DNA from: Paucibacter sp. KBW04
GTDB lineage: Bacteria; Pseudomonadota; Gammaproteobacteria; Burkholderiales; Burkholderiaceae_C
Assembly: GCF_003852425.1 (NCBI RefSeq)
Contig: NZ_QAJN01000015.1
Coordinates: forward strand, 62,001-126,000
Direction: 5' to 3'
Length of the DNA: 64,000 nucleotides
Position 1 is the first letter of the stretch, and each line of letters begins with the position of its first letter. Made by a program: the position numbers and the translations under genes. Shown here piece by piece: positions 1-64,000 of the stretch. Under the pieces are notes generated by a model, which had not been told where the DNA came from, did not search any database, and was given only the letters and a program-made list of their open reading frames with translations.

Positions 1-1093
1 GTTTTTTGACCTGGTCTATGTCTTTGCCGTCACCCAAACCTCGCACTATCTGCTGACCCATCTGAGTCTGGAAGGTGCTTTACAAACCCTGTTGCTGTGG
101 TTTGCCGTTTGGTTGGGCTGGCAATACACCTGCTGGGTCAGCAACTGGTTTGACCCCGAAATGATGCCGGTGCGCAGCCTCTTGTTTGCCGCCATGCTGC
201 TGGCCCTGCCGATGGCGGCGGCCCTGCCCTATGCTTTTGAACCGGGCGGCGGCTGGGTCTTCGCGGGCTGTTTTGTGACGCTGCAAGTGGGGCGCACGCT
301 CTGGGTCTTGTTCATGCTGGGCGCAGGCCATGCATTGACACCCAACTTCCAGCGCATCCTGGGCTGGACCCTGATCGCCAGCGCCTTCTGGCTGGCCGGC
401 GCCGCCTGCGATGACACCCATGGACGCATGGCGCTGTGGGCCCTGGCTGCGGCAAGCGAATACATCTCACCCATGTTTGGCCTGTGGCTGCCCGGCCTGG
501 GGCGATCGCAAACCAGCGACTGGACGATTGACGGCGGCCACCTGGCCGAACGCTGCCAGCTCTTCATCATCGTGGCCCTGGGCGAGTCCATCCTGCTCAC
601 CGGCGCCACCTTCAGTGAAGCCAAAACATGGGACAGCTGGACTGTAGCCGCCTTTGCCTGCGCCTTCGTCACCGCGCTGGCCATGTGGTGGCTCTACTTC
701 GACACCTCCAGCAAGGAGGCCAGCCACGCCATCGAGCACGCCGATGACCCTGGCCGCCTGGGCGCTTACTTCCACTACATCCACGTCCTCATCGTGGCCG
801 GCATCATCGTCGCAGCGGTCGGCAGCGAGCTGCTGATTGCCCACCCACATGCGGCATTGGAGGGCAAGAGTCTGGCCGTCATGCTGGGTTCCTTTGTATT
901 CTTCATCGCTGGCAACGCCTTGTTTCGCCGCATCGTGCTGGGTCGCTGGGCACCGTCCCTCATGTTCAGCCTGCTGGTCTTGCCCCTGCTGGCCTATATT
1001 GGGCATGGCTGGCCGCTGATCTGGGTGGCGGGCCTTTTGACCTTGCTGATCGCTGGCGTTGCCCTGTTCGACAGTTGTCTGCAAAGGCATTGA
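1..1093 (+). CDS. LtrA family membrane protein, 5' truncated by window edge
   Basis: The reading frame is open from base 2 and begins in mid-protein with FFDLVYVFAVTQTSHYL, which resembles the first membrane segment of low temperature requirement A (LtrA) proteins (their ELFFDLVFVFA motif). About 364 residues are visible and are rich in hydrophobic segments, so a multi-pass inner-membrane protein is expected. The family's biochemical role is poorly defined. Only the extreme N-terminus seems to be missing. The gene ends 22 bases before the next start on the same strand, so the two may be co-transcribed. The family call rests on the N-terminal motif and the overall hydrophobicity pattern. Confidence 0.8.
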   Translation, partial: FFDLVYVFAVTQTSHYLLTHLSLEGALQTLLLWFAVWLGWQYTCWVSNWFDPEMMPVRSLLFAAMLLALPMAAALPYAFEPGGGWVFAGCFVTLQVGRTLWVLFMLGAGHALTPNFQRILGWTLIASAFWLAGAACDDTHGRMALWALAAASEYISPMFGLWLPGLGRSQTSDWTIDGGHLAERCQLFIIVALGESILLTGATFSEAKTWDSWTVAAFACAFVTALAMWWLYFDTSSKEASHAIEHADDPGRLGAYFHYIHVLIVAGIIVAAVGSELLIAHPHAALEGKSLAVMLGSFVFFIAGNALFRRIVLGRWAPSLMFSLLVLPLLAYIGHGWPLIWVAGLLTLLIAGVALFDSCLQRH

Positions 1094-1115
1094 ATTCCAG
1101 GTAAAGCAGAGTTGC

Positions 1116-1910
1116 ATGAACAACACCAAGCCTCACACCCTGGCCGCCGCTCTGGCGCAAGCTTGGGCAGAAGGCCTGCTCTTGCCCGCCAGCGCCTGGC
1201 TTGCCGCCGTCCCCACCAGCGACGACGCCTATCTTGCCCAGGAACTGCTGGCCCACCACCTGGGCTGGGCCGATGTCACCAGCGGGCAGGTGCGCCATTG
1301 GAAGTCCGGCGGCCCCTCCCGAGAAGCGGCACTGACCCATGCGCCCCTGGCCCCCAGAGGCGTTCGGGCAGCCAAGGCGGGCCATGCGGACTTCAGCGAT
1401 CTGCAGCTGCGCGAACCCGGCATCGAAGCCGAGATCGCCTTGCGCCTGGGCGAAGACCTCAGCCCCGCCCGCGCCGCCGCGCTGAGCTATGAGGACGCCT
1501 GCCAATTGATTGATGCCTACACCGTGTCGGCCGAGTTGGTCAGCTCACGCTGGCTGGAGGCTGGCGACGCACCGGCCCTGCTGCGGCAGGCCGACTGCCT
1601 CTCTCACGGCGGCCTGGCCTTGGGCGAATGGAAGCCCTGGCGAGCACAGGCGAGGCCGGATTGGCAGCGCCTGGGCTGCTGGATTCAACGCAATCAAGAG
1701 GCCCCCAAGCTGAGCCGTGGCGGCCATTCCCTGCAGGACCCCGCCTATCTGTTGCCGGGCTTCTTGCGCCATCTGAGCCGACGTGGCGCGACGGTGCCCG
1801 CCGGCACCGTGGTCAGCACCGGCGCCTGGGCCGTGCAAGCCGATCTGAGCGCGGGCGACCGCCTGCGCGTGGGCTTCGAAGGCCTGGGCGAATTGAGCCT
1901 GCAGCTCTGA
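1116..1910 (+). CDS. 2-keto-4-pentenoate hydratase / FAH-superfamily protein
   Basis: The 264-residue protein looks like the MhpD/hydratase branch of the fumarylacetoacetate hydrolase superfamily. It has the acidic metal-site segment GIEAEIALRLGEDL (about residues 107-120), an ELVSSRW segment and a C-terminal STGAW segment, in the order expected for this fold. Known members hydrate 2-hydroxypenta-2,4-dienoates or decarboxylate related 2-oxo acids in aromatic meta-cleavage, with a divalent metal. No aromatic pathway genes lie nearby, so the substrate is unknown. The ATG at 1116 begins MNNTKPH; frames opening further upstream would overlap the preceding gene. Confidence 0.8.
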   Translation: MNNTKPHTLAAALAQAWAEGLLLPASAWLAAVPTSDDAYLAQELLAHHLGWADVTSGQVRHWKSGGPSREAALTHAPLAPRGVRAAKAGHADFSDLQLREPGIEAEIALRLGEDLSPARAAALSYEDACQLIDAYTVSAELVSSRWLEAGDAPALLRQADCLSHGGLALGEWKPWRAQARPDWQRLGCWIQRNQEAPKLSRGGHSLQDPAYLLPGFLRHLSRRGATVPAGTVVSTGAWAVQADLSAGDRLRVGFEGLGELSLQL

Positions 1911-1951
1911 CTTGGAACTTGCGTCGCCGAGCTCGGCCGGCGGCCAAGTTC

Positions 1952-2350
1952 TTACCAAGCGAAGAAGCGATACAGCGCAAGCCCCAGCAAGAGCACATAG
2001 CTGCAAGCCAGGCTGGGCCGCAAGGCCTGGCTCAGGTATTGAGCCAGCAAGCCGCCCACGCCGGGTCTATGGATCAGCCACTCGCTGTGCAGCTGCATGC
2101 CCTGGCTCGGCAAAGCGCCTTCGCGCAGGCCTTGCTCCACCTTGAGCAAACGGTCGCCCAAACGTGATTGGTAGGTCTTGAAGATGGCCTCTTGCAACCA
2201 CAGCAGCAGCAAGAGGGCCAGCACCAAGCGGCCGGGATTCAAAGCCAAGAACACACCCAAGGCAGCCAGCTTGTTGAACAGGGCCAGGAACTCGTACTGC
2301 TCATACTTGTTCTGCAGTGCCACCCATTCGCGTTGGAAGATTTCGTTCAT
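1952..2350 (-). CDS. Small membrane protein, unrecognised
   Basis: A 132-residue protein with no family I recognise. It has a charged N-terminus (MNEIFQREW), a strongly hydrophobic stretch at about residues 28-52, a charged middle (about 55-95), and a second hydrophobic stretch at about 110-130. Two membrane passes are therefore likely. A GGAGG ribosome binding site lies 5-6 bases before the ATG, which supports this start. It converges with the hydratase gene, leaving a 41-base gap. Function unknown. Confidence 0.7.
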   Translation of the reverse strand: MNEIFQREWVALQNKYEQYEFLALFNKLAALGVFLALNPGRLVLALLLLLWLQEAIFKTYQSRLGDRLLKVEQGLREGALPSQGMQLHSEWLIHRPGVGGLLAQYLSQALRPSLACSYVLLLGLALYRFFAW

Positions 2351-2515
2351 TGCGGCCTCCGGTTTGAGATGCCGGAATTTACGTCACTCTGAAGCGGGCG
2401 GGGCTGGGACAAAGCGGCGGCTTCGGCTAGCCTATCGCCCTGGCCTTGCTTCGCAGCGGCTAGGCGCAGACCGACAGCCCGGCCCTTACCGCAAACAGTG
2501 TCAAGGAGAAACACC

Positions 2516-2866
2516 ATGACTTACGTCGATGGATTCGTCGCCTCAGTCCCTAGCCTCAAGCGGGCAGAGTTTCTGGAACATGCGCAGGCCATGGGCCTTG
2601 TCTTCAAAGAATACGGGGCCATGCGCGTGGTTGATTGCTGGGGAGACGACGTGCCCCCAGGCAAGCTGACCTCTTTTCCGCTAGCCGTTCAGTGCAAGCC
2701 AGACGAGACGGTCATCTTCTCCTGGATCACCTGGCCATCGCGCGAGGTGCGCAACCAAGCCTGGGACAAGGTCATGGCCGATCCGCGCATACAGTCCGCA
2801 ACGGCGCCACCCTTCGACGGCAAGCGGATGATTTTTGGCGGGTTTGAGGTGATTTCTGAGGTGTAG
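2516..2866 (+). CDS. DUF1428 domain-containing protein
   Basis: A 116-residue cytoplasmic protein that starts MTYVDGFVASVPS and contains VVDCWGDDVPPGKLTSF and MIFGGFEVI. These are hallmarks of the DUF1428 (YbaA-like) family, which has a dimeric alpha/beta-barrel fold and no firm function. An AAGGAGA ribosome binding site at 2503-2509 sits 6 bases before the ATG at 2516 and decides the start. The length is normal for the family. It is a single gene with no operon partner, converging on uup. Confidence 0.88.
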   Translation: MTYVDGFVASVPSLKRAEFLEHAQAMGLVFKEYGAMRVVDCWGDDVPPGKLTSFPLAVQCKPDETVIFSWITWPSREVRNQAWDKVMADPRIQSATAPPFDGKRMIFGGFEVISEV

Positions 2867-2945
2867 ATGAAGGCGCTGATCCGCTCAGCGCCAATCTTCC
2901 GAGGGCGAGAAGCGAGGGGCAGATCGGCGCCCCTCCAGTTCTTGC

Positions 2946-4835
2946 TTACTTCGCGTCCAGCACTTCCCAGCGCTCCATCAGCGCCAGCAGCTGCTCGTCG
3001 ATTTCACCGGCACGGGCGGTCACCTCGGCGATGCGGGCAGCACCTTGGCTGTACAGCTCGGTGCCGTTCAACAAGGCATTGAGCTGCGTTTGCTCGGCTT
3101 CCAGCTCGGCGATTTTCTTGGGCAGCTCATCCAGCTCACGCTGCTCTTTGTAGCTGAGCTTTTTGGGCTTGGCCACGACCAGGGCGTCGGGCGAGGCCGC
3201 CGGTGCTGGCGCAGGGGCCGGTGCGTTGACCACAGGAGTCGGCTCGTTCTTGGCGCGCAGGGCTGCGGCCCGCTTGCTTTGGATCAACCAGTCTTGCACG
3301 CCGCCTTCGTACTCGCGCCAGCGCCCATCGCCTTCGCTGACGATGGTCGAGGTGACCACATTGTCCAGGAAGCGGCGGTCGTGGCTGACCAGGAAGACGG
3401 TGCCGTCGTAGTCGGCCAGCAGCTCTTCCAGCAATTCCAGGGTTTCGATGTCCAGGTCGTTGGTGGGTTCGTCCAGCACCAGGACGTTGGCGGGGCGGGC
3501 GAACAGGCGCGCCAGCAGCAAGCGGTTGCGCTCGCCGCCCGACAAACTCTTGACGGGCGAGTTGGCACGCGCGGGTGAGAACAAAAAGTCGCCCAAATAA
3601 CTCTTCACATGCTTGCGCTGATTGCCGATCTCGATCCACTCGCTGCCGGGGCTGATGGTGTCGGCCAGGGTCGCGTCCAGGTCCAGCACATCGCGCATCT
3701 GGTCGAAGTAGGCGACATTGATCTTGCTGCCCATCTGCACCTTGCCGCTGTCGGGTTCCAACTGGCCGAGGATCATCTTCAGCAGCGTGGTCTTGCCGGC
3801 GCCGTTGGCACCAACCAGGCCGACCTTGTCGCCGCGCAGAATGGTGGCGCTGAAGTCGCGCACGATGCTGCGGCCGCCATAGCTCTTGCTCACCCCGTCC
3901 AGCTCGGCCACGATCTTGCCGCTGGCGCCGCCGGTGTCGATGTCTAACTTGACCTTGCCCTGCACATCACGGCGCGCGGCATGCTGCAAACGCATGGCCT
4001 CCAGGCGCTGGATGCGGGCCACGCTGCGGGTGCGGCGGGCTTCCACGCCCTTGCGGATCCAGATTTCTTCTTGCGCCAGGATTTTGTCGAAGCGCGCATT
4101 GAACAAGGCCTCGTTCTCCAACTCATAGGCCTTGGCCGCGGTGAAGGCGGCGAAGTTGCCGGGGTAGCCGCGCAGCTGGCCACGGTCCAGCTCAACAATG
4201 CGATTGGCCACGTTGTCGAGGAAGCTGCGATCGTGGGTGATCAGCAGCAGCGAGCCCTTGAAGCTGTTGAGCAGCTCTTCCAGCCAGGTGATGGCGTCCA
4301 GGTCCAGATGGTTGGTGGGCTCGTCCAGCAGCAGCACATCGGGCTGAGCCACCAGGGCGCGGGCCAGGGCCACACGCTTCTTCAAACCGCCAGAAAGCGA
4401 GCCGACGATGCGCGAGCCGTCCAGATTCAAACGGTGCAGGGTCTCTTCGACACGCTGCTCCCAGTTCCAGGCCCCCAGGTGTTCGATGCGCTCGGCCACC
4501 CACTCCAGATCGTCCTCCGGGTCATGGATCTCGTAGCGCTCGCGCAAGGCCTTGGCCTCGGCCACGCCTTCGCTAACCACGTCAAAGATGGTCGCCTCTG
4601 GCCGCAGCTCGGGCTCTTGCGGCACATAGACGCTGGTCAGGCCCTGCTGCAGCTGCAGCAGGCCGTCGTCGAGCTTGTCGATTTGAGCCAGGATTTTCAG
4701 CAGCGACGATTTGCCGGTACCGTTGCGGCCGATCAGGCCGACACGCTCACCCATTTCGAGTGAGAAGGAGGCGCCATCGAGCAGGGCAACATGGCCGTAA
4801 GCGAGATGGGCGTTGGAGATGGATAGGACTGCCAT
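2946..4835 (-). CDS. uup: ABC-F ATPase Uup
   Basis: A 629-residue duplicated ATP-binding cassette protein without membrane segments. The first cassette has Walker A GRNGTGKSS (about 36-44), signature LSGGLKKR (about 147-154) and Walker B VLLLDEPT. The second has GANGAGKTT and LSGGERNR. Between them is the basic ABC-F linker. After the second cassette come an Ala/Pro-rich hinge and a coiled-coil tail (KKIAELEAEQTQLNALL), which mark Uup rather than EttA or YheS. Uup ATPases act at the ribosome and affect branched DNA intermediates and transposon excision. The length matches the family. Confidence 0.93.
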   Translation of the reverse strand: MAVLSISNAHLAYGHVALLDGASFSLEMGERVGLIGRNGTGKSSLLKILAQIDKLDDGLLQLQQGLTSVYVPQEPELRPEATIFDVVSEGVAEAKALRERYEIHDPEDDLEWVAERIEHLGAWNWEQRVEETLHRLNLDGSRIVGSLSGGLKKRVALARALVAQPDVLLLDEPTNHLDLDAITWLEELLNSFKGSLLLITHDRSFLDNVANRIVELDRGQLRGYPGNFAAFTAAKAYELENEALFNARFDKILAQEEIWIRKGVEARRTRSVARIQRLEAMRLQHAARRDVQGKVKLDIDTGGASGKIVAELDGVSKSYGGRSIVRDFSATILRGDKVGLVGANGAGKTTLLKMILGQLEPDSGKVQMGSKINVAYFDQMRDVLDLDATLADTISPGSEWIEIGNQRKHVKSYLGDFLFSPARANSPVKSLSGGERNRLLLARLFARPANVLVLDEPTNDLDIETLELLEELLADYDGTVFLVSHDRRFLDNVVTSTIVSEGDGRWREYEGGVQDWLIQSKRAAALRAKNEPTPVVNAPAPAPAPAASPDALVVAKPKKLSYKEQRELDELPKKIAELEAEQTQLNALLNGTELYSQGAARIAEVTARAGEIDEQLLALMERWEVLDAK

Positions 4836-5117
4836 GCCCCGATTGTCGCCGCAGCAGCGAACTTCGCCGCCGCCGGCCGAACATCCTGGCTTGCGCTCAA
4901 TAAATAACGTCTATTTGGCGCGTCATGACACAAGGGCAAGCGCCCCCACTTTGACTTAGGGGGTGGGCGGGTTTTCACGGGAATGTAAACAACTGTGAAT
5001 TGACTCCAATGAACTGCCCGCTCCGAGTTCATGCGTTTCCATCGAATGAAACAGCCACCTACCAAGGCTGGTCGGAGCAAGGACAAAAGCCTCAATCCAG
5101 TCCACGAGAGGAATCAT

Positions 5118-5837
5118 ATGTTTGCATCCAAGACCATTGCCCGTTTTGCCGTCCCCGCTCTGCTCGGATCGCTCGCCTTGGCGGGTACTGCTTCGGCCGC
5201 CAGCATGACCGAGGGCTTCGATTCGATGACGCCTGCTGGCTGGACCGTCAAGAACAACAGCGTGCCCTTGGGCTCCACCAGCTGGTTTCAAGGCACCACC
5301 TCTGTGTTCACCTCCCAGGCGGGTGCAGCCAACTCCTATGCCGGCGTCAACTACAACAGCACGGCAGGCGCAGGCGATATCAGCAACTGGCTGATTACCC
5401 CGACCATGAGTTTCAACAACGGTGATGTGGTGAGTTTCTACACCCGCACGGCCAGCGGCTCGATCTGGCCTGACGCCCTGGAACTGCGCTTCAGCGCCAC
5501 GGGCGGCACCAATGTGGGCAGCACCGCCACCAGCGTCGGCAGTTTCACCAATCTGCTGGTGAGCATCAACCCTGCACTGGACGCGGGCGGCTACCCTGAG
5601 GATTGGACGATGTACACGGCCACCATCAGCGGCCTGTCGGGCACCACCAATGGCGCGCTGGCGTTCCGTTACGTTGTGGCCGATGGTGGTCCCTCGGGCA
5701 ACAACTCCAACTACATCGGTATCGACACCTTCTCCATCACCGCCGCCGTGCCGGAGCCCGGCACCTACGCCCTGATGGGCCTGGGTCTCTTGGGCCTGGG
5801 TCTGCGTGCGCGCAGCAATAGCCGCAAAACCAAGTAG
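5118..5837 (+). CDS. PEP-CTERM sorting domain protein, choice-of-anchor J-like
   Basis: A 239-residue exported protein. A signal peptide (about residues 1-27, ending ASA) is followed by a beta-rich region (GFDSMTPAGWTVKNNS, then ISNWLITPTMSF) typical of choice-of-anchor J domains. The C-terminus has the PEP-CTERM signal: VPEPGTYALM, a hydrophobic helix and a basic tail (RARSNSRK). In known systems exosortase/archaeosortase enzymes process such tails for delivery to the envelope or biofilm matrix; no exosortase is in this window. The ATG at 5118 has GAGAGGA about 7 bases upstream. A strong terminator follows at 5864. Confidence 0.9.
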   Translation: MFASKTIARFAVPALLGSLALAGTASAASMTEGFDSMTPAGWTVKNNSVPLGSTSWFQGTTSVFTSQAGAANSYAGVNYNSTAGAGDISNWLITPTMSFNNGDVVSFYTRTASGSIWPDALELRFSATGGTNVGSTATSVGSFTNLLVSINPALDAGGYPEDWTMYTATISGLSGTTNGALAFRYVVADGGPSGNNSNYIGIDTFSITAAVPEPGTYALMGLGLLGLGLRARSNSRKTK

Positions 5838-5863
5838 TCCGGCGCGCTCGACGCTTTTACCTC

Positions 5864-5889
5864 AACCCGGCTCAGGCCGGGTTTTTTAT
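5864..5889 (+). terminator. Rho-independent terminator after the PEP-CTERM gene
   Basis: A perfect 8-bp stem, AACCCGGC and GCCGGGTT, around a TCAG loop, followed by TTTTTTA. It lies 26 bases after the PEP-CTERM stop codon. Confidence 0.92.
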
Positions 5890-5997
5890 TGGCGGCTTGC
5901 CAAGGCTTTGATTCCCGCGCCAAACGCCTGGGAACTGCCAGAATCATCAGCCGAGGGAGGCCTGCGGCCACCGTTGCCAATAGAAAGCAATGACGAT

Positions 5998-6981
5998 ATG
6001 AAGCGTAGAACGATTCTGAGTGCCAGCGGCCTGAGCCTGCTGGCCGGCACACCGATGGCCAGCCTGGCCCAAAACAAGGCCAAAGCGGCACCCCCGCCGC
6101 CGCTGGACTTTTTGCGCCTGCTGGTGCCCGCCTCGCAAGGCGGTGGTTGGGACCAAACCGCCCGGGCCATGGGCGGCGCCCTGCAAGCCAGCAAGCTGGT
6201 CGACAAGGTGGAATATGAATACAAGCCCGGCAAGGGCGGTGTGCCCGGCCTGGCTTACTTCGTCGAGAAGTACGCCCGCCAGCCCAATACCCTGATGCTG
6301 GGGGGCATGGTCATGCTGGGCGCGATTGCGCTGAACCGCGCGCCCATCGATATGAGCCGGGTCACGCCGGTGGCCCGCCTGACCTCGGACGCCCTGGTCA
6401 TTCTGGTACCCAAGAACTCCAAGCTGCGCAGCCAGGCCGAGCTGAACGCCCGCATCCGCAGCGACGCCGCCTCGATCCGCTTCGGCGGTGGCAGCGCTGG
6501 CGGTGTGGACCATATGCTGATGGGCATGATAGGCCGCGCCCTGCAGGTGGACCCGACCAAGCTGCGCTACCAAGCCTTCTCGGGCGGCGGCGAGTTGGTG
6601 GCCGCCTTGCAAAAGGGTGAGCTGGATGTGGGCATCAGCGGCTACTCCGAGGCGATGGAAGCGATCAACAGCGGCGCGGTGCGTGGCCTGGCCATCTCCA
6701 GCCGGGCCGATGCGGCCGGCCTGCGCTCCTTGCGCAGCCAAGGTGTGGCCACCGACCTGGCCAATTGGCGCGGCGTCTTCGCCCCCCCGGGCCTGACGGC
6801 GGCCCAGACCGAGCGACTCACCCAGCTGGCCACGGCCTTGAACAGCAGCAGCGCCTGGACGGCCGAGTTGCAGAAGAATCGTTGGACCAATGCCTTCATG
6901 ACCGGCAAGCCTTTTGCCGAGTTGCTGGAGACCGAGCAAACCACCGCCCGCGTGGTCTTGCACCTGCTCAAGCTGGGCTGA
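5998..6981 (+). CDS. Bug family tripartite tricarboxylate transporter substrate-binding protein
   Basis: A 327-residue periplasmic binding protein. It has a signal peptide (MKRRTILSASGLSLLAGTP..., cleavage near residue 25), then FLRLLVPASQGGGWDQTARAM and VEYEYKPGKGGVPGLAYF, the two ligand-loop regions typical of TctC/Bug proteins. Bug proteins bind carboxylates, aromatic acids or amino acids and feed TctAB transporters. No TctA/TctB genes adjoin, which is common because these genes are heavily expanded and scattered in Burkholderiales. The ligand cannot be told from sequence. The ATG at 5998 places the signal peptide correctly. Confidence 0.88.
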   Translation: MKRRTILSASGLSLLAGTPMASLAQNKAKAAPPPPLDFLRLLVPASQGGGWDQTARAMGGALQASKLVDKVEYEYKPGKGGVPGLAYFVEKYARQPNTLMLGGMVMLGAIALNRAPIDMSRVTPVARLTSDALVILVPKNSKLRSQAELNARIRSDAASIRFGGGSAGGVDHMLMGMIGRALQVDPTKLRYQAFSGGGELVAALQKGELDVGISGYSEAMEAINSGAVRGLAISSRADAAGLRSLRSQGVATDLANWRGVFAPPGLTAAQTERLTQLATALNSSSAWTAELQKNRWTNAFMTGKPFAELLETEQTTARVVLHLLKLG

Positions 6982-6992
6982 TTGAAGGAAAA

Positions 6993-7017
6993 AGCCGGGC
7001 TTCCGGGCTGCTTCTTA
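6993..7017 (+). terminator. Possible terminator after the Bug gene
   Basis: AGCCGG, loop GCTT, CCGGGCT (with one bulged G), then CTTCTTATT, 11 bases after the Bug stop codon. The stem is short and the T tract is interrupted, so this is tentative. Confidence 0.42.
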
Positions 7018-7020
7018 TTC

Positions 7021-7171
7021 GGGCAAGCCAGCGCAAGGCCGATGAACAGGGGCTTTTCGGCCCCCTCTCCAAGCCCCATCCCCAAGCTTGCCCACAGGCT
7101 CTGTGGACAGAGCCAAACCCGCTTGCGCGATAGTCGCCCAACAAGGGGCGACAGCCGCCCTTCATCGGGCG
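7021..7171. repeat. Structured repeat unit 1
   Basis: Left core GATGAACAGGGGC begins at 7041. Palindrome CCACAG-GCT-CTGTGG is at 7092-7106. Second hairpin GTCGCCC/GGGCGAC pairs 7133-7139 with 7146-7152. A third, CGCCC/GGGCG, pairs 7156-7160 with 7167-7171. Confidence 0.82.
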
Positions 7172-7265
7172 ATTGGCAATCGCAGTCGCCTCAATTTTCA
7201 GCAAGGTAAGCCCTGCGACCAGACCCCAAACAAACGTCACCGGCGCGAAGCTGCGCTTTGCCTTC

Positions 7266-7402
7266 ATTTGAAGCAAGCCAGGGAATCGGCGATGAATAGG
7301 GCGCCCTACAACAATCTCCAAGGGACATCCCTAACCTTGCCCACAGGCACTGTGGACATCACTCCGGCACATCAAGTGCGCCTATCGCCCAAGCTAGGGC
7401 GA
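7266..7402. repeat. Structured repeat unit 2
   Basis: Left core AAGCAAGCCAGGGAATC then GATGAATAGGGC. Palindrome CCACAG-GCA-CTGTGG at 7341-7355. Second hairpin TCGCCC/GGGCGA pairs 7385-7390 with 7397-7402 around a 6-base loop. Confidence 0.82.
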
Positions 7403-7544
7403 ATGTCGCACCCGCAAGACCTGACCCCAACAATCCACCGCCTCTTGCGCTGCTGCGTTTTTACGCGAATCTAAGTCAGTCACGCTTGTCCACAGCGGCC
7501 CCTGAGGCCCGATCTACCCACCAGCGAGCTCACTGCCCAAAATT

Positions 7545-7696
7545 CCAGCAAGCCAGGGAAATCACGATGGATAGGGGCATCTGCGACACACTCCAAGGCC
7601 CGTCCCCAAACTTACCCACAGCGACTGTGGACATAAAGACCCAAAGCTTGCGCGATAAGCGCCCCATACGGGGCGACAACCGCCCCAGGTCGGGCG
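7545..7696. repeat. Structured repeat unit 3
   Basis: Left core CAGCAAGCCAGGGAAATC then GATGGATAGGGGC. Palindrome CCACAG-CGA-CTGTGG at 7616-7630. Second hairpin CGCCCC/GGGGCG pairs 7660-7665 with 7670-7675. A further CGCCC/GGGCG pair is at 7681-7696. The stretch TTGCGCGAT before the second hairpin is shared with unit 1. Confidence 0.82.
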
Positions 7697-7849
7697 CTGC
7701 TCGCGCAAATCGGGAAACTTAGTCCACAAGAGCCGGGCGAGGCATGCAACCCCCTGGCGGACATGCTGCAAAAACAGGCAGCGCTTCAGCGCGCGAGGAC
7801 TCAGGCCCCATGTGGCTCAATTTTCAGACGCCCAAGCGGCCTGCCCGCA

Positions 7850-7979
7850 TTTGATGCAGGCCAGGGAATCATCGATGGGCAGGGGCTTCTGAGCGATTCC
7901 CACACACGCGTCCCCAAACTTGCCCACAGCCTCTGTGGACAGACACAACGCCGAGCGAGGACGATTTCAATTGAAATCG
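7850..7979. repeat. Structured repeat unit 4
   Basis: Left core GCAGGCCAGGGAATC then GATGGGCAGGGGCTT. Palindrome CCACAG-CCT-CTGTGG at 7924-7938. In place of the GC-rich second hairpin is an unrelated perfect 18-base palindrome, CGATTTCAATTGAAATCG, at 7962-7979. Confidence 0.8.
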
Positions 7980-8174
7980 ACGCTTTTGCGCGCACAGCGC
8001 ACCTTCCGATGCCTGGCCTCCCGAGTGCCATCGCCAGACCGCTGTTCGAGCGAGTCAAACGGCAGGAAATGGCTGCGGCACTGGCCGGATTGGGGGCTGG
8101 CGCGTGAGCCGCGCGCGCTACATGGGCGTCAAAAACAAACGCAATTCGGCCGCGGCCCGGTCGGCTGCCGCATA

Positions 8175-8307
8175 TTCAAGCAAGGCGTTGGCGAGCCCAT
8201 GAACAGGGGCTTGGGCGCGATTCCATCGCAACACTCCCCAAGCTTGCCCACAGGCACTGTGGGCAAAGCGACTCTGAATCTGCGCGCCTGCCGCCCCGCC
8301 AAGGGCG
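8175..8307. repeat. Structured repeat unit 5
   Basis: Left core TTCAAGCAAGGCG then CATGAACAGGGGCTT. Palindrome CCACAG-GCA-CTGTGG at 8248-8262, here followed by GCA rather than ACA. Second inverted repeat CGCCC/GGGCG pairs 8292-8296 with 8303-8307. Confidence 0.8.
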
Positions 8308-8538
8308 ATTCACGCACTAGGTGAATCCTGCGCAAGCAGGGCTGAGCGAGTGGGAGCGCCCGGGTTCTGAGGCCGGTCCAAGGCCAGGCAGTTGGATGCC
8401 CAAACCAGGCATGCCCGACGCGGGCGGGACTTGTTCGGCCCTGCTCTAAGCCTCCCTATACTGGGCCGGCCCGTCCATCCTGACGGGGCCAGAACCTGAG
8501 CTTTGAAGCCAAACGATCCCTATCCGCGGAGTCCATTG

Positions 8539-11367
8539 ATGCGCCTGAGAACCACCTCGTACCTGATTGCTGCTGCCCTGGGCAGCTTGGCCCTTTACCC
8601 TGCCGCCAGCGCCTGGGCGCAAACCAGCCCGGCAGTGGCCAAGGCCGCCGCCCCTGTCGCCGCCGCAGCGGCACAGAAGACGCAAAAGCATGCGACGGTG
8701 GAAGGCATCACCGAGTACCGCCTGGCCAACGGCCTGCGCGTTTTGCTGGCCCCCGATGCCTCCAAGCCCACCACCACGGTCAACATCACCTATCTGGTCG
8801 GCAGCCGCCACGAGAACTATGGCGAGACCGGCATGGCCCACCTGCTGGAACATATGGTGTTCAAGGGCACGCCCTCGCGCGGCAACATCATGCAAGAGCT
8901 GGGCAAGCGCGGCATGCAGTTCAACGGCACCACGTTTTACGACCGCACCAATTATTTCGAGACCTTCCCGGCCAGCGAAGAAAACCTGACTTGGGCGCTG
9001 GAGATGGAAGCCGACCGCATGGTCAATAGCTATGTCGCCCGCAAGGATCTGGAGACCGAGTTCTCCGTCGTGCGCAATGAGATGGAGTCGGGCGAGAACA
9101 ACCCACAGCGCTCGCTGTGGCAAGCCATGGCGGCCACCGCCTACGACTGGCATAACTACGGCAAGAGCACCATCGGCGCGCGCACCGACGTCGAAGGCGT
9201 CAAGATCGAGAATCTGCAAGCCTTCTACCGCGCCCACTACCAGCCCGATAACGCGGTGCTGCTGGTGTCCGGCAAGTTCGATGCGGCCAAGACCTTGGCC
9301 CAGATCGAGCAGGTGTTCGGCGCCATCCCGCGCCCGACGCGCCAGCTGCAGCCCACCTACACCCTGGACCCGGTGCAAAACGGCGCCCGCGAGGTCAGCG
9401 TGAATCGCGTCGGCGACACCCAGCTGGCCGCCGTGCTGTATCACACGCCCGCGTCCAGCCATGCCGATTCGGCCGCCGTGGCTGCGCTGGCCGAGATCCT
9501 GGGCAACTCGCCCAATGGCCGCCTGCACAAGCTGCTGGTGGAAGGCAAGAAGGCCGTCTCGGTCGCCCCATGGAACTTCGAGCTGGCCGAGCCGGGCTAC
9601 CTGATGTTCATGGCCGAACTGGGCAAGGACCAGAAGCTGGCCGAGGCCCGCAAGGCCTTGCAGGACGCGCTGGAAAACCTCAAGAAGAACCCCATCACCG
9701 AGGCCGAACTCAAGCGCGCCAAGGCCAGCTGGCTGAGCGACTTCGACAAGACCTTGAACGACCCGCAACGCCTGGGCGTGCAGCTGTCCGAGTCCATCGC
9801 CTCCGGCGACTGGCGCCTGTTCTTCCTGGCCCGTGACCGCATGGAAGCACTGACCGTCAAAGACGTGCAGCGCGTGGCTGAGAACTACTTCAAGGAAAGC
9901 AACCGCACCTACGGCCAGTTCGTGCCGACCAAGGCGCCGGATCGCGCCGTGCTGCCCGCGCCGGTCGATGTGGCCAAGCTGGTGGAAGGCTACCAAGGCC
10001 GTGCCGCCGTGGCCGAGGGCGAGAACTTCGACGTCAGCCCCGCCAATATCGACAAGCGCACCCTGCGTACCGCCCTGCCCAATGGCATGAAGCTGGCCCT
10101 GACGGCCAAGAAGACCCGGGGCGAGACCGTGCAAGGCGTGCTGCGCCTGGACTTCGGCGATGCCAAGAGCCTGTTCGGCCAAGCCACCGCCTCCGGCCTC
10201 ACCGCCGAGCTGCTGAGCCGCGGCACGGCCAAGCTGAGCCGCGCCGAGCTGGCCGCCAAGCTGGACGAGTTGAAGGCCCGCCTGAACGTCTCGGGCTCGG
10301 GCCAGAGCGTCAACGTGCAGTTCGACACCGTGCGCAAAAACCTGCCCGCCCTGCTAGAACTGCTGCGCGATGTGCTGCGCACGCCCAGCTTCCCGGCCCA
10401 GGAATTCGAGCTGGCGGTGAAGGAAAGCCTGACCGCCATCGACGCCCAGCGCAGCGAGCCGCAAGCCCTGGCCTCGCAGGCCTTGAGCAAGGCCCGCGAC
10501 GTCTACCCAAAGGGTGATGTGCGGGCCTTCCAAAGCTTTGACGAGAGCGCCGCTCAGCTCAAGGCTTTGAAGCTGGAAGATGTGAAGCGCTTCTGGAGCC
10601 AGTTCTACGGTGCCGACAATGCCAAGCTGGCCCTGGTGGGCGACTTCGACAACGCCGAGGTGCAAGCCCAGCTCAAGACCCTGTTCGGCGACTGGAAGAG
10701 CAAGAGCAAATACGCCCGTCTGAGCAGCGAGTCGGCCCCGGCCAAGCCCGGCGCCATCCAGCTGGAAGCGCCCGACAAGGCCAATGCCTTCTACATCGCC
10801 CTGCTGCCGCTGACGCTGAAGGACGACGCCCCCGACTATGTGCCCCTGGCCATCGTCAACAAGGTGCTGGGCGGCGGCGTCAAGTCGCGTCTGCTGGACC
10901 GTCTGCGCCAAAAAGAAGGCATCAGCTATGGGGCAGGCAGCCAGCTGAGCGCCGGCAGCTTTGAGCCCGTGGGCGCCGAGATTCTGTTCGCCATCTACGC
11001 GCCGCAGAACCTGGAGCGCCTGAAGACCGGCGTTAGCGAAGAGCTGAGCCGCCTGGTCAAGGACGGCATCAGCGAGACCGAGTTGGTGGACGCCAAAAAG
11101 GCCTTGCTGGAGCAACTCAAGATTGGCCGCGCCCAGGACGTCGCCCTGGCCGCCGGCCTGGTGAGTCAGCTGCACACCGGCCGCACCATGGCATTCACCG
11201 CGGAGCGCGAGGCGCAGATCGAGAAGATCACGTTGGACGAGGTCAACAAGACCCTGCGCCGCGCGATTGACCCGGCCCAGTTCCTGCACATCTACGCGGG
11301 TGACTTCGCTGGTGCGGCGAAGAAGGCGGCGGAGGCTGCGGCTGCTGCAGCGCCCGCCAAGCCTTGA
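8539..11367 (+). CDS. M16 family zinc metallopeptidase, two-domain
   Basis: A 942-residue protein with a signal peptide (MRLRTTSYLIAAALGSLAL..., cleavage near AWA), so probably periplasmic. The N-terminal half carries the inverted zinc motif HLLEH (residues 101-105) in GMAHLLEHMVFKGTP, followed by VRNEMESGENNP with the distal glutamate. The C-terminal half has the M16 fold, but its equivalent position reads ASGLTAELLSRGT and lacks the zinc ligands. This active-plus-inactive arrangement is normal for pitrilysin-like and PqqL-like peptidases, which degrade peptides inside a clam-shell cavity. The ATG at 8539 has GCGGAG upstream and gives an intact signal peptide. A terminator follows. Confidence 0.92.
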   Translation: MRLRTTSYLIAAALGSLALYPAASAWAQTSPAVAKAAAPVAAAAAQKTQKHATVEGITEYRLANGLRVLLAPDASKPTTTVNITYLVGSRHENYGETGMAHLLEHMVFKGTPSRGNIMQELGKRGMQFNGTTFYDRTNYFETFPASEENLTWALEMEADRMVNSYVARKDLETEFSVVRNEMESGENNPQRSLWQAMAATAYDWHNYGKSTIGARTDVEGVKIENLQAFYRAHYQPDNAVLLVSGKFDAAKTLAQIEQVFGAIPRPTRQLQPTYTLDPVQNGAREVSVNRVGDTQLAAVLYHTPASSHADSAAVAALAEILGNSPNGRLHKLLVEGKKAVSVAPWNFELAEPGYLMFMAELGKDQKLAEARKALQDALENLKKNPITEAELKRAKASWLSDFDKTLNDPQRLGVQLSESIASGDWRLFFLARDRMEALTVKDVQRVAENYFKESNRTYGQFVPTKAPDRAVLPAPVDVAKLVEGYQGRAAVAEGENFDVSPANIDKRTLRTALPNGMKLALTAKKTRGETVQGVLRLDFGDAKSLFGQATASGLTAELLSRGTAKLSRAELAAKLDELKARLNVSGSGQSVNVQFDTVRKNLPALLELLRDVLRTPSFPAQEFELAVKESLTAIDAQRSEPQALASQALSKARDVYPKGDVRAFQSFDESAAQLKALKLEDVKRFWSQFYGADNAKLALVGDFDNAEVQAQLKTLFGDWKSKSKYARLSSESAPAKPGAIQLEAPDKANAFYIALLPLTLKDDAPDYVPLAIVNKVLGGGVKSRLLDRLRQKEGISYGAGSQLSAGSFEPVGAEILFAIYAPQNLERLKTGVSEELSRLVKDGISETELVDAKKALLEQLKIGRAQDVALAAGLVSQLHTGRTMAFTAEREAQIEKITLDEVNKTLRRAIDPAQFLHIYAGDFAGAAKKAAEAAAAAAPAKP

Positions 11368-11396
11368 TCCAAGCTCCTCAAACGAGCTGAGCCACG

Positions 11397-11452
11397 GCCC
11401 GAGCCGTGGTCCCAAGGCCGAGTGCCAAAGGGACCGCGCCTCGGGCATTTTT
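11397..11452 (+). terminator. Rho-independent terminator after the M16 gene
   Basis: A compound hairpin: outer stem GCCCGAG (11397-11403) with CTCGGGC (11440-11446), an internal loop, inner stem GGTCCC (11408-11413) with GGGACC (11430-11435), then ATTTTTT. A competing local hairpin CCACGGC/GCCGTGG sits at 11392-11409. It lies 29 bases after the peptidase stop and just before the YidD-like gene. Confidence 0.75.
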
Positions 11453-11475
11453 TCGCCTTGCCCCTTGAGCTCACC

Positions 11476-11940
11476 ATGCGATTGTTCGCCCTGTGCCTGA
11501 TCCGCGCTTACCAGCGCTGGCTGTCCCCGCACAAAGGCTTCAGCTGCGCCTACCGCGTCCACTGCGGCCGTGCCAGTTGCTCGGCCTTGGGCTACCGGGT
11601 GATAAGGCGTTACGGCTGCTGGCAAGGCCTGGCCCTGCTGCGCCAACGCTTGCAGCTGTGCGGCCTGGCGCATCGCCGCTATGGCGTCTTGCCCTCACCC
11701 CGTCTCAGTCTTGCGGGGCAGCGCGGGCTCTGCGATCCGGGCTGCGATCTGCCTTGCGATCTTCCCGGTGGGCACACGTCTTGCGACGTCTGCGATGCCT
11801 TCAGCTGTTTCGACTGCTGCGACTGGCCCAGCCGCAAGACCCATCGAAGGCAAAGCCCGCGTGAGCGTTGGGCGGAACGGCGTCGGCATTTGCCGCCCAA
11901 GAAGTCCCCCAATCAAGCACCCACGAAACCACTTCTTTAG
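11476..11940 (+). CDS. YidD-like protein with Cys-rich C-terminal extension
   Basis: A 154-residue protein. Residues 1-60 (LFALCLIRAYQRWLSPHKGFSC... then ALGYRVIRRYGCWQGL) match the YidD membrane-insertion efficiency family: an amphipathic N-terminus, the LSP motif and the GxxxGL segment. Canonical YidD has CxFxPTCSxYAxxAI; here it reads CAYRVHCGRASCSALGY. After residue 80 comes a tail with many cysteines (CDPGCDLPCDLP, then CDVCDAFSCFDCCDW) and a basic end. Canonical yidD sits between rnpA and yidC; those genes are absent here, so this is probably a paralogue. Its stop overlaps the convergent VOC gene's stop by 4 bases. Confidence 0.78.
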   Translation: MRLFALCLIRAYQRWLSPHKGFSCAYRVHCGRASCSALGYRVIRRYGCWQGLALLRQRLQLCGLAHRRYGVLPSPRLSLAGQRGLCDPGCDLPCDLPGGHTSCDVCDAFSCFDCCDWPSRKTHRRQSPRERWAERRRHLPPKKSPNQAPTKPLL

Positions 11941-12344
11941 CGCGCGGGCGGCCCTTTGAGCTCGACGCCATTGCCCTCGGGATCGCACAGGTAAATCGAA
12001 GGGCCTTCCCCTTCCGCGCCATAGCGGGACTCCAGCTTGCCGGCCTCCAGCCCATGCTGCAGGAGGTGCGCGCGAATCTGCGCCTCGTCAAAAGACTCCA
12101 GCCGCAGGCAGAAGTGATCGAGATTGCGTCCCTCGGGCCCCGGCGCTGCGCCGCCGGCTGCCCCCAGCTTTCCCTCAAGGCTGATCAGGTCGATCAAGGC
12201 ATTGCCGGCCCGCAGCTGGAACAGGCCCAGCTCGGCTTGCTCGCGCTCCGGGCTGCAGCCCAGCACCTCGCAGTAAAAGCGTCGCATGCGCTCGACATCG
12301 CGCACGCGCAGCACCAGATGGTCCAGGCCACGAATCTTGATCAT
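11937..12344 (-). CDS. VOC family (glyoxalase-like) protein
   Basis: A 135-residue single-domain protein with two beta-alpha-beta-beta-beta modules. It starts IRGLDHLVLRVRDVERMRRFYCEVLG, has NLDHFCLRLESFD in the middle and ends IYLCDPEGNGVELKGPP. His in GLDHLVL, His in NLDHFCL and Glu in NGVELKG are the likely metal ligands. VOC enzymes include glyoxalase I, extradiol dioxygenases and resistance proteins; which applies here is unclear. The ATG at 12344 has GGAG about 10 bases upstream; an ATG at 12353 is an alternative. It lies 13 bases downstream of the AraC regulator on the same strand. Confidence 0.85.
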   Translation of the reverse strand: MIKIRGLDHLVLRVRDVERMRRFYCEVLGCSPEREQAELGLFQLRAGNALIDLISLEGKLGAAGGAAPGPEGRNLDHFCLRLESFDEAQIRAHLLQHGLEAGKLESRYGAEGEGPSIYLCDPEGNGVELKGPPAR

Positions 12345-12357
12345 CGGCGGCATGCTC

Positions 12358-13338
12358 CTAACTCCAAATCCGATAGGCCCAAAACGCCTCATGCGTCTCT
12401 ATGCGCTGGCGCAGCGCCTCGGGGCTGAAGCCGGTGACACGGCGAGTCTCGCGGCAGAGGTGCGCCTGGTCGGCATAGCCGGATTCATAGGCCAGATCGG
12501 TCCACACGACCTGGCCGCGTTGCAGCGCCTCACGCACGCGAAAAAAGCTCTGCTCCGCGCGGCTGACGGACTGCAGCTGGCGCAGCGATTGCCCGCTCCA
12601 CTGCTTGATGCGGCGCTCCACCTGGCGCATGCTGCGCCCCTTGCCCGCCGCGATGGCGCGCACGGCCAAGGCCTCCATCCAGTCGCGGTAACGCGGCATA
12701 TCGTGGCCACCCTCGCTGCGACATTGCTGCCAGCGCGGCTGCAGAAAATCCTCAAACACCCGCACCCGGCTGGCGTCATCGGGCGCGGCCAGCACCGCCG
12801 CCGACATGGCCTGCCAATCGGCGCCCAAGTGTTCATGCAAGAGCAGCACCGAGTCCTGGCATTGCTGCAGGTCCAGGCCGGTCAAGACCTTGAAGGCATC
12901 GGGCATCAAGACCACCGCAAAGCTATAGCCCGGGCCGATGGCGCGGAACTTGGTGGGTCGGCTGTGCGGGCCGGCCAGAAAAGGCTGATCGGGCAGCATG
13001 CGCAGACCGCGCTCCAACTGCCCAGACTCCTCGCCCGGCTCGCACAAGACCTCGGCACACTGGCCCTGTAAAAACCAGGTGATGGTGCAGACAGGCGAGA
13101 CCGGGAACCAGGTGCTGCGCTGAGCCGGGCTCAGCGCCGGCGCGCCGCGCAAGTCGCGCACCATATAACCGCGCACGCAAGAGCCTAGGCTCAGGCGCGG
13201 CGGCAGCAGCAGGGCACGGGTGAAGGGGCTGATGGCCACGTCCCCCAAATCCTGCTCGGCGTGCAGCTCGGCCAAGCTCATCACAGAGCGGGCCAGGGGA
13301 TCAAAGCGCAGCGGCGCGGAGGCGTTCTCGTGCAACAT
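12358..13338 (-). CDS. AraC family transcriptional regulator
   Basis: A 326-residue regulator. The C-terminal third has the paired helix-turn-helix typical of AraC/XylS: RSMRQVERRIKQWSGQSLRQLQ (first), then DLAYESGYADQAHLCRETRRVTGFSPEALRQRI (second, with the conserved GYADQAHLCRE...GFSP signature). The N-terminal 200 residues look like a ligand-sensing domain; an LPDQPFLAGPHSRPTKFRAI segment is visible. It is divergent from the P450 gene with 82 bases between the starts and lies upstream of the VOC gene, so it probably controls one or both. The inducer is unknown. The ATG at 13338 was chosen because longer frames run into the P450 leader. Confidence 0.88.
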   Translation of the reverse strand: MLHENASAPLRFDPLARSVMSLAELHAEQDLGDVAISPFTRALLLPPRLSLGSCVRGYMVRDLRGAPALSPAQRSTWFPVSPVCTITWFLQGQCAEVLCEPGEESGQLERGLRMLPDQPFLAGPHSRPTKFRAIGPGYSFAVVLMPDAFKVLTGLDLQQCQDSVLLLHEHLGADWQAMSAAVLAAPDDASRVRVFEDFLQPRWQQCRSEGGHDMPRYRDWMEALAVRAIAAGKGRSMRQVERRIKQWSGQSLRQLQSVSRAEQSFFRVREALQRGQVVWTDLAYESGYADQAHLCRETRRVTGFSPEALRQRIETHEAFWAYRIWS

Positions 13339-13420
13339 GGTGGGCCTCAGTGTAGGGGTGCTGCGAGGCCCCGAGAAGATGTCGGATTCGTTCAATACGG
13401 GCGCGACGGGAAGGCGCAGC

Positions 13421-14854
13421 ATGGCGAACATGAACAGCAGCCATCCGCACACCACCGGCCTTGCCGGTCAAGCACCAGCCACGATTCAACAACAAGGCCT
13501 GCCACCCGGCCCGCCCTGCCGCTTCTTTGGTCTGCCCGAGTTGCGCGCCATGGGCCCGGACTATCTGGGTTTTCTGCAAGCCCAGCAGCGCCAGCATGGT
13601 GATGTGGTCTATATGCGGCTGGCGCAGTACCGCGACTACAGCTTCTTCCACCCCGAGCAGGTGCGCGAGCTGCTGGTGGCAACGCACGAGGGCCTGATCC
13701 GCTGGGAGCGCGGCATCGAATGCATGGCCTCGGCCCATGGTCATAGCGTCTTGATTGCCGAAGGCGAGGCCTGGGCCCGCAAGCGCCGCATGCTGCAGCC
13801 GGGCTTCAGCCCCAAGAAGGTGGCGGCCTTTGCCTCCCTGATGGTGCAAGCGAGTGAAGAGGCCTTGGCGACTTGGCCTCAGGAGGCCGTGGCCGATTTG
13901 CCCTTTGAGCACGCCATGACCCAGCTGACCATGGATGTGATTCTGCGCACCCTGTTCAGCAGCCGTGCCGACGCTCAGGCGCGCGAGGCCGAGCAGGCCT
14001 TGCGCACGCTCAGCGTGATCGCTTATCGCGAAATGTTCTGGCCCCTCAGTGCGCCGCTGTGGGCGCCTTGGAAAGCACCCAAGCGCCGCGCCCTGAAGGT
14101 CTTGAACCAGCTGATCGAAGGCCAGATCGCCGCCCGCCGCGCCCATCTCGCCGCTGGCGGCGAAGACCAGCCCGACCTGCTCGATATGCTGCTCAAGCTG
14201 CAAGACGAGAACGGCCAGCCCTTGAGCGATGCCGAGCTGCGCGATGAATGCATGACCACCTTTTTGGCCGGGCACGAAACCAGCGCCGGCGCCCTCACCT
14301 GGTGGGGCTGGTGCATGGCCACGCATCCAGACGCTGCGGCGCAAGCCGCCGCCGAGGTCGATGCCCAGTTGGCTGGCCGCAAACCCAGCGTGGAGGACAT
14401 CGCGCATATGCCCTTTCTGGGCCAAACCATCAAGGAAGCCCTGCGCCTCTACCCACCCGCGCCCGCCCTGCTGACCCGCCGCAGCAGCCAGCCGCTGGAC
14501 ATCGCCGGCTGGCATCTGCCCAAGGGCAGCATGCTGCGCATCACGCCCTATCTGATGCATCGCGATGCACGCTGGTTCCCCGAGCCCGAGGCCTTCAAGC
14601 CCGAACGCTTCGGCCCCGAGGCGTCCGAGATCCCGCGCGGTGCTTACATGCCCTTCGGCGCCGGGCCCCGCGTCTGCCTGGGCCAGCATTTCGCCCTGAC
14701 CGAGATCACCTTGATCGCAGCCCTGCTGCTGCAGCGCTATCGGCTGGAGCCTGTGCCGGGTGCTGAAGCGCCTCGGCCGACGCTGAACATCACTTTGAGG
14801 CCGCATGAGCCGCTGCGGCTGCGCTTGCGGAGGCGGGGGACTGAAAAGAAATGA
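13421..14854 (+). CDS. Cytochrome P450
   Basis: A 477-residue soluble P450. Key motifs: I-helix AGHETSAG from residue 283 (oxygen activation, acid-alcohol pair E286-T287), K-helix EALR (339-342), a PERF-like segment (FKPERFGPE), and the heme loop FGAGPRVCLG from residue 412, with C419 as thiolate ligand. There is no N-terminal membrane anchor; a PPGPP segment precedes the catalytic domain. P450s need ferredoxin or flavodoxin partners, and none is adjacent. The substrate is unknown; the AraC regulator and VOC gene next door suggest a catabolic or detoxification role. The ATG at 13421 has AAGGCG upstream; an ATG at 13430 is an alternative. Confidence 0.93.
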   Translation: MANMNSSHPHTTGLAGQAPATIQQQGLPPGPPCRFFGLPELRAMGPDYLGFLQAQQRQHGDVVYMRLAQYRDYSFFHPEQVRELLVATHEGLIRWERGIECMASAHGHSVLIAEGEAWARKRRMLQPGFSPKKVAAFASLMVQASEEALATWPQEAVADLPFEHAMTQLTMDVILRTLFSSRADAQAREAEQALRTLSVIAYREMFWPLSAPLWAPWKAPKRRALKVLNQLIEGQIAARRAHLAAGGEDQPDLLDMLLKLQDENGQPLSDAELRDECMTTFLAGHETSAGALTWWGWCMATHPDAAAQAAAEVDAQLAGRKPSVEDIAHMPFLGQTIKEALRLYPPAPALLTRRSSQPLDIAGWHLPKGSMLRITPYLMHRDARWFPEPEAFKPERFGPEASEIPRGAYMPFGAGPRVCLGQHFALTEITLIAALLLQRYRLEPVPGAEAPRPTLNITLRPHEPLRLRLRRRGTEKK

Positions 14855-15123
14855 CAAAGCGGAAGATAAGCAAGGAAAGATCCATCCCAAGCTGCCAATC
14901 GACGCCAGCAAGTCCGAAAGTCAACAGACGACTTTGGTAGAGGACCTGATGAAGGGCCAAGGCGACCGGGAGTTGACTGACTGTTTTTGCGATATGGTTG
15001 GCGCGGAATCTTGATTGTCTCGTTCATTTTCCGTTCGTCTCCCTTCAGTTCAGAGATTCGAACTCCGAGAGCAAATTCAAAATTCAGACCACTTTGGCAA
15101 GGTACATCAAGGAGTGATTGTTC

Positions 15124-15516
15124 ATGTCTAAGCCCATGCTTTGGTTTCTTCTTGCCTCCTCGATCCTAGTAGGCTGTGCAGCAGAACAGAAGGCATACAC
15201 AGGGCCAAGAAATCTCAAATCTGCTATTGCAGCCTTGCCGCCTGAGTCAGTGGCTTGCAAAGTCGAAGGCGTGAAGCGCATGGGCAATCCAGATCCTGCC
15301 GAATGGGTTGCAGTGACACAAAAGGTCAAGCGCTCAGGGTGGGTGGCTGTTCGGTACTCAATGGTGGGCGGTCAAGTTGTAGACGCAAAAGTTGAAGCAA
15401 GCTACCCAGCTGGTTTGTATGAAGAATTTGCGATCAGTCACACAAAGAAGAACAGGAATCCTGCTGCGCCAGATGCCTCTAACTGCATCACAACGTTGGA
15501 ATTTACAGTTTCCTGA
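15124..15516 (+). CDS. Putative lipoprotein with TonB C-terminal-like domain
   Basis: A 130-residue protein starting MSKPMLWFLLASSILVGCAAE, a lipoprotein signal with lipobox LVGC (lipidated Cys at about residue 18). The remainder, especially WVAVRYSMVGGQVVDAKVEASYPAGLYEEFA, resembles the beta-alpha-beta pattern of TonB C-terminal domains, which suggests an envelope protein. The link to that family is weak. AAGGAG lies upstream of the ATG at 15124. The gene and its flanks are visibly lower in GC than the neighbourhood, which may indicate transfer. Confidence 0.7.
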   Translation: MSKPMLWFLLASSILVGCAAEQKAYTGPRNLKSAIAALPPESVACKVEGVKRMGNPDPAEWVAVTQKVKRSGWVAVRYSMVGGQVVDAKVEASYPAGLYEEFAISHTKKNRNPAAPDASNCITTLEFTVS

Positions 15517-15821
15517 ACCACGCGCGGACTGAGCCACGTCGAGGACTTGTCGCAGGCTGCGGAATACCGTAAATGACATCCGTCAAATTCAGCCACGATC
15601 AGCCACAGCACTTTGTTGGATCCTGAACGCCGGACGCTGATGTGAACAGGGCCCTGCCACCAACGAGAGTCGCCTATCGTTCAAAATCAGCTGACAGACT
15701 CGGGCAGCGACACAAAGCTCGCGGTGAAAAGTTTGTTCGCAAGACCAAGCAACTGACACTGCATGCGGCCCGAGACCCCAGTTGTTATCCACATCATCCG
15801 GCCACAGACAACATAACGAAG
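15517..15821. other. Intergenic region without recognised features
   Basis: About 305 bases between the lipoprotein and acetyltransferase genes. Composition is mixed and I see no open frame with a credible start and ribosome site. A short duplication (two CAGCCAC copies near 15590-15610) is the only pattern. The acetyltransferase promoter should lie here, but no clear -35/-10 pair stands out. Confidence 0.5.
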
Positions 15822-16424
15822 ATGTCCTCGCCCCTCGATATCCAACAAGGCTTCCCCGACGCTGCACGACACCAAATTGCCGTGCTGTACGACGCCGCAT
15901 TCGGCGCCAAGCTCGGTATCGCCATTCCAGATGCGAAGCTCCGTTTGCAGATATTGGCTGAAGCCTTCGATCCCTCTCACGCCTTCGTCGCCATCTCCGG
16001 GACGCAAATCTTGGGCGTCGCCGGCTTCAAGTCGCGGCACAGTTCGCTGACCGTGGGCATCTCATCGAGCCTGCTCCGCAAGAGGCTCGGGTTGTTCGGC
16101 TGGCTGCGCGCGCTCAGCATCCTGGCGCTCTTTGAGCGCAAGCTCGGCCCGGATCAGCTCTTGATGGACGGACTCTGCGTGGCGCCAGAAGCCCGCGGCA
16201 GTGGCATAGGCAGCCAGTTGCTGGATCGCCTCAAACAGTTTGCGGCTGAGGAGGGCTACCGCACGATCCGTCTGGACGTGATCGACACCAATCCAGGCGC
16301 AAGGCGCTTGTATGAGCGGCTTGGCTTCGTGCCAAGGACCAGCACGCACTTTGCCTATCTGCGTTGGCTGCTTGGTTTCTCTGCCGCCACCACCATGGAG
16401 TACCGCCTCGCACCGGCGGCCTGA
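15822..16424 (+). CDS. GNAT family N-acetyltransferase
   Basis: A 200-residue protein with the Gcn5-related acetyltransferase fold. The acetyl-CoA loop is visible as LLMDGLCVAPEARGSGIGSQLLDRL (about residues 106-130, motif A R-G-x-G-I/G), followed by YRTIRLDVIDTNPGARRLYERLGFV, the typical motif B with the YExxGF signature. The N-terminal 80 residues carry an AFGAKLG segment and would hold the acceptor site. The substrate is unknown. The ATG at 15822 was chosen because upstream codons give no family similarity. Confidence 0.85.
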   Translation: MSSPLDIQQGFPDAARHQIAVLYDAAFGAKLGIAIPDAKLRLQILAEAFDPSHAFVAISGTQILGVAGFKSRHSSLTVGISSSLLRKRLGLFGWLRALSILALFERKLGPDQLLMDGLCVAPEARGSGIGSQLLDRLKQFAAEEGYRTIRLDVIDTNPGARRLYERLGFVPRTSTHFAYLRWLLGFSAATTMEYRLAPAA

Positions 16425-16552
16425 ATCGCCGGTCCACTTGAGTTGCGGGGCCAGCAGCCTTCAGCCTGCGTCGCTGGAGCGCGCCCAAGTCCAGGCATGG
16501 CGATATGCTTGGCCTTGTTTCTTTTCATCCTGCCCTCAACAAGGATAGCCCC

Positions 16553-17062
16553 ATGAAAGTTTGTCAGCCCCGTCGCGTCGCGCTCTCGGGCGCCCTGCTC
16601 CTGAGCTTGCTGAGCAGCGGTAACAACTGGGCGGCTGACACTTCGCCCGCCGCAGGCCTGCAACGCTGCCGCGCCCTGGCCGACAGTGCCGCTCGCCTGA
16701 CTTGCTACGACGCCCTGGCCGAGCAAAGCGCCAAGGCACCTGCCGCAGCAGCGGTGGCCGGCGCCGCCGCGATGGCAGCGCCTGCCGCCGCCCCCGAAGC
16801 CACCCAAACCTTTGGCCTGCCGGTGCAGCGCCAGAACGAGCCCGATGTGATCAAGAGCCAGATCGAGGGTCTCGTCGAAGGCTGGGGCCCGGGCAAGACC
16901 TTCACCCTGGCCAATGGCCAGGTTTGGCAGGTCAGCGACGGCAGCCGCGCCGTGCTTTATCTGAAGAGCCCCAAGGTGGAGATCCGCCGCGCCGCTCTGG
17001 GCACCTTCATGCTGGAGCTGGAAGGCACGAACGAAACGGCGCGGGTCAAGCGCCTGCGCTAA
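16553..17062 (+). CDS. Small secreted protein with RLxCYDxLA motif
   Basis: A 169-residue exported protein with a signal peptide (about residues 1-28, ending NWAAD). It has GLQRCRALADSAARLTCYDALAEQ, the two-cysteine CYDxLA motif found in several uncharacterised periplasmic proteins. An Ala/Pro-rich linker follows, then a C-terminal beta-rich domain (QIEGLVEGWGPGKTFTLANGQVWQVSDG...). Function unknown. CAAGGAT lies just upstream of the ATG. Its stop overlaps the convergent fghA stop by 4 bases. Confidence 0.78.
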   Translation: MKVCQPRRVALSGALLLSLLSSGNNWAADTSPAAGLQRCRALADSAARLTCYDALAEQSAKAPAAAAVAGAAAMAAPAAAPEATQTFGLPVQRQNEPDVIKSQIEGLVEGWGPGKTFTLANGQVWQVSDGSRAVLYLKSPKVEIRRAALGTFMLELEGTNETARVKRLR

Positions 17063-17895
17063 CTCAAGAGCTGCGCCGCATGATGGCGCAGATGGTCTTC
17101 GACAAAGCTGGCGATGAAGTAATAGCCGTGGTCATAGCCCTTGTGCCAGCGCAGGGTCAGGTCTTGCCCCACTTGCTTGCACGCCGCCTCAAAGACATCG
17201 GGCAAGAGTTGCATTTCCAGCAGGAATTTGTCTGACATGCCTTGGTCGATCAGGATGCTGCCGGCGAAGGGCGCACAGGTCTGCGCCGCCATCAGGGCGC
17301 TGGCATCGTGGGCTGCCCAAGCCGCCGGGTCGGCGCCCAGATAGCCGCTGAAGGCCTTCTTGCCCCAGGCGCATTGGCTGGGCGCCGCGATGGGCGCAAA
17401 CGCCGAGACCGAGCGGAACTTTTGCGGGTGGCGCAGGGCCAGGGTCAAAGCGCCGTGGCCGCCCATGGAGTGGCCAAAGATGCCCACCCGCTCGGCAGGC
17501 AGGTCCAGCTCCACCAAAACCTCGGGCAGAAGCTCCTCGGTCAGATAGCTCTCCATGCGCCAGTGCTGGGCCCAGGGTGCTTGGCTCGCGTCGAGGTAGA
17601 AGCCGGCGCCCACGCCAAAGTCCCAGCTCTCGGCCTCGCCGGGCACATTCGCGCCACGCGGGCTGGTGTCGGGCATCAAGAGGGCCAGACCCAACTCGGC
17701 CGCCACCCGCTGGGCACCGGCCTTGATGGTGAAGGTCTCTTCGGTGCAGGTCAGGCCGGCCAGATAGACCAGCAGGCCTTTGGCCTCGGGTGGCACAAAC
17801 AAGGCATAGCGCATGGGCAGGCCGATCTGGGCCGAGTCGTGGCGGCAGAACAATTGCTGGCCGCCAAAACAGGCATGCGCGGACAAGATCTCCAT
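17059..17895 (-). CDS. fghA: S-formylglutathione hydrolase
   Basis: A 278-residue esterase-D family alpha/beta hydrolase that releases formate and glutathione from S-formylglutathione, the last step of glutathione-dependent formaldehyde oxidation. It shows LAGLTCTEETF (oxyanion region), nucleophile elbow GHSMGGHGA with Ser at residue 143, an aspartate in LIDQGMSDKFL, and the histidine in WHKGYDHGYYF. Length is standard. It starts 2 bases after the stop of the class III alcohol dehydrogenase gene, so the two are almost certainly translationally coupled. Confidence 0.94.
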   Translation of the reverse strand: MEILSAHACFGGQQLFCRHDSAQIGLPMRYALFVPPEAKGLLVYLAGLTCTEETFTIKAGAQRVAAELGLALLMPDTSPRGANVPGEAESWDFGVGAGFYLDASQAPWAQHWRMESYLTEELLPEVLVELDLPAERVGIFGHSMGGHGALTLALRHPQKFRSVSAFAPIAAPSQCAWGKKAFSGYLGADPAAWAAHDASALMAAQTCAPFAGSILIDQGMSDKFLLEMQLLPDVFEAACKQVGQDLTLRWHKGYDHGYYFIASFVEDHLRHHAAQLLS

Positions 17896-17897
17896 GC

Positions 17898-19007
17898 TCA
17901 GAACTCCACCACCGAACGAATCGATTCGCCACGCTTCATCAAATCAAAACCTTCATTGATCTGTTCCAGCTTGAGCTTGTGGGTGATCAGCTCGTCGATC
18001 TTGAGCTTGCCGTCCATATACCAATCGACGATCTTGGGCACATCGGTACGACCGCGCGCGCCGCCGAAGGCGGAACCTTCCCATTTGCGGCCGGTCACCA
18101 GTTGGAAAGGCCGGGTGCTGATCTCGGCCCCGGCCTCGGCCACGCCGATGATGATGGAGCGGCCCCAGCCCTTGTGGGTGCACTCCAGCGCATCGCGCAT
18201 GACCTTGGTGTTACCGATGCACTCGAAGGAGTAGTCGGCACCGCCGTCGGTCAGCTGGACGATGGCATCCACCACATTCGCATGTTCTTTGGGGTTGATG
18301 AAGTGGGTCATGCCGAAGTCACGCGCCATCTTCTCGCGTTCGGGGTTCAGGTCCACACCGATGATTTTGTCGGCCCCCACCATCTTGGCGCCCTGGATCA
18401 CATTGAGGCCGATGCCGCCCAGGCCAAACACCACCACATTGGCGCCCGCCTCCACCTTGGCGGTGAACAGCACGGCGCCCACGCCGGTGGTGACGCCGCA
18501 GCCGATATAGCAGACCTTGTCAAAGGGTGCGTCCTCGCGGATCTTGGCCAGGGCGATGCCGGGCACGACGATGTGGTTGGCAAAGGTGGAGGTGCCCATG
18601 TAGTGAAAGATGGGCTTGCCGTCGATACTGAAGCGCGAGCTGCCATCGGGCATCAAGCCCTTGCCCTGGGTCGGGCGAATCGCCTGGCAAAGATTGGTCT
18701 TGCGCGAGAGGCAGAACTTGCACTGACGGCACTCGGGTGTGTAGAGCGGGATCACATGGTCGCCCGGCTTGAGCCAGCTGACGCCCTCGCCCACTTCCAG
18801 CACGATGCCCGCGCCCTCATGGCCCAGGATGGCCGGAAAGATGCCTTCCGGGTCGGCGCCGGAGAGGGTGTAGTAATCGGTATGGCAGATGCCGGTGGCC
18901 TTCACCTCCACCAGCACCTCGCCGGCGCGGGGACCGTCGAGCTGGACTTCTTCAATCGTCAAGGGGGCACCGGCCTTCCAGGCCACGGCTGCGCGGGTTT
19001 TGATCAT
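17898..19007 (-). CDS. frmA: S-(hydroxymethyl)glutathione dehydrogenase / class III alcohol dehydrogenase
   Basis: A 369-residue zinc-dependent medium-chain dehydrogenase. Catalytic zinc ligands are visible in [14 protein letters not shown] and [15 protein letters not shown]; the structural zinc cysteines are in [17 protein letters not shown]. The NAD-binding [14 protein letters not shown] and the phrase [17 protein letters not shown] are typical of class III (FrmA/AdhC). It oxidises S-hydroxymethylglutathione, formed from formaldehyde and GSH, to S-formylglutathione. Start ATG at 19007; an in-frame upstream ATG at 19031 would add eight unconserved residues. Confidence 0.95.
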
Positions 19008-19081
19008 GGTTTGACTCCGAGGGGTGTTCAAAAAATAGGGATTGGGCTCAGCATAAACGCTGATCTGCTGCGGGCCTATGC

Positions 19082-21283
19082 CTAGGATTGCAGTCCTCGG
19101 GCGCTCGGCAGGGCCTCATGCAGCGATTCGATGGCGGCGCTGAGCAAGGCCGCCTCGCGTCGAGCCAGGGCTAAACGACGGCGCAGCCAGGGGCTGAGGT
19201 CTTGCTGGCTTAGGTGCTCCGGCCAGGCGGCTGCCGCCAGCTCGGCATCGGCGATATCCTCGGCTTCATTGCCAACTCGCTCGGGCAGCAAGGCCCGCTC
19301 CCCTGCATCGCATTGGCGCAGGGAGTGCAGCAAGCCGGGCACGCTGGCGGCCAGATCCAAGGGGGCTTGCGCCGCATCCAGGCGCTCACGGCGGCGGCTC
19401 AACAACTGCTGCAAAGCGCCCAGCAAGGCCATCAGGCGGTAGCCATGGCTGAGCACCGCCTCGATCTGGGCCTCGGGCAGGTGCACGCTGCGCGGCTCCA
19501 CCCTTGTGCGCTGGGCGGCCGCGGCCAAGGCGGCCAGGGCCGTGTAAGCCTGCTGCCGACTCAGGCGCTGCGCCAACTGCTGCTCGGCCGTGGGCGCCCA
19601 TTGCAAGACATTGCGGGCATGGCGGCCCAGGGCGGCGCGCAGCTGCTGGTTCAGACGTTGCAAGGAGCGGTACTCCCAGGAGGGCAGCACAAAGCAAAAA
19701 GCCCAGGCCAGCAGGGCGCCGATGACCGTGTCGGCCAAGCGCTCGCCCACGGCCGGGCCATGGCCTTGGCCTGCCGCCAACAACAGAGGCTGCAGCAAGG
19801 CCATCAGCGTGGCTGCGGTGGCCGCCACCCGGTAGCGCTGGTTCACATAAGCATGGGCCACGCCCACGGCGAGCACAAAGCTCAGGGCCAAGAGCCAATG
19901 CTGGCCCGTCTGCGCCAAGGCCAGCACCAGCAGGCAGCCGATGACGGTGCCGATGATGCGCTCATTGCGGCGCGACAAGGTCTGCTCCAGATTGCCGCGC
20001 AAGACCACGGCCACGCTGAGCACCAACCAATGCGGGTGCGCCGCCCAAGGCAGGGCCAGGCCCAGGGCATAGGCGAGCGACAGGGCCGCCGCACCGCGCA
20101 AGGCATGGCGCATCACACCCGATTGCAGGCTGAGATGAGGCTTGAGCGCCGCCAGCGGCCAGCCCTCGGGTGAGACGAAGAGCTGCAGCTGCTCGCGCGT
20201 CCAGGCGTTCTCGCGGTCGGGCCCGGCGCAGCGCGCCACCATGGCCGCGATATCGTCAAACATATGGCCGACACGGCTTTGCAAGGCGTCGACCAGATGG
20301 CGGCGGGCATCCTCTGGCGGCGCAGGCACGGCGGCTAGGCGCTGCGCTAGATCGCGTCGCCATTGCTGGGCCGACACCGCAGGCAGGGCCGCGCCGGTTT
20401 GCAGGTGTTGGGCCAAATGCTCCAGCGCCGTGGCCAGGGGCAGCAAGGCATCGGCCAGGCTGGCGCGCCAGGCCTGGGCGGCGGCATCCTCACCCAGCAG
20501 ATGCACATCCAGGCGGCTGGCCAAGAGCAGGTCACGCAACTCGATCAGGCCCAGCACCAGATCGATCTGGCAGCGGCTGTGCACCGAGGGGCGGGCGGCA
20601 AAGACCTGATCGCGCGCGGCCTGCAAGGCATCGGCCAGCAAGACATCGTCGGCAATCGAGGCGCGGATGGAGGCATCGCTGGCCGACACCTCGCCGCGTA
20701 TGCGCAGGGCTCGTGAACGCAGGCGCTGCACACAAGCCCGCATCGCTTGCGCCACCGCCAGCTCGCGATAGCGCCGGCGCAGCAGTACAGCGCAGGCGCG
20801 CGCCCACAAGGCATACAACAAGGCGCCGGCCAGCACCCAGCCCGCATGCTGCCAGGCCTCCAGGGCGCTGCTGGGCGCCGCCCAGGCCATGGCGAACACC
20901 AGGGCCAACACGCCGGTGAAGGACAGCGGCCCGGCCCGCAAGCCCCAGGCCATGCACATCAGGGTGCCGAAGGCGATCAGCGCGATCAGCAGCGTCATGC
21001 CGATAGGCGAGGACCGCGTCAGGCCCACGGCCAGGGTCACCAAAGCCGCCAACAAGGCCGCGGGCAAGACCCGCCGCCAGACGCGCTGCGGCGGATTGGG
21101 CACATCCGGCAGGCTGGCGCAGACCGCGCCCCCGGCCGCGGCCATGCCCACCGGCAGGCCGAAGACCAGGGCGAACAAGGCTTGCACCCCGGCCACGCCC
21201 AGGGCCACAAACACGCCGTTCAGCTGCGCCGCGCTGAGCCGGCGGCCCAGCACGGTGGCGCGCAGCGAGGAGGCGTTCAGCAT
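19082..21283 (-). CDS. FUSC family inner-membrane protein (aromatic acid exporter-like)
   Basis: A 733-residue protein with two blocks of membrane helices (about residues 20-165 and 395-520) separated by and followed by large cytoplasmic regions, the layout of YccS/AaeB-like FUSC proteins. The second block has [35 protein letters not shown], the characteristic FUSC signature. AaeB relatives export aromatic carboxylates with a membrane-fusion partner; no such partner is adjacent. The start at 21283 lies 13 bases after the gshB stop; the longer open frame to 21346 would overlap gshB and was rejected. Confidence 0.87.
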
Positions 21284-21296
21284 CAGCGCGCCAGCT

Positions 21297-22244
21297 TCAG
21301 GCCGCAGCCCGCTCCAGCGCATCAACAAACATCTTGGCCACGTCAAAGCCCGTCTGGTCGGTGATCTCCTGGAAGCAAGTCGGGCTGGTGACGTTGATCT
21401 CGGTCAGGCTGCCGCCGATCACATCCAGGCCCACCAGCAGCAGGCCGCGCGCGGCCAGGATGGGACCGACGGCGGTGGCAATTTCGCGGTCGCGCTCGCT
21501 GATGGGCTGCGCCACCCCCTTGCCACCGGCCGCCAGATTGCCACGCACCTCGCCGCCCTGCGGAATGCGGGCCAGGCAGAAAGACACGACCTCGCCGCCT
21601 ATCACCAGCACCCGCTTATCGCCCTGCACGATCTCGGGCAGATAGCGCTGCACCATCACCGTCTCGGCGCCGTCCTTGTTGAGGGTCTCGATGATGGAGC
21701 CCAGGTTCAGACCGTCGGCGCCAACGCGGAAGATGCCCGCGCCACCCATGCCGTCCAGGGGCTTCAAGATGATGTCTTGGTGCTCGGCGTGGAAGGCCCG
21801 AATCACTGAAGCCGAGCGGGTCACCAGGGTGGGCGGGCAGAACTGCGGGAACTCCATCAGCGCCAGCTTTTCCGGGTGCTCGCGCAGGGCCGCGGGCTTG
21901 TTGAAGACGCGTGCACCCTCGCGCTCGGCCTGGCCCAGCAGATGGGTGGCGTAGAAGTACTCGGAATCGAAGGGTGGGTCCTTGCGCATCAGCACCGCGC
22001 CCGTCTCGGCCAGCACCAGCTCCTGCGTGGCAAGCACGGTGAACCAATCTTTCGCGTCACCCGTCAGGGCCAGGGCGCGTGCCTTGCGCGCCACCACCCG
22101 CCCGCCGGAGCGCCAGGCCAGATCGTCCACCTCGCAGGCCCAGATCTCGTGGCCACGTCGGGCGGCCTCGCGCATCATGGCGAAGGTGCTGTCCTTGTAG
22201 GTCTTGAAGTGTTCAATGGGATCGGCGACGAAGAGCAGTTTCAT
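21297..22244 (-). CDS. gshB: Glutathione synthase
   Basis: A 315-residue ATP-grasp enzyme that joins gamma-glutamylcysteine and glycine. It begins MKLLFVADPIEHFKTYKDSTFAMM, the classic GshB start, and has MRKDPPFDSEYFYATHLL, KPLDGMGGAGIFRV (ATP-grasp glycine loop), VIGGEVVSFCLARIP and GLDVIGGSLTEINVTSPTCFQEI with metal/ATP ligands. Length is typical. It lies between benE and the FUSC gene; gshA is at 34-35.3 kb, outside this operon. Confidence 0.96.
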   Translation of the reverse strand: MKLLFVADPIEHFKTYKDSTFAMMREAARRGHEIWACEVDDLAWRSGGRVVARKARALALTGDAKDWFTVLATQELVLAETGAVLMRKDPPFDSEYFYATHLLGQAEREGARVFNKPAALREHPEKLALMEFPQFCPPTLVTRSASVIRAFHAEHQDIILKPLDGMGGAGIFRVGADGLNLGSIIETLNKDGAETVMVQRYLPEIVQGDKRVLVIGGEVVSFCLARIPQGGEVRGNLAAGGKGVAQPISERDREIATAVGPILAARGLLLVGLDVIGGSLTEINVTSPTCFQEITDQTGFDVAKMFVDALERAAA

Positions 22245-22285
22245 GATGAGGCAAGTCCGAAAAAGAGAAATGAATTCGCGTGCTT

Positions 22286-23467
22286 TTACTTGGCTCGCAA
22301 GTGTTGCAGCAAGAGCGCCACGCTGCCCGCCACCACGCCCCAGAAGGCCGAGCCTATGCCCAGCATATTCAGGCCCGAGAGCGTGACCAAAAAGGTCAGG
22401 ATGGCGGCGTCGCGATGTTTGACTTCGGCAAGGGCGCTGCTCAGACCACCGGCAATTGTGCCCAGCAAGGCCAGGCCGGCAATCGCCGCGACCAACTCGC
22501 GCGGGAAGGCCACCAGCAGGCCCACGACGGCGCCGCCGGCCAGACCCAGGGCGATGTAGAACAGGCCAGCACAGGCCGAGGCGAGATAGCGCCGGCCCGG
22601 ATCTTCATGCGCCTCGCGGCCCATGCAGATGGCGGCGGTGATGGCGGCCAGATTGAAGGCATAGCCGCCAAACGGAGCCAGCACCAGACCGGCAAGACCT
22701 GTCACCGTAATGCTGGGTGAGACCGGCGTCTGATAGCCCGAGGCACGCTGGGCCGCCACGCCGGGCAGATTCTGCGAGGCCATGGTGACGAGGAAGAGCG
22801 GCAGGGCCACGCCGATCAAGGCGGCCAGGCTGAAACTGGGCGTGGTCCAGACCGGCTGGGCCCAAGCCCATTCCACTGCGCCCAATTGCAAGCGCCCCTG
22901 CAGGCCCGCCACCGCCACGCCCATGGCCAGCACGCCGGGCACGGCATAACGCGGCCACCAGCGCTTGCCCAGCAAATAAGCCAGGGCCATGGCCAGCACC
23001 AGCGCCGGCGCCGTGCGCACCGTCAACACGGCGTCCAAGCCAAAGCGGGCCAGCACCCCGGCCAGCAAGGCCGAGGCCACGGCCAGGGGAATGCGATCCA
23101 TCAGGCGCTCAAACCAGCCGGTGAGGCCGAACAAGACGATCAGGGCGCTGCAGACGAGAAAGGCGCCAATGGCCTCCGCCATGGGAATTCCGGAGGTGGC
23201 GGCGATCAGGGCCGCACCGGGGGTGGACCAGGCCGTCAGCACCGGCTGGCGGCTCCACAGCGAGAGCGCGAGGCTGGTGACACCCATGCCCAGACCCAGG
23301 GCCCACATCCAGGAACTGGTCTGGGCCGGCGTGGCGCCCAGGGCCTGCGCGGCCTGGAAGACGATGGCCACCGAGCTGGTGAAGCCCACCAGCACGGCGA
23401 CAAAGCCGGCCACCAGGGCGGAGAGGGAAAGCTCGCCCAGCCAAGTCTTGCAAATGTTTGCTGTCAT
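22286..23467 (-). CDS. benE: BenE family benzoate/H+ symporter
   Basis: A 393-residue, very hydrophobic protein with about 11-12 membrane helices. It contains the BenE hallmarks SSVAIVFQAAQALGA near the N-terminus, LTAWSTPGAALIA, and FGGYAFNLAAITAAICMGREAHEDP in the second half. The family takes up benzoate by proton symport. No benABCD degradation genes lie in the window, so the substrate assignment is by family only. ATG at 23467; 41 bases separate its stop from the gshB start, so it probably heads the minus-strand run. Confidence 0.9.
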   Translation of the reverse strand: MTANICKTWLGELSLSALVAGFVAVLVGFTSSVAIVFQAAQALGATPAQTSSWMWALGLGMGVTSLALSLWSRQPVLTAWSTPGAALIAATSGIPMAEAIGAFLVCSALIVLFGLTGWFERLMDRIPLAVASALLAGVLARFGLDAVLTVRTAPALVLAMALAYLLGKRWWPRYAVPGVLAMGVAVAGLQGRLQLGAVEWAWAQPVWTTPSFSLAALIGVALPLFLVTMASQNLPGVAAQRASGYQTPVSPSITVTGLAGLVLAPFGGYAFNLAAITAAICMGREAHEDPGRRYLASACAGLFYIALGLAGGAVVGLLVAFPRELVAAIAGLALLGTIAGGLSSALAEVKHRDAAILTFLVTLSGLNMLGIGSAFWGVVAGSVALLLQHLRAK

Positions 23468-23692
23468 GCACGGCAGCATAACCAAGGCAAGCTTTGCATC
23501 AGAGCGGCTAACAAAACTCTCAGGGTCGCGTTGGCTGCCAATTCGTATGTCGCACCCGCAGCCTCACCGGGTCAGAAACCCCTGGACGAGCGGCCTACAC
23601 TTTTGACATTAGGAACCAAGGCGTATGACCGCAGACTGCCTTGGGCAATCCGAGTCGATCCGCGATCGAAATGAACTGAGGCGCATTTGTCC

Positions 23693-24715
23693 ATGCACAC
23701 CCATTCCAAAGCGCCCGCTTCCAAGCTTGCGCCAGAGATCAAGAAGTACCTGGAAGCGTCCTTCCCGAGCCATCTGCCAGGCGCAACCGTGGCCATCCTT
23801 CAGCATGGGGAACTCATTCACAAGTCAGCGTACGGCCTGGCAGACGTGGGCCGAGGTATTCCGATGTCGCTTGACTCCATCCACCGTATCGGCTCCTTGA
23901 CCAAGCAGTTCACCGCCGCCGCCATCATGCTGCTGAACGAGCGTCGGCTGCTTTCTCTCGACGATGCGCTGACCCAGCATCTGCCCAACTGCCCGGCGCA
24001 ATACGAAGGCATTCGCCTGAGGCACTTGCTCAACCACACCGCGGGTGTCGTTTGCTTTACCGAAGTCGAGGACTTTGAAAGCGTCGAAGCCTCTGAGCTG
24101 TCGCAGCAGCAGGTGCTGGCCTTGTTTCAGAACGCCCCCTTGCTGTTCCTACCCGGGACCCAATTCTCGTATAGCAATTCTGGCTATTTTCTGCTCGGCC
24201 TGGTGATCGAGCGCGTTGCAGGAAGGCCTTTGACGGAGTTCTTCCATGACAACATCTTCTCGCCTTTGGGGATGCGATCCACCGCACTGGAAGGCCACCT
24301 GGGTATCCGGCCGATCCAGGGCTACACCCAAGAGCCCGACCTGCAACTGGCGCCGCCCATCAGCATGGCCATCCCCTTTGCTTCCGGCGCGCTGGTCTCG
24401 ACCATTGACGACCTGATTCGATGGGAAGCCAGTGTGGGATCTGCGAGCCTGTTGCCTGCTCAGGCGTGGCAAACGATGTGGGCGCCCACCGTGCTGCCCA
24501 GTGGCGAGACCTGCTTCTACGGCTATGGCTTCGAAAGACGCAGCATTCAAGGCTTGACCGTGATCGAGCATGACGGGGCCATCAGCGGGTTTAACTCCTA
24601 CAGTGCCCGCACGCCCGATCGAAGCCTGTTCGTTTGTTTGCTCAGCAATACCGACTCGGGCGATCCGTCGGCCATAGAAGTGGGCGAGGCCCTCATGCTT
24701 GCGCTCGCAGCGTGA
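23693..24715 (+). CDS. Serine hydrolase, beta-lactamase / class C-like family
   Basis: A 340-residue penicillin-binding-fold hydrolase. The catalytic SxxK is SLTK at residues 68-71; the YxN motif is YSN at 160-162; a third-motif equivalent is HDGAISG near residue 295. There is no obvious signal peptide, so it may be cytoplasmic. Family members include esterases, D-aminopeptidases and beta-lactamase-like proteins, and nothing here argues for real beta-lactam resistance. Codon use and GC look somewhat lower than in the flanking genes. The ATG at 23693 lies 225 bases from divergent benE. Confidence 0.87.
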   Translation: MHTHSKAPASKLAPEIKKYLEASFPSHLPGATVAILQHGELIHKSAYGLADVGRGIPMSLDSIHRIGSLTKQFTAAAIMLLNERRLLSLDDALTQHLPNCPAQYEGIRLRHLLNHTAGVVCFTEVEDFESVEASELSQQQVLALFQNAPLLFLPGTQFSYSNSGYFLLGLVIERVAGRPLTEFFHDNIFSPLGMRSTALEGHLGIRPIQGYTQEPDLQLAPPISMAIPFASGALVSTIDDLIRWEASVGSASLLPAQAWQTMWAPTVLPSGETCFYGYGFERRSIQGLTVIEHDGAISGFNSYSARTPDRSLFVCLLSNTDSGDPSAIEVGEALMLALAA

Positions 24716-24963
24716 GGCAGGCAACGAAGAGTTCGCGCGTTGATTCCTTCTTCCCCGCTTTTGCGTGGGATGTTGGCGCGCTCGCCGGATCGGGCTCGAC
24801 GAGGCCGGACACCAAGGCCCAGGCCTGAGCTTGCCGGGTGCCCGCGCAATCGCGCCGGCTCTTGCAGACCCGCCCTGGGAAGCGTGAAAAATTATGAGAA
24901 GCGGGCGAAAGATCGCATTTCTACTGACCCAGTCGGCGCCTTCTCGAGCGCAAACTGCGGGCC

Positions 24964-25734
24964 ATGTGCCGTTTTCTTGCCTATCTGGGTCCATCCATTT
25001 TTCTGGATGAGTTGGTTTGTACGCCGCGCCACTCCCTGGTGCGACAGTCGCTGCGGGCCGACGAGGCCAAGGCCGTCACCAATGGCGATGGTTTTGGCAT
25101 CGGCTGGTATGGCGAGCGCGCCGAGCCCGGTATCTACCGCGAGGTGATGCCGGCCTGGTCGGACGAGAACCTGCTGGCCTTGTGCAGCAATGTGCGCTCC
25201 CGCCTCTTTTTCGCCCATGTGCGCGCGGCCACCGGCACGGGCATCGCGCGGCAGAACTGCCACCCCTTCCACTACGGCCCCTACCTCTTCATGCACAACG
25301 GCCAGATCGGCGGCTATGGCCAGCTGCGTCGGGCCATGGAGTCACGCCTGCCGGATCATCTCTACGCCCAGCGCAAAGGCGCGACGGACTCGGAGCTGCT
25401 CTTTCTGATGATCATCAACCGCATGGAGATGGGCGAGACGATTCCCCAGGCGGTCAGCCAGGTCCTGAACGAGACCCTGGCCATGATGCATGTGCTGCGC
25501 ATCGACAAGCCGCTGCGCTTCTCCGCCGCTCTGGCGGATGGCAAGGAGGTGCATGCCTTCCGCTTCTCCAGCGATCTGCATGCGCCCACGCTCTATCTGC
25601 ATCGCCAGGGTGAGCATGGCCAAGTGATCGCCTCCGAGCCGCTGGAAGACGGGCACGAGGGCTGGGAGCTGATCCCGCAGGGCACGGTGGTGCACCTGAC
25701 GGCCGAGGGGCATCGCTGCGAAGACTTGATCTAA
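24964..25734 (+). CDS. Class II glutamine amidotransferase (YafJ-like)
   Basis: A 256-residue Ntn hydrolase whose catalytic Cys2 follows the initiator Met (MCRFLAYLGPSI). Other conserved segments are NGDGFGIGWYG, RSRLFFAHVRAATGTG, NCHPFHYGPYLFMHNGQIGGY and KGATDSELLF, all typical of the GATase type-2 fold of YafJ/DUG3-like proteins. DUG3 in yeast takes part in glutathione degradation; the bacterial role is not settled. The window also carries gshA and gshB, but at a distance. It is a single gene followed by a terminator. Confidence 0.9.
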   Translation: MCRFLAYLGPSIFLDELVCTPRHSLVRQSLRADEAKAVTNGDGFGIGWYGERAEPGIYREVMPAWSDENLLALCSNVRSRLFFAHVRAATGTGIARQNCHPFHYGPYLFMHNGQIGGYGQLRRAMESRLPDHLYAQRKGATDSELLFLMIINRMEMGETIPQAVSQVLNETLAMMHVLRIDKPLRFSAALADGKEVHAFRFSSDLHAPTLYLHRQGEHGQVIASEPLEDGHEGWELIPQGTVVHLTAEGHRCEDLI

Positions 25735-25747
25735 GCCCAGGCGAAAA

Positions 25748-25787
25748 AAATCACCCGGCGCCTAGACGGCGTGCGGGTGATTTCTCA
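25748..25787. terminator. Bidirectional terminator between the amidotransferase and kup genes
   Basis: Stem AAATCACCCG (25748-25757) with CGGGTGATTT (25774-25783), with further pairing inside. An A-run precedes and T-rich bases follow, so it can serve both convergent genes. Confidence 0.88.
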
Positions 25788-25799
25788 TTTTGGTAGGAC

Positions 25800-27683
25800 T
25801 TAGATCTCGACCTTGGAGCCCAACTCCACAATGCGGTTGGTCGGCAGGTGCAGGAAATCAGCGGCAGCCGCGGCATTGCGGTGCATGCTGGCGAACAACT
25901 TCTCGCGCCACAGCGCCATGCCCGAACCGATGGTGGGGATGACGATGTCGCGGGAGAGGAAGTAGCTGGTCTCCATCTCATCCAGATGCACGCCGTGCTG
26001 CTTCATCAGCTTCAAGGCCTCGGGCACATCGGGCTCGTTCTTGAAGCCGAAGTTCAGGCTCACCATCCAGCAGTCATTGCCCAGCGGCTCGTAGCGGACC
26101 CGCTTGTCAAAGCCGACCCAGGGCACTTCGTGGTGCTTGACGGTGACGAACAGGTTTTGCTCGTGCAGCACCTTGTTGTGCTTGAGGTTGTGCAGCAGGG
26201 CGTTGGGCGTCACACCGGCCTCGGCGGCCAGGAACACGGCCGTGCCGGCCACCCGCGTGGGCGGGTTGATGAAAATGGCTTCCAGAAAGCTCTTCAGGTC
26301 GATGGCGTCCTCGCGCAGCTTGTCGCTGAGTTGGCGGCGACCTTGCTTCCAGGTCAGCATCAGGGTGAACATGCCGATGCCAATCATCAGCGGGAACCAG
26401 CCGCCCGCCACCAGCTTGAGCATATTGGAGGCGAGGAAGGTCACGTCGATGATGAAGAAGAAGCCGGTGGCCAAGAGGCACAGAGGCAGCGGGTACTTCC
26501 AGCCATGGCGGATGACGAAGAAGGTCATCACCGTGGTGATGGTCATATCGATGGTCACCGCAATGCCGTAAGCGCCGGCCAGCTTGCTGGAGGAGCCGAA
26601 CAAGACCACGGCCAGCACGATGAAGACGAACAGACCCCAGTTGACGAAGGGCACATAGATCTGGCCCGTGTCACGCACCGAGGTGTGCAGGATGCGCATG
26701 CGCGGCAGGATGCCCAGCTGCACCGCCTGCTTGGTGACCGAGAAGGCCGCCGTGATCAGGGCTTGCGAGGCCACGATGGCCGCACAGGTGGCGAGTAAAA
26801 AGAGCGGGATCTCCGCCCAAGCAGGTGCCAGCAGGAAGAAGGGGTTCTTCACGCCCTCGGGGTTGTCCAGCAGCATGGCGCCCTGGCCAAAGTAGTTGAG
26901 CACCAGGGCGGGCATGACGATGCCATACCAGGCGATGCGAATCGGTTTGCGGCCGAAATGGCCCAGGTCGGCGTACAGCGCCTCGCCACCGGTCACCACC
27001 AGCACGACAGCGCCCAAGGCCACAAAAGCCACCCATTTGTGCGCCAGGCAAAACGCCACGGCATAGGCCGGATTGATGGCCACCAGCACATGGGGGTTGT
27101 CAAAGATATGCGGCAGACCCAGGGCCGCCAGGGCGCCAAACCACAGCACCATCACCGGCCCGAAGGCCCGGCCAATGCCGCCCGTGCCGAAGCGCTGCAC
27201 AGCAAACAAGCCGGCCAGCACCACCAGGGTCAGCGGAAGTATGGCGTCATGGAATTGGGGCTGGTAGACGTCGATGCCCTCCACCGCGCCCAGCACCGTC
27301 ATGGCCGGCGTGATCACCGCATCACCGTAGAAGATGGCGGTACCAAACAAGCCCACCAGCAGCAGGCCGCGCCGCAGCTGCGGCTTGTCGTTCACCGCAT
27401 TGGTGGCCAAGGCCAGCATGGCGATCAACCCGCCCTCGCCGTTGTTGTCGGCGCGCAGGATCAGCAACACATATTTGATGGAGACGATGATGGTCATCGT
27501 CCAAAACAGCAGCGAGAGCACGCCCAGGATGTTGTCGGCCGTTGGGGCTACATGGCCGCCATGGAACACTTCTTTGAGTGCATAGAGTGGGCTGGTACCG
27601 ATGTCGCCATAGACAACACCCAGCGCACCCAGGGTCAAACCGGCCAGAGCCGACTTGGATTGGGGCGTGTTATTGGAACTCAC
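25800..27683 (-). CDS. kup: Low-affinity potassium transporter Kup
   Basis: A 627-residue protein with about 12 membrane helices and a C-terminal cytoplasmic domain. The N-terminal signature [23 protein letters not shown] is diagnostic, and [27 protein letters not shown] is the second conserved block. Kup takes up K+ with protons. No SD stands out: the start is a GTG, either at 27683 ([11 protein letters not shown], chosen because it matches the family's N-terminus) or at 27704. Confidence 0.95.
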
Positions 27684-27820
27684 GTGATTGCAGACGGGCC
27701 CCACAGAGCCCGCTCAAGCCAAAACGGGTATTTTGCCCCTCGTTTGCTGCGTCGCATCAAAACTTAGACCCCATCGTTGCTGAAGTCCCGGCCTGTCTCT
27801 GCATTTGGGGGCTTGACGCT

Positions 27821-29863
27821 TCAGCCCGGCTGCAGCAGAGATTTGTCCAGCACCCGGCGCACAAATTCCAGCGTCGCCTGGTTCAGGTACTCGCGGTTGC
27901 TGGCCTTGGTGAAGCTATGGCCTTCGTCTTCGGCGGTCAAAAACCAGACCGGTGTGCCGTTGGCGCGCACCGCAGCCACCATCTGCTGCGCCTCGCCGTA
28001 CGGCACCCGTGGGTCATTGCGGCCATGGACGACGAACAAGGGCTTGCGCACCTCGGCGGCGCGGCTCAGCGGCGAGATGCGCTGCAAAAACGCCCGCATG
28101 GCGGGGTCGCGTTCGTCGCCATATTCGGCGCGGCGGTTGTCGCGACGATAGCTTTCGGTGTTCTCCAAAAAGGACACAAAGTTGGCAATGCCCACCCGGC
28201 AAATGCTGCCGGCAATGCGTTTGGACTCGTGGGTAGCCACCGCCAAAGACATATAGCCCCCATAACTACCGCCGGCCACCACCACACGGTTGGCGTCCAT
28301 ATCGGCACGGCTCGCAATCAAATCCAGCAGGGCGCTGATGTCCTTGACCGAGTCTTCGCGGCGCAGGCCGTTGTCCAGGCCGAGAAAGCGCTGACCGAAG
28401 CCGTCCGAACCTCGCACATTGGGCAGGATCAGATGCATGCCCAGCTCTTCCACCAGCTGCCGCATCAGCCCCGACAGATGGCCGGGCCGCGATTGCGAAG
28501 ACGGCCCGCCATGGATGCTGATGTAAACAGGCCGGGGCCCGGTGAAGCGCGCCGGCGGGGCGATATGCAGGCCGGAGATTTCCAAGCCGTCAAAGCTCTT
28601 CCACTGCAGGCTGGCGTATTCTGGCCCGGCGGCCGACGCCTCATGACCGGCCCAGAGCTGCAGCTCATCGGTCTGGCTGTTATAAGCATAGATGCGCCCC
28701 GGGCTCTGCGCCGAGGCATGTTCAAAGCCCAGCAAGGGCAAGCTGCCATGCCAGCGCAGCGTGCGCATCACACCGGCCGGCAATTGGCTGGCGATGCGGC
28801 GCGGCTGCGCCTGGGCTTGTTGAGGGTCGAACAAGCGCAGCACCGAAACGCCCTGCTCATTGTTCAGCAAGGCCAAGGGGCGCCCATCGGCTCGGGGCGG
28901 CACGGCCAGGGCCTCCAGATCCGACTTCATCTCACTGAGCCAAGGCTGGGCCTGACCGCTGGCCAGGTCCAGGCGCACCAGATGGCGGTAGTCCGACTTG
29001 AGCGCCTGCCTGCGCCACAAGGCATTGGCAGGCGGCGCTACGGGGGCGTCTTCGGTCTCGACCTCGGCATTGGCCGCGTCCTCGTCCTCCGCCTTAGCCT
29101 CGGCGGCGCCCAGAGGCCGCCCAGGCTTGCCATCGAGTTCATAGCGCAAGAGCTGGCTGCGCTTTTGCACGGTGCGCTTGATCACGATGCTGCCGCTGGG
29201 GCTGACATTCAAGTCTGTAAAGCGCCCGCCCTCCACCGCCGCCAACTCGCGCGGCTGTGGCGGATTCTGCAGGGGGTCGACCCACATCAAGCGGCTAAAA
29301 GGGCGGGCCGCCTTGGCCCCGGCCTCGGACTGTCGATTCAGGCGCTCCCACAGATAAACCAGGCCGCGGCCCTGGGGCAGGAACTGGTAGTCGCTGACCC
29401 GCCCCTCATTGCCGCTGAGACTCTCGGGCAGCGCCAGTGCCTCGCCCTCCGCCCCCGGGCTCAGGCGATAGAGCTGGTAGGCCTCGTCCCCGCCTTGGTC
29501 GCGACTGAAGACCAGGTAGTCGCCGCGCTCGGGCTCCCAGCTGGCTTGGGCGACGGCATCTCGCCCTTCGGTCAAGACCATGGGCTTAGCGCCCGCGGCC
29601 TTGAGCAGATGCAGTTGCTGACGGCCACCGACTTGCGCCAACACCAGCATCTCCCGCCGCAATGGATGCCAATCGACAAAACGCGGGCTGGCCACCTCCT
29701 TGGCGGCCGGGCGGCTGGGCTGAGTCAGCGCCGGAATCCCGTCGGCCAGCAGGCTGGGGCCGGGCTCAAGGCGCCGCTCCTGCGCCCAAGCAGGACTCAG
29801 CACAGCGGCGAGGAGCAAGGTGCCGGCAAAACAGTTCCACAAGGGCTTCTGATACGTCTTCAT
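27821..29863 (-). CDS. S9 family prolyl oligopeptidase-like peptidase
   Basis: A 680-residue exported peptidase. It has a signal peptide (MKTYQKPLWNCFAGTLLLAAV..., ending AWA), a beta-propeller (about residues 40-420), then the alpha/beta hydrolase domain. The catalytic Ser is in GGSYGGYMS, Asp in VVHGRNDPRVPYGEA and His in AEDEGHSF, in the order expected for S9. It probably cleaves short peptides in the periplasm. It follows the TonB-dependent receptor gene on the same strand, separated by 123 bases containing a terminator, so the two are neighbours but may be separate transcripts. Confidence 0.92.
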   Translation of the reverse strand: MKTYQKPLWNCFAGTLLLAAVLSPAWAQERRLEPGPSLLADGIPALTQPSRPAAKEVASPRFVDWHPLRREMLVLAQVGGRQQLHLLKAAGAKPMVLTEGRDAVAQASWEPERGDYLVFSRDQGGDEAYQLYRLSPGAEGEALALPESLSGNEGRVSDYQFLPQGRGLVYLWERLNRQSEAGAKAARPFSRLMWVDPLQNPPQPRELAAVEGGRFTDLNVSPSGSIVIKRTVQKRSQLLRYELDGKPGRPLGAAEAKAEDEDAANAEVETEDAPVAPPANALWRRQALKSDYRHLVRLDLASGQAQPWLSEMKSDLEALAVPPRADGRPLALLNNEQGVSVLRLFDPQQAQAQPRRIASQLPAGVMRTLRWHGSLPLLGFEHASAQSPGRIYAYNSQTDELQLWAGHEASAAGPEYASLQWKSFDGLEISGLHIAPPARFTGPRPVYISIHGGPSSQSRPGHLSGLMRQLVEELGMHLILPNVRGSDGFGQRFLGLDNGLRREDSVKDISALLDLIASRADMDANRVVVAGGSYGGYMSLAVATHESKRIAGSICRVGIANFVSFLENTESYRRDNRRAEYGDERDPAMRAFLQRISPLSRAAEVRKPLFVVHGRNDPRVPYGEAQQMVAAVRANGTPVWFLTAEDEGHSFTKASNREYLNQATLEFVRRVLDKSLLQPG

Positions 29864-29898
29864 ATGCAAGCCAAACTCCGGAACAGCACGAGGCTGCC

Positions 29899-29937
29899 TA
29901 AAAAGAAGAAGGGTCAATGCCCAGGCACTGACCCTTT
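29899..29937 (-). terminator. Terminator after the TonB-dependent receptor gene
   Basis: Stem AAGGGTCA (29909-29916) with TGACCCTT (29929-29936), with TGCC/GGCA pairing inside. Read on the minus strand it is followed by CTTCTTTTTAG. It lies between the receptor stop and the S9 peptidase start. Confidence 0.85.
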
Positions 29938-29986
29938 GCGACACCGAGCCCCCGAGTGAACCCAGGGGCGGCACGGCCATCAATCC

Positions 29987-32944
29987 TTATTCGAATGAAT
30001 AGCTGGCGCTGACGGTGTAGCGACGACCCAGCTGATCGGTCGCGCCTTGATCGTAGTAGTTGAACACCGAAGGCACGCCGGAGCTGAAACCATAGGTGCC
30101 CATCACATTCAAGACCGTGGCCGACAGAGTCACATTCTTGAAGCCACGATAGGTGGTACCCAGGTCCAGCGACTGCTGCGGCGTGTTGTAGCAATAGCCA
30201 TTGGCACGCAGCAAGGTGTTGGAGGCCGTGGTCGAGCTCAGGCAGGTATCGGTGGTGGAACGCTTCAAGCCGTCGGAATGCGAGATGCGGGCAAAGCTGT
30301 CGAAGTTGGCCGTCTCCCAGTTCAGCGTCAGCTTGACCTTGGTCTTGGGGACGTCCGAGTTGGTCGTGCCCACGGCGTAGGTCACATCGCTGGTGTCCAA
30401 GATTTTGTAGTCGTAGCGGCGGGTGTAGGTGCCATCGACCTTGAGCTTGAAGCGGCCCAGCTCGGTATCGGGGAAGCGCACGGTCAGGTCGTAGTCCAGG
30501 CCACCGGTCTTGGTCCAGTTGTAGTTGCCATATTGGCGCACCAGCATCAGGATGGGGCCGCTATTGTCCACACCGGGCAGCCAGGTCGTGGGATTGGGGT
30601 CACGCACGATTTGGGGGTTCGGAGCCGTCGGATTCTTAGCTGCGTCCTCCATGATGTCCACACCACGCTGGCTGCGGATCTCGTTCTGGCGCTCGAAATA
30701 CCAGGCGTCCAGGCTCAGATCGACTGCCTTGGAAGGCGAGAACACCAGGCCCAGGGTGGCGGAGCGGGAGGTCTCGGGCTTCAGGTCGGGGTTGGCCGCG
30801 ATGGTGGTGGCGATGCTGCCTGGGTTGGGCGTGCGCGAGGCAAAGCCCAGCACATTGCAATCGCGGCTATTGGAAGGATCGGCCTTGCTGACCGGCTTGG
30901 CAGGGTTGCTCACATCGCAACGAATCGGATCCACCACGGCATAGGAGCCGAAGGAGTGGAAGGACGAGGCGTAAGAGTTGCCGATCTGCGAGATCGAGGG
31001 CGCACGGAAACCCGTGGCCGCCGTACCGCGCACCAGCACCACCGAGGGCACCGCCATCCACTTGAAGCCCAGCTTGCCGGTATTGGCATTGCCGAAGTCG
31101 CTGTAGCGCTCGGCACGCAGGGCGGCTTGCACTTCCAGGTCCTTCAGCACCGGCAGACTCAACTCACCAAACAAGGCGGTGGAGTTGCGACTGCCCGAAG
31201 CGCCGTTGGCCACCAGGCCGATGAAGTCGCCGCTCTTGTAAGCGTCGTTAGGTACCGACTCCAGGGTCTCGCGGCGGAACTCGGCGCCCAGAGCTACACC
31301 GGCCTTGCCGCCGGCCATATCGAACCAGAGGCGGCTGGCGCGCAGGTCAACGGACGCAATGCTGGCCTTGCCATCAATGACGGCATCGGAGGCCACGCTG
31401 GCGATGGCCGCTGCGTCATTGGCCTTGGTAAAGCGATAGGTCTTGTCGGTGATGGCCTTGCTGAGCAGGGAGGCACGCAGCTCGTTGCCACGCACGCGGC
31501 TCATGTTCTGAGTGCTGTAAAGCAGGGCGCTGTCGATGTCCCAATCCCCCACCACGCCTTCAACGCCAACGGTAAAGCGCGAAGCTTGCAGCTCAGTGGT
31601 GTCTGTGCGCGGAATATCGGCAAAGCGATACAGCAGTTGCACTGCCTCGGGTTTGGCCCAGGCATTGGTCGGGTTGTCCGGATGGCCCACGGGCAAGACG
31701 ATGGCCGGGAAGCTTTGCATGCTGCCGTCCAGCTTGGGCCATTGCACCGCATTCTTGGCGGTGCTTTGCGTGAACAAGCTGGTGGTCAGTGCGCGGGGTG
31801 TGAGCAGGGATTCGGTGGTGGTCTTGGACAGCATCACGTCGGCATAAGCCGTCAGGTCCTTGTTCACAGCGAAGGTGCCGCGCAGCGAGCCGCCAATACG
31901 GTCTTGCTTGGAGATGATTTCGGTGGCGCTGTCGAGGTCGTAACGGCACATGCCTTTGGGCATATTGGGTGTGCCGTAGTCCGTGCCGGTGCCAGCAGGC
32001 TGGAAGCCCGGCAAGCGCTGAGACAAGCCCTTGCCCACCAGCATATCGTCCGGGCAACCCGCCAGACTGCCAAGGAAGTTGACGCCGGAGGCGCTGTTAT
32101 TGGCGACGCTATAGCCGTCGATAACGGTGCGGCCAGACAGGCTGGTCGGCACTCGGTAGAAATTGGCAAAGGGCGAGGCCGCCGAGCCGGGGGAGAAGCG
32201 GGACAAGCTGCCGTCCAGATTCAACACCTGGTCGGCCAAGGCCTGATCGCCTTGATTGCGCAGCTCGGTCGCCATGACGCGATCACGCTTGCTGACCTCC
32301 AAGCCACCGTAGATATTGAATCGTTGCGTGTCCAGATTGCCGAAGCCGAAGGCCGCATTGGCCGTACGTGTGCCGCCCACGCCGTCGTGATTGACGGTAT
32401 AGCTGCCGCCCAATTCACCACCCACATAGTCCTTGCGCAGGATGTAGTTGACAACACCAGCCATGGCATCGGAGCCATACATGGCCGAGGCGCCGTCCTT
32501 CAGGATGTCGATGCGCTCCACCGCGCCCTTGGGGATGGTGTTGACGCTGACCATATTGCCGCGTCCGAAATTGACGTCCACCGCGGCGGCGGGCGCAATA
32601 CGACGGCCGTTGATCAGGGTCAGCGTGCCTTGCGAGCCAAAGCCCCGCAGAGAAACCGTGGACAGACCCGAGACAAAGCCCGAGCTGGCACCATCGCCGA
32701 TGGAAGAGCTGTCCACCGCGCTGACCGTGCGCAGCATCTCTTCGATGCTGGCGTAGCCCGACTTGCGGATGTCCTCGCGCGAGATGCTTTGCACCACGGA
32801 AGGCGTTTCCTTGTCGATCCGTTTGATCAGACTGCCCGTCACCTCGACGCGTTCGATCTTGGCGGGCGTGGTCGTGTCTTGGGCGAATGCTGTGGCGCAG
32901 CTGCTGATCAGGGCCAGGGTCAAGAGATTGTGGCGATGTTTCAT
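29987..32944 (-). CDS. TonB-dependent receptor
   Basis: A 985-residue outer-membrane beta-barrel transporter. It has a signal peptide (MKHRHNLLTLALISSCATAFAQ), a TonB-box-like IERVEVTGSLIKR, a plug domain (EDIRKSGYASIEEMLRTVSAV..., RGFGSQGTLTLINGRR, RIDILKDGASAMYGSDAMAGVVNYILR), a long barrel, and a C-terminus ending YTVSASYSFE. The plug style (GSLIKR, SDAMAGVVN) matches receptors of the Oar-like/iron-or-peptide group. The ligand is unknown. The downstream S9 peptidase hints at peptides, but that is inference. The GGAGGAACCCC leader gives a good ribosome site. The LysR gene is divergent, 117 bases away. Confidence 0.93.
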   Translation of the reverse strand: MKHRHNLLTLALISSCATAFAQDTTTPAKIERVEVTGSLIKRIDKETPSVVQSISREDIRKSGYASIEEMLRTVSAVDSSSIGDGASSGFVSGLSTVSLRGFGSQGTLTLINGRRIAPAAAVDVNFGRGNMVSVNTIPKGAVERIDILKDGASAMYGSDAMAGVVNYILRKDYVGGELGGSYTVNHDGVGGTRTANAAFGFGNLDTQRFNIYGGLEVSKRDRVMATELRNQGDQALADQVLNLDGSLSRFSPGSAASPFANFYRVPTSLSGRTVIDGYSVANNSASGVNFLGSLAGCPDDMLVGKGLSQRLPGFQPAGTGTDYGTPNMPKGMCRYDLDSATEIISKQDRIGGSLRGTFAVNKDLTAYADVMLSKTTTESLLTPRALTTSLFTQSTAKNAVQWPKLDGSMQSFPAIVLPVGHPDNPTNAWAKPEAVQLLYRFADIPRTDTTELQASRFTVGVEGVVGDWDIDSALLYSTQNMSRVRGNELRASLLSKAITDKTYRFTKANDAAAIASVASDAVIDGKASIASVDLRASRLWFDMAGGKAGVALGAEFRRETLESVPNDAYKSGDFIGLVANGASGSRNSTALFGELSLPVLKDLEVQAALRAERYSDFGNANTGKLGFKWMAVPSVVLVRGTAATGFRAPSISQIGNSYASSFHSFGSYAVVDPIRCDVSNPAKPVSKADPSNSRDCNVLGFASRTPNPGSIATTIAANPDLKPETSRSATLGLVFSPSKAVDLSLDAWYFERQNEIRSQRGVDIMEDAAKNPTAPNPQIVRDPNPTTWLPGVDNSGPILMLVRQYGNYNWTKTGGLDYDLTVRFPDTELGRFKLKVDGTYTRRYDYKILDTSDVTYAVGTTNSDVPKTKVKLTLNWETANFDSFARISHSDGLKRSTTDTCLSSTTASNTLLRANGYCYNTPQQSLDLGTTYRGFKNVTLSATVLNVMGTYGFSSGVPSVFNYYDQGATDQLGRRYTVSASYSFE

Positions 32945-33061
32945 GGGGTTCCTCCTCGCAGATACTTGTCGCGCCCACTCAAGGTCGGGTCACAAGCGAA
33001 GTCCGCACATTAAGAGCCCGCTAACAGGTATTTATGACATTTGGTTTGCTAGAGTGTTCCG

Positions 33062-34045
33062 ATGGTTATGTTGAGCTCCCCCGCCGCTGATCCGCAACTG
33101 GCCGAGGCCTTTGTCGCGCGGCGCCTGAGCTTGCGCCATCTGCGCCTGATCCTGGCCTTGAATGAGGGGAAGAGCATCAGCGCAGCGGCCGAGTTGCTGC
33201 ACGTCACTCAACCGGCCGTCAGCAAATCTTTGACCGAGCTGGAGCAAGGCCTAGGACAAACCCTTTTTGTGCGAAGAGGGCGCGGTTTTCATGCCACAGC
33301 CCTGGGCGAAAGGCTGATCGGCCTGGCAAGCAAACTGGAATCAGATCTGCGCCGTGGCAGCGAAGACGTGGCCGCCATCGTGCGCGGCACCCATGGGGAA
33401 TTGCAGATCGGCGCCACCAATGCCGCCCTGCCCCAACTCTTGCCCGATGCCATGGCCTTGATGAAGCAAGAGCGCCCACTGGTCACCATCAGCGTGCGCA
33501 CCCATGCGCTCAGCGATCTGATTGACGAGTTGCGCCAAGGTCGGCGCGATCTGGTGCTGGCGCGGGTGCCGCCGATCGAGATGCCGCCCGATATCGAGGG
33601 TCAGGTCTTGCTCAAGCAAAACGAGGTGGTGGTGATCAGCTGCGTCCACCCCCTGGCCAAACAGCGCCAGCTGGACTGGCAGCAGCTGCATCAGCTGGCC
33701 TGGGTCGGCCCCTTGCCCGGCACCCGCATGCGGGGCTTGATGGACCGCATGTGGCAAACCCTGGGGCTGGCGCCGCCCTGCAATTTGATCGAGACCGGCG
33801 ACATCATGCTGGTGCTCAGCATGATGAAGCGCCTGCCCCTGCTGGCCATGATGCCCCAGCATGTGGCGCGGCTGGCGGCCCAGCAAGGCATCGTCAAAAT
33901 CCTGCCGCTAGAGGCCAAGGTGGGCCTGGCCGATCTGGCCCTCTGGCATCTGCGCGAACCCCAGTCGGAACTGGTGGAACGGTTCAAGACCTTGTTGCAG
34001 CAAGTCGCCCAGGACTACATCCGGCGCGAATCCGCTCAGGCGTAA
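33062..34045 (+). CDS. LysR family transcriptional regulator
   Basis: A 327-residue regulator with an N-terminal winged helix-turn-helix (LRLILALNEGKSISAAAELLHVTQPAVSKSLTELEQGLGQTLFVRRGRG, about residues 28-80) and a C-terminal effector domain beginning near residue 105. It most resembles GbpR/CbsB-like LysR proteins involved in uptake of sugars or aromatic acids, though the effector cannot be told. It diverges from the TonB-dependent receptor gene, its most probable target. ATG at 33062; a second ATG at 33068 is possible. Confidence 0.9.
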   Translation: MVMLSSPAADPQLAEAFVARRLSLRHLRLILALNEGKSISAAAELLHVTQPAVSKSLTELEQGLGQTLFVRRGRGFHATALGERLIGLASKLESDLRRGSEDVAAIVRGTHGELQIGATNAALPQLLPDAMALMKQERPLVTISVRTHALSDLIDELRQGRRDLVLARVPPIEMPPDIEGQVLLKQNEVVVISCVHPLAKQRQLDWQQLHQLAWVGPLPGTRMRGLMDRMWQTLGLAPPCNLIETGDIMLVLSMMKRLPLLAMMPQHVARLAAQQGIVKILPLEAKVGLADLALWHLREPQSELVERFKTLLQQVAQDYIRRESAQA

Positions 34046-35331
34046 ACCTCCGCCTCCGGATCAGTGACCTCCAGCTCATAGCTGGCCGCCAACATGCCCA
34101 GACGGGCGATCACGCCGTACATATAGAAGCGGTTGGGCGCACTCGCGCCAGGCTTCTCGCCCGGGCGCGGCAGTTGGGAGGACTGCGAGAAGGCCAGGGG
34201 CACATAGCTGGCGCCGGGAGCGTTGAGGTTCTCGTCCATGCCGCGGTCGGCATGAATGCGGTAGAAGCCACCCACCACATAACGGTCCATCATATAGACC
34301 ACCGGCTCGGCCACGGCGTCGTTGACCCGCTCGTGCGTCACCACGCCTTCTTGCACCAAGACCTGGTGCACGGCCTGGCCGTCCTTGATGACGCTCATCT
34401 TGTTGCGGCAGCGGCGACTCAGCTCCTCCACCTCCTTGGCATCGCGCACAGTCATCACGCCCATGCCATAGGTGCCGGCGTCGGGCTTGACGACGACGAA
34501 AGGCTTTTCCTGAATGCCGTATTCCTTGTACTTGCGGCGGGTCTTGCTCAGCACCGCATCCACATGGGTTTGCAAGGCCTCCAAGCCCTGGCCCTCGCTG
34601 AAGTCCAGACCTTCCACCGGCACCGAAAGCGGGTTGATCAGCCAGGGGTCCATGCCCAAGAGCTTGGAGAACTTCTTGGCCACATCTTCGTAGGCCTTGA
34701 AATGCTGGCTCTTGCGCCGCAGGGCCCAGCCGGCGTGCAGCGGCGGCAGCAGGTATTGCTCATGCAGATGCTCCAGCACGCGCGGGATGCCTGCAGAAAG
34801 GTCGTTATTGAGCAGAATCGTGCAGGGGTCAAATCCCTTCAACCCCAGGCGGCCGCGGGTGCGCAGCAAGGGCTCGACCGTCAGGCTGCTGCCGTCGGCC
34901 AGGGCCAGCTCGGTCGGGCCGGTGACGGATTCGTCCAAGCTGCCCAGGCGCACATTCAGGCCGGCCTGGGTGAAGATGCGAATCAGCGTCGCCACATTGC
35001 TGAGGTAGAAGCTGTTGCGGGTGTGGTTCTCCGGGATCAGCAGCAGGTTTTTGGCCTCGGGGCAGATCTTCTCGATGGCCGCCATTGCCGCCTGCACGGC
35101 AAGAGGCAGCATCTCGGGCGTCAGATTGTTGAAGCCACCGGGGAAGAGATTGGTGTCCACCGGCGCCAGCTTGAAGCCGGCATTGCGCAAATCCACCGAG
35201 CTGTAAAAGGGCGGCGTGTGCTCCATCCACTCCAGGCGGAACCAGCGCTCAATCGCCGGCATGGACTCCAGGACGCGCTGTTCCAATTCGTTGATCGGGC
35301 CTGTCAGTGCGGTAATAAGGTGGGGAACCAT
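34036..35331 (-). CDS. gshA: Glutamate-cysteine ligase (proteobacterial ATP-grasp-like type)
   Basis: A 431-residue enzyme of the GshA type known from Acidithiobacillus and many betaproteobacteria, distinct from the E. coli form. It shows SVDLRNAGFKLAPVDTNLFPGGFNNL, IPENHTRNSFYLSNV, KPDAGTYGMGVMTVRDAKEV and MDRYVVGGFYRIHADRGMDENLNAPGA. It makes gamma-glutamylcysteine, the substrate of GshB (encoded at 21.3-22.2 kb). Its stop overlaps the end of the convergent LysR gene by 10 bases. Confidence 0.93.
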   Translation of the reverse strand: MVPHLITALTGPINELEQRVLESMPAIERWFRLEWMEHTPPFYSSVDLRNAGFKLAPVDTNLFPGGFNNLTPEMLPLAVQAAMAAIEKICPEAKNLLLIPENHTRNSFYLSNVATLIRIFTQAGLNVRLGSLDESVTGPTELALADGSSLTVEPLLRTRGRLGLKGFDPCTILLNNDLSAGIPRVLEHLHEQYLLPPLHAGWALRRKSQHFKAYEDVAKKFSKLLGMDPWLINPLSVPVEGLDFSEGQGLEALQTHVDAVLSKTRRKYKEYGIQEKPFVVVKPDAGTYGMGVMTVRDAKEVEELSRRCRNKMSVIKDGQAVHQVLVQEGVVTHERVNDAVAEPVVYMMDRYVVGGFYRIHADRGMDENLNAPGASYVPLAFSQSSQLPRPGEKPGASAPNRFYMYGVIARLGMLAASYELEVTDPEAEVYA

Positions 35332-35463
35332 GGCGGCGGGTGCTCGGGTGGGGGTGAAGCTATTCTAGAGATGGCAGCACATTGGGCCTTTATCGAAGAA
35401 GCCAAGCCCCAAGCCCGCAGTAATAATGCGAACGTGGCGCACCGCGCCTGCCTTTCACCACCT

Positions 35464-35868
35464 ATGGCTTCGAAAATACTCGTCATCGAAGATCAGGCCG
35501 AGATTCGCCGCCTGATCCGTTGGTCGCTCGCTGAAACCGATCACCAAGTTCAAGAGGCACCCAATGGCAGCCTGGGCTTGGCCATGGCTCAGACGCTAAG
35601 GCCGGACCTGATTTATCTGGACGTGATGATGCCCGGCGAACTGGACGGCATCGCGGTCTGCCAGCAACTGCGCCAAGACCCGGCCACCGCCGGCCTCTTG
35701 ATCGTCGTCCTCAGCGCCGATGCCAGCCAGGACAACAAGGCCCGCGCCCTGGCGGCCGGTGCCAACTTCTTCTTGCCCAAGCCCTTCAGCCCGGCCAAAT
35801 TGCTGGAGCTGACCCAAGTGCTCTTGCGCAACAAGACCCAGGCCCCGGTGGATCCCGAGGCCCCCTGA
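35464..35868 (+). CDS. Single-domain response regulator
   Basis: A 134-residue CheY-like receiver with no output domain. The phosphoacceptor is D53 in YLDVMMPG; the acidic pocket is E9-D10; the switch Ser is in VVLSAD and the conserved Lys in FLPKPF. It may work by protein-protein contact or in a phosphorelay. No histidine kinase is adjacent. The long frame open upstream is the shadow of other genes; the ATG at 35464 gives the canonical receiver start (MASKILVIEDQ). A terminator follows. Confidence 0.92.
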   Translation: MASKILVIEDQAEIRRLIRWSLAETDHQVQEAPNGSLGLAMAQTLRPDLIYLDVMMPGELDGIAVCQQLRQDPATAGLLIVVLSADASQDNKARALAAGANFFLPKPFSPAKLLELTQVLLRNKTQAPVDPEAP

Positions 35869-35887
35869 TCTCAAGCCCAATGTGAAG

Positions 35888-35921
35888 AAAGCCTGCCTGG
35901 CAAGATGCCGGGCAGGCTTTT
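35888..35921. terminator. Bidirectional terminator between the response regulator and amtB
   Basis: Stem AAAGCCTGCC (35888-35897) with GGCAGGCTTT (35911-35920), with inner GGC/GCC pairing and T on the right, A on the left. It serves the convergent genes. Confidence 0.9.
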
Positions 35922-35974
35922 GGCTTGTCTAGGCAAGGCCGGCAGGCTGCCGACCCTTCCCACTTGGCGAGGGC

Positions 35975-37504
35975 TTACTTGTGATAAGCCGTCTCGCCGT
36001 GCGAGCTGATGTCCAGACCTTCGCGTTCTTCTTCTTCGGTGACGCGCAGGCCTATCGTCAGGTCGACGATCTTGTAGGCGATCACCGAGACGATGCCGGA
36101 CCAGATCACCGTCACACCCACGGCCTTGGCCTGCACCCAGACTTGCGAGGCGATGGAATAAGCATCCGGCGTGATCATGGAGGCCGTCACCCAGTCGCCC
36201 ACGGCGCTGGGGCCACCCAGGGCGGGGGAGTTGAACACACCGGTCAGCAGCGCACCGATGATGCCGCCCACGCCGTGCACACCGAACACGTCCAGCGAGT
36301 CATCCGCGCCCAGCAGCTTCTTCAGGCCCGACACACCCCACAGGCAGGCGAAGCCGGCGATGGCGCCGATGATCAGCGCACCACCCACACCGACATTGCC
36401 GGCCGCGGGCGTGATGGCCACCAGACCCGCCACCGCACCGGAGGCCGCGCCCAGCATGGAGGCCTTGCCCTTGTGCAGCGCTTCACCGACCGACCAAGCC
36501 AGCACCGCCGCAGCCGTGGCCACAAAGGTGTTGATGAAGGCCAGGGCGGCAAAGCCATTGGCTTCCAGGGCCGAACCGGCATTGAAACCAAACCAGCCCA
36601 CCCACAGCAGGGAGGCGCCGACCATGGTCAGGGTCAGGCTGTGCGGGGTGAAGGCTTCCTTGCCGTAACCGACCCGCTTGCCCACCATATAAGCACCCAC
36701 CAGGCCAGCCACTGCGGCGTTGATGTGCACGACGGTGCCGCCGGCGAAGTCCAGGGCGCCCCATTGCCAGATCATGCCGGCCGTGCTGTTGACCTGATCG
36801 ACCACGGCCGCGCTGGTGTAGGCATCCGGGCCGGCCCAGAACCAGACCATATGCGCGATGGGCAGGTAGCTGAAGGTGAACCACAGGGCCAGGAACATCA
36901 GCACGGCGGAGAACTTCACCCGTTCGGCAAAAGCACCGACGATCAGGCAGCCGGTGATGCCCGCAAACGTGGCCTGGAAGGCGGCAAACACGATCTCGGG
37001 AATGACCACGCCCTTGCTGAAGGTGGCGGCGTTGGCGAAGGTGCCGGCGACGTTGTCCCAGATGCCCTTCATCATCAAGCGATCGGTGCCGCCGATGAAT
37101 TTATTGCCCTCGGTGAAAGCTAGGCTGTAACCGTACAAGACCCACAGCACGACGATCATCGAGAAGGCCACCATCACCTGCATCAGCACCGACAGCATGT
37201 TTTTGCTGCGCACCAGGCCGCCGTAGAACAGGGCCAGGCCGGGCACGGTCATCATGATGACCAGCAGGGTGGACAACATCATCCAGGTGGTGTCGCCCTT
37301 ATTGGGCACCAGCACGGGGGCGGAGGCAGCTTCTGCCGCGGCGGAGGCTGCAGCCACAGGGGCCGAAGCCGCCGCTGCTTCGGGCGCCGCAGCTGTGGCG
37401 ACGGTCGCAACCGCAGAGGCGGCTGCCGAGGCGGCGTCCTGAGCCCAGGCCGCGGGGGTCAGCACCGCTGCCGCCAGGGCCAGACAGGCAAAGAGTTTCT
37501 TCAT
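35975..37504 (-). CDS. amtB: Ammonium transporter
   Basis: A 509-residue protein. It has a signal peptide (MKKLFACLALAAAVLTPAAWAQ), an Ala-rich stretch (about 25-75), then 11 membrane helices starting DTTWMMLSTLLVIMMTVPGLALFYGGLVR, the classic Amt start. Also seen are ALDFAGGTVVHINAAVAGL and DDSLDVFGVHGVGGIIGALLTG, carrying the two pore histidines. The C-terminal tail (TEEEEREGLDISSHGETAYHK) is the GlnK contact region. It is the last gene of the porin-glnK-amtB operon. The Ala-rich N-terminal insert is longer than in E. coli AmtB. Confidence 0.96.
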   Translation of the reverse strand: MKKLFACLALAAAVLTPAAWAQDAASAAASAVATVATAAAPEAAAASAPVAAASAAAEAASAPVLVPNKGDTTWMMLSTLLVIMMTVPGLALFYGGLVRSKNMLSVLMQVMVAFSMIVVLWVLYGYSLAFTEGNKFIGGTDRLMMKGIWDNVAGTFANAATFSKGVVIPEIVFAAFQATFAGITGCLIVGAFAERVKFSAVLMFLALWFTFSYLPIAHMVWFWAGPDAYTSAAVVDQVNSTAGMIWQWGALDFAGGTVVHINAAVAGLVGAYMVGKRVGYGKEAFTPHSLTLTMVGASLLWVGWFGFNAGSALEANGFAALAFINTFVATAAAVLAWSVGEALHKGKASMLGAASGAVAGLVAITPAAGNVGVGGALIIGAIAGFACLWGVSGLKKLLGADDSLDVFGVHGVGGIIGALLTGVFNSPALGGPSAVGDWVTASMITPDAYSIASQVWVQAKAVGVTVIWSGIVSVIAYKIVDLTIGLRVTEEEEREGLDISSHGETAYHK

Positions 37505-37570
37505 TTGAAGCTCCAAAAGGGAGAGATAGCGAACAAGTGATGAGTGGGGTGGTGAGGCGAGCGCTGCTGC

Positions 37571-38711
<1,141 letters not shown>

Positions 38712-39056
38712 CGCGGAACTCCTGGCAAGGTTTTGGACAAATACAAAGGGAGGGGCTAGCAAGCTGAAACGATTTGCTTCAAGCACAGCAGCTTCCGTGC
38801 CAACTCCCCGTCGGCCCAGGGTTTCACCTGGCGACGTAGCGCCAAGCATGGGCGGCGCCCCATGACAAAAGACTGCACCCTGCTTGGCGAAAAATTCACC
38901 AAAGCGCGGTGTAGCCGGTCGAAGGCACAGCGCCTGCAAGCGCATTCTTTTGGTGCATGCACCGCTTGCGGGCGCACGATGGCGAGCGGGGCTCGCCCGC
39001 GCGAGCTGCAAAAGGCAGAATCGGCCCGACATGGTGCAGACCGAGAGGGAATCCCT
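38712..39056. other. Divergent regulatory region between the porin operon and comM
   Basis: About 345 bases without a gene. Besides the sigma-54 promoter it holds a weak NtrC-like half-site, TGCACC at 38874, with a loosely matching right arm, about 70-90 bases upstream of the promoter. A second TGCACC lies at about 38958. These are suggestive only. Confidence 0.45.
38787..38803 (-). promoter_or_regulatory. Sigma-54 promoter of the porin-glnK-amtB operon
   Basis: On the minus strand TTGGCACGGAAGCTGCT matches the RpoN consensus TTGGCACG-N4-TTGCW at every fixed position but one (C for the first T of the -12 block). The GG and GC dinucleotides have canonical spacing. It lies 76-92 bases before the porin ATG. 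This agrees with NtrC/RpoN control of ammonium uptake genes. Confidence 0.82.
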
Positions 39057-40565
39057 ATGTCTCTGGCCCTGGTTCACAGCCGATCTTTGGATGGCATCAG
39101 CGCGGCGGCCGTCAGCGTGGAGGTTCATCTGGCCAATGGTCTGCCGAGCTTCACCCTGGTTGGCCTGGCCGAAACCGAGGTCAAGGAGTCGCGTGAGCGG
39201 GTGCGCGCCGCCCTGCAGAACAGCGGCCTTTCCTTCCCACACAACAAGCGCATTACGGTCAATCTGGCTCCGGCCGAAGTGCCCAAAGAAGGTGGGCGCT
39301 TCGATCTACCGATTGCCCTGGGCCTGCTGGCGGCCAGCGGCCAGATCGATGCGCAAGCACTGGCCGGGCTGGAATGCGCGGGCGAACTCTCGCTCAGCGG
39401 CGAGCTGCGCCCGGTGCGCGGCGCCCTGGCCATGAGCCTGGCCCTGCGGCGCGAGGGCTTGCCGCGCCAGCTGCTGCTGCCCCAGGCCAGCGCGGCCGAG
39501 GCCGCCTTGGTGGAGCAGGTGCAGGTGCTGAGCGCCCATCATTTGCTAGAGGTGGTGGCGGCCCTGCAGCCGGGCAGCGAGCAGGGCCTGGCGCAGGCCA
39601 GAGCGCAGGCGGCAGCGCCGCCACTCAGCGGCCCGGATCTGCGCGATATCAAAGGCCAGGCCGCCGCCAAACGAGCGCTGGAGATTGCGGCCGTAGGCGA
39701 GCATTCGCTGCTTTTGGTGGGCCCGCCGGGCACGGGCAAGTCCATGCTGGCGCAACGTTTGAGCGGGCTGCTGCCGCCACTGGACGACGAGCAAGCGCTG
39801 GAGTCGGCGGCGGTGCTGAGCCTGGCCGGCCAGTTCCAGCCCTCGCGCTGGGCGCAAAGAGTGATGCGCAGCCCTCACCACACCGCCTCGGCCGTGGCCC
39901 TGGTGGGCGGCGGCTCACCGCCCCGGCCGGGTGAAATCTCCCTGGCCCTGCATGGCGTCTTGTTTCTCGATGAATTGCCGGAGTTCAATCGCCTGGCCCT
40001 GGAGGCCTTGCGTGAGCCGATGGAAACCGGCCGCATCCTGATCTCGCGCGCGGCGCGGCAGTCCGAGTTCCCGGCGCGCTTTCAGCTGATCGCGGCGATG
40101 AACCCTTGCCCTTGCGGCAACGCCGGCAATCCCTTGCGCGCATGTCGCTGCTCACCCGATCAAATTTCGCGTTACCAAGCGCGGCTGAGCGGCCCGTTTC
40201 TTGATCGCCTGGATCTCTTGATCGAGGTCCTCATGGTGCCCCCGGCCGAGCTGGCCGCCCTGCCCGCCGGTGAGAGCAGCGCCTCGGTGGCGGCGCGCGT
40301 AGCCGCCGCGCGGGCCTGGGCCCATGAGCGGCAGGGCTGTAGCAACGCGCGCCTCACGGTCGACCAGTTGGACAAGCTCGCCGCCCCCGAGCCGGCCGCC
40401 CTCGCCTTCTTGCAAAAGGCGGCGGAGAAATTAGGCTGGTCGGCACGCAGCTACCACCGCGTCCTGCGGGTGGCCCGCAGCATCGCCGACCTGGCCGGCA
40501 GCACCCGCCTGAACCCAGCCCATATGGCCGAGGCCATCCAGATGCGGCGCGGGCTCAGGACCTAA
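39057..40565 (+). CDS. comM: YifB/ComM family Mg chelatase-like AAA+ ATPase
   Basis: A 502-residue protein. The N-terminal domain (MSLALVHSRSLDGISAAAVSVEVHLANGLPSF..., VKESRERVRAALQNSGLSFPHNKRITVNLAPA) is typical of YifB/ComM. The AAA+ core has Walker A GPPGTGKS near residue 221, Walker B GVLFLDELPEF, and the zinc-finger-like AAMNPCPCGNAGNPLRACRCSPDQI. The C-terminal Mg-chelatase helical domain follows. ComM is a hexameric helicase that promotes branch migration during natural transformation. Length and motifs are complete. GAGAGGGA precedes the ATG at 39057. Confidence 0.95.
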   Translation: MSLALVHSRSLDGISAAAVSVEVHLANGLPSFTLVGLAETEVKESRERVRAALQNSGLSFPHNKRITVNLAPAEVPKEGGRFDLPIALGLLAASGQIDAQALAGLECAGELSLSGELRPVRGALAMSLALRREGLPRQLLLPQASAAEAALVEQVQVLSAHHLLEVVAALQPGSEQGLAQARAQAAAPPLSGPDLRDIKGQAAAKRALEIAAVGEHSLLLVGPPGTGKSMLAQRLSGLLPPLDDEQALESAAVLSLAGQFQPSRWAQRVMRSPHHTASAVALVGGGSPPRPGEISLALHGVLFLDELPEFNRLALEALREPMETGRILISRAARQSEFPARFQLIAAMNPCPCGNAGNPLRACRCSPDQISRYQARLSGPFLDRLDLLIEVLMVPPAELAALPAGESSASVAARVAAARAWAHERQGCSNARLTVDQLDKLAAPEPAALAFLQKAAEKLGWSARSYHRVLRVARSIADLAGSTRLNPAHMAEAIQMRRGLRT

Positions 40566-40592
40566 GCGAGACAAAGACGCTGAGGCCTGAAA

Positions 40593-41309
40593 TTACTGGC
40601 GGATCAACTCGCCATCGCGCACCCGCACGACTTCATCCACCTTGACGCCGGGATCGTTGGCGAACTCAAAGCTGCGCGTGCTGGCGTCGGAGAAACCCAC
40701 TTTCACCAGCCAGACTTGCTGGGCTTTGTGCTTCTTCTCCATCTCATTGCCGAAATAGCCCCCGGCCGCAGCACCACCCACGGTCGCCAGCTTCTTGCCA
40801 TTGCCGCCGCCGATCTGATTGCCCAGCAAGCCGCCGATCACCGCACCGCCCACGGCACCGAGGCCACTGGCCTCACCAGCGCGCTGTTCCTTGCGAACCG
40901 ACAGGACGGTGGCGCACTCATGGCACAAGGCCGGCTTGGCCTGAGCCACCGGCACCTGCTTGGCCGCTGAGGCCCCATCGCTTGTGGCCGCCTTGTCGTT
41001 CTTCTCAACTGGCTTGGCCACGCTTGGATGTTTCGTTTGAGACTTGAGCGGCACGGCCACCGGCTTGGCGCTGGACTCCCCCGTTGGGGTCGCCTGCGCA
41101 CGAGGTAAAGGGGTTAGAGCGGAAGAGGCTGCGGCGCCTGCCCCAGCCACTTCGGCCGGCGACAGGGTCGCAGCCTCGCTGCTTGCCGAGGGGATGGCAC
41201 TCAAATCCTTGCTGGACTGCGAGCGCCCCAGGGCATATACGCCGGCCAGCAAGGCGGCGAGCAGAGCGATAGCGATAAAACGTTGGGATGTGCTAACAGA
41301 GCTATTCAT
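40593..41309 (-). CDS. Glycine zipper 2TM domain protein
   Basis: A 238-residue envelope protein. It has an N-terminal membrane anchor (RFIAIALLAALLAGVYALG), a low-complexity Ala/Ser/Pro/Lys linker (about 35-125), then CHECATVLSVRKEQR and the glycine zipper GLGAVGGAVIGGLLGNQIGGGNGKKLATVGGAAAGGYFGNEMEKK, typical of SlyB/Rick_17kDa-like proteins. The tail (VKVDEVVRVRDGELIR) is beta-rich. It probably spans the periplasm. No Shine-Dalgarno is visible before the ATG. Confidence 0.85.
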   Translation of the reverse strand: MNSSVSTSQRFIAIALLAALLAGVYALGRSQSSKDLSAIPSASSEAATLSPAEVAGAGAAASSALTPLPRAQATPTGESSAKPVAVPLKSQTKHPSVAKPVEKNDKAATSDGASAAKQVPVAQAKPALCHECATVLSVRKEQRAGEASGLGAVGGAVIGGLLGNQIGGGNGKKLATVGGAAAGGYFGNEMEKKHKAQQVWLVKVGFSDASTRSFEFANDPGVKVDEVVRVRDGELIRQ

Positions 41310-41500
41310 GGGAGAGATGGGGGAGAAATTGCATTCGCAGCTCGAATGGAACCGCGTTCAATTTCCAGCATGCCACGGTCGATTCAAAAAACAGTCCACC
41401 GAAATGATGAGCATGTAAGCACTTGCAATCAAGCCCTGCAAGCGCCCCCAACTTGAGCCGCGTCAATCTTTCTCCACATCCCGCTCGCCGCCTCAAGCCC

Positions 41501-44233
<2,733 letters not shown>

Positions 44234-44289
44234 GGCGGACCTCAAATTTCGGGGGGCCGCGCGCTCACCGCGACCCAGACAAAGGGATT

Positions 44290-44374
44290 CGGTGAGCGTC
44301 GTTGCTGGGCGGCACCCACGGTGCCTGCCCTTGTTCAAGCCTGGCTCACCCGGGGGTGAGTCGCAACGCTCCTT
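44290..44374 (-). promoter_or_regulatory. S-adenosylhomocysteine (SAH) riboswitch
   Basis: The minus-strand leader of the large metH gene has GGAGCGTTGCGACTCACC, then GGTGAGCCAGGCTTG, then GCAACGACGCTCACC. GAGCG pairs with CGCTC and TTGC with GCAA (P1), CTCACC with GGTGAG (P2), and GGCACC/GGTGCC forms an extra hairpin. The CCAGGCTTG core and the order of elements match the known SAH riboswitch found upstream of SAH-recycling genes in beta- and gammaproteobacteria. It lies about 57 bases before the ATG and should turn expression on when SAH accumulates. Confidence 0.88.
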
Positions 44375-44582
44375 GAACCAGACGCCGATTTTATGCTCAG
44401 CGCGGCCCAAAGCTGCGGCTAAGTCAGCGCTAATCCGGCCCTAATCCTCAAGCTGTGCAGCGCAAAGGCCGACAATCTATCGGTGATCATGGCTTGTCGG
44501 CCTGGATCGCGTACAAAGCCACCACCGTTACACCCCAAGGGCTGCCCCAGGCCCGTCTTCCCTTTGCCACTGCGAGCTCGAT

Positions 44583-45776
44583 TTGGAACTGATCCCCTTC
44601 CCCGCCCTTGCCCTGCGCTTTGGCCAAGCCCTGCCCTATGCCATCCGCGACGCGGAAGGCAAGCTCTTGGTCGCCAAGGGTCAGGTCTTGCAGGACAGCG
44701 AGGCGGTGCGGGAGATGATTGCTCGCGGCGTCTGGGTGCGGGCGGTCGAGACCAAGGAGTATCAAAAAGCCCTGGCCCACAAAATGGACACCTTGATGCA
44801 CCAGGGCGCGGCTCTGGGAGAAATCATCAAGGCCGAGGCCGACTTTCGCCCCGAACGCGCTGGCACGCGGGTGGAATTGGGTCAGCAAGAGGCCTGGGCC
44901 GACTTTCTGGTCAACGCGGCCAGCTTTTTGCGCGAGCCCCGGGTGGACGATTTCCGCCCGCGCTTTCAGCTGCTGCATCAAGAAGCCCTGGCCCGGGTGC
45001 AGCGGCAGCCCGATGAGGTCTTGATGCTGCTGATCTTCAACAGCAGCCTGGACTTTCATCAGTACAGCGCCCGCCATGCCTTGCTCAGCATGGTGCTGGC
45101 CGAACTCTGCGGCCGCCAGCTGGGCCTGCACGAGGAGGAGCAACTGGCCCTCAGCCAGGCCGCCTTGAGCATGAATATCGCCATCACCGCCACCCAGGAC
45201 CGCCTGGCCAATCAGATCGACCCGGCGGCGGATTACCAGCGCAAGGAAACCCTGGGCCATGGCGACCGCAGCGCCGAACTGCTATTCGCCCTGGGGGTGC
45301 GCTGCGAGCTGTGGCTGCAAACGGTGCGCCTGCACCACGAGGCCGGCCCGGGAGCGCTGGAAGGACGCGCTCCGGCCGAGCGCCTGGCACGCCTGCTGCG
45401 CCGTATAGACAGCCTGGGCGCCAAGCTGAGCCCGCGCCGCTCCCGCCTGGCCTTGTCGGCCGCGGCGGCGGTGCGCTCGGTCTATCTGGACGAGTTGAAG
45501 CAGCCCGATGAAGCCGGCGCGGTGCTGGTCAAAACCTTGGGCCTTTACCCGCCCGGCAGCCTGGTGCGACTGGCCAATGGCGAGGTAGGCATTGTGTTCA
45601 AGCGCGGCCACAGCGCCACCGAACCCTGGGTCGCCGCCCTGCTCGGCAAGAGCGGCAACCCCTTGAGCGAGCCGGTGCCCCGCGACACCCGCCTGGCCAC
45701 CCAAGCCATCAGCAGCAGCTTGGCGCCGCACGAGATGAAGCTGCTGGTGAATATGGAGCGGCTGCTGCGCCTCTAA
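44583..45776 (+). CDS. Degenerate HD/HD-GYP-like protein
   Basis: A 397-residue protein with an N-terminal region (IRDAEGKLLVAKGQVLQD, like HD-GYP-associated domains), then a helical core with HQYSARHALLSMVLAELCGRQLGL where HD proteins have the first His, and RCELWLQTVRLHHEAGPGALEG resembling the HHE segment of HD-GYP. The central His-Asp pair is replaced (QAALSMNIAITATQD), and no GYP is seen. The C-terminus (YPPGSLVRLANGEVGIVFKRG) matches the tail common in HD-GYP c-di-GMP phosphodiesterases. It is probably inactive as a hydrolase. A TTG start at 44583 is the only option in frame. It sits between the two metH halves on the other strand. Confidence 0.75.
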   Translation: MELIPFPALALRFGQALPYAIRDAEGKLLVAKGQVLQDSEAVREMIARGVWVRAVETKEYQKALAHKMDTLMHQGAALGEIIKAEADFRPERAGTRVELGQQEAWADFLVNAASFLREPRVDDFRPRFQLLHQEALARVQRQPDEVLMLLIFNSSLDFHQYSARHALLSMVLAELCGRQLGLHEEEQLALSQAALSMNIAITATQDRLANQIDPAADYQRKETLGHGDRSAELLFALGVRCELWLQTVRLHHEAGPGALEGRAPAERLARLLRRIDSLGAKLSPRRSRLALSAAAAVRSVYLDELKQPDEAGAVLVKTLGLYPPGSLVRLANGEVGIVFKRGHSATEPWVAALLGKSGNPLSEPVPRDTRLATQAISSSLAPHEMKLLVNMERLLRL

Positions 45777-45788
45777 GCCCGGGCTGCC

Positions 45789-46838
45789 TCAGAGCAAGCT
45801 GCTGAAGAACTTTTCCCCGCAGACCCGCGGCTTGTAGGCCGAAACCTGGGCCGCAATCGCGGCGATATGCGCGGGGGTGGTGCCGCAGCAGCCACCGGCG
45901 ATATTGAGGAAGCCGCTCTTGGCGAACTCGCTCATCAGGCGGCCGGTCACATCGGGCGTCTCATCAAAGCCGGTGTCGCTCATGGGGTTGGGCAGGCCGG
46001 CATTGGGGTAGCAGCTGATGGCCGTGGCGCCGGCCGCCTTGGCCAGCTCCTCGATATAAGGCCGCATCAGCGTGGCGCCCAAGGCGCAGTTGAGGCCAAT
46101 CGCCAAAGGCTTGGCATGGCGCACCGAATGCCAGAAAGCGGTCACGGTCTGGCCCGAGAGGATGCGGCCCGAGGCATCGGTGACGGTGCCGGAGACGATC
46201 ACCGGCAGGCGCTCGCCCGTGTCTTCCATCAACTCGTCCAGGGCGAAGATGGCGGCCTTGGCATTCAGGGTGTCAAAAATCGTCTCGACCAGAAACAGGT
46301 CCACCCCGCCCTCCAGCAAACCCTTGGCCTGCTCGTAATAAGCGGCGCGCAAGGTGTCAAAGTCCACATTGCGAGCACCGGGGTCGTTCACATCCGGGCT
46401 GATGGAGGCGGTGCGGGGCGTCGGGCCTAAGGCGCCGGCGGCAAAGCGGGGTTTGTCGGGCGTGCTGTATTTGTCGCAGGCTTGGCGAGCGATACGGGCG
46501 GCGGCCACATTCATCTCATAGGCATAAGCCTCCAGGCCGTAGTCTTCCTGCGCCACCGAGGTGGTGCCGAAGGTATTGGTCTCGATGATGTCGGCGCCAG
46601 CGGCCAGGTATTGCTCGTGGATCTCAGCGATCACGTCCGGCCGGGTCAGCACCAGCAGATCGTTATTGCCCTTTAAATCCTTGGCATGGTCGGCGAAGCG
46701 CTCGCCGCGGAAGTCCGCCTCGCCCAGTTTGTAGCGCTGGATCATGGTGCCCATGGCACCATCAAGAATTGCGATGCGCTGCTGCAGGATGGCGGGCAGG
46801 GCCGCACCACGGGTAAAGGCGGGAGACGAGATATTCAT
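45789..46838 (-). CDS. metH: Homocysteine S-methyltransferase domain protein, N-terminal part of split MetH
   Basis: A 349-residue protein matching the N-terminal homocysteine-binding barrel of MetH. It has [50 protein letters not shown], and zinc ligands in GLNCALGA and GGCCGTTP. It would supply homocysteine activation to the larger protein at 41501-44233. Splitting MetH in two is known in several betaproteobacteria. The start at 46838 lacks a ribosome site and sits 7 bases after a good -10 box. It is convergent with the HD-like gene, with a 12-base gap. Confidence 0.94.
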
Positions 46839-46844
46839 GCCCGC

Positions 46845-46873
46845 ATTGTAGAAACGAAGCACAAAGCCCACAA
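46845..46873 (-). promoter_or_regulatory. Candidate promoter of metH (N-terminal part)
   Basis: On the minus strand TTGTGG (46868-46873), a 17-base spacer, and TACAAT (46845-46850). TACAAT matches the -10 consensus at 5 of 6 and ends 6 bases before the ATG, so transcription would begin at or next to the start codon. The -35 matches only 3 of 6. Confidence 0.5.
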
Positions 46874-46905
46874 AAAACGCCCGCAGCCATGACGGCGGCG
46901 GGCGT
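46871..46905 (-). terminator. Terminator after the second PEP-CTERM gene
   Basis: ACGCCCGC (46877-46884) pairs with GCGGGCGT (46898-46905), with inner GCC/GGC. Read on the minus strand it is followed by TTTTTTG. It lies 45 bases after the PEP-CTERM stop and 33 bases before the metH N-terminal start. Confidence 0.88.
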
Positions 46906-46950
46906 CAATCACTCACAAAGAAAAGGGCTCAATACCCTTGAGTAAGCGTC

Positions 46951-47682
46951 TCAGCGGGCGTTGCGGCGGCGACGCGCCACACCCAACATCACGGCTGCAC
47001 CGGCCAGCATCAGCGCATAGCTGGAAGGCTCGGGCACGGCCGCGGCCACGCCGTTGATGACGAAGGGCAGTTCACCCGTCAGGCCCGAACCCGTATCGGT
47101 CCAGGTGGCATAAGCACCGCCAGTCACGGCCTGCATGGCATTGCCTGTGCGTGCATCCGAGGTCGGCGGCTGCCAGGGGCCGGAAGCCAGCGAACCGGTC
47201 AGGCTCCAGCTCAGCCAGTAATGGCCGGCGCCCAGGGTGAAGTCGGTGACATCGGCTTGCGCCTTGTAGATACCGCGCTGGGTATTGGTCAGCGTGGTGG
47301 CTGTCACCCGATAGCCCTGCAGGCCGCCGTTGGTCAGGCTGGTCACGCCCGAGGCCACGATGGTGCCGGTGTTGGCATCACCCAGATGGATGGCCCAGGT
47401 GGCTTGTTGGAAGGTGAAACTGGTGGAACCGGTTTGGTAGCCGAAGAAGTCCAGGCTGCTGATATTCCAGCTACTGCCGGCGGCAATGGTGAAGTCATCG
47501 GCCACCGAGTTGCCGGCGCTGGTTTGGTTGCCCAGGCCCAAGGTGGTGGACGGCGAGGTCAAGACGGACTTGCCGCTGCTGTCCACCACCGGGCCGTTGT
47601 TATAGAGCTCGGCCGCCTGGGCCGCACCAGCGCTGATTGCCGCTGCGGCTGCAGCAAGCGTCAAGAGTGCAAATCGTTTCAT
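46951..47682 (-). CDS. PEP-CTERM sorting domain protein
   Basis: A 243-residue exported protein. It has a signal peptide (MKRFALLTLAAAAAAISAGAAQA), a beta-rich region (VADDFTIAAGSSWNISSLDFFGYQ, GHYWLSWSLTG) and a C-terminal VPEPSSYALMLAGAAVMLGVARRRR, the PEP-CTERM motif with helix and arginine tail. The body is typical of proteins with a DDFT-type repeatless beta-sandwich. It should be sorted by an exosortase encoded elsewhere. The ATG at 47682 has AAAGGACAG about 5 bases upstream. Confidence 0.9.
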   Translation of the reverse strand: MKRFALLTLAAAAAAISAGAAQAAELYNNGPVVDSSGKSVLTSPSTTLGLGNQTSAGNSVADDFTIAAGSSWNISSLDFFGYQTGSTSFTFQQATWAIHLGDANTGTIVASGVTSLTNGGLQGYRVTATTLTNTQRGIYKAQADVTDFTLGAGHYWLSWSLTGSLASGPWQPPTSDARTGNAMQAVTGGAYATWTDTGSGLTGELPFVINGVAAAVPEPSSYALMLAGAAVMLGVARRRRNAR

Positions 47683-47899
47683 CGTCTGTCCTTTGGTCGT
47701 CGCCATCGATTCAACAAAGCCCAGCAAGCGCTGTCGGACCGCGGTCCTCGGGCTTGACTGGAGGCTGACACGCACCGGGTGAAACAACCCCAGGGCAATG
47801 CGAGTTAACACAATAGCAACAAAGCAGGACGACGCTAACCCCCTGTTCTTGGCCCAGGAAAACCCCAGGATCCAAGCCGCCGAGAATAAGCGTTAGGCC

Positions 47900-48652
47900 T
47901 TAGCGGCCAGGGCGATTACGAGGGCCACGTGGGGCGCGGTCGGCACCTTTGTTGTCGCGCGGCTCGCGGGCGTCGCGTTGGTTCGGCCGTGCGTTGCGCG
48001 GTGCGAACTGCGGACGGGCTTCACGCGGCGGCTGAGCGGCGCGCTCGGCCTTGGCGATTTCCAGCAGACCTGGCAGCTCGGCTTCCGTCACGCCCTTGAG
48101 CGCACAGAAATTGGCCAGGGTCAGGGTGGTGCGCTCGTAGTCATGCAAGAGGCCGGCACGGTTGCGAGCCTGGGCCTGCTCCAACTCCACCCGCTCTTGC
48201 TGCACAGCGCGGCGACGCGCCAGCTCTTCGCGGGCGGCCGTGCGGTGCTCTTCGCTGAGTTCACCGGCCTGATTGCCGTCCAAATCGAAACGATGGGTGG
48301 CACGGCCCAGGGCGATCAAATAACCCGTGTTGCCGGTGTAGCGGCGCAGAAAGCCCGAGAGCTGGGCCTTGCTGAACTGGCCCGGCGCACGGGCCTGGAT
48401 ATCGACCTGAACACGCAGCTTGACCGGCTTGAAACCATTGCCGCCGAACAGGGCCGGGAACAAGGTCTTGAGCTTGGCGGCAACGGCGGCAGGCGACAAC
48501 TCAGCGGCCGCCGGCGCAGCGGCAGCGCTTGCCGTCTCGACGGTCTCGCCAGCCTCAGGCGCGGCGTCGGGCTGGGCAGCAGGCAGCGAAGTCAGGTCGT
48601 CCGAATTCAGAGGGGACGTCGAATCCGGCGTCACGGTGGAAGTTTCATTCAT
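47900..48652 (-). CDS. ProQ/FinO domain RNA-binding protein
   Basis: A 250-residue protein. Residues 1-60 are Ala/Pro/Ser-rich and disordered. The ProQ/FinO domain (about 55-150) has AAKLKTLFPALFGGNGFKPVKLRVQVDIQARAPGQFSKAQLSGFLRRYTGNTGYLIALGRATHRFDLDG. A coiled stretch and a basic, Arg/Pro-rich tail (RPQFAPRNARPNQRDAREPRDN...) follow. ProQ proteins bind structured 3' ends and sRNAs. The basic tail is longer than in E. coli ProQ relatives of similar size. Monocistronic by position. Confidence 0.92.
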   Translation of the reverse strand: MNETSTVTPDSTSPLNSDDLTSLPAAQPDAAPEAGETVETASAAAAPAAAELSPAAVAAKLKTLFPALFGGNGFKPVKLRVQVDIQARAPGQFSKAQLSGFLRRYTGNTGYLIALGRATHRFDLDGNQAGELSEEHRTAAREELARRRAVQQERVELEQAQARNRAGLLHDYERTTLTLANFCALKGVTEAELPGLLEIAKAERAAQPPREARPQFAPRNARPNQRDAREPRDNKGADRAPRGPRNRPGR

Positions 48653-48747
48653 GGGCTGCGCGCAAACACTTCAAGAAAAAGTTCAAGCCCCTATTGTCCA
48701 CTGCCTTGAGGCAATTTATTGCGCGCGGTGCGGCGTGGCTTTTTACC

Positions 48748-49425
48748 TCAGCCAAAGACTTTCTTAAGCAAGGCGCTGCCCGTGCCCACCGGGTCCTTGC
48801 GGATCTTGCGTTCCTCCTCGGCAATCATCAGGAACAAACCGTCCAGGGCCCGACCCGTCACGTATTGCTGGATATTCGCGTCCTGACCGCGAATCAGGCC
48901 CAGACCTGCAGCCTTGCCGGCCACCGCGTTGTATTTGTCGGCCAGGGCCACGCGCTCGGTGGCCTGGGTGACGATGGGCAGAAACTTCTGCGTCAGAGGT
49001 TCGCGCGTTTTGCCGGCAAAGAATTGCGTCGCCGCATCGTCCCCGCCTTGCAAGATGCGCAGGCCATCCTCCACGCTCATGGACTTGATGGCCGAGAGCA
49101 GCAGCGGCTTGGCGGCCGGCACGGCGGCCTCGGCCGCACGGTTCATGGCTGTCACCAACTCGTCCACCTGCTTGCCCTGACCCGTCATCTTGAGCAGATT
49201 GGCACCGTCCTTTAGGTAGCCGGGCAGCTCGATGCGCACGGCGGAGTTGCCCAGAAACCCATCTTTGCGACCCAGGCCATCGATGGCCACCGCCGCACCA
49301 CGCTCCAGCGCGGCACGAATGCCCGAGGCCGCATCGCCTTCGCTCAAGCCCGCGGCCCGCGCCCAGGGCGCCAGAGCCAGAGTCGCGCAAGCGGCGGGTA
49401 CAAAAAGCAGGGAACGACGTTGCAT
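48748..49425 (-). CDS. DUF4197 domain-containing exported protein
   Basis: A 225-residue protein with a signal peptide (MQRRSLLFVPAACATLALAPWARA) and the DUF4197 body: LSEGDAASGIRAALERGAAVAIDGLGRKDGFLGNSAVRIELP, then DGLRILQGGDDAATQFFAGKTREPL, ending KIRKDPVGTGSALLKKVFG. The family is widespread in Gram-negatives and has no assigned role; the periplasm is its expected site. GAGGAGAAAG precedes the ATG at 49425. It lies 20 bases downstream of the FAH-family gene on the same strand, so the two are probably co-transcribed. Confidence 0.9.
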   Translation of the reverse strand: MQRRSLLFVPAACATLALAPWARAAGLSEGDAASGIRAALERGAAVAIDGLGRKDGFLGNSAVRIELPGYLKDGANLLKMTGQGKQVDELVTAMNRAAEAAVPAAKPLLLSAIKSMSVEDGLRILQGGDDAATQFFAGKTREPLTQKFLPIVTQATERVALADKYNAVAGKAAGLGLIRGQDANIQQYVTGRALDGLFLMIAEEERKIRKDPVGTGSALLKKVFG

Positions 49426-49445
49426 GGCTTTCTCCTCGGCAAAGT

Positions 49446-50453
49446 TCAAACACTGGCTTCGACTGTAGCTTCGTGCAGGGAGACCACGTCCTGATCGATG
49501 GCGCCAAACACGCTCAGCCCGTCGCGGCCCTTCATCTCGATGCGTATGCTGTCGCCGAACTTCATGTACTCCGTTTTGGCTTCACCGCTCTCAATCGTTT
49601 CGATGGCCCGCTTTTCCGCAATGCAGCTGTAACCATGGCTCCAGTCCTTGTTGCTGACGGTGCCGGAGCCGACGATGCTGCCGGCACGCACATTGCGGGT
49701 CTTGGCGATGTGGGCGATCAGCTGACCGAAATGAAAGCTCATCTCCGGCCCGGCCTCGCACTGGCCGACCTTGCGGCCGTTCCACATCGATTGCAGGCTT
49801 AAGTCCACCCGCCCGCCGCGCCAGGCAGAGCCCAACTCGTCGGGCGTCACCGCCACCGGGCTGAAGGCGGTGGCGGGCTTGCTTTGAAAGAAGCCAAAGC
49901 CTTTGGCCAACTCGGCCGGGATCAGATTACGCAGGCTCCAATCATTGGCCAGCATCAGCAGGCGTATGCCGTCCAGGGCCTGGTCCGGGCTGGCGCCCAT
50001 GGGCACATCGCCGGTGATGACGGCCAGCTCGGCTTCGAAGTCAATGCCCATAGCCTCGGAGGCAAAACGGGCCGGCTCACAAGCGCCCAAAAAATCATCG
50101 CTGCCGCCCTGGTACATCAGGGGGTCGAGGTAAAAGCTCTCGGGCACCTCGGCGCCGCGCGCCTTGCGCACCAACTCCACATGGTTGAGATAGGCCGAAC
50201 CATCCGCCCACTGATAGGCCCGCGGCAGCGGCGCCATGCATTGCTTGGGTTCGAAGTTGAAGGCATGGCGCAGCTTGCCGTGATTCAGGCTGATGGACAG
50301 CTCCTCCAGCTGGGGCGACAAAAAGCCCCAGTCGTCCAGCACCTGCTGCATGCGGGTGGCGATGCCATTGGCGTAATGCGCTTGGCTGAGGTCGCGTGAG
50401 ACAACGACCAGCTGGCCGTCGCGAGATCCGTCGTGATAGGTCGCAAGTTTCAT
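49446..50453 (-). CDS. Fumarylacetoacetate hydrolase family protein
   Basis: A 335-residue FAH-fold enzyme with an N-terminal domain (MKLATYHDGSRDGQLVVVSRDLSQAHYA) and a catalytic domain: FYLDPLMYQGGSDDFLGACEP, IDFEAELAVITGDVPMG (metal-binding acidic residues), LLMLANDWSLRNLIPAELAKGFGFFQSKPATAFSPVAVTPDEL, and GSIVGSGTVSNKDW. It probably hydrolyses a C-C bond in an acylpyruvate or fumarylacetoacetate-like substrate. It is shorter than eukaryotic FAH (about 420). No homogentisate genes adjoin. Confidence 0.9.
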   Translation of the reverse strand: MKLATYHDGSRDGQLVVVSRDLSQAHYANGIATRMQQVLDDWGFLSPQLEELSISLNHGKLRHAFNFEPKQCMAPLPRAYQWADGSAYLNHVELVRKARGAEVPESFYLDPLMYQGGSDDFLGACEPARFASEAMGIDFEAELAVITGDVPMGASPDQALDGIRLLMLANDWSLRNLIPAELAKGFGFFQSKPATAFSPVAVTPDELGSAWRGGRVDLSLQSMWNGRKVGQCEAGPEMSFHFGQLIAHIAKTRNVRAGSIVGSGTVSNKDWSHGYSCIAEKRAIETIESGEAKTEYMKFGDSIRIEMKGRDGLSVFGAIDQDVVSLHEATVEASV

Positions 50454-50506
50454 CGGAGCTTGGGCTTGAATTCGAAAGAAGGGCAAAGCAATGGCAGCAT
50501 TGTCCA

Positions 50507-51559
50507 ATGCGCCGCATCATGCCCTCTCGAATCACGCCGGCCCAGCCCGCCAAGCGCCAGGCCCTACGGGTCCTGGGCTATGCCCTGGGCCTGAGCCTGC
50601 TCGGGCATGCCGGCCTATTGCTCTTGAATTCCGAAGCCGAACCCGCCCGGGACACGAGCGGCAGCAAGGCCCAACTCCCCGCGCTCAGCGCCAGCGCCGC
50701 CGCAAGCAAAGCGACGCCTCTGGGCAGCGTGCAAACGCTTCCGGCAGCCGCCAACAAGCCAGGCCCCGAGCCGCCGCTTAAACCTGCGCAGAGAAATCCG
50801 TTGGCGAGTCCAAGCCCGGCACCGAAGCCAGCCGCCCTACCCAGCCAAGCCAAATCGCTGCAGGAATCGAATCCACCGAGCGGCACGCCCGCGCCCGCGC
50901 TCACCAGCCTGCCCAGCGGGGAATGGCATTACCAGCTCAGCCAACAGGGGCGCGAGGGCCAGGCCGTGCTGCGCTGGGATCTGCAGGCCGACGGCGCTTA
51001 CGTCCTCAGCTTGGAACGCGAACTGGCCGGCCGCCCCCTGCCAGGCTGGCGCAGCCAGGGCCGGATGGACGCCCAAGGCCTGGCGCCGCAGCGCTTTGTG
51101 CAGACGCAAAGAGGACGCGAGCGCGCGGCGCTCAACTTCCGCCGGGAGGAAGGCGTGCTGAGCTTCTCGGCCAGCGAGGACTTGCTGCCGCTGGAGCCCG
51201 GCTTGCAGGATCGCCTGAGCTGGTGGCTGCAGCTCGCAAGCCTGGCGCAAAGCCAGCCCGAGCGCTTCAGGCCGGGGCGTGAAATTGCCCTGCGCGTGGC
51301 CGGCCTGCGCGGCCAGCCGCAGGACTGGATCTTCGAGGTGCTGCCCATGGAAGCCAAGGGATCCAGCCCCTTGCTGCATCTGCGCCGCCAGGCCATCAAC
51401 GAATACAGCGGCGAGATTCATCTCTGGCTGGACCCGGCTCGCCAATATCTGCCTGTCCGTGTGCTTTTTCAGTTACCCGACGAGCGCGGCTGGAGTCTGC
51501 AGCTGATGCCTGCCCCGCCTGGGGAAAACTCGGCCCCCGATTCCAGGGAGGCACCGTAA
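50507..51559 (+). CDS. DUF3108 domain-containing protein
   Basis: A 350-residue protein. An N-terminal membrane anchor (LRVLGYALGLSLLGHAGLLLL, about residues 15-40) precedes a Pro/Ala/Ser-rich linker (about 50-125). The C-terminal DUF3108 domain (EWHYQLSQQGREGQAVLRWDLQADGAYVLSLERE...) ends EIHLWLDPARQYLPVRVLFQLPDERGWSLQL. The architecture suggests a periplasmic domain tethered to the inner membrane. Function unknown. The ATG at 50507 (MRRIMPSR) is 53 bases from the divergent FAH gene; an ATG at 50519 is equally possible. Confidence 0.87.
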   Translation: MRRIMPSRITPAQPAKRQALRVLGYALGLSLLGHAGLLLLNSEAEPARDTSGSKAQLPALSASAAASKATPLGSVQTLPAAANKPGPEPPLKPAQRNPLASPSPAPKPAALPSQAKSLQESNPPSGTPAPALTSLPSGEWHYQLSQQGREGQAVLRWDLQADGAYVLSLERELAGRPLPGWRSQGRMDAQGLAPQRFVQTQRGRERAALNFRREEGVLSFSASEDLLPLEPGLQDRLSWWLQLASLAQSQPERFRPGREIALRVAGLRGQPQDWIFEVLPMEAKGSSPLLHLRRQAINEYSGEIHLWLDPARQYLPVRVLFQLPDERGWSLQLMPAPPGENSAPDSREAP

Positions 51560-51710
51560 CTTTTTTGCATAGGCAACACAAATATTCTTGCGACAAGCCG
51601 CCGAACAGGGCTGGGTTCTGACACTATTTGTTCACGGCCGGAGCTTAGAGATGCCGATAAGGCTTGAAACTGCAGCTGCTGGCCGCAATTGATGCTGAAA
51701 GGAGCTTTCC

Positions 51711-52004
51711 ATGCACATGCTTTACAACTCCCCCAGCTTCAGTGTCGTCAAGTTCGACATTCAGGTGGCCGAGCCCCAGCTTGGAGAATTCTTGACCGCC
51801 AATCCCGAGCTGCAACTGCATCGCGGGGGCTACGAGATCGTCGACAAATTCAGTCGCAAGGAGATCTTTATCGAAGGCGCCCTGGCCCAGCAGTTCCAGG
51901 ACGGGGTCGAGGCCTTGATCGAGCAAGATCCCAGCGAAGAAGACCTCGATGACTTCATCGAGAGCTATGCCAGCATGGGGCATCAGCCGGTGGTGATGCA
52001 CTGA
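51711..52004 (+). CDS. DUF3567 domain-containing protein
   Basis: A 97-residue soluble protein beginning MHMLYNSPSFSVVKFDI and containing GGYEIVDKFSRKEIFIEGALAQQFQDGVEALI, an acidic stretch (EQDPSEEDLDDFIESY) and VVMH at the end. This matches DUF3567, a short family largely confined to Burkholderiales and of unknown role. AAAGGAG lies 7 bases before the ATG. It supports the taxonomic reading of the window. Confidence 0.9.
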   Translation: MHMLYNSPSFSVVKFDIQVAEPQLGEFLTANPELQLHRGGYEIVDKFSRKEIFIEGALAQQFQDGVEALIEQDPSEEDLDDFIESYASMGHQPVVMH

Positions 52005-52147
52005 GTCATCGCGCCCACCCACCATCTACCGTGACCTAGCACCGACAGTTGTCAGGTGATGGCAATGGGCTCTTGTACTGCGGGCGCCGCTAGGCCAAGA
52101 TGCGGCAGCGCCACGCGGTCTGTGGCGAGTTGTCCACGAGGGATGCC

Positions 52148-54553
52148 ATGGTGAAGCGCATTGCAAGCTCCCCCACCCCGCCCGCCATGACGGCGGCGGC
52201 CAAGGGTGCCGGGCGTTCGCGATCAAATGCCGCGAACGCCGCCTTCAAATCCGAGAGCAAGTCCGAAAGCGCCGTGCTGCCCTCCCCCGGGCTCAAGCAG
52301 GCCCCGGTCTTGGACCGCATGTGCTCGCAATTCGTGCTGACGCTGACCGTCAAGCATGCGGGCAAATTCAATCTGCGCCGTGACTTCAACGGCCTGCTGT
52401 CCTTCACCGGCCGCCATCTGGTCTGGCCGGTGCGGGTGCTGGGCCGGCTGCGTGAGTACCTCAAGCAGCGCTGCCAGGGCAATGAGTTGTGGACCGGCCA
52501 CGAGGCCCTGAGCCACGAGGCCTTTCTGGAGCGCTACGGCGTCTGGACCGGCCCCTTCACCGAGTCCACCCTGTTCTTCTATCTGGACGAATACGTCAAG
52601 GACGCGCCCAAGGACATGCTGGCCCTGCTGGCCACCACCAGCGAATGGCTGGACCGCCAGCTTAAGCGCGAGTCCACCCTGGTCGAGACCAATATCGACG
52701 CCCTGGGCAATCTGCTGCAGCTCAACCCCGCCGAGCGCGCCCTGCTGCTTTACGGCACCTTGGCGCGCTACCAGCGCGAGCTGCGCGGCGCCCTGGTGGA
52801 GTTCAAGGTCAATACCGCGCAAGAGGCCTTTGCCACCATCGCGGCCGTGGCCGGGGTCAATGCCCAGGAGGTGGCCGAGGCCTTGCGCGCCGGCTCCCGG
52901 CTGGAGCGCATTGGCATGGTGGAGAACCTGATCTCCGAGCACAACATCACCGACCTGGCCGATCTGATGAAGGTCAGCGACCAGTTGCCGCCGGTGCTGA
53001 TGCGCGAATACAAGGGCCCGCACGACCTGATGGCCGTGTTCACCCGCCCCGCGGCCAAGAGCCCCTTGTGCGCCGCCGACTTCGACTTCGTGGCCGAAGA
53101 CTTGAGCGTGCTGGAAAGCCTTTTGCGCCAGGCCGTGTCCCAGAAGGGCTTGGGCGTCAACATCCTGCTTTACGGCCCGCCTGGCACCGGCAAGACCGAG
53201 CTGGCCAAGGTGGCCGCCCAAGCCGCCGGCCTCGATCTCTACGAGGTGGAATACGCCGATCGCGACGGCAACAGCCTGTCGGGCCGCGACCGCTATCGCT
53301 CCCTGCAAATCAGCCAGGTTTTCTTGAAGGCCAGCGCCCATGTGGCCTTGCTGTTTGACGAGGTGGAGGATGTGTTCCCGCCCCTCTCAAGCGACACCGC
53401 CCAGCTGATGGCGCGGCTGGACTCCAGCGTCGAGGCGCCCACCTCGGGTTCGGTCAGCGGCAAGGCCTGGGTGAACCAGATTCTGGAAACCAACCCGGTT
53501 CCGGTGATCTGGGTCACCAACCGCATCGAGCAAATCGACCCCGCCTTCCGCCGCCGTTTCCAATACCACCTGGAACTCAAATCCCCACCGCCTGGGGCGC
53601 GCTTGCGCCTAGTGACCACGGCGCTGTCCGATGTGGAGGTCAGCGCCGACTTCGCCGCCCAGCTGGCCGAGCGGCGCGGCCTCACGCCGGCCCAGGTACG
53701 CACGGCGGTGCGCTTCGCCCAACTGGCCGGCCCGGCCGAGGACTGCGAGCGCCTGATCCTGCGCCAGCTGGAGAACGCCGACAAAGCCCTGGGCCATCTG
53801 AACCACGAGCGCGGGGCGCGGCCCATGGTCACGCAGTACGCGCTCGATCTGCTCAACTGCGAATCGCGCTTCGAGATCCCCCGCATCGTCGCGGCCCTGC
53901 AAAAACGCAGCAGCGGCAACCTCTGTTTCTACGGCCCGCCGGGCACCGGCAAGACCGCCTTGGCTGAGCACATTGCCCAGTCGCTGAAGCGGCCCTTGAT
54001 GATCCGCCAGGCCAGCGATCTGGCCAGCAAATTCGTCGGCGAGACCGAGCAAAACATGGCCCGCATGTTCGAGGCGGCGGCGGCCGAGGGCGCGGTCCTG
54101 CTGCTGGACGAGGCCGATAGCTTTTTGCGCAGCCGCCGCATGGCCGAGCGCAATTACGAGGTCTCCGAGGTCAACGAGATGCTGGCCGGCATGGAGCGCT
54201 TTGCCGGCATCTTCATCTGCACCACCAATCTGTTTGAAGACCTGGACGAGGCCGCGCTGCGCCGCTTCGCCTTCAAGATCCAATTCAAACCCCTGCTGCC
54301 CGAGCAACGCGAACGCATGTTCCGCCGCGAGGCTTGTGGGGACGATGCGGCCGTGCTGGATGCCATGCAGCGCGAGCGCCTGACGGCCCTGGACCTGCTC
54401 ACCCCGGGCGACTTTGCCGCCGTGCGCCAGCAGGTGGAAATCCTCGGCGAGGCGCTCAGCCCCGATGAGTTCCTCTCCCAATTGGAAGCCGAGCACCGCG
54501 GCAAACCCGGCGTGCGCTCCAGACGAAACATCGGCTTTGGCAGCTTGCACTGA
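52148..54553 (+). CDS. Tandem AAA+ ATPase
   Basis: An 801-residue protein with an uncharacterised helical N-terminal region (about residues 50-300) and two AAA+ modules. Module 1: Walker A GPPGTGKTE from residue 343, Walker B ALLFDEVEDVF near 403, Arg-finger region DPAFRRRFQYHLEL. Module 2: Walker A GPPGTGKTA from residue 596, Walker B VLLLDEADSFL near 654, and DEAALRRFAFKIQF. Both sites look intact, so both may hydrolyse ATP. The fold is of the classical remodelling clade (FtsH/Cdc48-like); the substrate is unknown. It heads a tight operon with a retropepsin-like gene and a TraB/GumN gene. ATG at 52148, ribosome site ACGAGGG. Confidence 0.9.
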   Translation: MVKRIASSPTPPAMTAAAKGAGRSRSNAANAAFKSESKSESAVLPSPGLKQAPVLDRMCSQFVLTLTVKHAGKFNLRRDFNGLLSFTGRHLVWPVRVLGRLREYLKQRCQGNELWTGHEALSHEAFLERYGVWTGPFTESTLFFYLDEYVKDAPKDMLALLATTSEWLDRQLKRESTLVETNIDALGNLLQLNPAERALLLYGTLARYQRELRGALVEFKVNTAQEAFATIAAVAGVNAQEVAEALRAGSRLERIGMVENLISEHNITDLADLMKVSDQLPPVLMREYKGPHDLMAVFTRPAAKSPLCAADFDFVAEDLSVLESLLRQAVSQKGLGVNILLYGPPGTGKTELAKVAAQAAGLDLYEVEYADRDGNSLSGRDRYRSLQISQVFLKASAHVALLFDEVEDVFPPLSSDTAQLMARLDSSVEAPTSGSVSGKAWVNQILETNPVPVIWVTNRIEQIDPAFRRRFQYHLELKSPPPGARLRLVTTALSDVEVSADFAAQLAERRGLTPAQVRTAVRFAQLAGPAEDCERLILRQLENADKALGHLNHERGARPMVTQYALDLLNCESRFEIPRIVAALQKRSSGNLCFYGPPGTGKTALAEHIAQSLKRPLMIRQASDLASKFVGETEQNMARMFEAAAAEGAVLLLDEADSFLRSRRMAERNYEVSEVNEMLAGMERFAGIFICTTNLFEDLDEAALRRFAFKIQFKPLLPEQRERMFRREACGDDAAVLDAMQRERLTALDLLTPGDFAAVRQQVEILGEALSPDEFLSQLEAEHRGKPGVRSRRNIGFGSLH

Positions 54554-54574
54554 AAAATCTGGCAATCTGTCGGC

Positions 54575-55066
54575 ATGAGTGCTCCTGCCGAACTCCCCAG
54601 CTACTTCAAACTCGCCACCCTCTGGCTGCTGCTATTCCTCGCCGTCTTCCTCGGCTTCAAGGCCTGGGAACACCAGCAGCAGCAAAGCCGCATCACGATC
54701 AATGAAGGTGAGATCCGCCTGCAGCGCGGCCCCGACGGCCACTTCCACTGGCCGGGGCGGGTGAATGGCATCGCGGTGGACTTTCTGATCGACACCGGCG
54801 CCACCCGCAGCGCCCTACCCCAAGCCCTGGCCGAGCAAGCCGGTCTGGTCTCTGAAGGGCGGGTCGCCTCCAATACCGCAGGCGGCATGGCCCAGGGCTA
54901 CAAGGCTCGCGCCACACTGGACTTGCAAGGCGGGGTCAGGGCCGAGCGCCTGAGTGTGACCGTGCTGCCCGCCCTGGATGCGCCCCTGCTGGGCATGGAC
55001 ATGCTGTCCAAGCTCAGCTTCACCCAAGAAGACGGCCTGCTGCTGATACGCGCCGCCCAACCCTGA
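54575..55066 (+). CDS. Membrane-anchored retropepsin-like aspartic protease (TIGR02281-like)
   Basis: A 163-residue protein with one N-terminal membrane helix (LATLWLLLFLAVFLGFKAW, about 12-31) and a periplasmic clan AA protease domain. The catalytic motif is FLIDTGATRSALP with Asp at residue 73; the second conserved motif is LLGMDMLSKL near 145. Such single-domain retropepsins must dimerise to be active. Natural substrates of the bacterial family are unknown. It starts 21 bases after the AAA+ gene and its stop overlaps the start of the TraB/GumN gene. Confidence 0.9.
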   Translation: MSAPAELPSYFKLATLWLLLFLAVFLGFKAWEHQQQQSRITINEGEIRLQRGPDGHFHWPGRVNGIAVDFLIDTGATRSALPQALAEQAGLVSEGRVASNTAGGMAQGYKARATLDLQGGVRAERLSVTVLPALDAPLLGMDMLSKLSFTQEDGLLLIRAAQP

Positions 55067-56016
55067 TGCCCATGCAAACCCCTGTTCTCCGCCTGCTGCG
55101 CGCGGCCCTCTTGCTGCTGCTGGCCAAGACCGGCTGGGCCGCGCCCGCCTGCCCACCGCAGCCGCAAGCGCCCACGGCCGCGCAGATCCAAAGCCTGGCC
55201 GCCAGCGCGCCGGACCGTGGCTTTCTCTACCGCTTGCGACGTGACGGGCATGACTCCTACCTCTACGGCACCTTGCATCTGGGCCGCATGGAATGGATCT
55301 TCCCCGGCCCGCAGCTGCGCAAAGCCATGGGCCAGGCGGAGCGTCTGGCCCTGGAGCTGGACCTCAGCGACCCGGCCACCTTGCAGGCGCTGACGCAGCC
55401 GCCCGCCCACGCCAAGCCCATGCCACTCACGCCCGATCTGCGTCACCGCCTGGCCGCCCAGAGCAAGGCGGCTTGCCTGCCCGACCAAGGCCTGGGCCAG
55501 CTTCACCCCTTGCTGCAGCTGAGCCATTTCGCCGGCCTGGTGGCGCGCTGGGACGGCATGGACCCCGCCTTTGGTCAGGAGCTGATGCTGAGCGCCTGGG
55601 CCGGCCAGCGCGGCCTGCCCATCAGCGCACTGGAGTCGGTCGAAACCCAGCTGCAGGTGCTGATCCCCAGCGACCCCGAAGAGGCCCAAGCCCATCTGCG
55701 CAAAGGCCTGGAGCAGCTCGAAAAGAAACAGCTACGGCCCATGCTGCGCCGTCTGGCCCAGGCCTGGGCCAAGAGCGATCTCGACACCTTGGCCGGCTAC
55801 GAAACCTGGTGCCAATGCGTGGCGGACGCCAAGGACCTGGCCGAGCTGCGCGAACTCAACGATGGCCGCAACCCCGGCCTGGCCCGGCGCATCGCCGAGC
55901 TGCATGGCCAGGGTCAGGTCTTGCTGGCCGCGGTAGGCAGCCTGCATCTGACCGGCGAGCAAGCCCTGCCTCGCCTGCTGGTGGATTTAGGCTTTGAGGT
56001 GCATAGACTGCACTAG
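55066..56016 (+). CDS. TraB/GumN family protein
   Basis: A 316-residue exported protein (signal peptide about residues 1-26, ending GWA). The two family motifs are present: SYLYGTLHLGRMEW with G68-H71 and LLAAVGSLHLTG with G291-H294. TraB/GumN proteins share a fold with Tiki metalloproteases and EreA-type hydrolases, so a peptidase role is plausible but unproven in bacteria. Its ATG overlaps the retropepsin stop (TGATG), so the genes are translationally coupled; an ATG at 55072 is an alternative. Confidence 0.9.
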   Translation: MPMQTPVLRLLRAALLLLLAKTGWAAPACPPQPQAPTAAQIQSLAASAPDRGFLYRLRRDGHDSYLYGTLHLGRMEWIFPGPQLRKAMGQAERLALELDLSDPATLQALTQPPAHAKPMPLTPDLRHRLAAQSKAACLPDQGLGQLHPLLQLSHFAGLVARWDGMDPAFGQELMLSAWAGQRGLPISALESVETQLQVLIPSDPEEAQAHLRKGLEQLEKKQLRPMLRRLAQAWAKSDLDTLAGYETWCQCVADAKDLAELRELNDGRNPGLARRIAELHGQGQVLLAAVGSLHLTGEQALPRLLVDLGFEVHRLH

Positions 56017-56081
56017 CTCAGGCGTCGTACCATCGGACCGCCCTTTCTTCGCCACTTACAAAGACATCAGGAGCAAACCCC

Positions 56082-56867
56082 ATGGCCGACAGCAGCAGCT
56101 TCAGCAAATTTGTCCCAGGCTTTGATTTCTTGCAGGGCTTGGTCAAGGGCGCCGGTGCGGCCCTGCCCGGCATCGGTCAATGGGTCGCACCCACGCTCAA
56201 CCCCGAGGAGCTGGGCAAGCGCATCGAAGAGTTGCGCACCGTGCAGTTCTGGCTGGAGCAAAACGCCCGCATGCTGGGCGCCACCATCCAGGCCCTGGAG
56301 GTGCAGCGCATGACCTTGTCCACGCTGAAGTCCATGAACGTGCCCCTGGCCGAGCTGAGCAATGCGCTCAAGCTGCCCGCCACCGATGCCGCCACCCCCG
56401 CCGCTTGGCCCGGCGTGCCGCCGGAGATTCTGGCCGCTGCAGCCAAGGCCATGCCCACGGCACCCCCCGCCGCCAAGGCGTCGACCGCCAAGCCCGCAGG
56501 CAAGGCCAAGGCGGCCGAAGCCGCCCTGCCTGGCGCTGTCGACCCGCTGCAATGGTGGGGCGCTTTGAGTCAGCAGTTCACCCAGCTGGCCGCCACCGCC
56601 ATGAAGGACTCGGCCACCGATGCGGCCAAGAATCTGGCCGGTGCCATCGTCAAGCAATCCTTCGATGCCGCCGGAGAGACCCTGCGCAAGGCCGCCAGCG
56701 TTCCCGGCGCCGTGGCCGGCAGCATGGTGGATACCATGGCCAAGTCGCTCGCGCCCAAGGCAGGAACCAAGACCGCTGCGGCCAAAACCACGCCGCACAA
56801 GCCGGCGCTGCGCACAGCGGCCAATGCCGCGACCAAGACCCCGGCAGCGCGCAAGCGCAAGAGCTGA
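56082..56867 (+). CDS. phaM: PhaM-like polyhydroxyalkanoate granule regulatory protein
   Basis: A 261-residue protein. The N-terminus (FVPGFDFLQGLVKGAGAALPGIGQWVAPTLNPEELGKRIEELRTVQFWLEQNARMLGATIQALEVQRMTL) is the PhaM domain; a helical Ala-rich middle and a Lys/Ala-rich tail (TAAAKTTPHKPALRTAANAATKTPAARKRKS) resembling histone H1 follow. In Cupriavidus, PhaM activates PHA synthase and tethers granules to the nucleoid through this basic tail. No phaCAB genes are in the window. CAGGAGC lies upstream of the ATG. Confidence 0.9.
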   Translation: MADSSSFSKFVPGFDFLQGLVKGAGAALPGIGQWVAPTLNPEELGKRIEELRTVQFWLEQNARMLGATIQALEVQRMTLSTLKSMNVPLAELSNALKLPATDAATPAAWPGVPPEILAAAAKAMPTAPPAAKASTAKPAGKAKAAEAALPGAVDPLQWWGALSQQFTQLAATAMKDSATDAAKNLAGAIVKQSFDAAGETLRKAASVPGAVAGSMVDTMAKSLAPKAGTKTAAAKTTPHKPALRTAANAATKTPAARKRKS

Positions 56868-56960
56868 GCAGGCCTTGAGTCAAAGCCAGACGGGAGCCGA
56901 GCAAGCCTGCCGTCAGTTTGCGCCCGCCTGGCCCGCTACAGTCAGGCCAGGAGAGCCCGC

Positions 56961-58457
56961 GTGAATCCAGCCCCCACTTCAGTCGACCCCGCTCAGCGCT
57001 ATCAGGCCCAAGCCCGTCTGGTCGAGGCATTAAGTCAGGAATTGCCCGCCCATGCCCTGCTCTGGCATGCCGAGGACACCGTGCCCTATGAGTGCGATGG
57101 CCTGACCGCCTATCGCCAACGCCCCCTGCTGGTAGCCCTGCCGGAAACCGAAGCCGAAGTCGCCGCCGTGCTGCGCATCTGCCATGGCTTGCAGGTGCCG
57201 GTGGTGGCGCGCGGCGCGGGCACGGGCTTGTCGGGCGGGGCCATGCCGCATGCCGCGGGCGTGACCCTGGGCCTGGCCAAGTTCAAACGCATTTTGCAGA
57301 TCGACCCCTTGGCCCGCACGGCACGGGTGCAATGCGGGGTGCGCAATCTGGCCATCTCGGAGGCGGCTGCCGCCCATGGCCTTTACTACGCCCCCGATCC
57401 CAGCAGCCAGATCGCCTGCACCATAGGCGGCAATGTGGCCGAGAACTCCGGCGGCGTGCACTGCCTCAAATACGGCCTGACCCTGCATAACGTGCTGCGT
57501 GTGCGGGGCTTCACCATGGCCGGCGAGGCCGTCGAGTTCGGTTCCGAGGCGCTGGACGCGGCCGGCCTGGACCTGCTCAGCCTGATCGTCGGCAGCGAGG
57601 GCATGTTGGCCGTCATCACCGAAGTGCTGGTCAAACTGACGCCCAAGCCCCAGCTGGCCCGCTGCATCATGGCCAGCTTTGACGATGTGCGCAAAGCCGG
57701 TGAGGCGGTGGCGCAAATCATCGCGGCGGGCATCATCCCGGCCGGCCTGGAGATGATGGACAAACCCATGACCGCCGCAGTGGAGGATTTTGTGCACGCC
57801 GGCTACGACCTGTCGGCCGAGGCCATTCTGCTGTGCGAGAGCGATGGCACGCCCGAGGAAGTGGCCGAGGAAGTAGGCCGCATGAAGGCCGTGCTGACCG
57901 CCAGCGGCGCCACCCGCATCGAGATCAGCCAGGACGAGGCCCAGCGCCTGCGCTTCTGGAGCGGACGCAAGAACGCCTTCCCCGCCTCCGGCCGCATCAG
58001 CCCCGATTACATGTGCATGGACTCCACCATCCCGCGCAAAAATCTGGCCGCCATCCTCCTGGCCATCGCCGAGATGGAGAAGAAATACCAGCTGCGCTGC
58101 GCCAATGTCTTCCACGCGGGCGACGGCAATCTGCACCCGCTGATTCTGTTTGACGGCAGCGACCCCGACCAGCTGCGCCGCTGCGAGGAGTTCGGTGCCG
58201 AGATTTTGGAAACCAGTGTGGCCTTGGGCGGCACGGTAACCGGCGAGCATGGCGTGGGCGTCGAGAAACTCAACAGCATGTGCGTGCAGTTCTCGGCCGA
58301 GGAGCGCGAGCAGATGTTCGGCATCAAGCGCGCTTTTGACCCGGCCGAGTTGCTCAACCCCGGCAAGGTCATCCCCACCCTGCACCGCTGCGCCGAGTAC
58401 GGCCGCATGCATGTCAGCCGTGGCCTGCTGGCCCACCCCGATCTGCCGAGGTTTTGA
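56961..58457 (+). CDS. glcD: Glycolate oxidase subunit GlcD
   Basis: A 498-residue FAD-linked oxidase. The FAD_binding_4 domain has RGAGTGLSGGAMPHAAGVTLGLAKF and PDPSSQIACTIGGNVAENSGGVHCLKYGLT; the C-terminal domain has NVFHAGDGNLHPLILFD and GTVTGEHGVGVEKL, the flavin/substrate region. It oxidises glycolate to glyoxylate in complex with GlcE and GlcF. Start is GTG at 56961 with GGAGAG about 8 bases upstream. Its stop overlaps the glcE start (TGATG). Confidence 0.95.
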   Translation: MNPAPTSVDPAQRYQAQARLVEALSQELPAHALLWHAEDTVPYECDGLTAYRQRPLLVALPETEAEVAAVLRICHGLQVPVVARGAGTGLSGGAMPHAAGVTLGLAKFKRILQIDPLARTARVQCGVRNLAISEAAAAHGLYYAPDPSSQIACTIGGNVAENSGGVHCLKYGLTLHNVLRVRGFTMAGEAVEFGSEALDAAGLDLLSLIVGSEGMLAVITEVLVKLTPKPQLARCIMASFDDVRKAGEAVAQIIAAGIIPAGLEMMDKPMTAAVEDFVHAGYDLSAEAILLCESDGTPEEVAEEVGRMKAVLTASGATRIEISQDEAQRLRFWSGRKNAFPASGRISPDYMCMDSTIPRKNLAAILLAIAEMEKKYQLRCANVFHAGDGNLHPLILFDGSDPDQLRRCEEFGAEILETSVALGGTVTGEHGVGVEKLNSMCVQFSAEEREQMFGIKRAFDPAELLNPGKVIPTLHRCAEYGRMHVSRGLLAHPDLPRF

Positions 58458-59548
58458 TGCTGCAAGAACTCCAGGAACGGGTGCGTGCCGCCGCCGCTGA
58501 CAAGCGCAAGCTGAACATCCAAGGTCATGGCAGCAAGGCCTTTTACGGTGAAACACCCCAGGGCGAGCCGCTCAGCCTGGCGGGCTTCAGCGGCATCAGC
58601 AGTTATGAGCCGAGTGAATTGGTCGTCACGGTCAAGGCCGGCACGCCCATCGCCGAGCTGGAGCAGGCCCTGGCCGAAAAAAACCAACACCTGGCTTTTG
58701 AACCCCCACGCTTCCTGGGCCAAGACGGCGGCCAAGGCACGGTGGGTGGCATGGTGGCTTGCGCGCTGAGCGGCCCGGCCCGTATGAGCCAGGGCGCGCT
58801 GCGCGAGCATGTGCTGGGCCTCACCTTGCTGAACGGCCGCGCCGAGCTGCTGAACTTTGGTGGCACGGTGATGAAGAATGTGGCGGGCTACGACGCCTCG
58901 CGTTTGATCGCGGGCTCGCTAGGCATTCTGGGCGCAATCCTGGAGGTCTCGCTCAAGGTCTTGCCAAGGCCGGTAGCCCAGGCGACCTTGCGTTTCGAGA
59001 TGGACCAGGCCCAGGCCTTGCAACAACTCAATCAATGGGGCGGCCAGGCCCTGCCCTTGAACGCCAGCGCCTGGTGGGAAGGCGCCCTGGTGCTGCGCCT
59101 GGCCGGGGCCCAGGCCGCCGTCGATTCGGCCGTGAAGAACTTGGGCGGCGAAGCGATTGCGCCCGCCCTGGCCGAGCCTTTTTGGACCGGCTTGCGCGAT
59201 CACAGCGATGAGTTCTTCAAAGGGGCCGAGCGCGCGGTGGATGGCGGCGCCAGTCTCTGGCGCTTGTCGCTGCCGCAAACAGCGCCAGCATTGGCCCAGG
59301 TGCATGGCGAGCAGCTGATCGAATGGGGCGGCGCCCAGCGCTGGCTCACCACCGCCATGCCGGCGGCCACCTTGCGCGAGGCCGCCGCACAGCTGGGCGG
59401 TCATGCCACGCTGTTCAGGTCTCAGGACAAGCGCTGCGGCGCTTTCGCCCCGCTCTCGGCACCCCTGCTGCGCATCCACCGCGAATTGAAAAAGTCCTTT
59501 GACCCCCAAGGCATCTTCAACCCTGGACGACTGTATGCCGAGCTCTGA
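58457..59548 (+). CDS. glcE: Glycolate oxidase subunit GlcE
   Basis: A 363-residue FAD-binding subunit related to GlcD. It has KLNIQGHGSKAFYGE, ELVVTVKAGTPIAELEQAL, GTVGGMVACALSGPARMSQGALREHVLGLTLLNGRAE and GTVMKNVAGYDASRLIAGSLG, all diagnostic of GlcE. It is shorter than GlcD and lacks the full C-terminal substrate domain, as is normal. Translation is coupled to GlcD by a 1-base overlap, and its end overlaps the methyltransferase gene by 14 bases. Confidence 0.95.
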   Translation: MLQELQERVRAAAADKRKLNIQGHGSKAFYGETPQGEPLSLAGFSGISSYEPSELVVTVKAGTPIAELEQALAEKNQHLAFEPPRFLGQDGGQGTVGGMVACALSGPARMSQGALREHVLGLTLLNGRAELLNFGGTVMKNVAGYDASRLIAGSLGILGAILEVSLKVLPRPVAQATLRFEMDQAQALQQLNQWGGQALPLNASAWWEGALVLRLAGAQAAVDSAVKNLGGEAIAPALAEPFWTGLRDHSDEFFKGAERAVDGGASLWRLSLPQTAPALAQVHGEQLIEWGGAQRWLTTAMPAATLREAAAQLGGHATLFRSQDKRCGAFAPLSAPLLRIHRELKKSFDPQGIFNPGRLYAEL

Positions 59549-60221
59549 CGCCGACATCTCCCGCCACCAACATATGCCGCGCTACTACGCCCAGCGCGCC
59601 AAGGAATACGAGCGGGTGTTCGACAAACCGCATCGTCAGCCCGATCTGGCGCGGCTCAAGCTTTGGCTCACGGAGCAGTTCAGCGGCCGCCATGTGCTGG
59701 AGATCGCCACCGGCACCGGCTACTGGCTGCCCGCCGCCACGGCCCAGGCCTTGAGCTGGCTGGGCACCGACATCAACCCCGAGGTGCTGGACGAGGCGCG
59801 CGCCAAGGCCCTGGACTTCAACAAGGTCACATTCCGCCTGGCCGACGCCTACGCGCCTGGCATCGTGGCCAACGGCGAGGCCTCGCCCTTTGACGCGGGC
59901 TTTGCCGGCCTGTGGTTCTCCCATGTGCCCATGAGCCGTCAGCGGGAATGGCTGCAAGGCCTGCACAGCCAGCTGCAGCCCGGCGCGCGGGTGGTCTTGA
60001 TCGAGAACCGTTATGTCGAGGGTGACAGCACGCCGGTGCATCGCTTTGATGCCGAAGGCAATGGCTATCAGTTACGCCGCTTGAGCGATGGCAGCGAACA
60101 TGAAGTGATGAAGAACTTCCCCAGCGAGGCCCGCATGCAAGAGCTGCTGGCCGGCCTGGGCCAAGACCTGATCTGGCGCGAGCTGGACTATTTCTGGACC
60201 CTCAGCTACCGCACGGTTTAA
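59535..60221 (+). CDS. Class I SAM-dependent methyltransferase
   Basis: A 228-residue soluble methyltransferase. Motif I is VLEIATGTGYWLPAAT (AdoMet-binding glycine loop, about residue 57), motif II ends LGTDINPEVLDEAR, and an aspartate follows in FRLADAYAP. The substrate is unknown. It overlaps the 3' end of glcE by 14 bases and precedes glcF by 15, so it is transcribed with the glycolate oxidase genes although it has no known part in that enzyme. The ATG at 59535 is inside glcE. Confidence 0.9.
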   Translation: MPSSDADISRHQHMPRYYAQRAKEYERVFDKPHRQPDLARLKLWLTEQFSGRHVLEIATGTGYWLPAATAQALSWLGTDINPEVLDEARAKALDFNKVTFRLADAYAPGIVANGEASPFDAGFAGLWFSHVPMSRQREWLQGLHSQLQPGARVVLIENRYVEGDSTPVHRFDAEGNGYQLRRLSDGSEHEVMKNFPSEARMQELLAGLGQDLIWRELDYFWTLSYRTV

Positions 60222-60236
60222 GCGGCACTCACCACC

Positions 60237-61493
60237 ATGCAAACCCAGCTTGCGCCGGAATTCAGCAACAGCCCCGAGGGCAAGGCGGCGGCCGCCATTC
60301 TGAGCCGCTGCGTGCACTGCGGCTTTTGCACCGCCACCTGCCCCACCTACCAGCTGCTGGGCGATGAGTTGGACGGACCGCGCGGCCGCATCTATCTGAT
60401 CAAGCAGGTGCTGGAAGGCGCGGAGCCGAGCCGCAGCACTCAGCAACATCTGGACCGCTGCCTGACCTGCCGCAACTGTGAGTCCACCTGCCCCTCGGGC
60501 GTGCAGTACGGGCAGTTGCTGGACATCGGCCGCGGCATCGTCGAGGCCAAGGTGGAGCGGCCCAAGAGTGAGCAGGCGGTCCGCTGGCTGCTCAAAGAAG
60601 GTCTGACCTCGCCCGCCTTTGGCCCGGCCATGGCCTTGGGCCGCATGGTGCGCCCGCTGCTGCCGACCGCGCTGAAGGACAAGGTGCCCGGCCCGGCGCC
60701 GCGCGGCGCACATGACTGGCCCACCGGCCGCCATCTGCGCAAGATGGGCCTGCTCTTGGGCTGTGTGCAGCCCAGCATGGCCCCCAATATCAATAGCGCC
60801 ACGGCGCGGGTGCTGGACGCCGCCGGCATTCAGACCCTGGTGGCCGACGGTGCCGGCTGCTGCGGCGCCATACGCAGTCATCTGAACGACCACGAGGGCG
60901 GCCTGAACGATATGCGCCGCAATATCGACGCCTGGTGGCCGCTGGTCGATGGCCTGACCGAACACGGCAAGATCGAAGCCTTGGTGATGAATGCCTCGGG
61001 CTGCGGCGTCACCGTCAAGGACTACGGCCGCGCCCTGGCGCATGACCCGGCTTATGCCGAGAAGGCCGCCCGCATCAGCGCCATCACCCGCGACCTGAGC
61101 GAGTTACTGCCCCAGCTGCTGCCGGCCTTGCAGGCTCGCCTGGCCGAGCAGCCATCGGCCGCCTTGCCCAAACTGGCCTACCACCCACCTTGCACCTTGC
61201 AGCACGGCCAACAGCTGCGCGGCGGTGTCGAGTTAGGCCTGCAGGCCCTGGGCTTTGACATCCGCCAAGCGCCTTGCGACGCGCACCTCTGCTGCGGTTC
61301 GGCCGGCACCTACTCGGTGCTGCAGCCCCAGCTGTCCAAACAGCTGCGGGATCAAAAGCTCAAATCCCTTGCGCCGCTGCAGGCGGACCTGATCGTCTCG
61401 GCCAATATCGGCTGTATCCAGCATCTGCAAAGCGGCAGCGCGGACACGCCCGTCAGGCATTGGGTTGAGGTCTTGGCCGATCAGCTCAAGTAA
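60237..61493 (+). CDS. glcF: Glycolate oxidase iron-sulfur subunit GlcF
   Basis: A 418-residue iron-sulfur protein. Two [4Fe-4S] ferredoxin motifs lie near the N-terminus: CVHCGFCTATCPTY (from about residue 23) and CLTCRNCESTCPSG (from about 77). Two CCG-type domains follow (GAGCCGAIRSHL and HLCCGSAGTYSVL), as in heterodisulfide reductase-like electron carriers. It passes electrons from GlcDE to the respiratory chain. Complete by length and motifs. The operon ends at a strong terminator. Confidence 0.95.
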   Translation: MQTQLAPEFSNSPEGKAAAAILSRCVHCGFCTATCPTYQLLGDELDGPRGRIYLIKQVLEGAEPSRSTQQHLDRCLTCRNCESTCPSGVQYGQLLDIGRGIVEAKVERPKSEQAVRWLLKEGLTSPAFGPAMALGRMVRPLLPTALKDKVPGPAPRGAHDWPTGRHLRKMGLLLGCVQPSMAPNINSATARVLDAAGIQTLVADGAGCCGAIRSHLNDHEGGLNDMRRNIDAWWPLVDGLTEHGKIEALVMNASGCGVTVKDYGRALAHDPAYAEKAARISAITRDLSELLPQLLPALQARLAEQPSAALPKLAYHPPCTLQHGQQLRGGVELGLQALGFDIRQAPCDAHLCCGSAGTYSVLQPQLSKQLRDQKLKSLAPLQADLIVSANIGCIQHLQSGSADTPVRHWVEVLADQLK

Positions 61494-61665
61494 TCCGCTT
61501 GTTCGACATGCGCCCAAACAAGGGCAAACGATGAGCCCACTGTCATACCGATTTCAGAGAATAGGGGCTGAACAACGGGGGGAGGAGCCCCAAGCTCTAT
61601 GTTTAGGGCCCCCGCGCAAGCCAAGCCATGACGCTCAGGCCTCATCGCTAAGCCAGCACAGGACG

Positions 61666-61703
61666 GACCGGATACCGCCGCAGCGGTATCCGGTCATTTT
61701 TTT
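61666..61703 (+). terminator. Rho-independent terminator of the glc operon
   Basis: A 13-bp stem, GACCGGATACCGC (61666-61678) with GCGGTATCCGGTC (61683-61695), a 4-base loop, then ATTTTTTT. It lies 170 bases after glcF; the intervening 61494-61665 shows no credible gene. Confidence 0.93.
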
Positions 61704-61755
61704 GCCCGCGACTCGGGCCCTCGGGTCCTGCGATTGACAAGGCACACTGCAAGCC

Positions 61756-62709
61756 ATGTGGACAGGTCTCTTCTTCGCCTTGGCTGCCGGCCTTTTGTGG
61801 GGTCTGGTCTTTGTTGCCCCCTTGTTATTGCCCGACTACCCGGCTGCCCTGCTGGTGGTGGGTCGCTATCTGGCCTTCGGCCTGATCGCCCTGCCCCTGG
61901 CCTTGCTGGACTGGCGCAGCCTGCGCGAGCTGCGCCTGGCCGATTGGCTTGCGGCAGCCAAACTCAGCGCCATCGGCAATTTCCTCTACTACCTCTGCCT
62001 GGCCGCCGCCATCCAGCGCGCGGGCGGGCCCCTGCCTACCGTCATCATCGGCACCTTGCCGGTGGTGATCGCCCTCTGCTCCAACCACCGCAACCGCGCG
62101 CGTGACGGCCATCTGCCCTGGGGCCGGCTGGCACCTTCGCTGCTCTTGATCGTCTTGGGCATTGCCTGCGTCAACCAGACCGAGCTGCAACGCCTGGCCA
62201 ACAGCCCGAACGGCGATCTGCGCAAATACCTAGAAGGCGGACTATTGGCCGTCGGTGCCGTGGCCTGCTGGACCTGGTACCCCATCCGCAATGCCGACTG
62301 GCTGCGCGAGAACGCCGACCGCAACCCGCGCGTCTGGGCCACGGCCCAAGGCTTGGTGACCCTGCCCATGGCCTTGCTGGGCGGGGGGCTGCTCTACGCC
62401 GCCCAAGGCCTCGGCCTGCCTCTGTTGAGCGCCGACTTCGCCCTGCCCTGGGGCCCACGCCCGGCCGCTTTTGTGGGACTGATGCTGGCCGTGGGCCTGC
62501 TGGCCTCCTGGGTGGGCACGCTGTGCTGGAACGAGGCCAGCCAGCGCCTGCCCACCAACCTGGTCGGCCAGCTGATCGTGTTTGAAACCTTGGCCGCCCT
62601 GGCCTATGCCTTTGTGCTGAGCGGCCACGCGCCGGCAGCGCTGACCCTATTCGGCATCGCTCTGCTGATCGCCGGTGTGCTCTGGGCCCTGCGCATCAAG
62701 CCGCAATAA
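61756..62709 (+). CDS. DMT superfamily (EamA-like) transporter
   Basis: A 317-residue hydrophobic protein with about ten membrane helices in two repeats. The first EamA repeat begins MWTGLFFALAAGLLWGLVFVAPLLLPDY. The helices carry the usual glycines, and the middle shows LPTVIIGTLPVVIAL. Related DMT proteins export amino acids or other metabolites. It converges on a MocR-type regulator with only 1 base between the stops; that regulator may control it, but this is inference. ATG at 61756. Confidence 0.88.
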   Translation: MWTGLFFALAAGLLWGLVFVAPLLLPDYPAALLVVGRYLAFGLIALPLALLDWRSLRELRLADWLAAAKLSAIGNFLYYLCLAAAIQRAGGPLPTVIIGTLPVVIALCSNHRNRARDGHLPWGRLAPSLLLIVLGIACVNQTELQRLANSPNGDLRKYLEGGLLAVGAVACWTWYPIRNADWLRENADRNPRVWATAQGLVTLPMALLGGGLLYAAQGLGLPLLSADFALPWGPRPAAFVGLMLAVGLLASWVGTLCWNEASQRLPTNLVGQLIVFETLAALAYAFVLSGHAPAALTLFGIALLIAGVLWALRIKPQ

Positions 62710-62710
62710 A

Positions 62711-64000
62711 TCATGCCGCCGTCGCGAGTTTTGTCTCGTCCAGCATCAGCTGCGCAATGGCACCGATGCGGCGCAAGGCCGCCGGGTGCTCGGGCCCCCA
62801 ACGCCCGCCCACGCCCAGGCGCACAAAGGAGCGAAAGCGCGGGCTGGTGCTGAAGAGCTGGCCGGGGGCGATGCAGATGTTCTCCTGCAAACAGGCCTCG
62901 TACAGCGCCACCGCGTCCAGGCCACCTGGCAGCTCCAGCCAAAGGATGTAGCCGCCGGCCGGGTCGGTGACCCGCGTGCCCTTGGGGAAGCTCTGGGCGA
63001 TCAAGCCGCGCGCCTCGTCCACCCGCGCCGCAACGGTAGCGCGCAACTGGCGCAGGGCGGCCTCGTTGCCGGCTTGAGTGAGCAGATCGGCCAGGGCTAC
63101 TTCCAGCACCGCCGTCTGGGCGCCGGACTGCACGTCCTTGATCTTGCGCAGCACGGCCCCCCATCGCCCCGCCTCCACCCAGCCCAGGCGCAAGCCCGGT
63201 GCCAGGGTCTTGTTGAAGGAGCCGCAGAGCATCACATGGCCCGTCGTGTCATAGGACTTGACGGCCCGGCGCTTGTCTTCCTGCTCGGCCAGATCGTTGT
63301 AAATCACGTCCTCGATCAAGGCGATGTCGTGGGTGGCGACCAGCTGGGCCAGACGTTTGCGCTCGGCCAAGGGCATGCAAGCACCCAGGGGGTTAGACAA
63401 GGTGGGCACGACGAGCACGGCCTTGACGTCTTGCGTCTCCAGTGCCAGCTGCAGGGCATCAACCGAGATGCCGTGGCGCGGATGGGTGGGGATCTCCAGC
63501 GCGCGCAGATGCAGGCTTTGCAAAATCTCCAGAAAACCAAAGTAGGTGGGCGACTCCAAGGCCACCACATCGCCGGGCTGGGTGACCGCCTTGAGGCACA
63601 GGGTGATGGACTCCATGCAGCCATTGGTCATCACCACATCGTCGGCATGCAGGGAGCAGCCCAGATTGAGCGCATGGCGAGCCACGGCACGGCGGGCTTC
63701 CGCGCGGCCGGCCCCGATGGGATAGGCGCAGAGCAGATCGCGGTGCCGCTGCACCGCGCGGTTGAGGGTGCGGCGCACCCGCTCCTGGTCGAACATCTCC
63801 GGCCCCGGGCAAGCGGCGCCGAAGGAAATCATGTCTTGCTGCATGGCCAGGCCCAGCACCTCGCGGCCCAGCTCGCCCATCGCCACCTGGCGCGACTGCA
63901 CGCCGGGGCGGGACTGGCGAGGCTCGGGCAACTCGGCGGGTCGGCTGGCGACGAAATAGCCCGAGCGTGGCCGCGCCGTGATCAGGCGCGCATCCTCCAG
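62711..64000 (-). CDS. MocR/PdxR-type PLP-dependent regulator, 5' truncated by window edge
   Basis: The visible 429 residues begin inside a GntR-type winged helix (LEDARLITARPRSGYFVASRPAE), followed by a linker and a fold-type I aminotransferase domain. The latter has MISFGAACPGPEMF, CAYPIGAGRAEARRAVARH, VPTLSNPLGACMPLAERKRLAQL, the PLP lysine in SFNKTLAPGLRLGW, and FVRLGVGGRWGP near the end. MocR regulators sense PLP or amino-acid adducts and usually control vitamin B6, GABA or taurine genes. The target here is unknown. The DNA-binding N-terminus lies beyond the window. Confidence 0.92.
   Translation of the reverse strand: MEDARLITARPRSGYFVASRPAELPEPRQSRPGVQSRQVAMGELGREVLGLAMQQDMISFGAACPGPEMFDQERVRRTLNRAVQRHRDLLCAYPIGAGRAEARRAVARHALNLGCSLHADDVVMTNGCMESITLCLKAVTQPGDVVALESPTYFGFLEILQSLHLRALEIPTHPRHGISVDALQLALETQDVKAVLVVPTLSNPLGACMPLAERKRLAQLVATHDIALIEDVIYNDLAEQEDKRRAVKSYDTTGHVMLCGSFNKTLAPGLRLGWVEAGRWGAVLRKIKDVQSGAQTAVLEVALADLLTQAGNEAALRQLRATVAARVDEARGLIAQSFPKGTRVTDPAGGYILWLELPGGLDAVALYEACLQENICIAPGQLFSTSPRFRSFVRLGVGGRWGPEHPAALRRIGAIAQLMLDETKLATAA

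Follow-up and report, generated by a model that had tools for sequence, protein, structure and literature searches.

The cores of DARS1 and DARS2 are described, in an excerpt of PMC5742627, as containing three DnaA boxes with equal spacing in the two sites, box I being opposed to boxes II and III, and the same excerpt reports that the essential boxes of datA share one direction and are accompanied by one IHF site (PMC5742627). Regarding their distribution, the arrangement of DARS2 was described as highly conserved in beta- or gamma-proteobacteria proximal to Escherichia coli (excerpt of PMC5742627), its core was placed among gamma-proteobacteria related to E. coli (excerpt of PMC4245941), and DARS1/2-like sequences were reported to be conserved in many proteobacteria (excerpt of PMC10380432). 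In the open-licence literature, we found neither a multi-copy tandem DARS array nor DARS-like modules preceding minC, and no description of DnaA boxes from Roseateles. To our knowledge, DARS activity has been tested in E. coli only. DARS sites as such are already known, and the five-copy array described here looks like a new variant of them.

Two triplets of E. coli MG1655, one in the bioD-uvrB region and the other in the rppH-mutH region, carry boxes at offsets 0 (+), 14 (-), and 26 (-); from their location and their layout we take them to be DARS1 and DARS2, respectively. Read from the opposite strand, this layout is found in each unit of an array located in a 64-kb window (the whole stretch of DNA analyzed, C7:62001-126000) of the genome of Paucibacter sp. 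KBW04 (G000, the source genome; 5.6 Mb in 32 contigs). The non-coding stretch at 7006-8268, between the gene of a Bug-type receptor upstream (5998..6981, + strand) and that of an M16 peptidase downstream (8539..11367, + strand), holds five direct units on the + strand; both gene names were taken from the preliminary description, and the M16 gene was used as synteny marker. As had been announced (five copies at intervals of 249-324), the start-to-start distances are 249, 275, 308, and 324 bp, the unit measuring about 107 bp instead of the roughly 130 bases first estimated. The palindrome CCACAG-NNN-CTGTGG, reported as invariant, is present in all five units with the centers given for it (GCT, GCA, CGA, CCT, and GCA), and the sequence proposed to surround it was correct in general, with the exceptions of unit 3, which has CTTACCCACAG, and unit 5, which has CTGTGGGCA. 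The upstream box mentioned there is present as well but varies (GATGAACAGGGGC, GATGAATAGGGCG, GATGGATAGGGGC, GATGGGCAGGGGC, and CATGAACAGGGGC), and the list of conserved parts holds but was incomplete, since a TGC-N11-GCA upstream box, starting 66-67 bp 5' of the core, and a TCCCCA preceding the left arm of the palindrome (units 1, 3, 4, and 5; TCCCTA in unit 2) are also kept. A middle box, GATGRAYAGGGGC, is common to the units, with exceptions. Distances between the conserved boxes are constant across units, save for one extra base in unit 1. When the palindrome YCCACAGNNNCTGTGGRC was searched with at most one mismatch in all contigs of the source genome, only the five array sites were recovered, and the backwards palindrome used as a control gave two forward matches and one reverse match.

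On a light judgment, coding was set aside as an explanation of the units, as mechanical ORFs cross them in different frames and the spacings 275 and 308 are not multiples of three, and so were CRISPR and IS elements, given that the palindrome occurs at one place in the genome. In another part of the window, at 44287-44380 on the minus strand, a SAH riboswitch (Rfam RF01057) was detected with 53.3 bits vs a gathering score of 37.

The palindrome corresponds to two opposed DnaA-like boxes, II and I, whose starts are 14 bp apart in the five units. The left arm, box II, is TTGCCCACA in four units and TTACCCACA in unit 3, and the right arm, box I, reads nTGTCCACA on the other strand (TTGCCCACA in unit 5). 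Box III is a 9-mer whose last six bases are TCCCCA (TCCCTA in unit 2); it runs in the same direction as box II and starts 12 bp upstream of it. In unit 1 (7006..7112, +) the upstream TGC-GCA box is at 7009-7025, the middle box at 7041-7053, box III (CCATCCCCA) at 7076-7084, box II (TTGCCCACA) at 7088-7096, and box I, on the complement strand, at 7102-7110. The same elements are located, in this order, at 7259-7275, 7291-7303, 7325-7333 (ACATCCCTA), 7337-7345 (TTGCCCACA), and 7351-7359 in unit 2 (7255..7361, +); at 7534-7550, 7566-7578, 7600-7608 (CCGTCCCCA), 7612-7620 (TTACCCACA), and 7626-7634 in unit 3 (7530..7636, +); at 7842-7858, 7874-7886, 7908-7916 (GCGTCCCCA), 7920-7928 (TTGCCCACA), and 7934-7942 in unit 4 (7838..7944, +); and at 8166-8182, 8198-8210, 8232-8240 (CACTCCCCA), 8244-8252 (TTGCCCACA), and 8258-8266 in unit 5 (8162..8268, +). 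Between units 2 and 3 there is a lone DnaA-like box, TTGTCCACA (7486..7494, +), identical in the array of Roseateles oligotrophus.

Each unit thus contains a core of three predicted DnaA boxes in which I is opposed to II and III and the starts are separated by 14 and 12 bp, the spacing of DARS1 and DARS2, although the boxes are imperfect: in the five units, box II matches TTATCCACA at 7-8 of 9 positions, box I at 7 and box III at 5-6, and none of the triplet boxes of the array is a perfect TTATCCACA. The CCACA of the consensus is replaced by CCCCA or CCCTA in box III, so that affinity for DnaA may be low; binding of DnaA would call for boxes close to TTWTNCACA. The preliminary description had considered that the array fits no known feature type, which does not apply, as it has the layout of DARS cores, an established type of DnaA-box cluster; a protein-binding array or chromosome-organizing site had rightly been listed there among the possible roles. 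As for a match to a described repeat family, also envisaged there, the layout coincides with a described kind of regulatory site and the sequence with no repeat family.

Several observations bear on the specificity of this layout. For 16 type-A units chosen by hand, the mean match to TTATCCACA was highest, at 5.44 of 9, for a start 12 bp upstream, 10 bp coming second with 4.56, and on the other strand it peaked with 6.94 of 9 at +14, the background of the profile having a mean of 2.08 and a s.d. of 1.28; the 12 type-B units, also selected by hand, were taken from L204, L205, L207, L209, L213, and L216, and L206, L208, L210, L211, L212, L214, and L215 were left out. Twelve of the 29 matches to TTRTCCACA (one mismatch allowed) found in the window lie at 7088-8266, and shuffles of the whole window contained 10.95 matches on average and 20 at most. 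At a triplet score of at least 19, the 12/14 layout occurs at five positions of the window, which are the five units, and 71 other layouts occur at 0-2 positions each; in 100 first-order Markov simulations of the window the 12/14 layout gave a mean of 0.03 and a maximum of 1. The cut-off of 19 (box II at least 6) was chosen after the units had been seen, so that the order-level survey described below carries more weight. In 20 sampled stretches (400 kb) of a related genome, G007, there was one triplet-score match. The family loci scored for triplets had entered through model R1 (see below) and their geometry is therefore not independent; L212, L214, L216, and others were absent from them.

Among the described systems, DARS1 is the closest to the array, with which it shares the three-box core (box I opposite in direction to the other two, starts 14 and 12 bp apart) and an imperfect box III. 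In the DARS1 stretch (L244 1941-2299) no exact or one-mismatch IHF consensus site was detected, which was counted as a further likeness. Conversely, DARS1 is present in one copy and the array has five, and box II is a consensus box in E. coli DARS1 but matches at 7-8 of 9 positions in the array. The string of the array's middle box, GGATAGGGGC, occurs beside DARS1 (L244 2089-2098) on the box I side, the opposite side of the core from the array; this could be chance, and no homology of the flanks was established.

The core layout is also that of DARS2, and the triplets found near minC in the source genome resemble this site in having four exact sites for the IHF consensus WATCARNNNNTTR (L204 5000-6200). 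By contrast, a blunt scan of the array (6980-8540, 1.56 kb) gave no exact and one one-mismatch match to WATCARNNNNTTR. As the E. coli DARS2 stretch itself has four one-mismatch and no exact matches to the stricter WATCAANNNNTTR, the difference between the array and the minC triplets is real but blunt, and the scarcity of predicted IHF sites would speak only weakly against a DARS2-type site. The Fis consensus was too permissive to be of use, its matches being far too frequent in this DNA; a Fis homolog (42% over 76 aa) is encoded in the source genome. The array resembles datA as a chromosomal DnaA-box cluster outside oriC and in that the boxes II of its five successive units face one way, but in each unit the two boxes closest to consensus point in opposite directions, and the IHF scan gave no exact site. 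With oriC it has DnaA boxes in common; it lies on contig C7 and dnaA on C31, so it is not an origin-type cluster at dnaA.

The DnaA protein of the source genome has the E. coli residue at 10 of 10 positions checked (285, 290, 399, 407, 408, and 432-436), which include residues taken to contact DNA. In domain IV, 55 of 94 residues are identical to those of E. coli DnaA. Of the positions checked, R285 and L290 are stated to matter for DnaA-DnaA contacts (excerpt of PMC5742627).

In the order-level survey, the DARS-layout pattern with two mismatches allowed was found in 121 of 200 Burkholderiales genomes, the source genome included, and neither the backwards pattern nor one with both gaps one base longer (a single altered layout) was found in any of the 200. 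When the gaps were left free (1-13 and 0-9), 26 matches were obtained in 25 of 399 genomes and 13 of 165 genera, and in 25 of these both gaps equal those of E. coli (6 and 3), the odd one being that of G175 (5 and 3); one of the matches is the minC site of the source genome. These patterns were written after the minC site and E. coli had been inspected, and the genomes surveyed are related, hence the counts do not represent independent events. With stricter filters, a search at E 1e-5 recovered 10 genomes out of 150. Another family has tandem pairs, spaced by 275-276 bp, in three of its genomes (G186, G153, and G216). None of the DARS-layout matches listed for the 16 genomes in which dnaA was located adjoins this gene; examples of the distance are 67 kb (G324), 92 kb (G041), and 135 kb (G172), which may differ with the way taken around the circle. 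In these 16 genomes dnaA was located by best match, none of them above the model cut-off and each with a best E of 2.3e-86 or lower.

At the minC site of the source genome (contig C6) there are three triplets (L204 5052, 5347, and 5622; span 5052-5656). They are in tandem, about 276 bp apart, and two to three such triplets also occur in L205, L207, L209, and others; in 13 of the 18 Roseateles genomes, weaker R1 matches pair up about 274-317 bp apart. The neighbor was identified as minC in two genomes, from Pfam in G007 and by tblastn in the source genome, and in both a methionyl-tRNA synthetase gene is located on the other side of the paired triplets. The better unit of each pair approximates TTGTCCACA-AAG-TTATCCACA-GNNNN-GTGGATAG, a near-consensus DARS core. 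A further triplet with a common context (GCACGGACTTGTCCACAG in the printed cases) was observed in several Roseateles genomes as well as in G024 and G486 (L205 10179, L207 10883, L208 9226, L342 7705, and L343 7447), at a distance of 3-5 kb from the pairs. Other genera also have sets of three triplets, each set confined to a single strand, namely in G528 (L335 4590, 5265, and 5563) and in G440 (L341 3971, 4364, and 5222), the latter surrounded by hemE-like and priA-like genes (named by eye). Concerning a shared gene context, only the source minC locus matched among 53 order-level loci (L246-L298, 1.5 kb flanks, part of all matches) searched by tblastn with MinC, MetG, BioD, UvrB, YbhK, PtsP, RppH, MutH, ThyA (fragment), and Lgt, and with M16, Bug, FNR-like, and TonB-like proteins.

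The distribution of the units among close relatives was followed with model R1, built from 12 units (five from the source genome, five from R. oligotrophus G009, and one each from G007 and G015), which match it because the model was built from them. Among 18 Roseateles genomes, strong units number five in the source genome, five in R. oligotrophus, three in G007, and three in G015, and single weaker units were found in G005 (E 5.8e-9) and G004 (E 1.7e-6). The five-unit array is present in 2 of the 18, implying that the genus does not need it. In R. oligotrophus the five units are at the same place, next to an M16 protein 94% identical to that of the window, so that the array is not absent or scrambled in all relatives, the outcome that had been named as arguing against a selected element. 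Comparison of the two arrays, in which the second sequence carried about 110 extra 5' bases, revealed a graded conservation: boxes II (45/45) and I (45/45) are identical, followed by box III (43/45), the upstream boxes (75/85), the middle boxes (57/65), the core spacers (34/40), and the remaining bases of the units (153/181), with 206 of 300 identical positions in the 60 bp downstream of the units and 398 of 751 (53%, 86 gapped) in the inter-unit DNA. The earlier impression of a selected element is borne out by boxes II and I (90/90 vs 53% between units), and selection would be the natural reading of this contrast.

In G007, a single contig in which the GC skew of 20-kb samples flips sign close to dnaA and again roughly across from it, the three units are scattered, at 27%, 41%, and 81% of the half chromosome from dnaA. 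The first of these is flanked by Bug and ABC-F genes, with the M16 gene about 6.5 kb away; its ABC-F/Bug/M16 neighborhood and relative orientation are those of the window array, on the opposite side of Bug. Another unit is located between ferredoxin reductase-like and TonB receptor-like genes (named by eye). In the 1.5 kb upstream of the M16 gene of G007 and G015 there were no DnaA-like boxes of the kind scanned. The units of these relatives and the shared neighborhood point to local amplification of a resident module, and we infer that the array arose in this way from a module at home in the ABC-F/Bug/M16 neighborhood; its independent gain is a possible alternative.

R. oligotrophus and G031, a genome of another genus, share a stretch of near-identity that surrounds a related palindrome (L171 and L172) and is perhaps a mobile segment. 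The G031 palindrome is almost opposite dnaA, but a terminus-type site was rejected given that it belongs to this shared stretch and that the other positions do not fit.

Layout, specificity, conservation and the related triplets upstream of minC being computational observations, the reading that we favor, and hold to be moderately probable, is that the array is a locally amplified, DARS1-like set of weak predicted DnaA boxes that would recharge or titrate DnaA; membership in DARS is supported, at the level of sequence, by the layout. It is quite likely that DnaA binds the array. In the proposed mechanism, each unit would act as a DnaA-box triplet (III and II co-oriented with starts 12 bp apart, I opposed and 14 bp on) on which DnaA would occupy boxes II and I head-to-head, as well as the weak box III adjoining II. 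In analogy to DARS1, bound ADP would be loosened in this head-to-head complex, and DnaA would then leave empty and recharge with ATP. Five weak tandem copies might respond to the level of DnaA and offer more capacity than a single copy. Given binding, we lean slightly toward nucleotide exchange, rather than plain titration, as the effect, again by analogy. Points against the DARS reading are the imperfect boxes, the unexplained middle box GATGRAYAGGGGC and the presence of the array in 2 of 18 Roseateles genomes.

The main rival is titration, in which the triplets and the lone box would act purely as a DnaA sink, delaying initiation but leaving the bound nucleotide unexchanged. The concentration in the array of 12 of the 29 TTRTCCACA matches of the window and the variable number of strong units among relatives (5, 5, 3, and 3) are what such a sink could look like; yet a sink needs no fixed 12/14 layout, which is kept across the order, and the boxes of the array are weak, and we regard titration as rather unlikely. 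Some features could instead reflect another dimeric protein with a half-site resembling a DnaA box, namely the nearly two-fold symmetry of the palindrome, the uniform departure from consensus (box II is TTGCCCACA in four of five units) and a middle box that is not a DnaA box. However, homologous units elsewhere have the consensus TTATCCACA in the same register, and the one-sided third box at DARS spacing breaks the symmetry, which makes this explanation improbable.

The position of the array, upstream of the M16 gene on the same strand, together with the related triplets that precede minC in the source genome and G007, would be compatible with an operator region for DnaA-dependent control of a neighboring gene (the M16 peptidase), a reading that is very improbable since the G007 unit between Bug and ABC-F is about 6.5 kb from M16, the units of other relatives adjoin unrelated genes, and no sigma-70 promoter-like site was detected in 6950-8560 (shuffle mean 0.4). 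Two terminator-like sites occur in this interval (shuffle mean 2.3), and no Rfam family reached its gathering threshold in the array region, where there was one chance-level match (E 0.48). Inverted repeats of varying sequence (e.g., TCGCCC/GGGCGA, GATTTCAATTGAAATC) are found about 20-35 bp 3' of each unit. The downstream 60-mers fold at z below -2 vs shuffles in four of five source units but in one of five from R. oligotrophus and one of nine others, and nothing is claimed for these repeats. Tandem small RNA genes, suggested in the preliminary description and favored by the intergenic, tandem units and the folds in the source genome, are hardly credible considering the scarcity of such folds in the other units, terminators at shuffle level, and the lack of promoter-like sites and of Rfam matches at gathering threshold in the array.

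Returning to the DARS-type reading, the array, the minC triplets and the order-level matches could tentatively be brought together, at somewhat less than an even chance, in a distinct class of DnaA-recharging modules carried by Burkholderiales, with a fixed unit of about 107 bp (upstream box, middle box and DARS-layout triplet) whose copy number would tune replication by lineage. Within this proposal, the middle box would be of IHF type or a diverged GATGRAYAGGGGC, the modules would range from single dispersed units to tandems of 2, 3 or 5, including the minC cluster, and the Roseateles array would represent a five-cylinder DnaA reactivator in which the IHF sites were given up.

The array is a possible replication control element present in several copies, and the triplets upstream of minC hint at a link between the control of replication and of division. 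With their weak boxes and small natural differences, its five copies would provide a test series for the boxes and flanks needed in DnaA recharging. If the modules work, the exact DARS spacing would have been retained well beyond the enterics, and module number would constitute an evolvable dial on replication timing.
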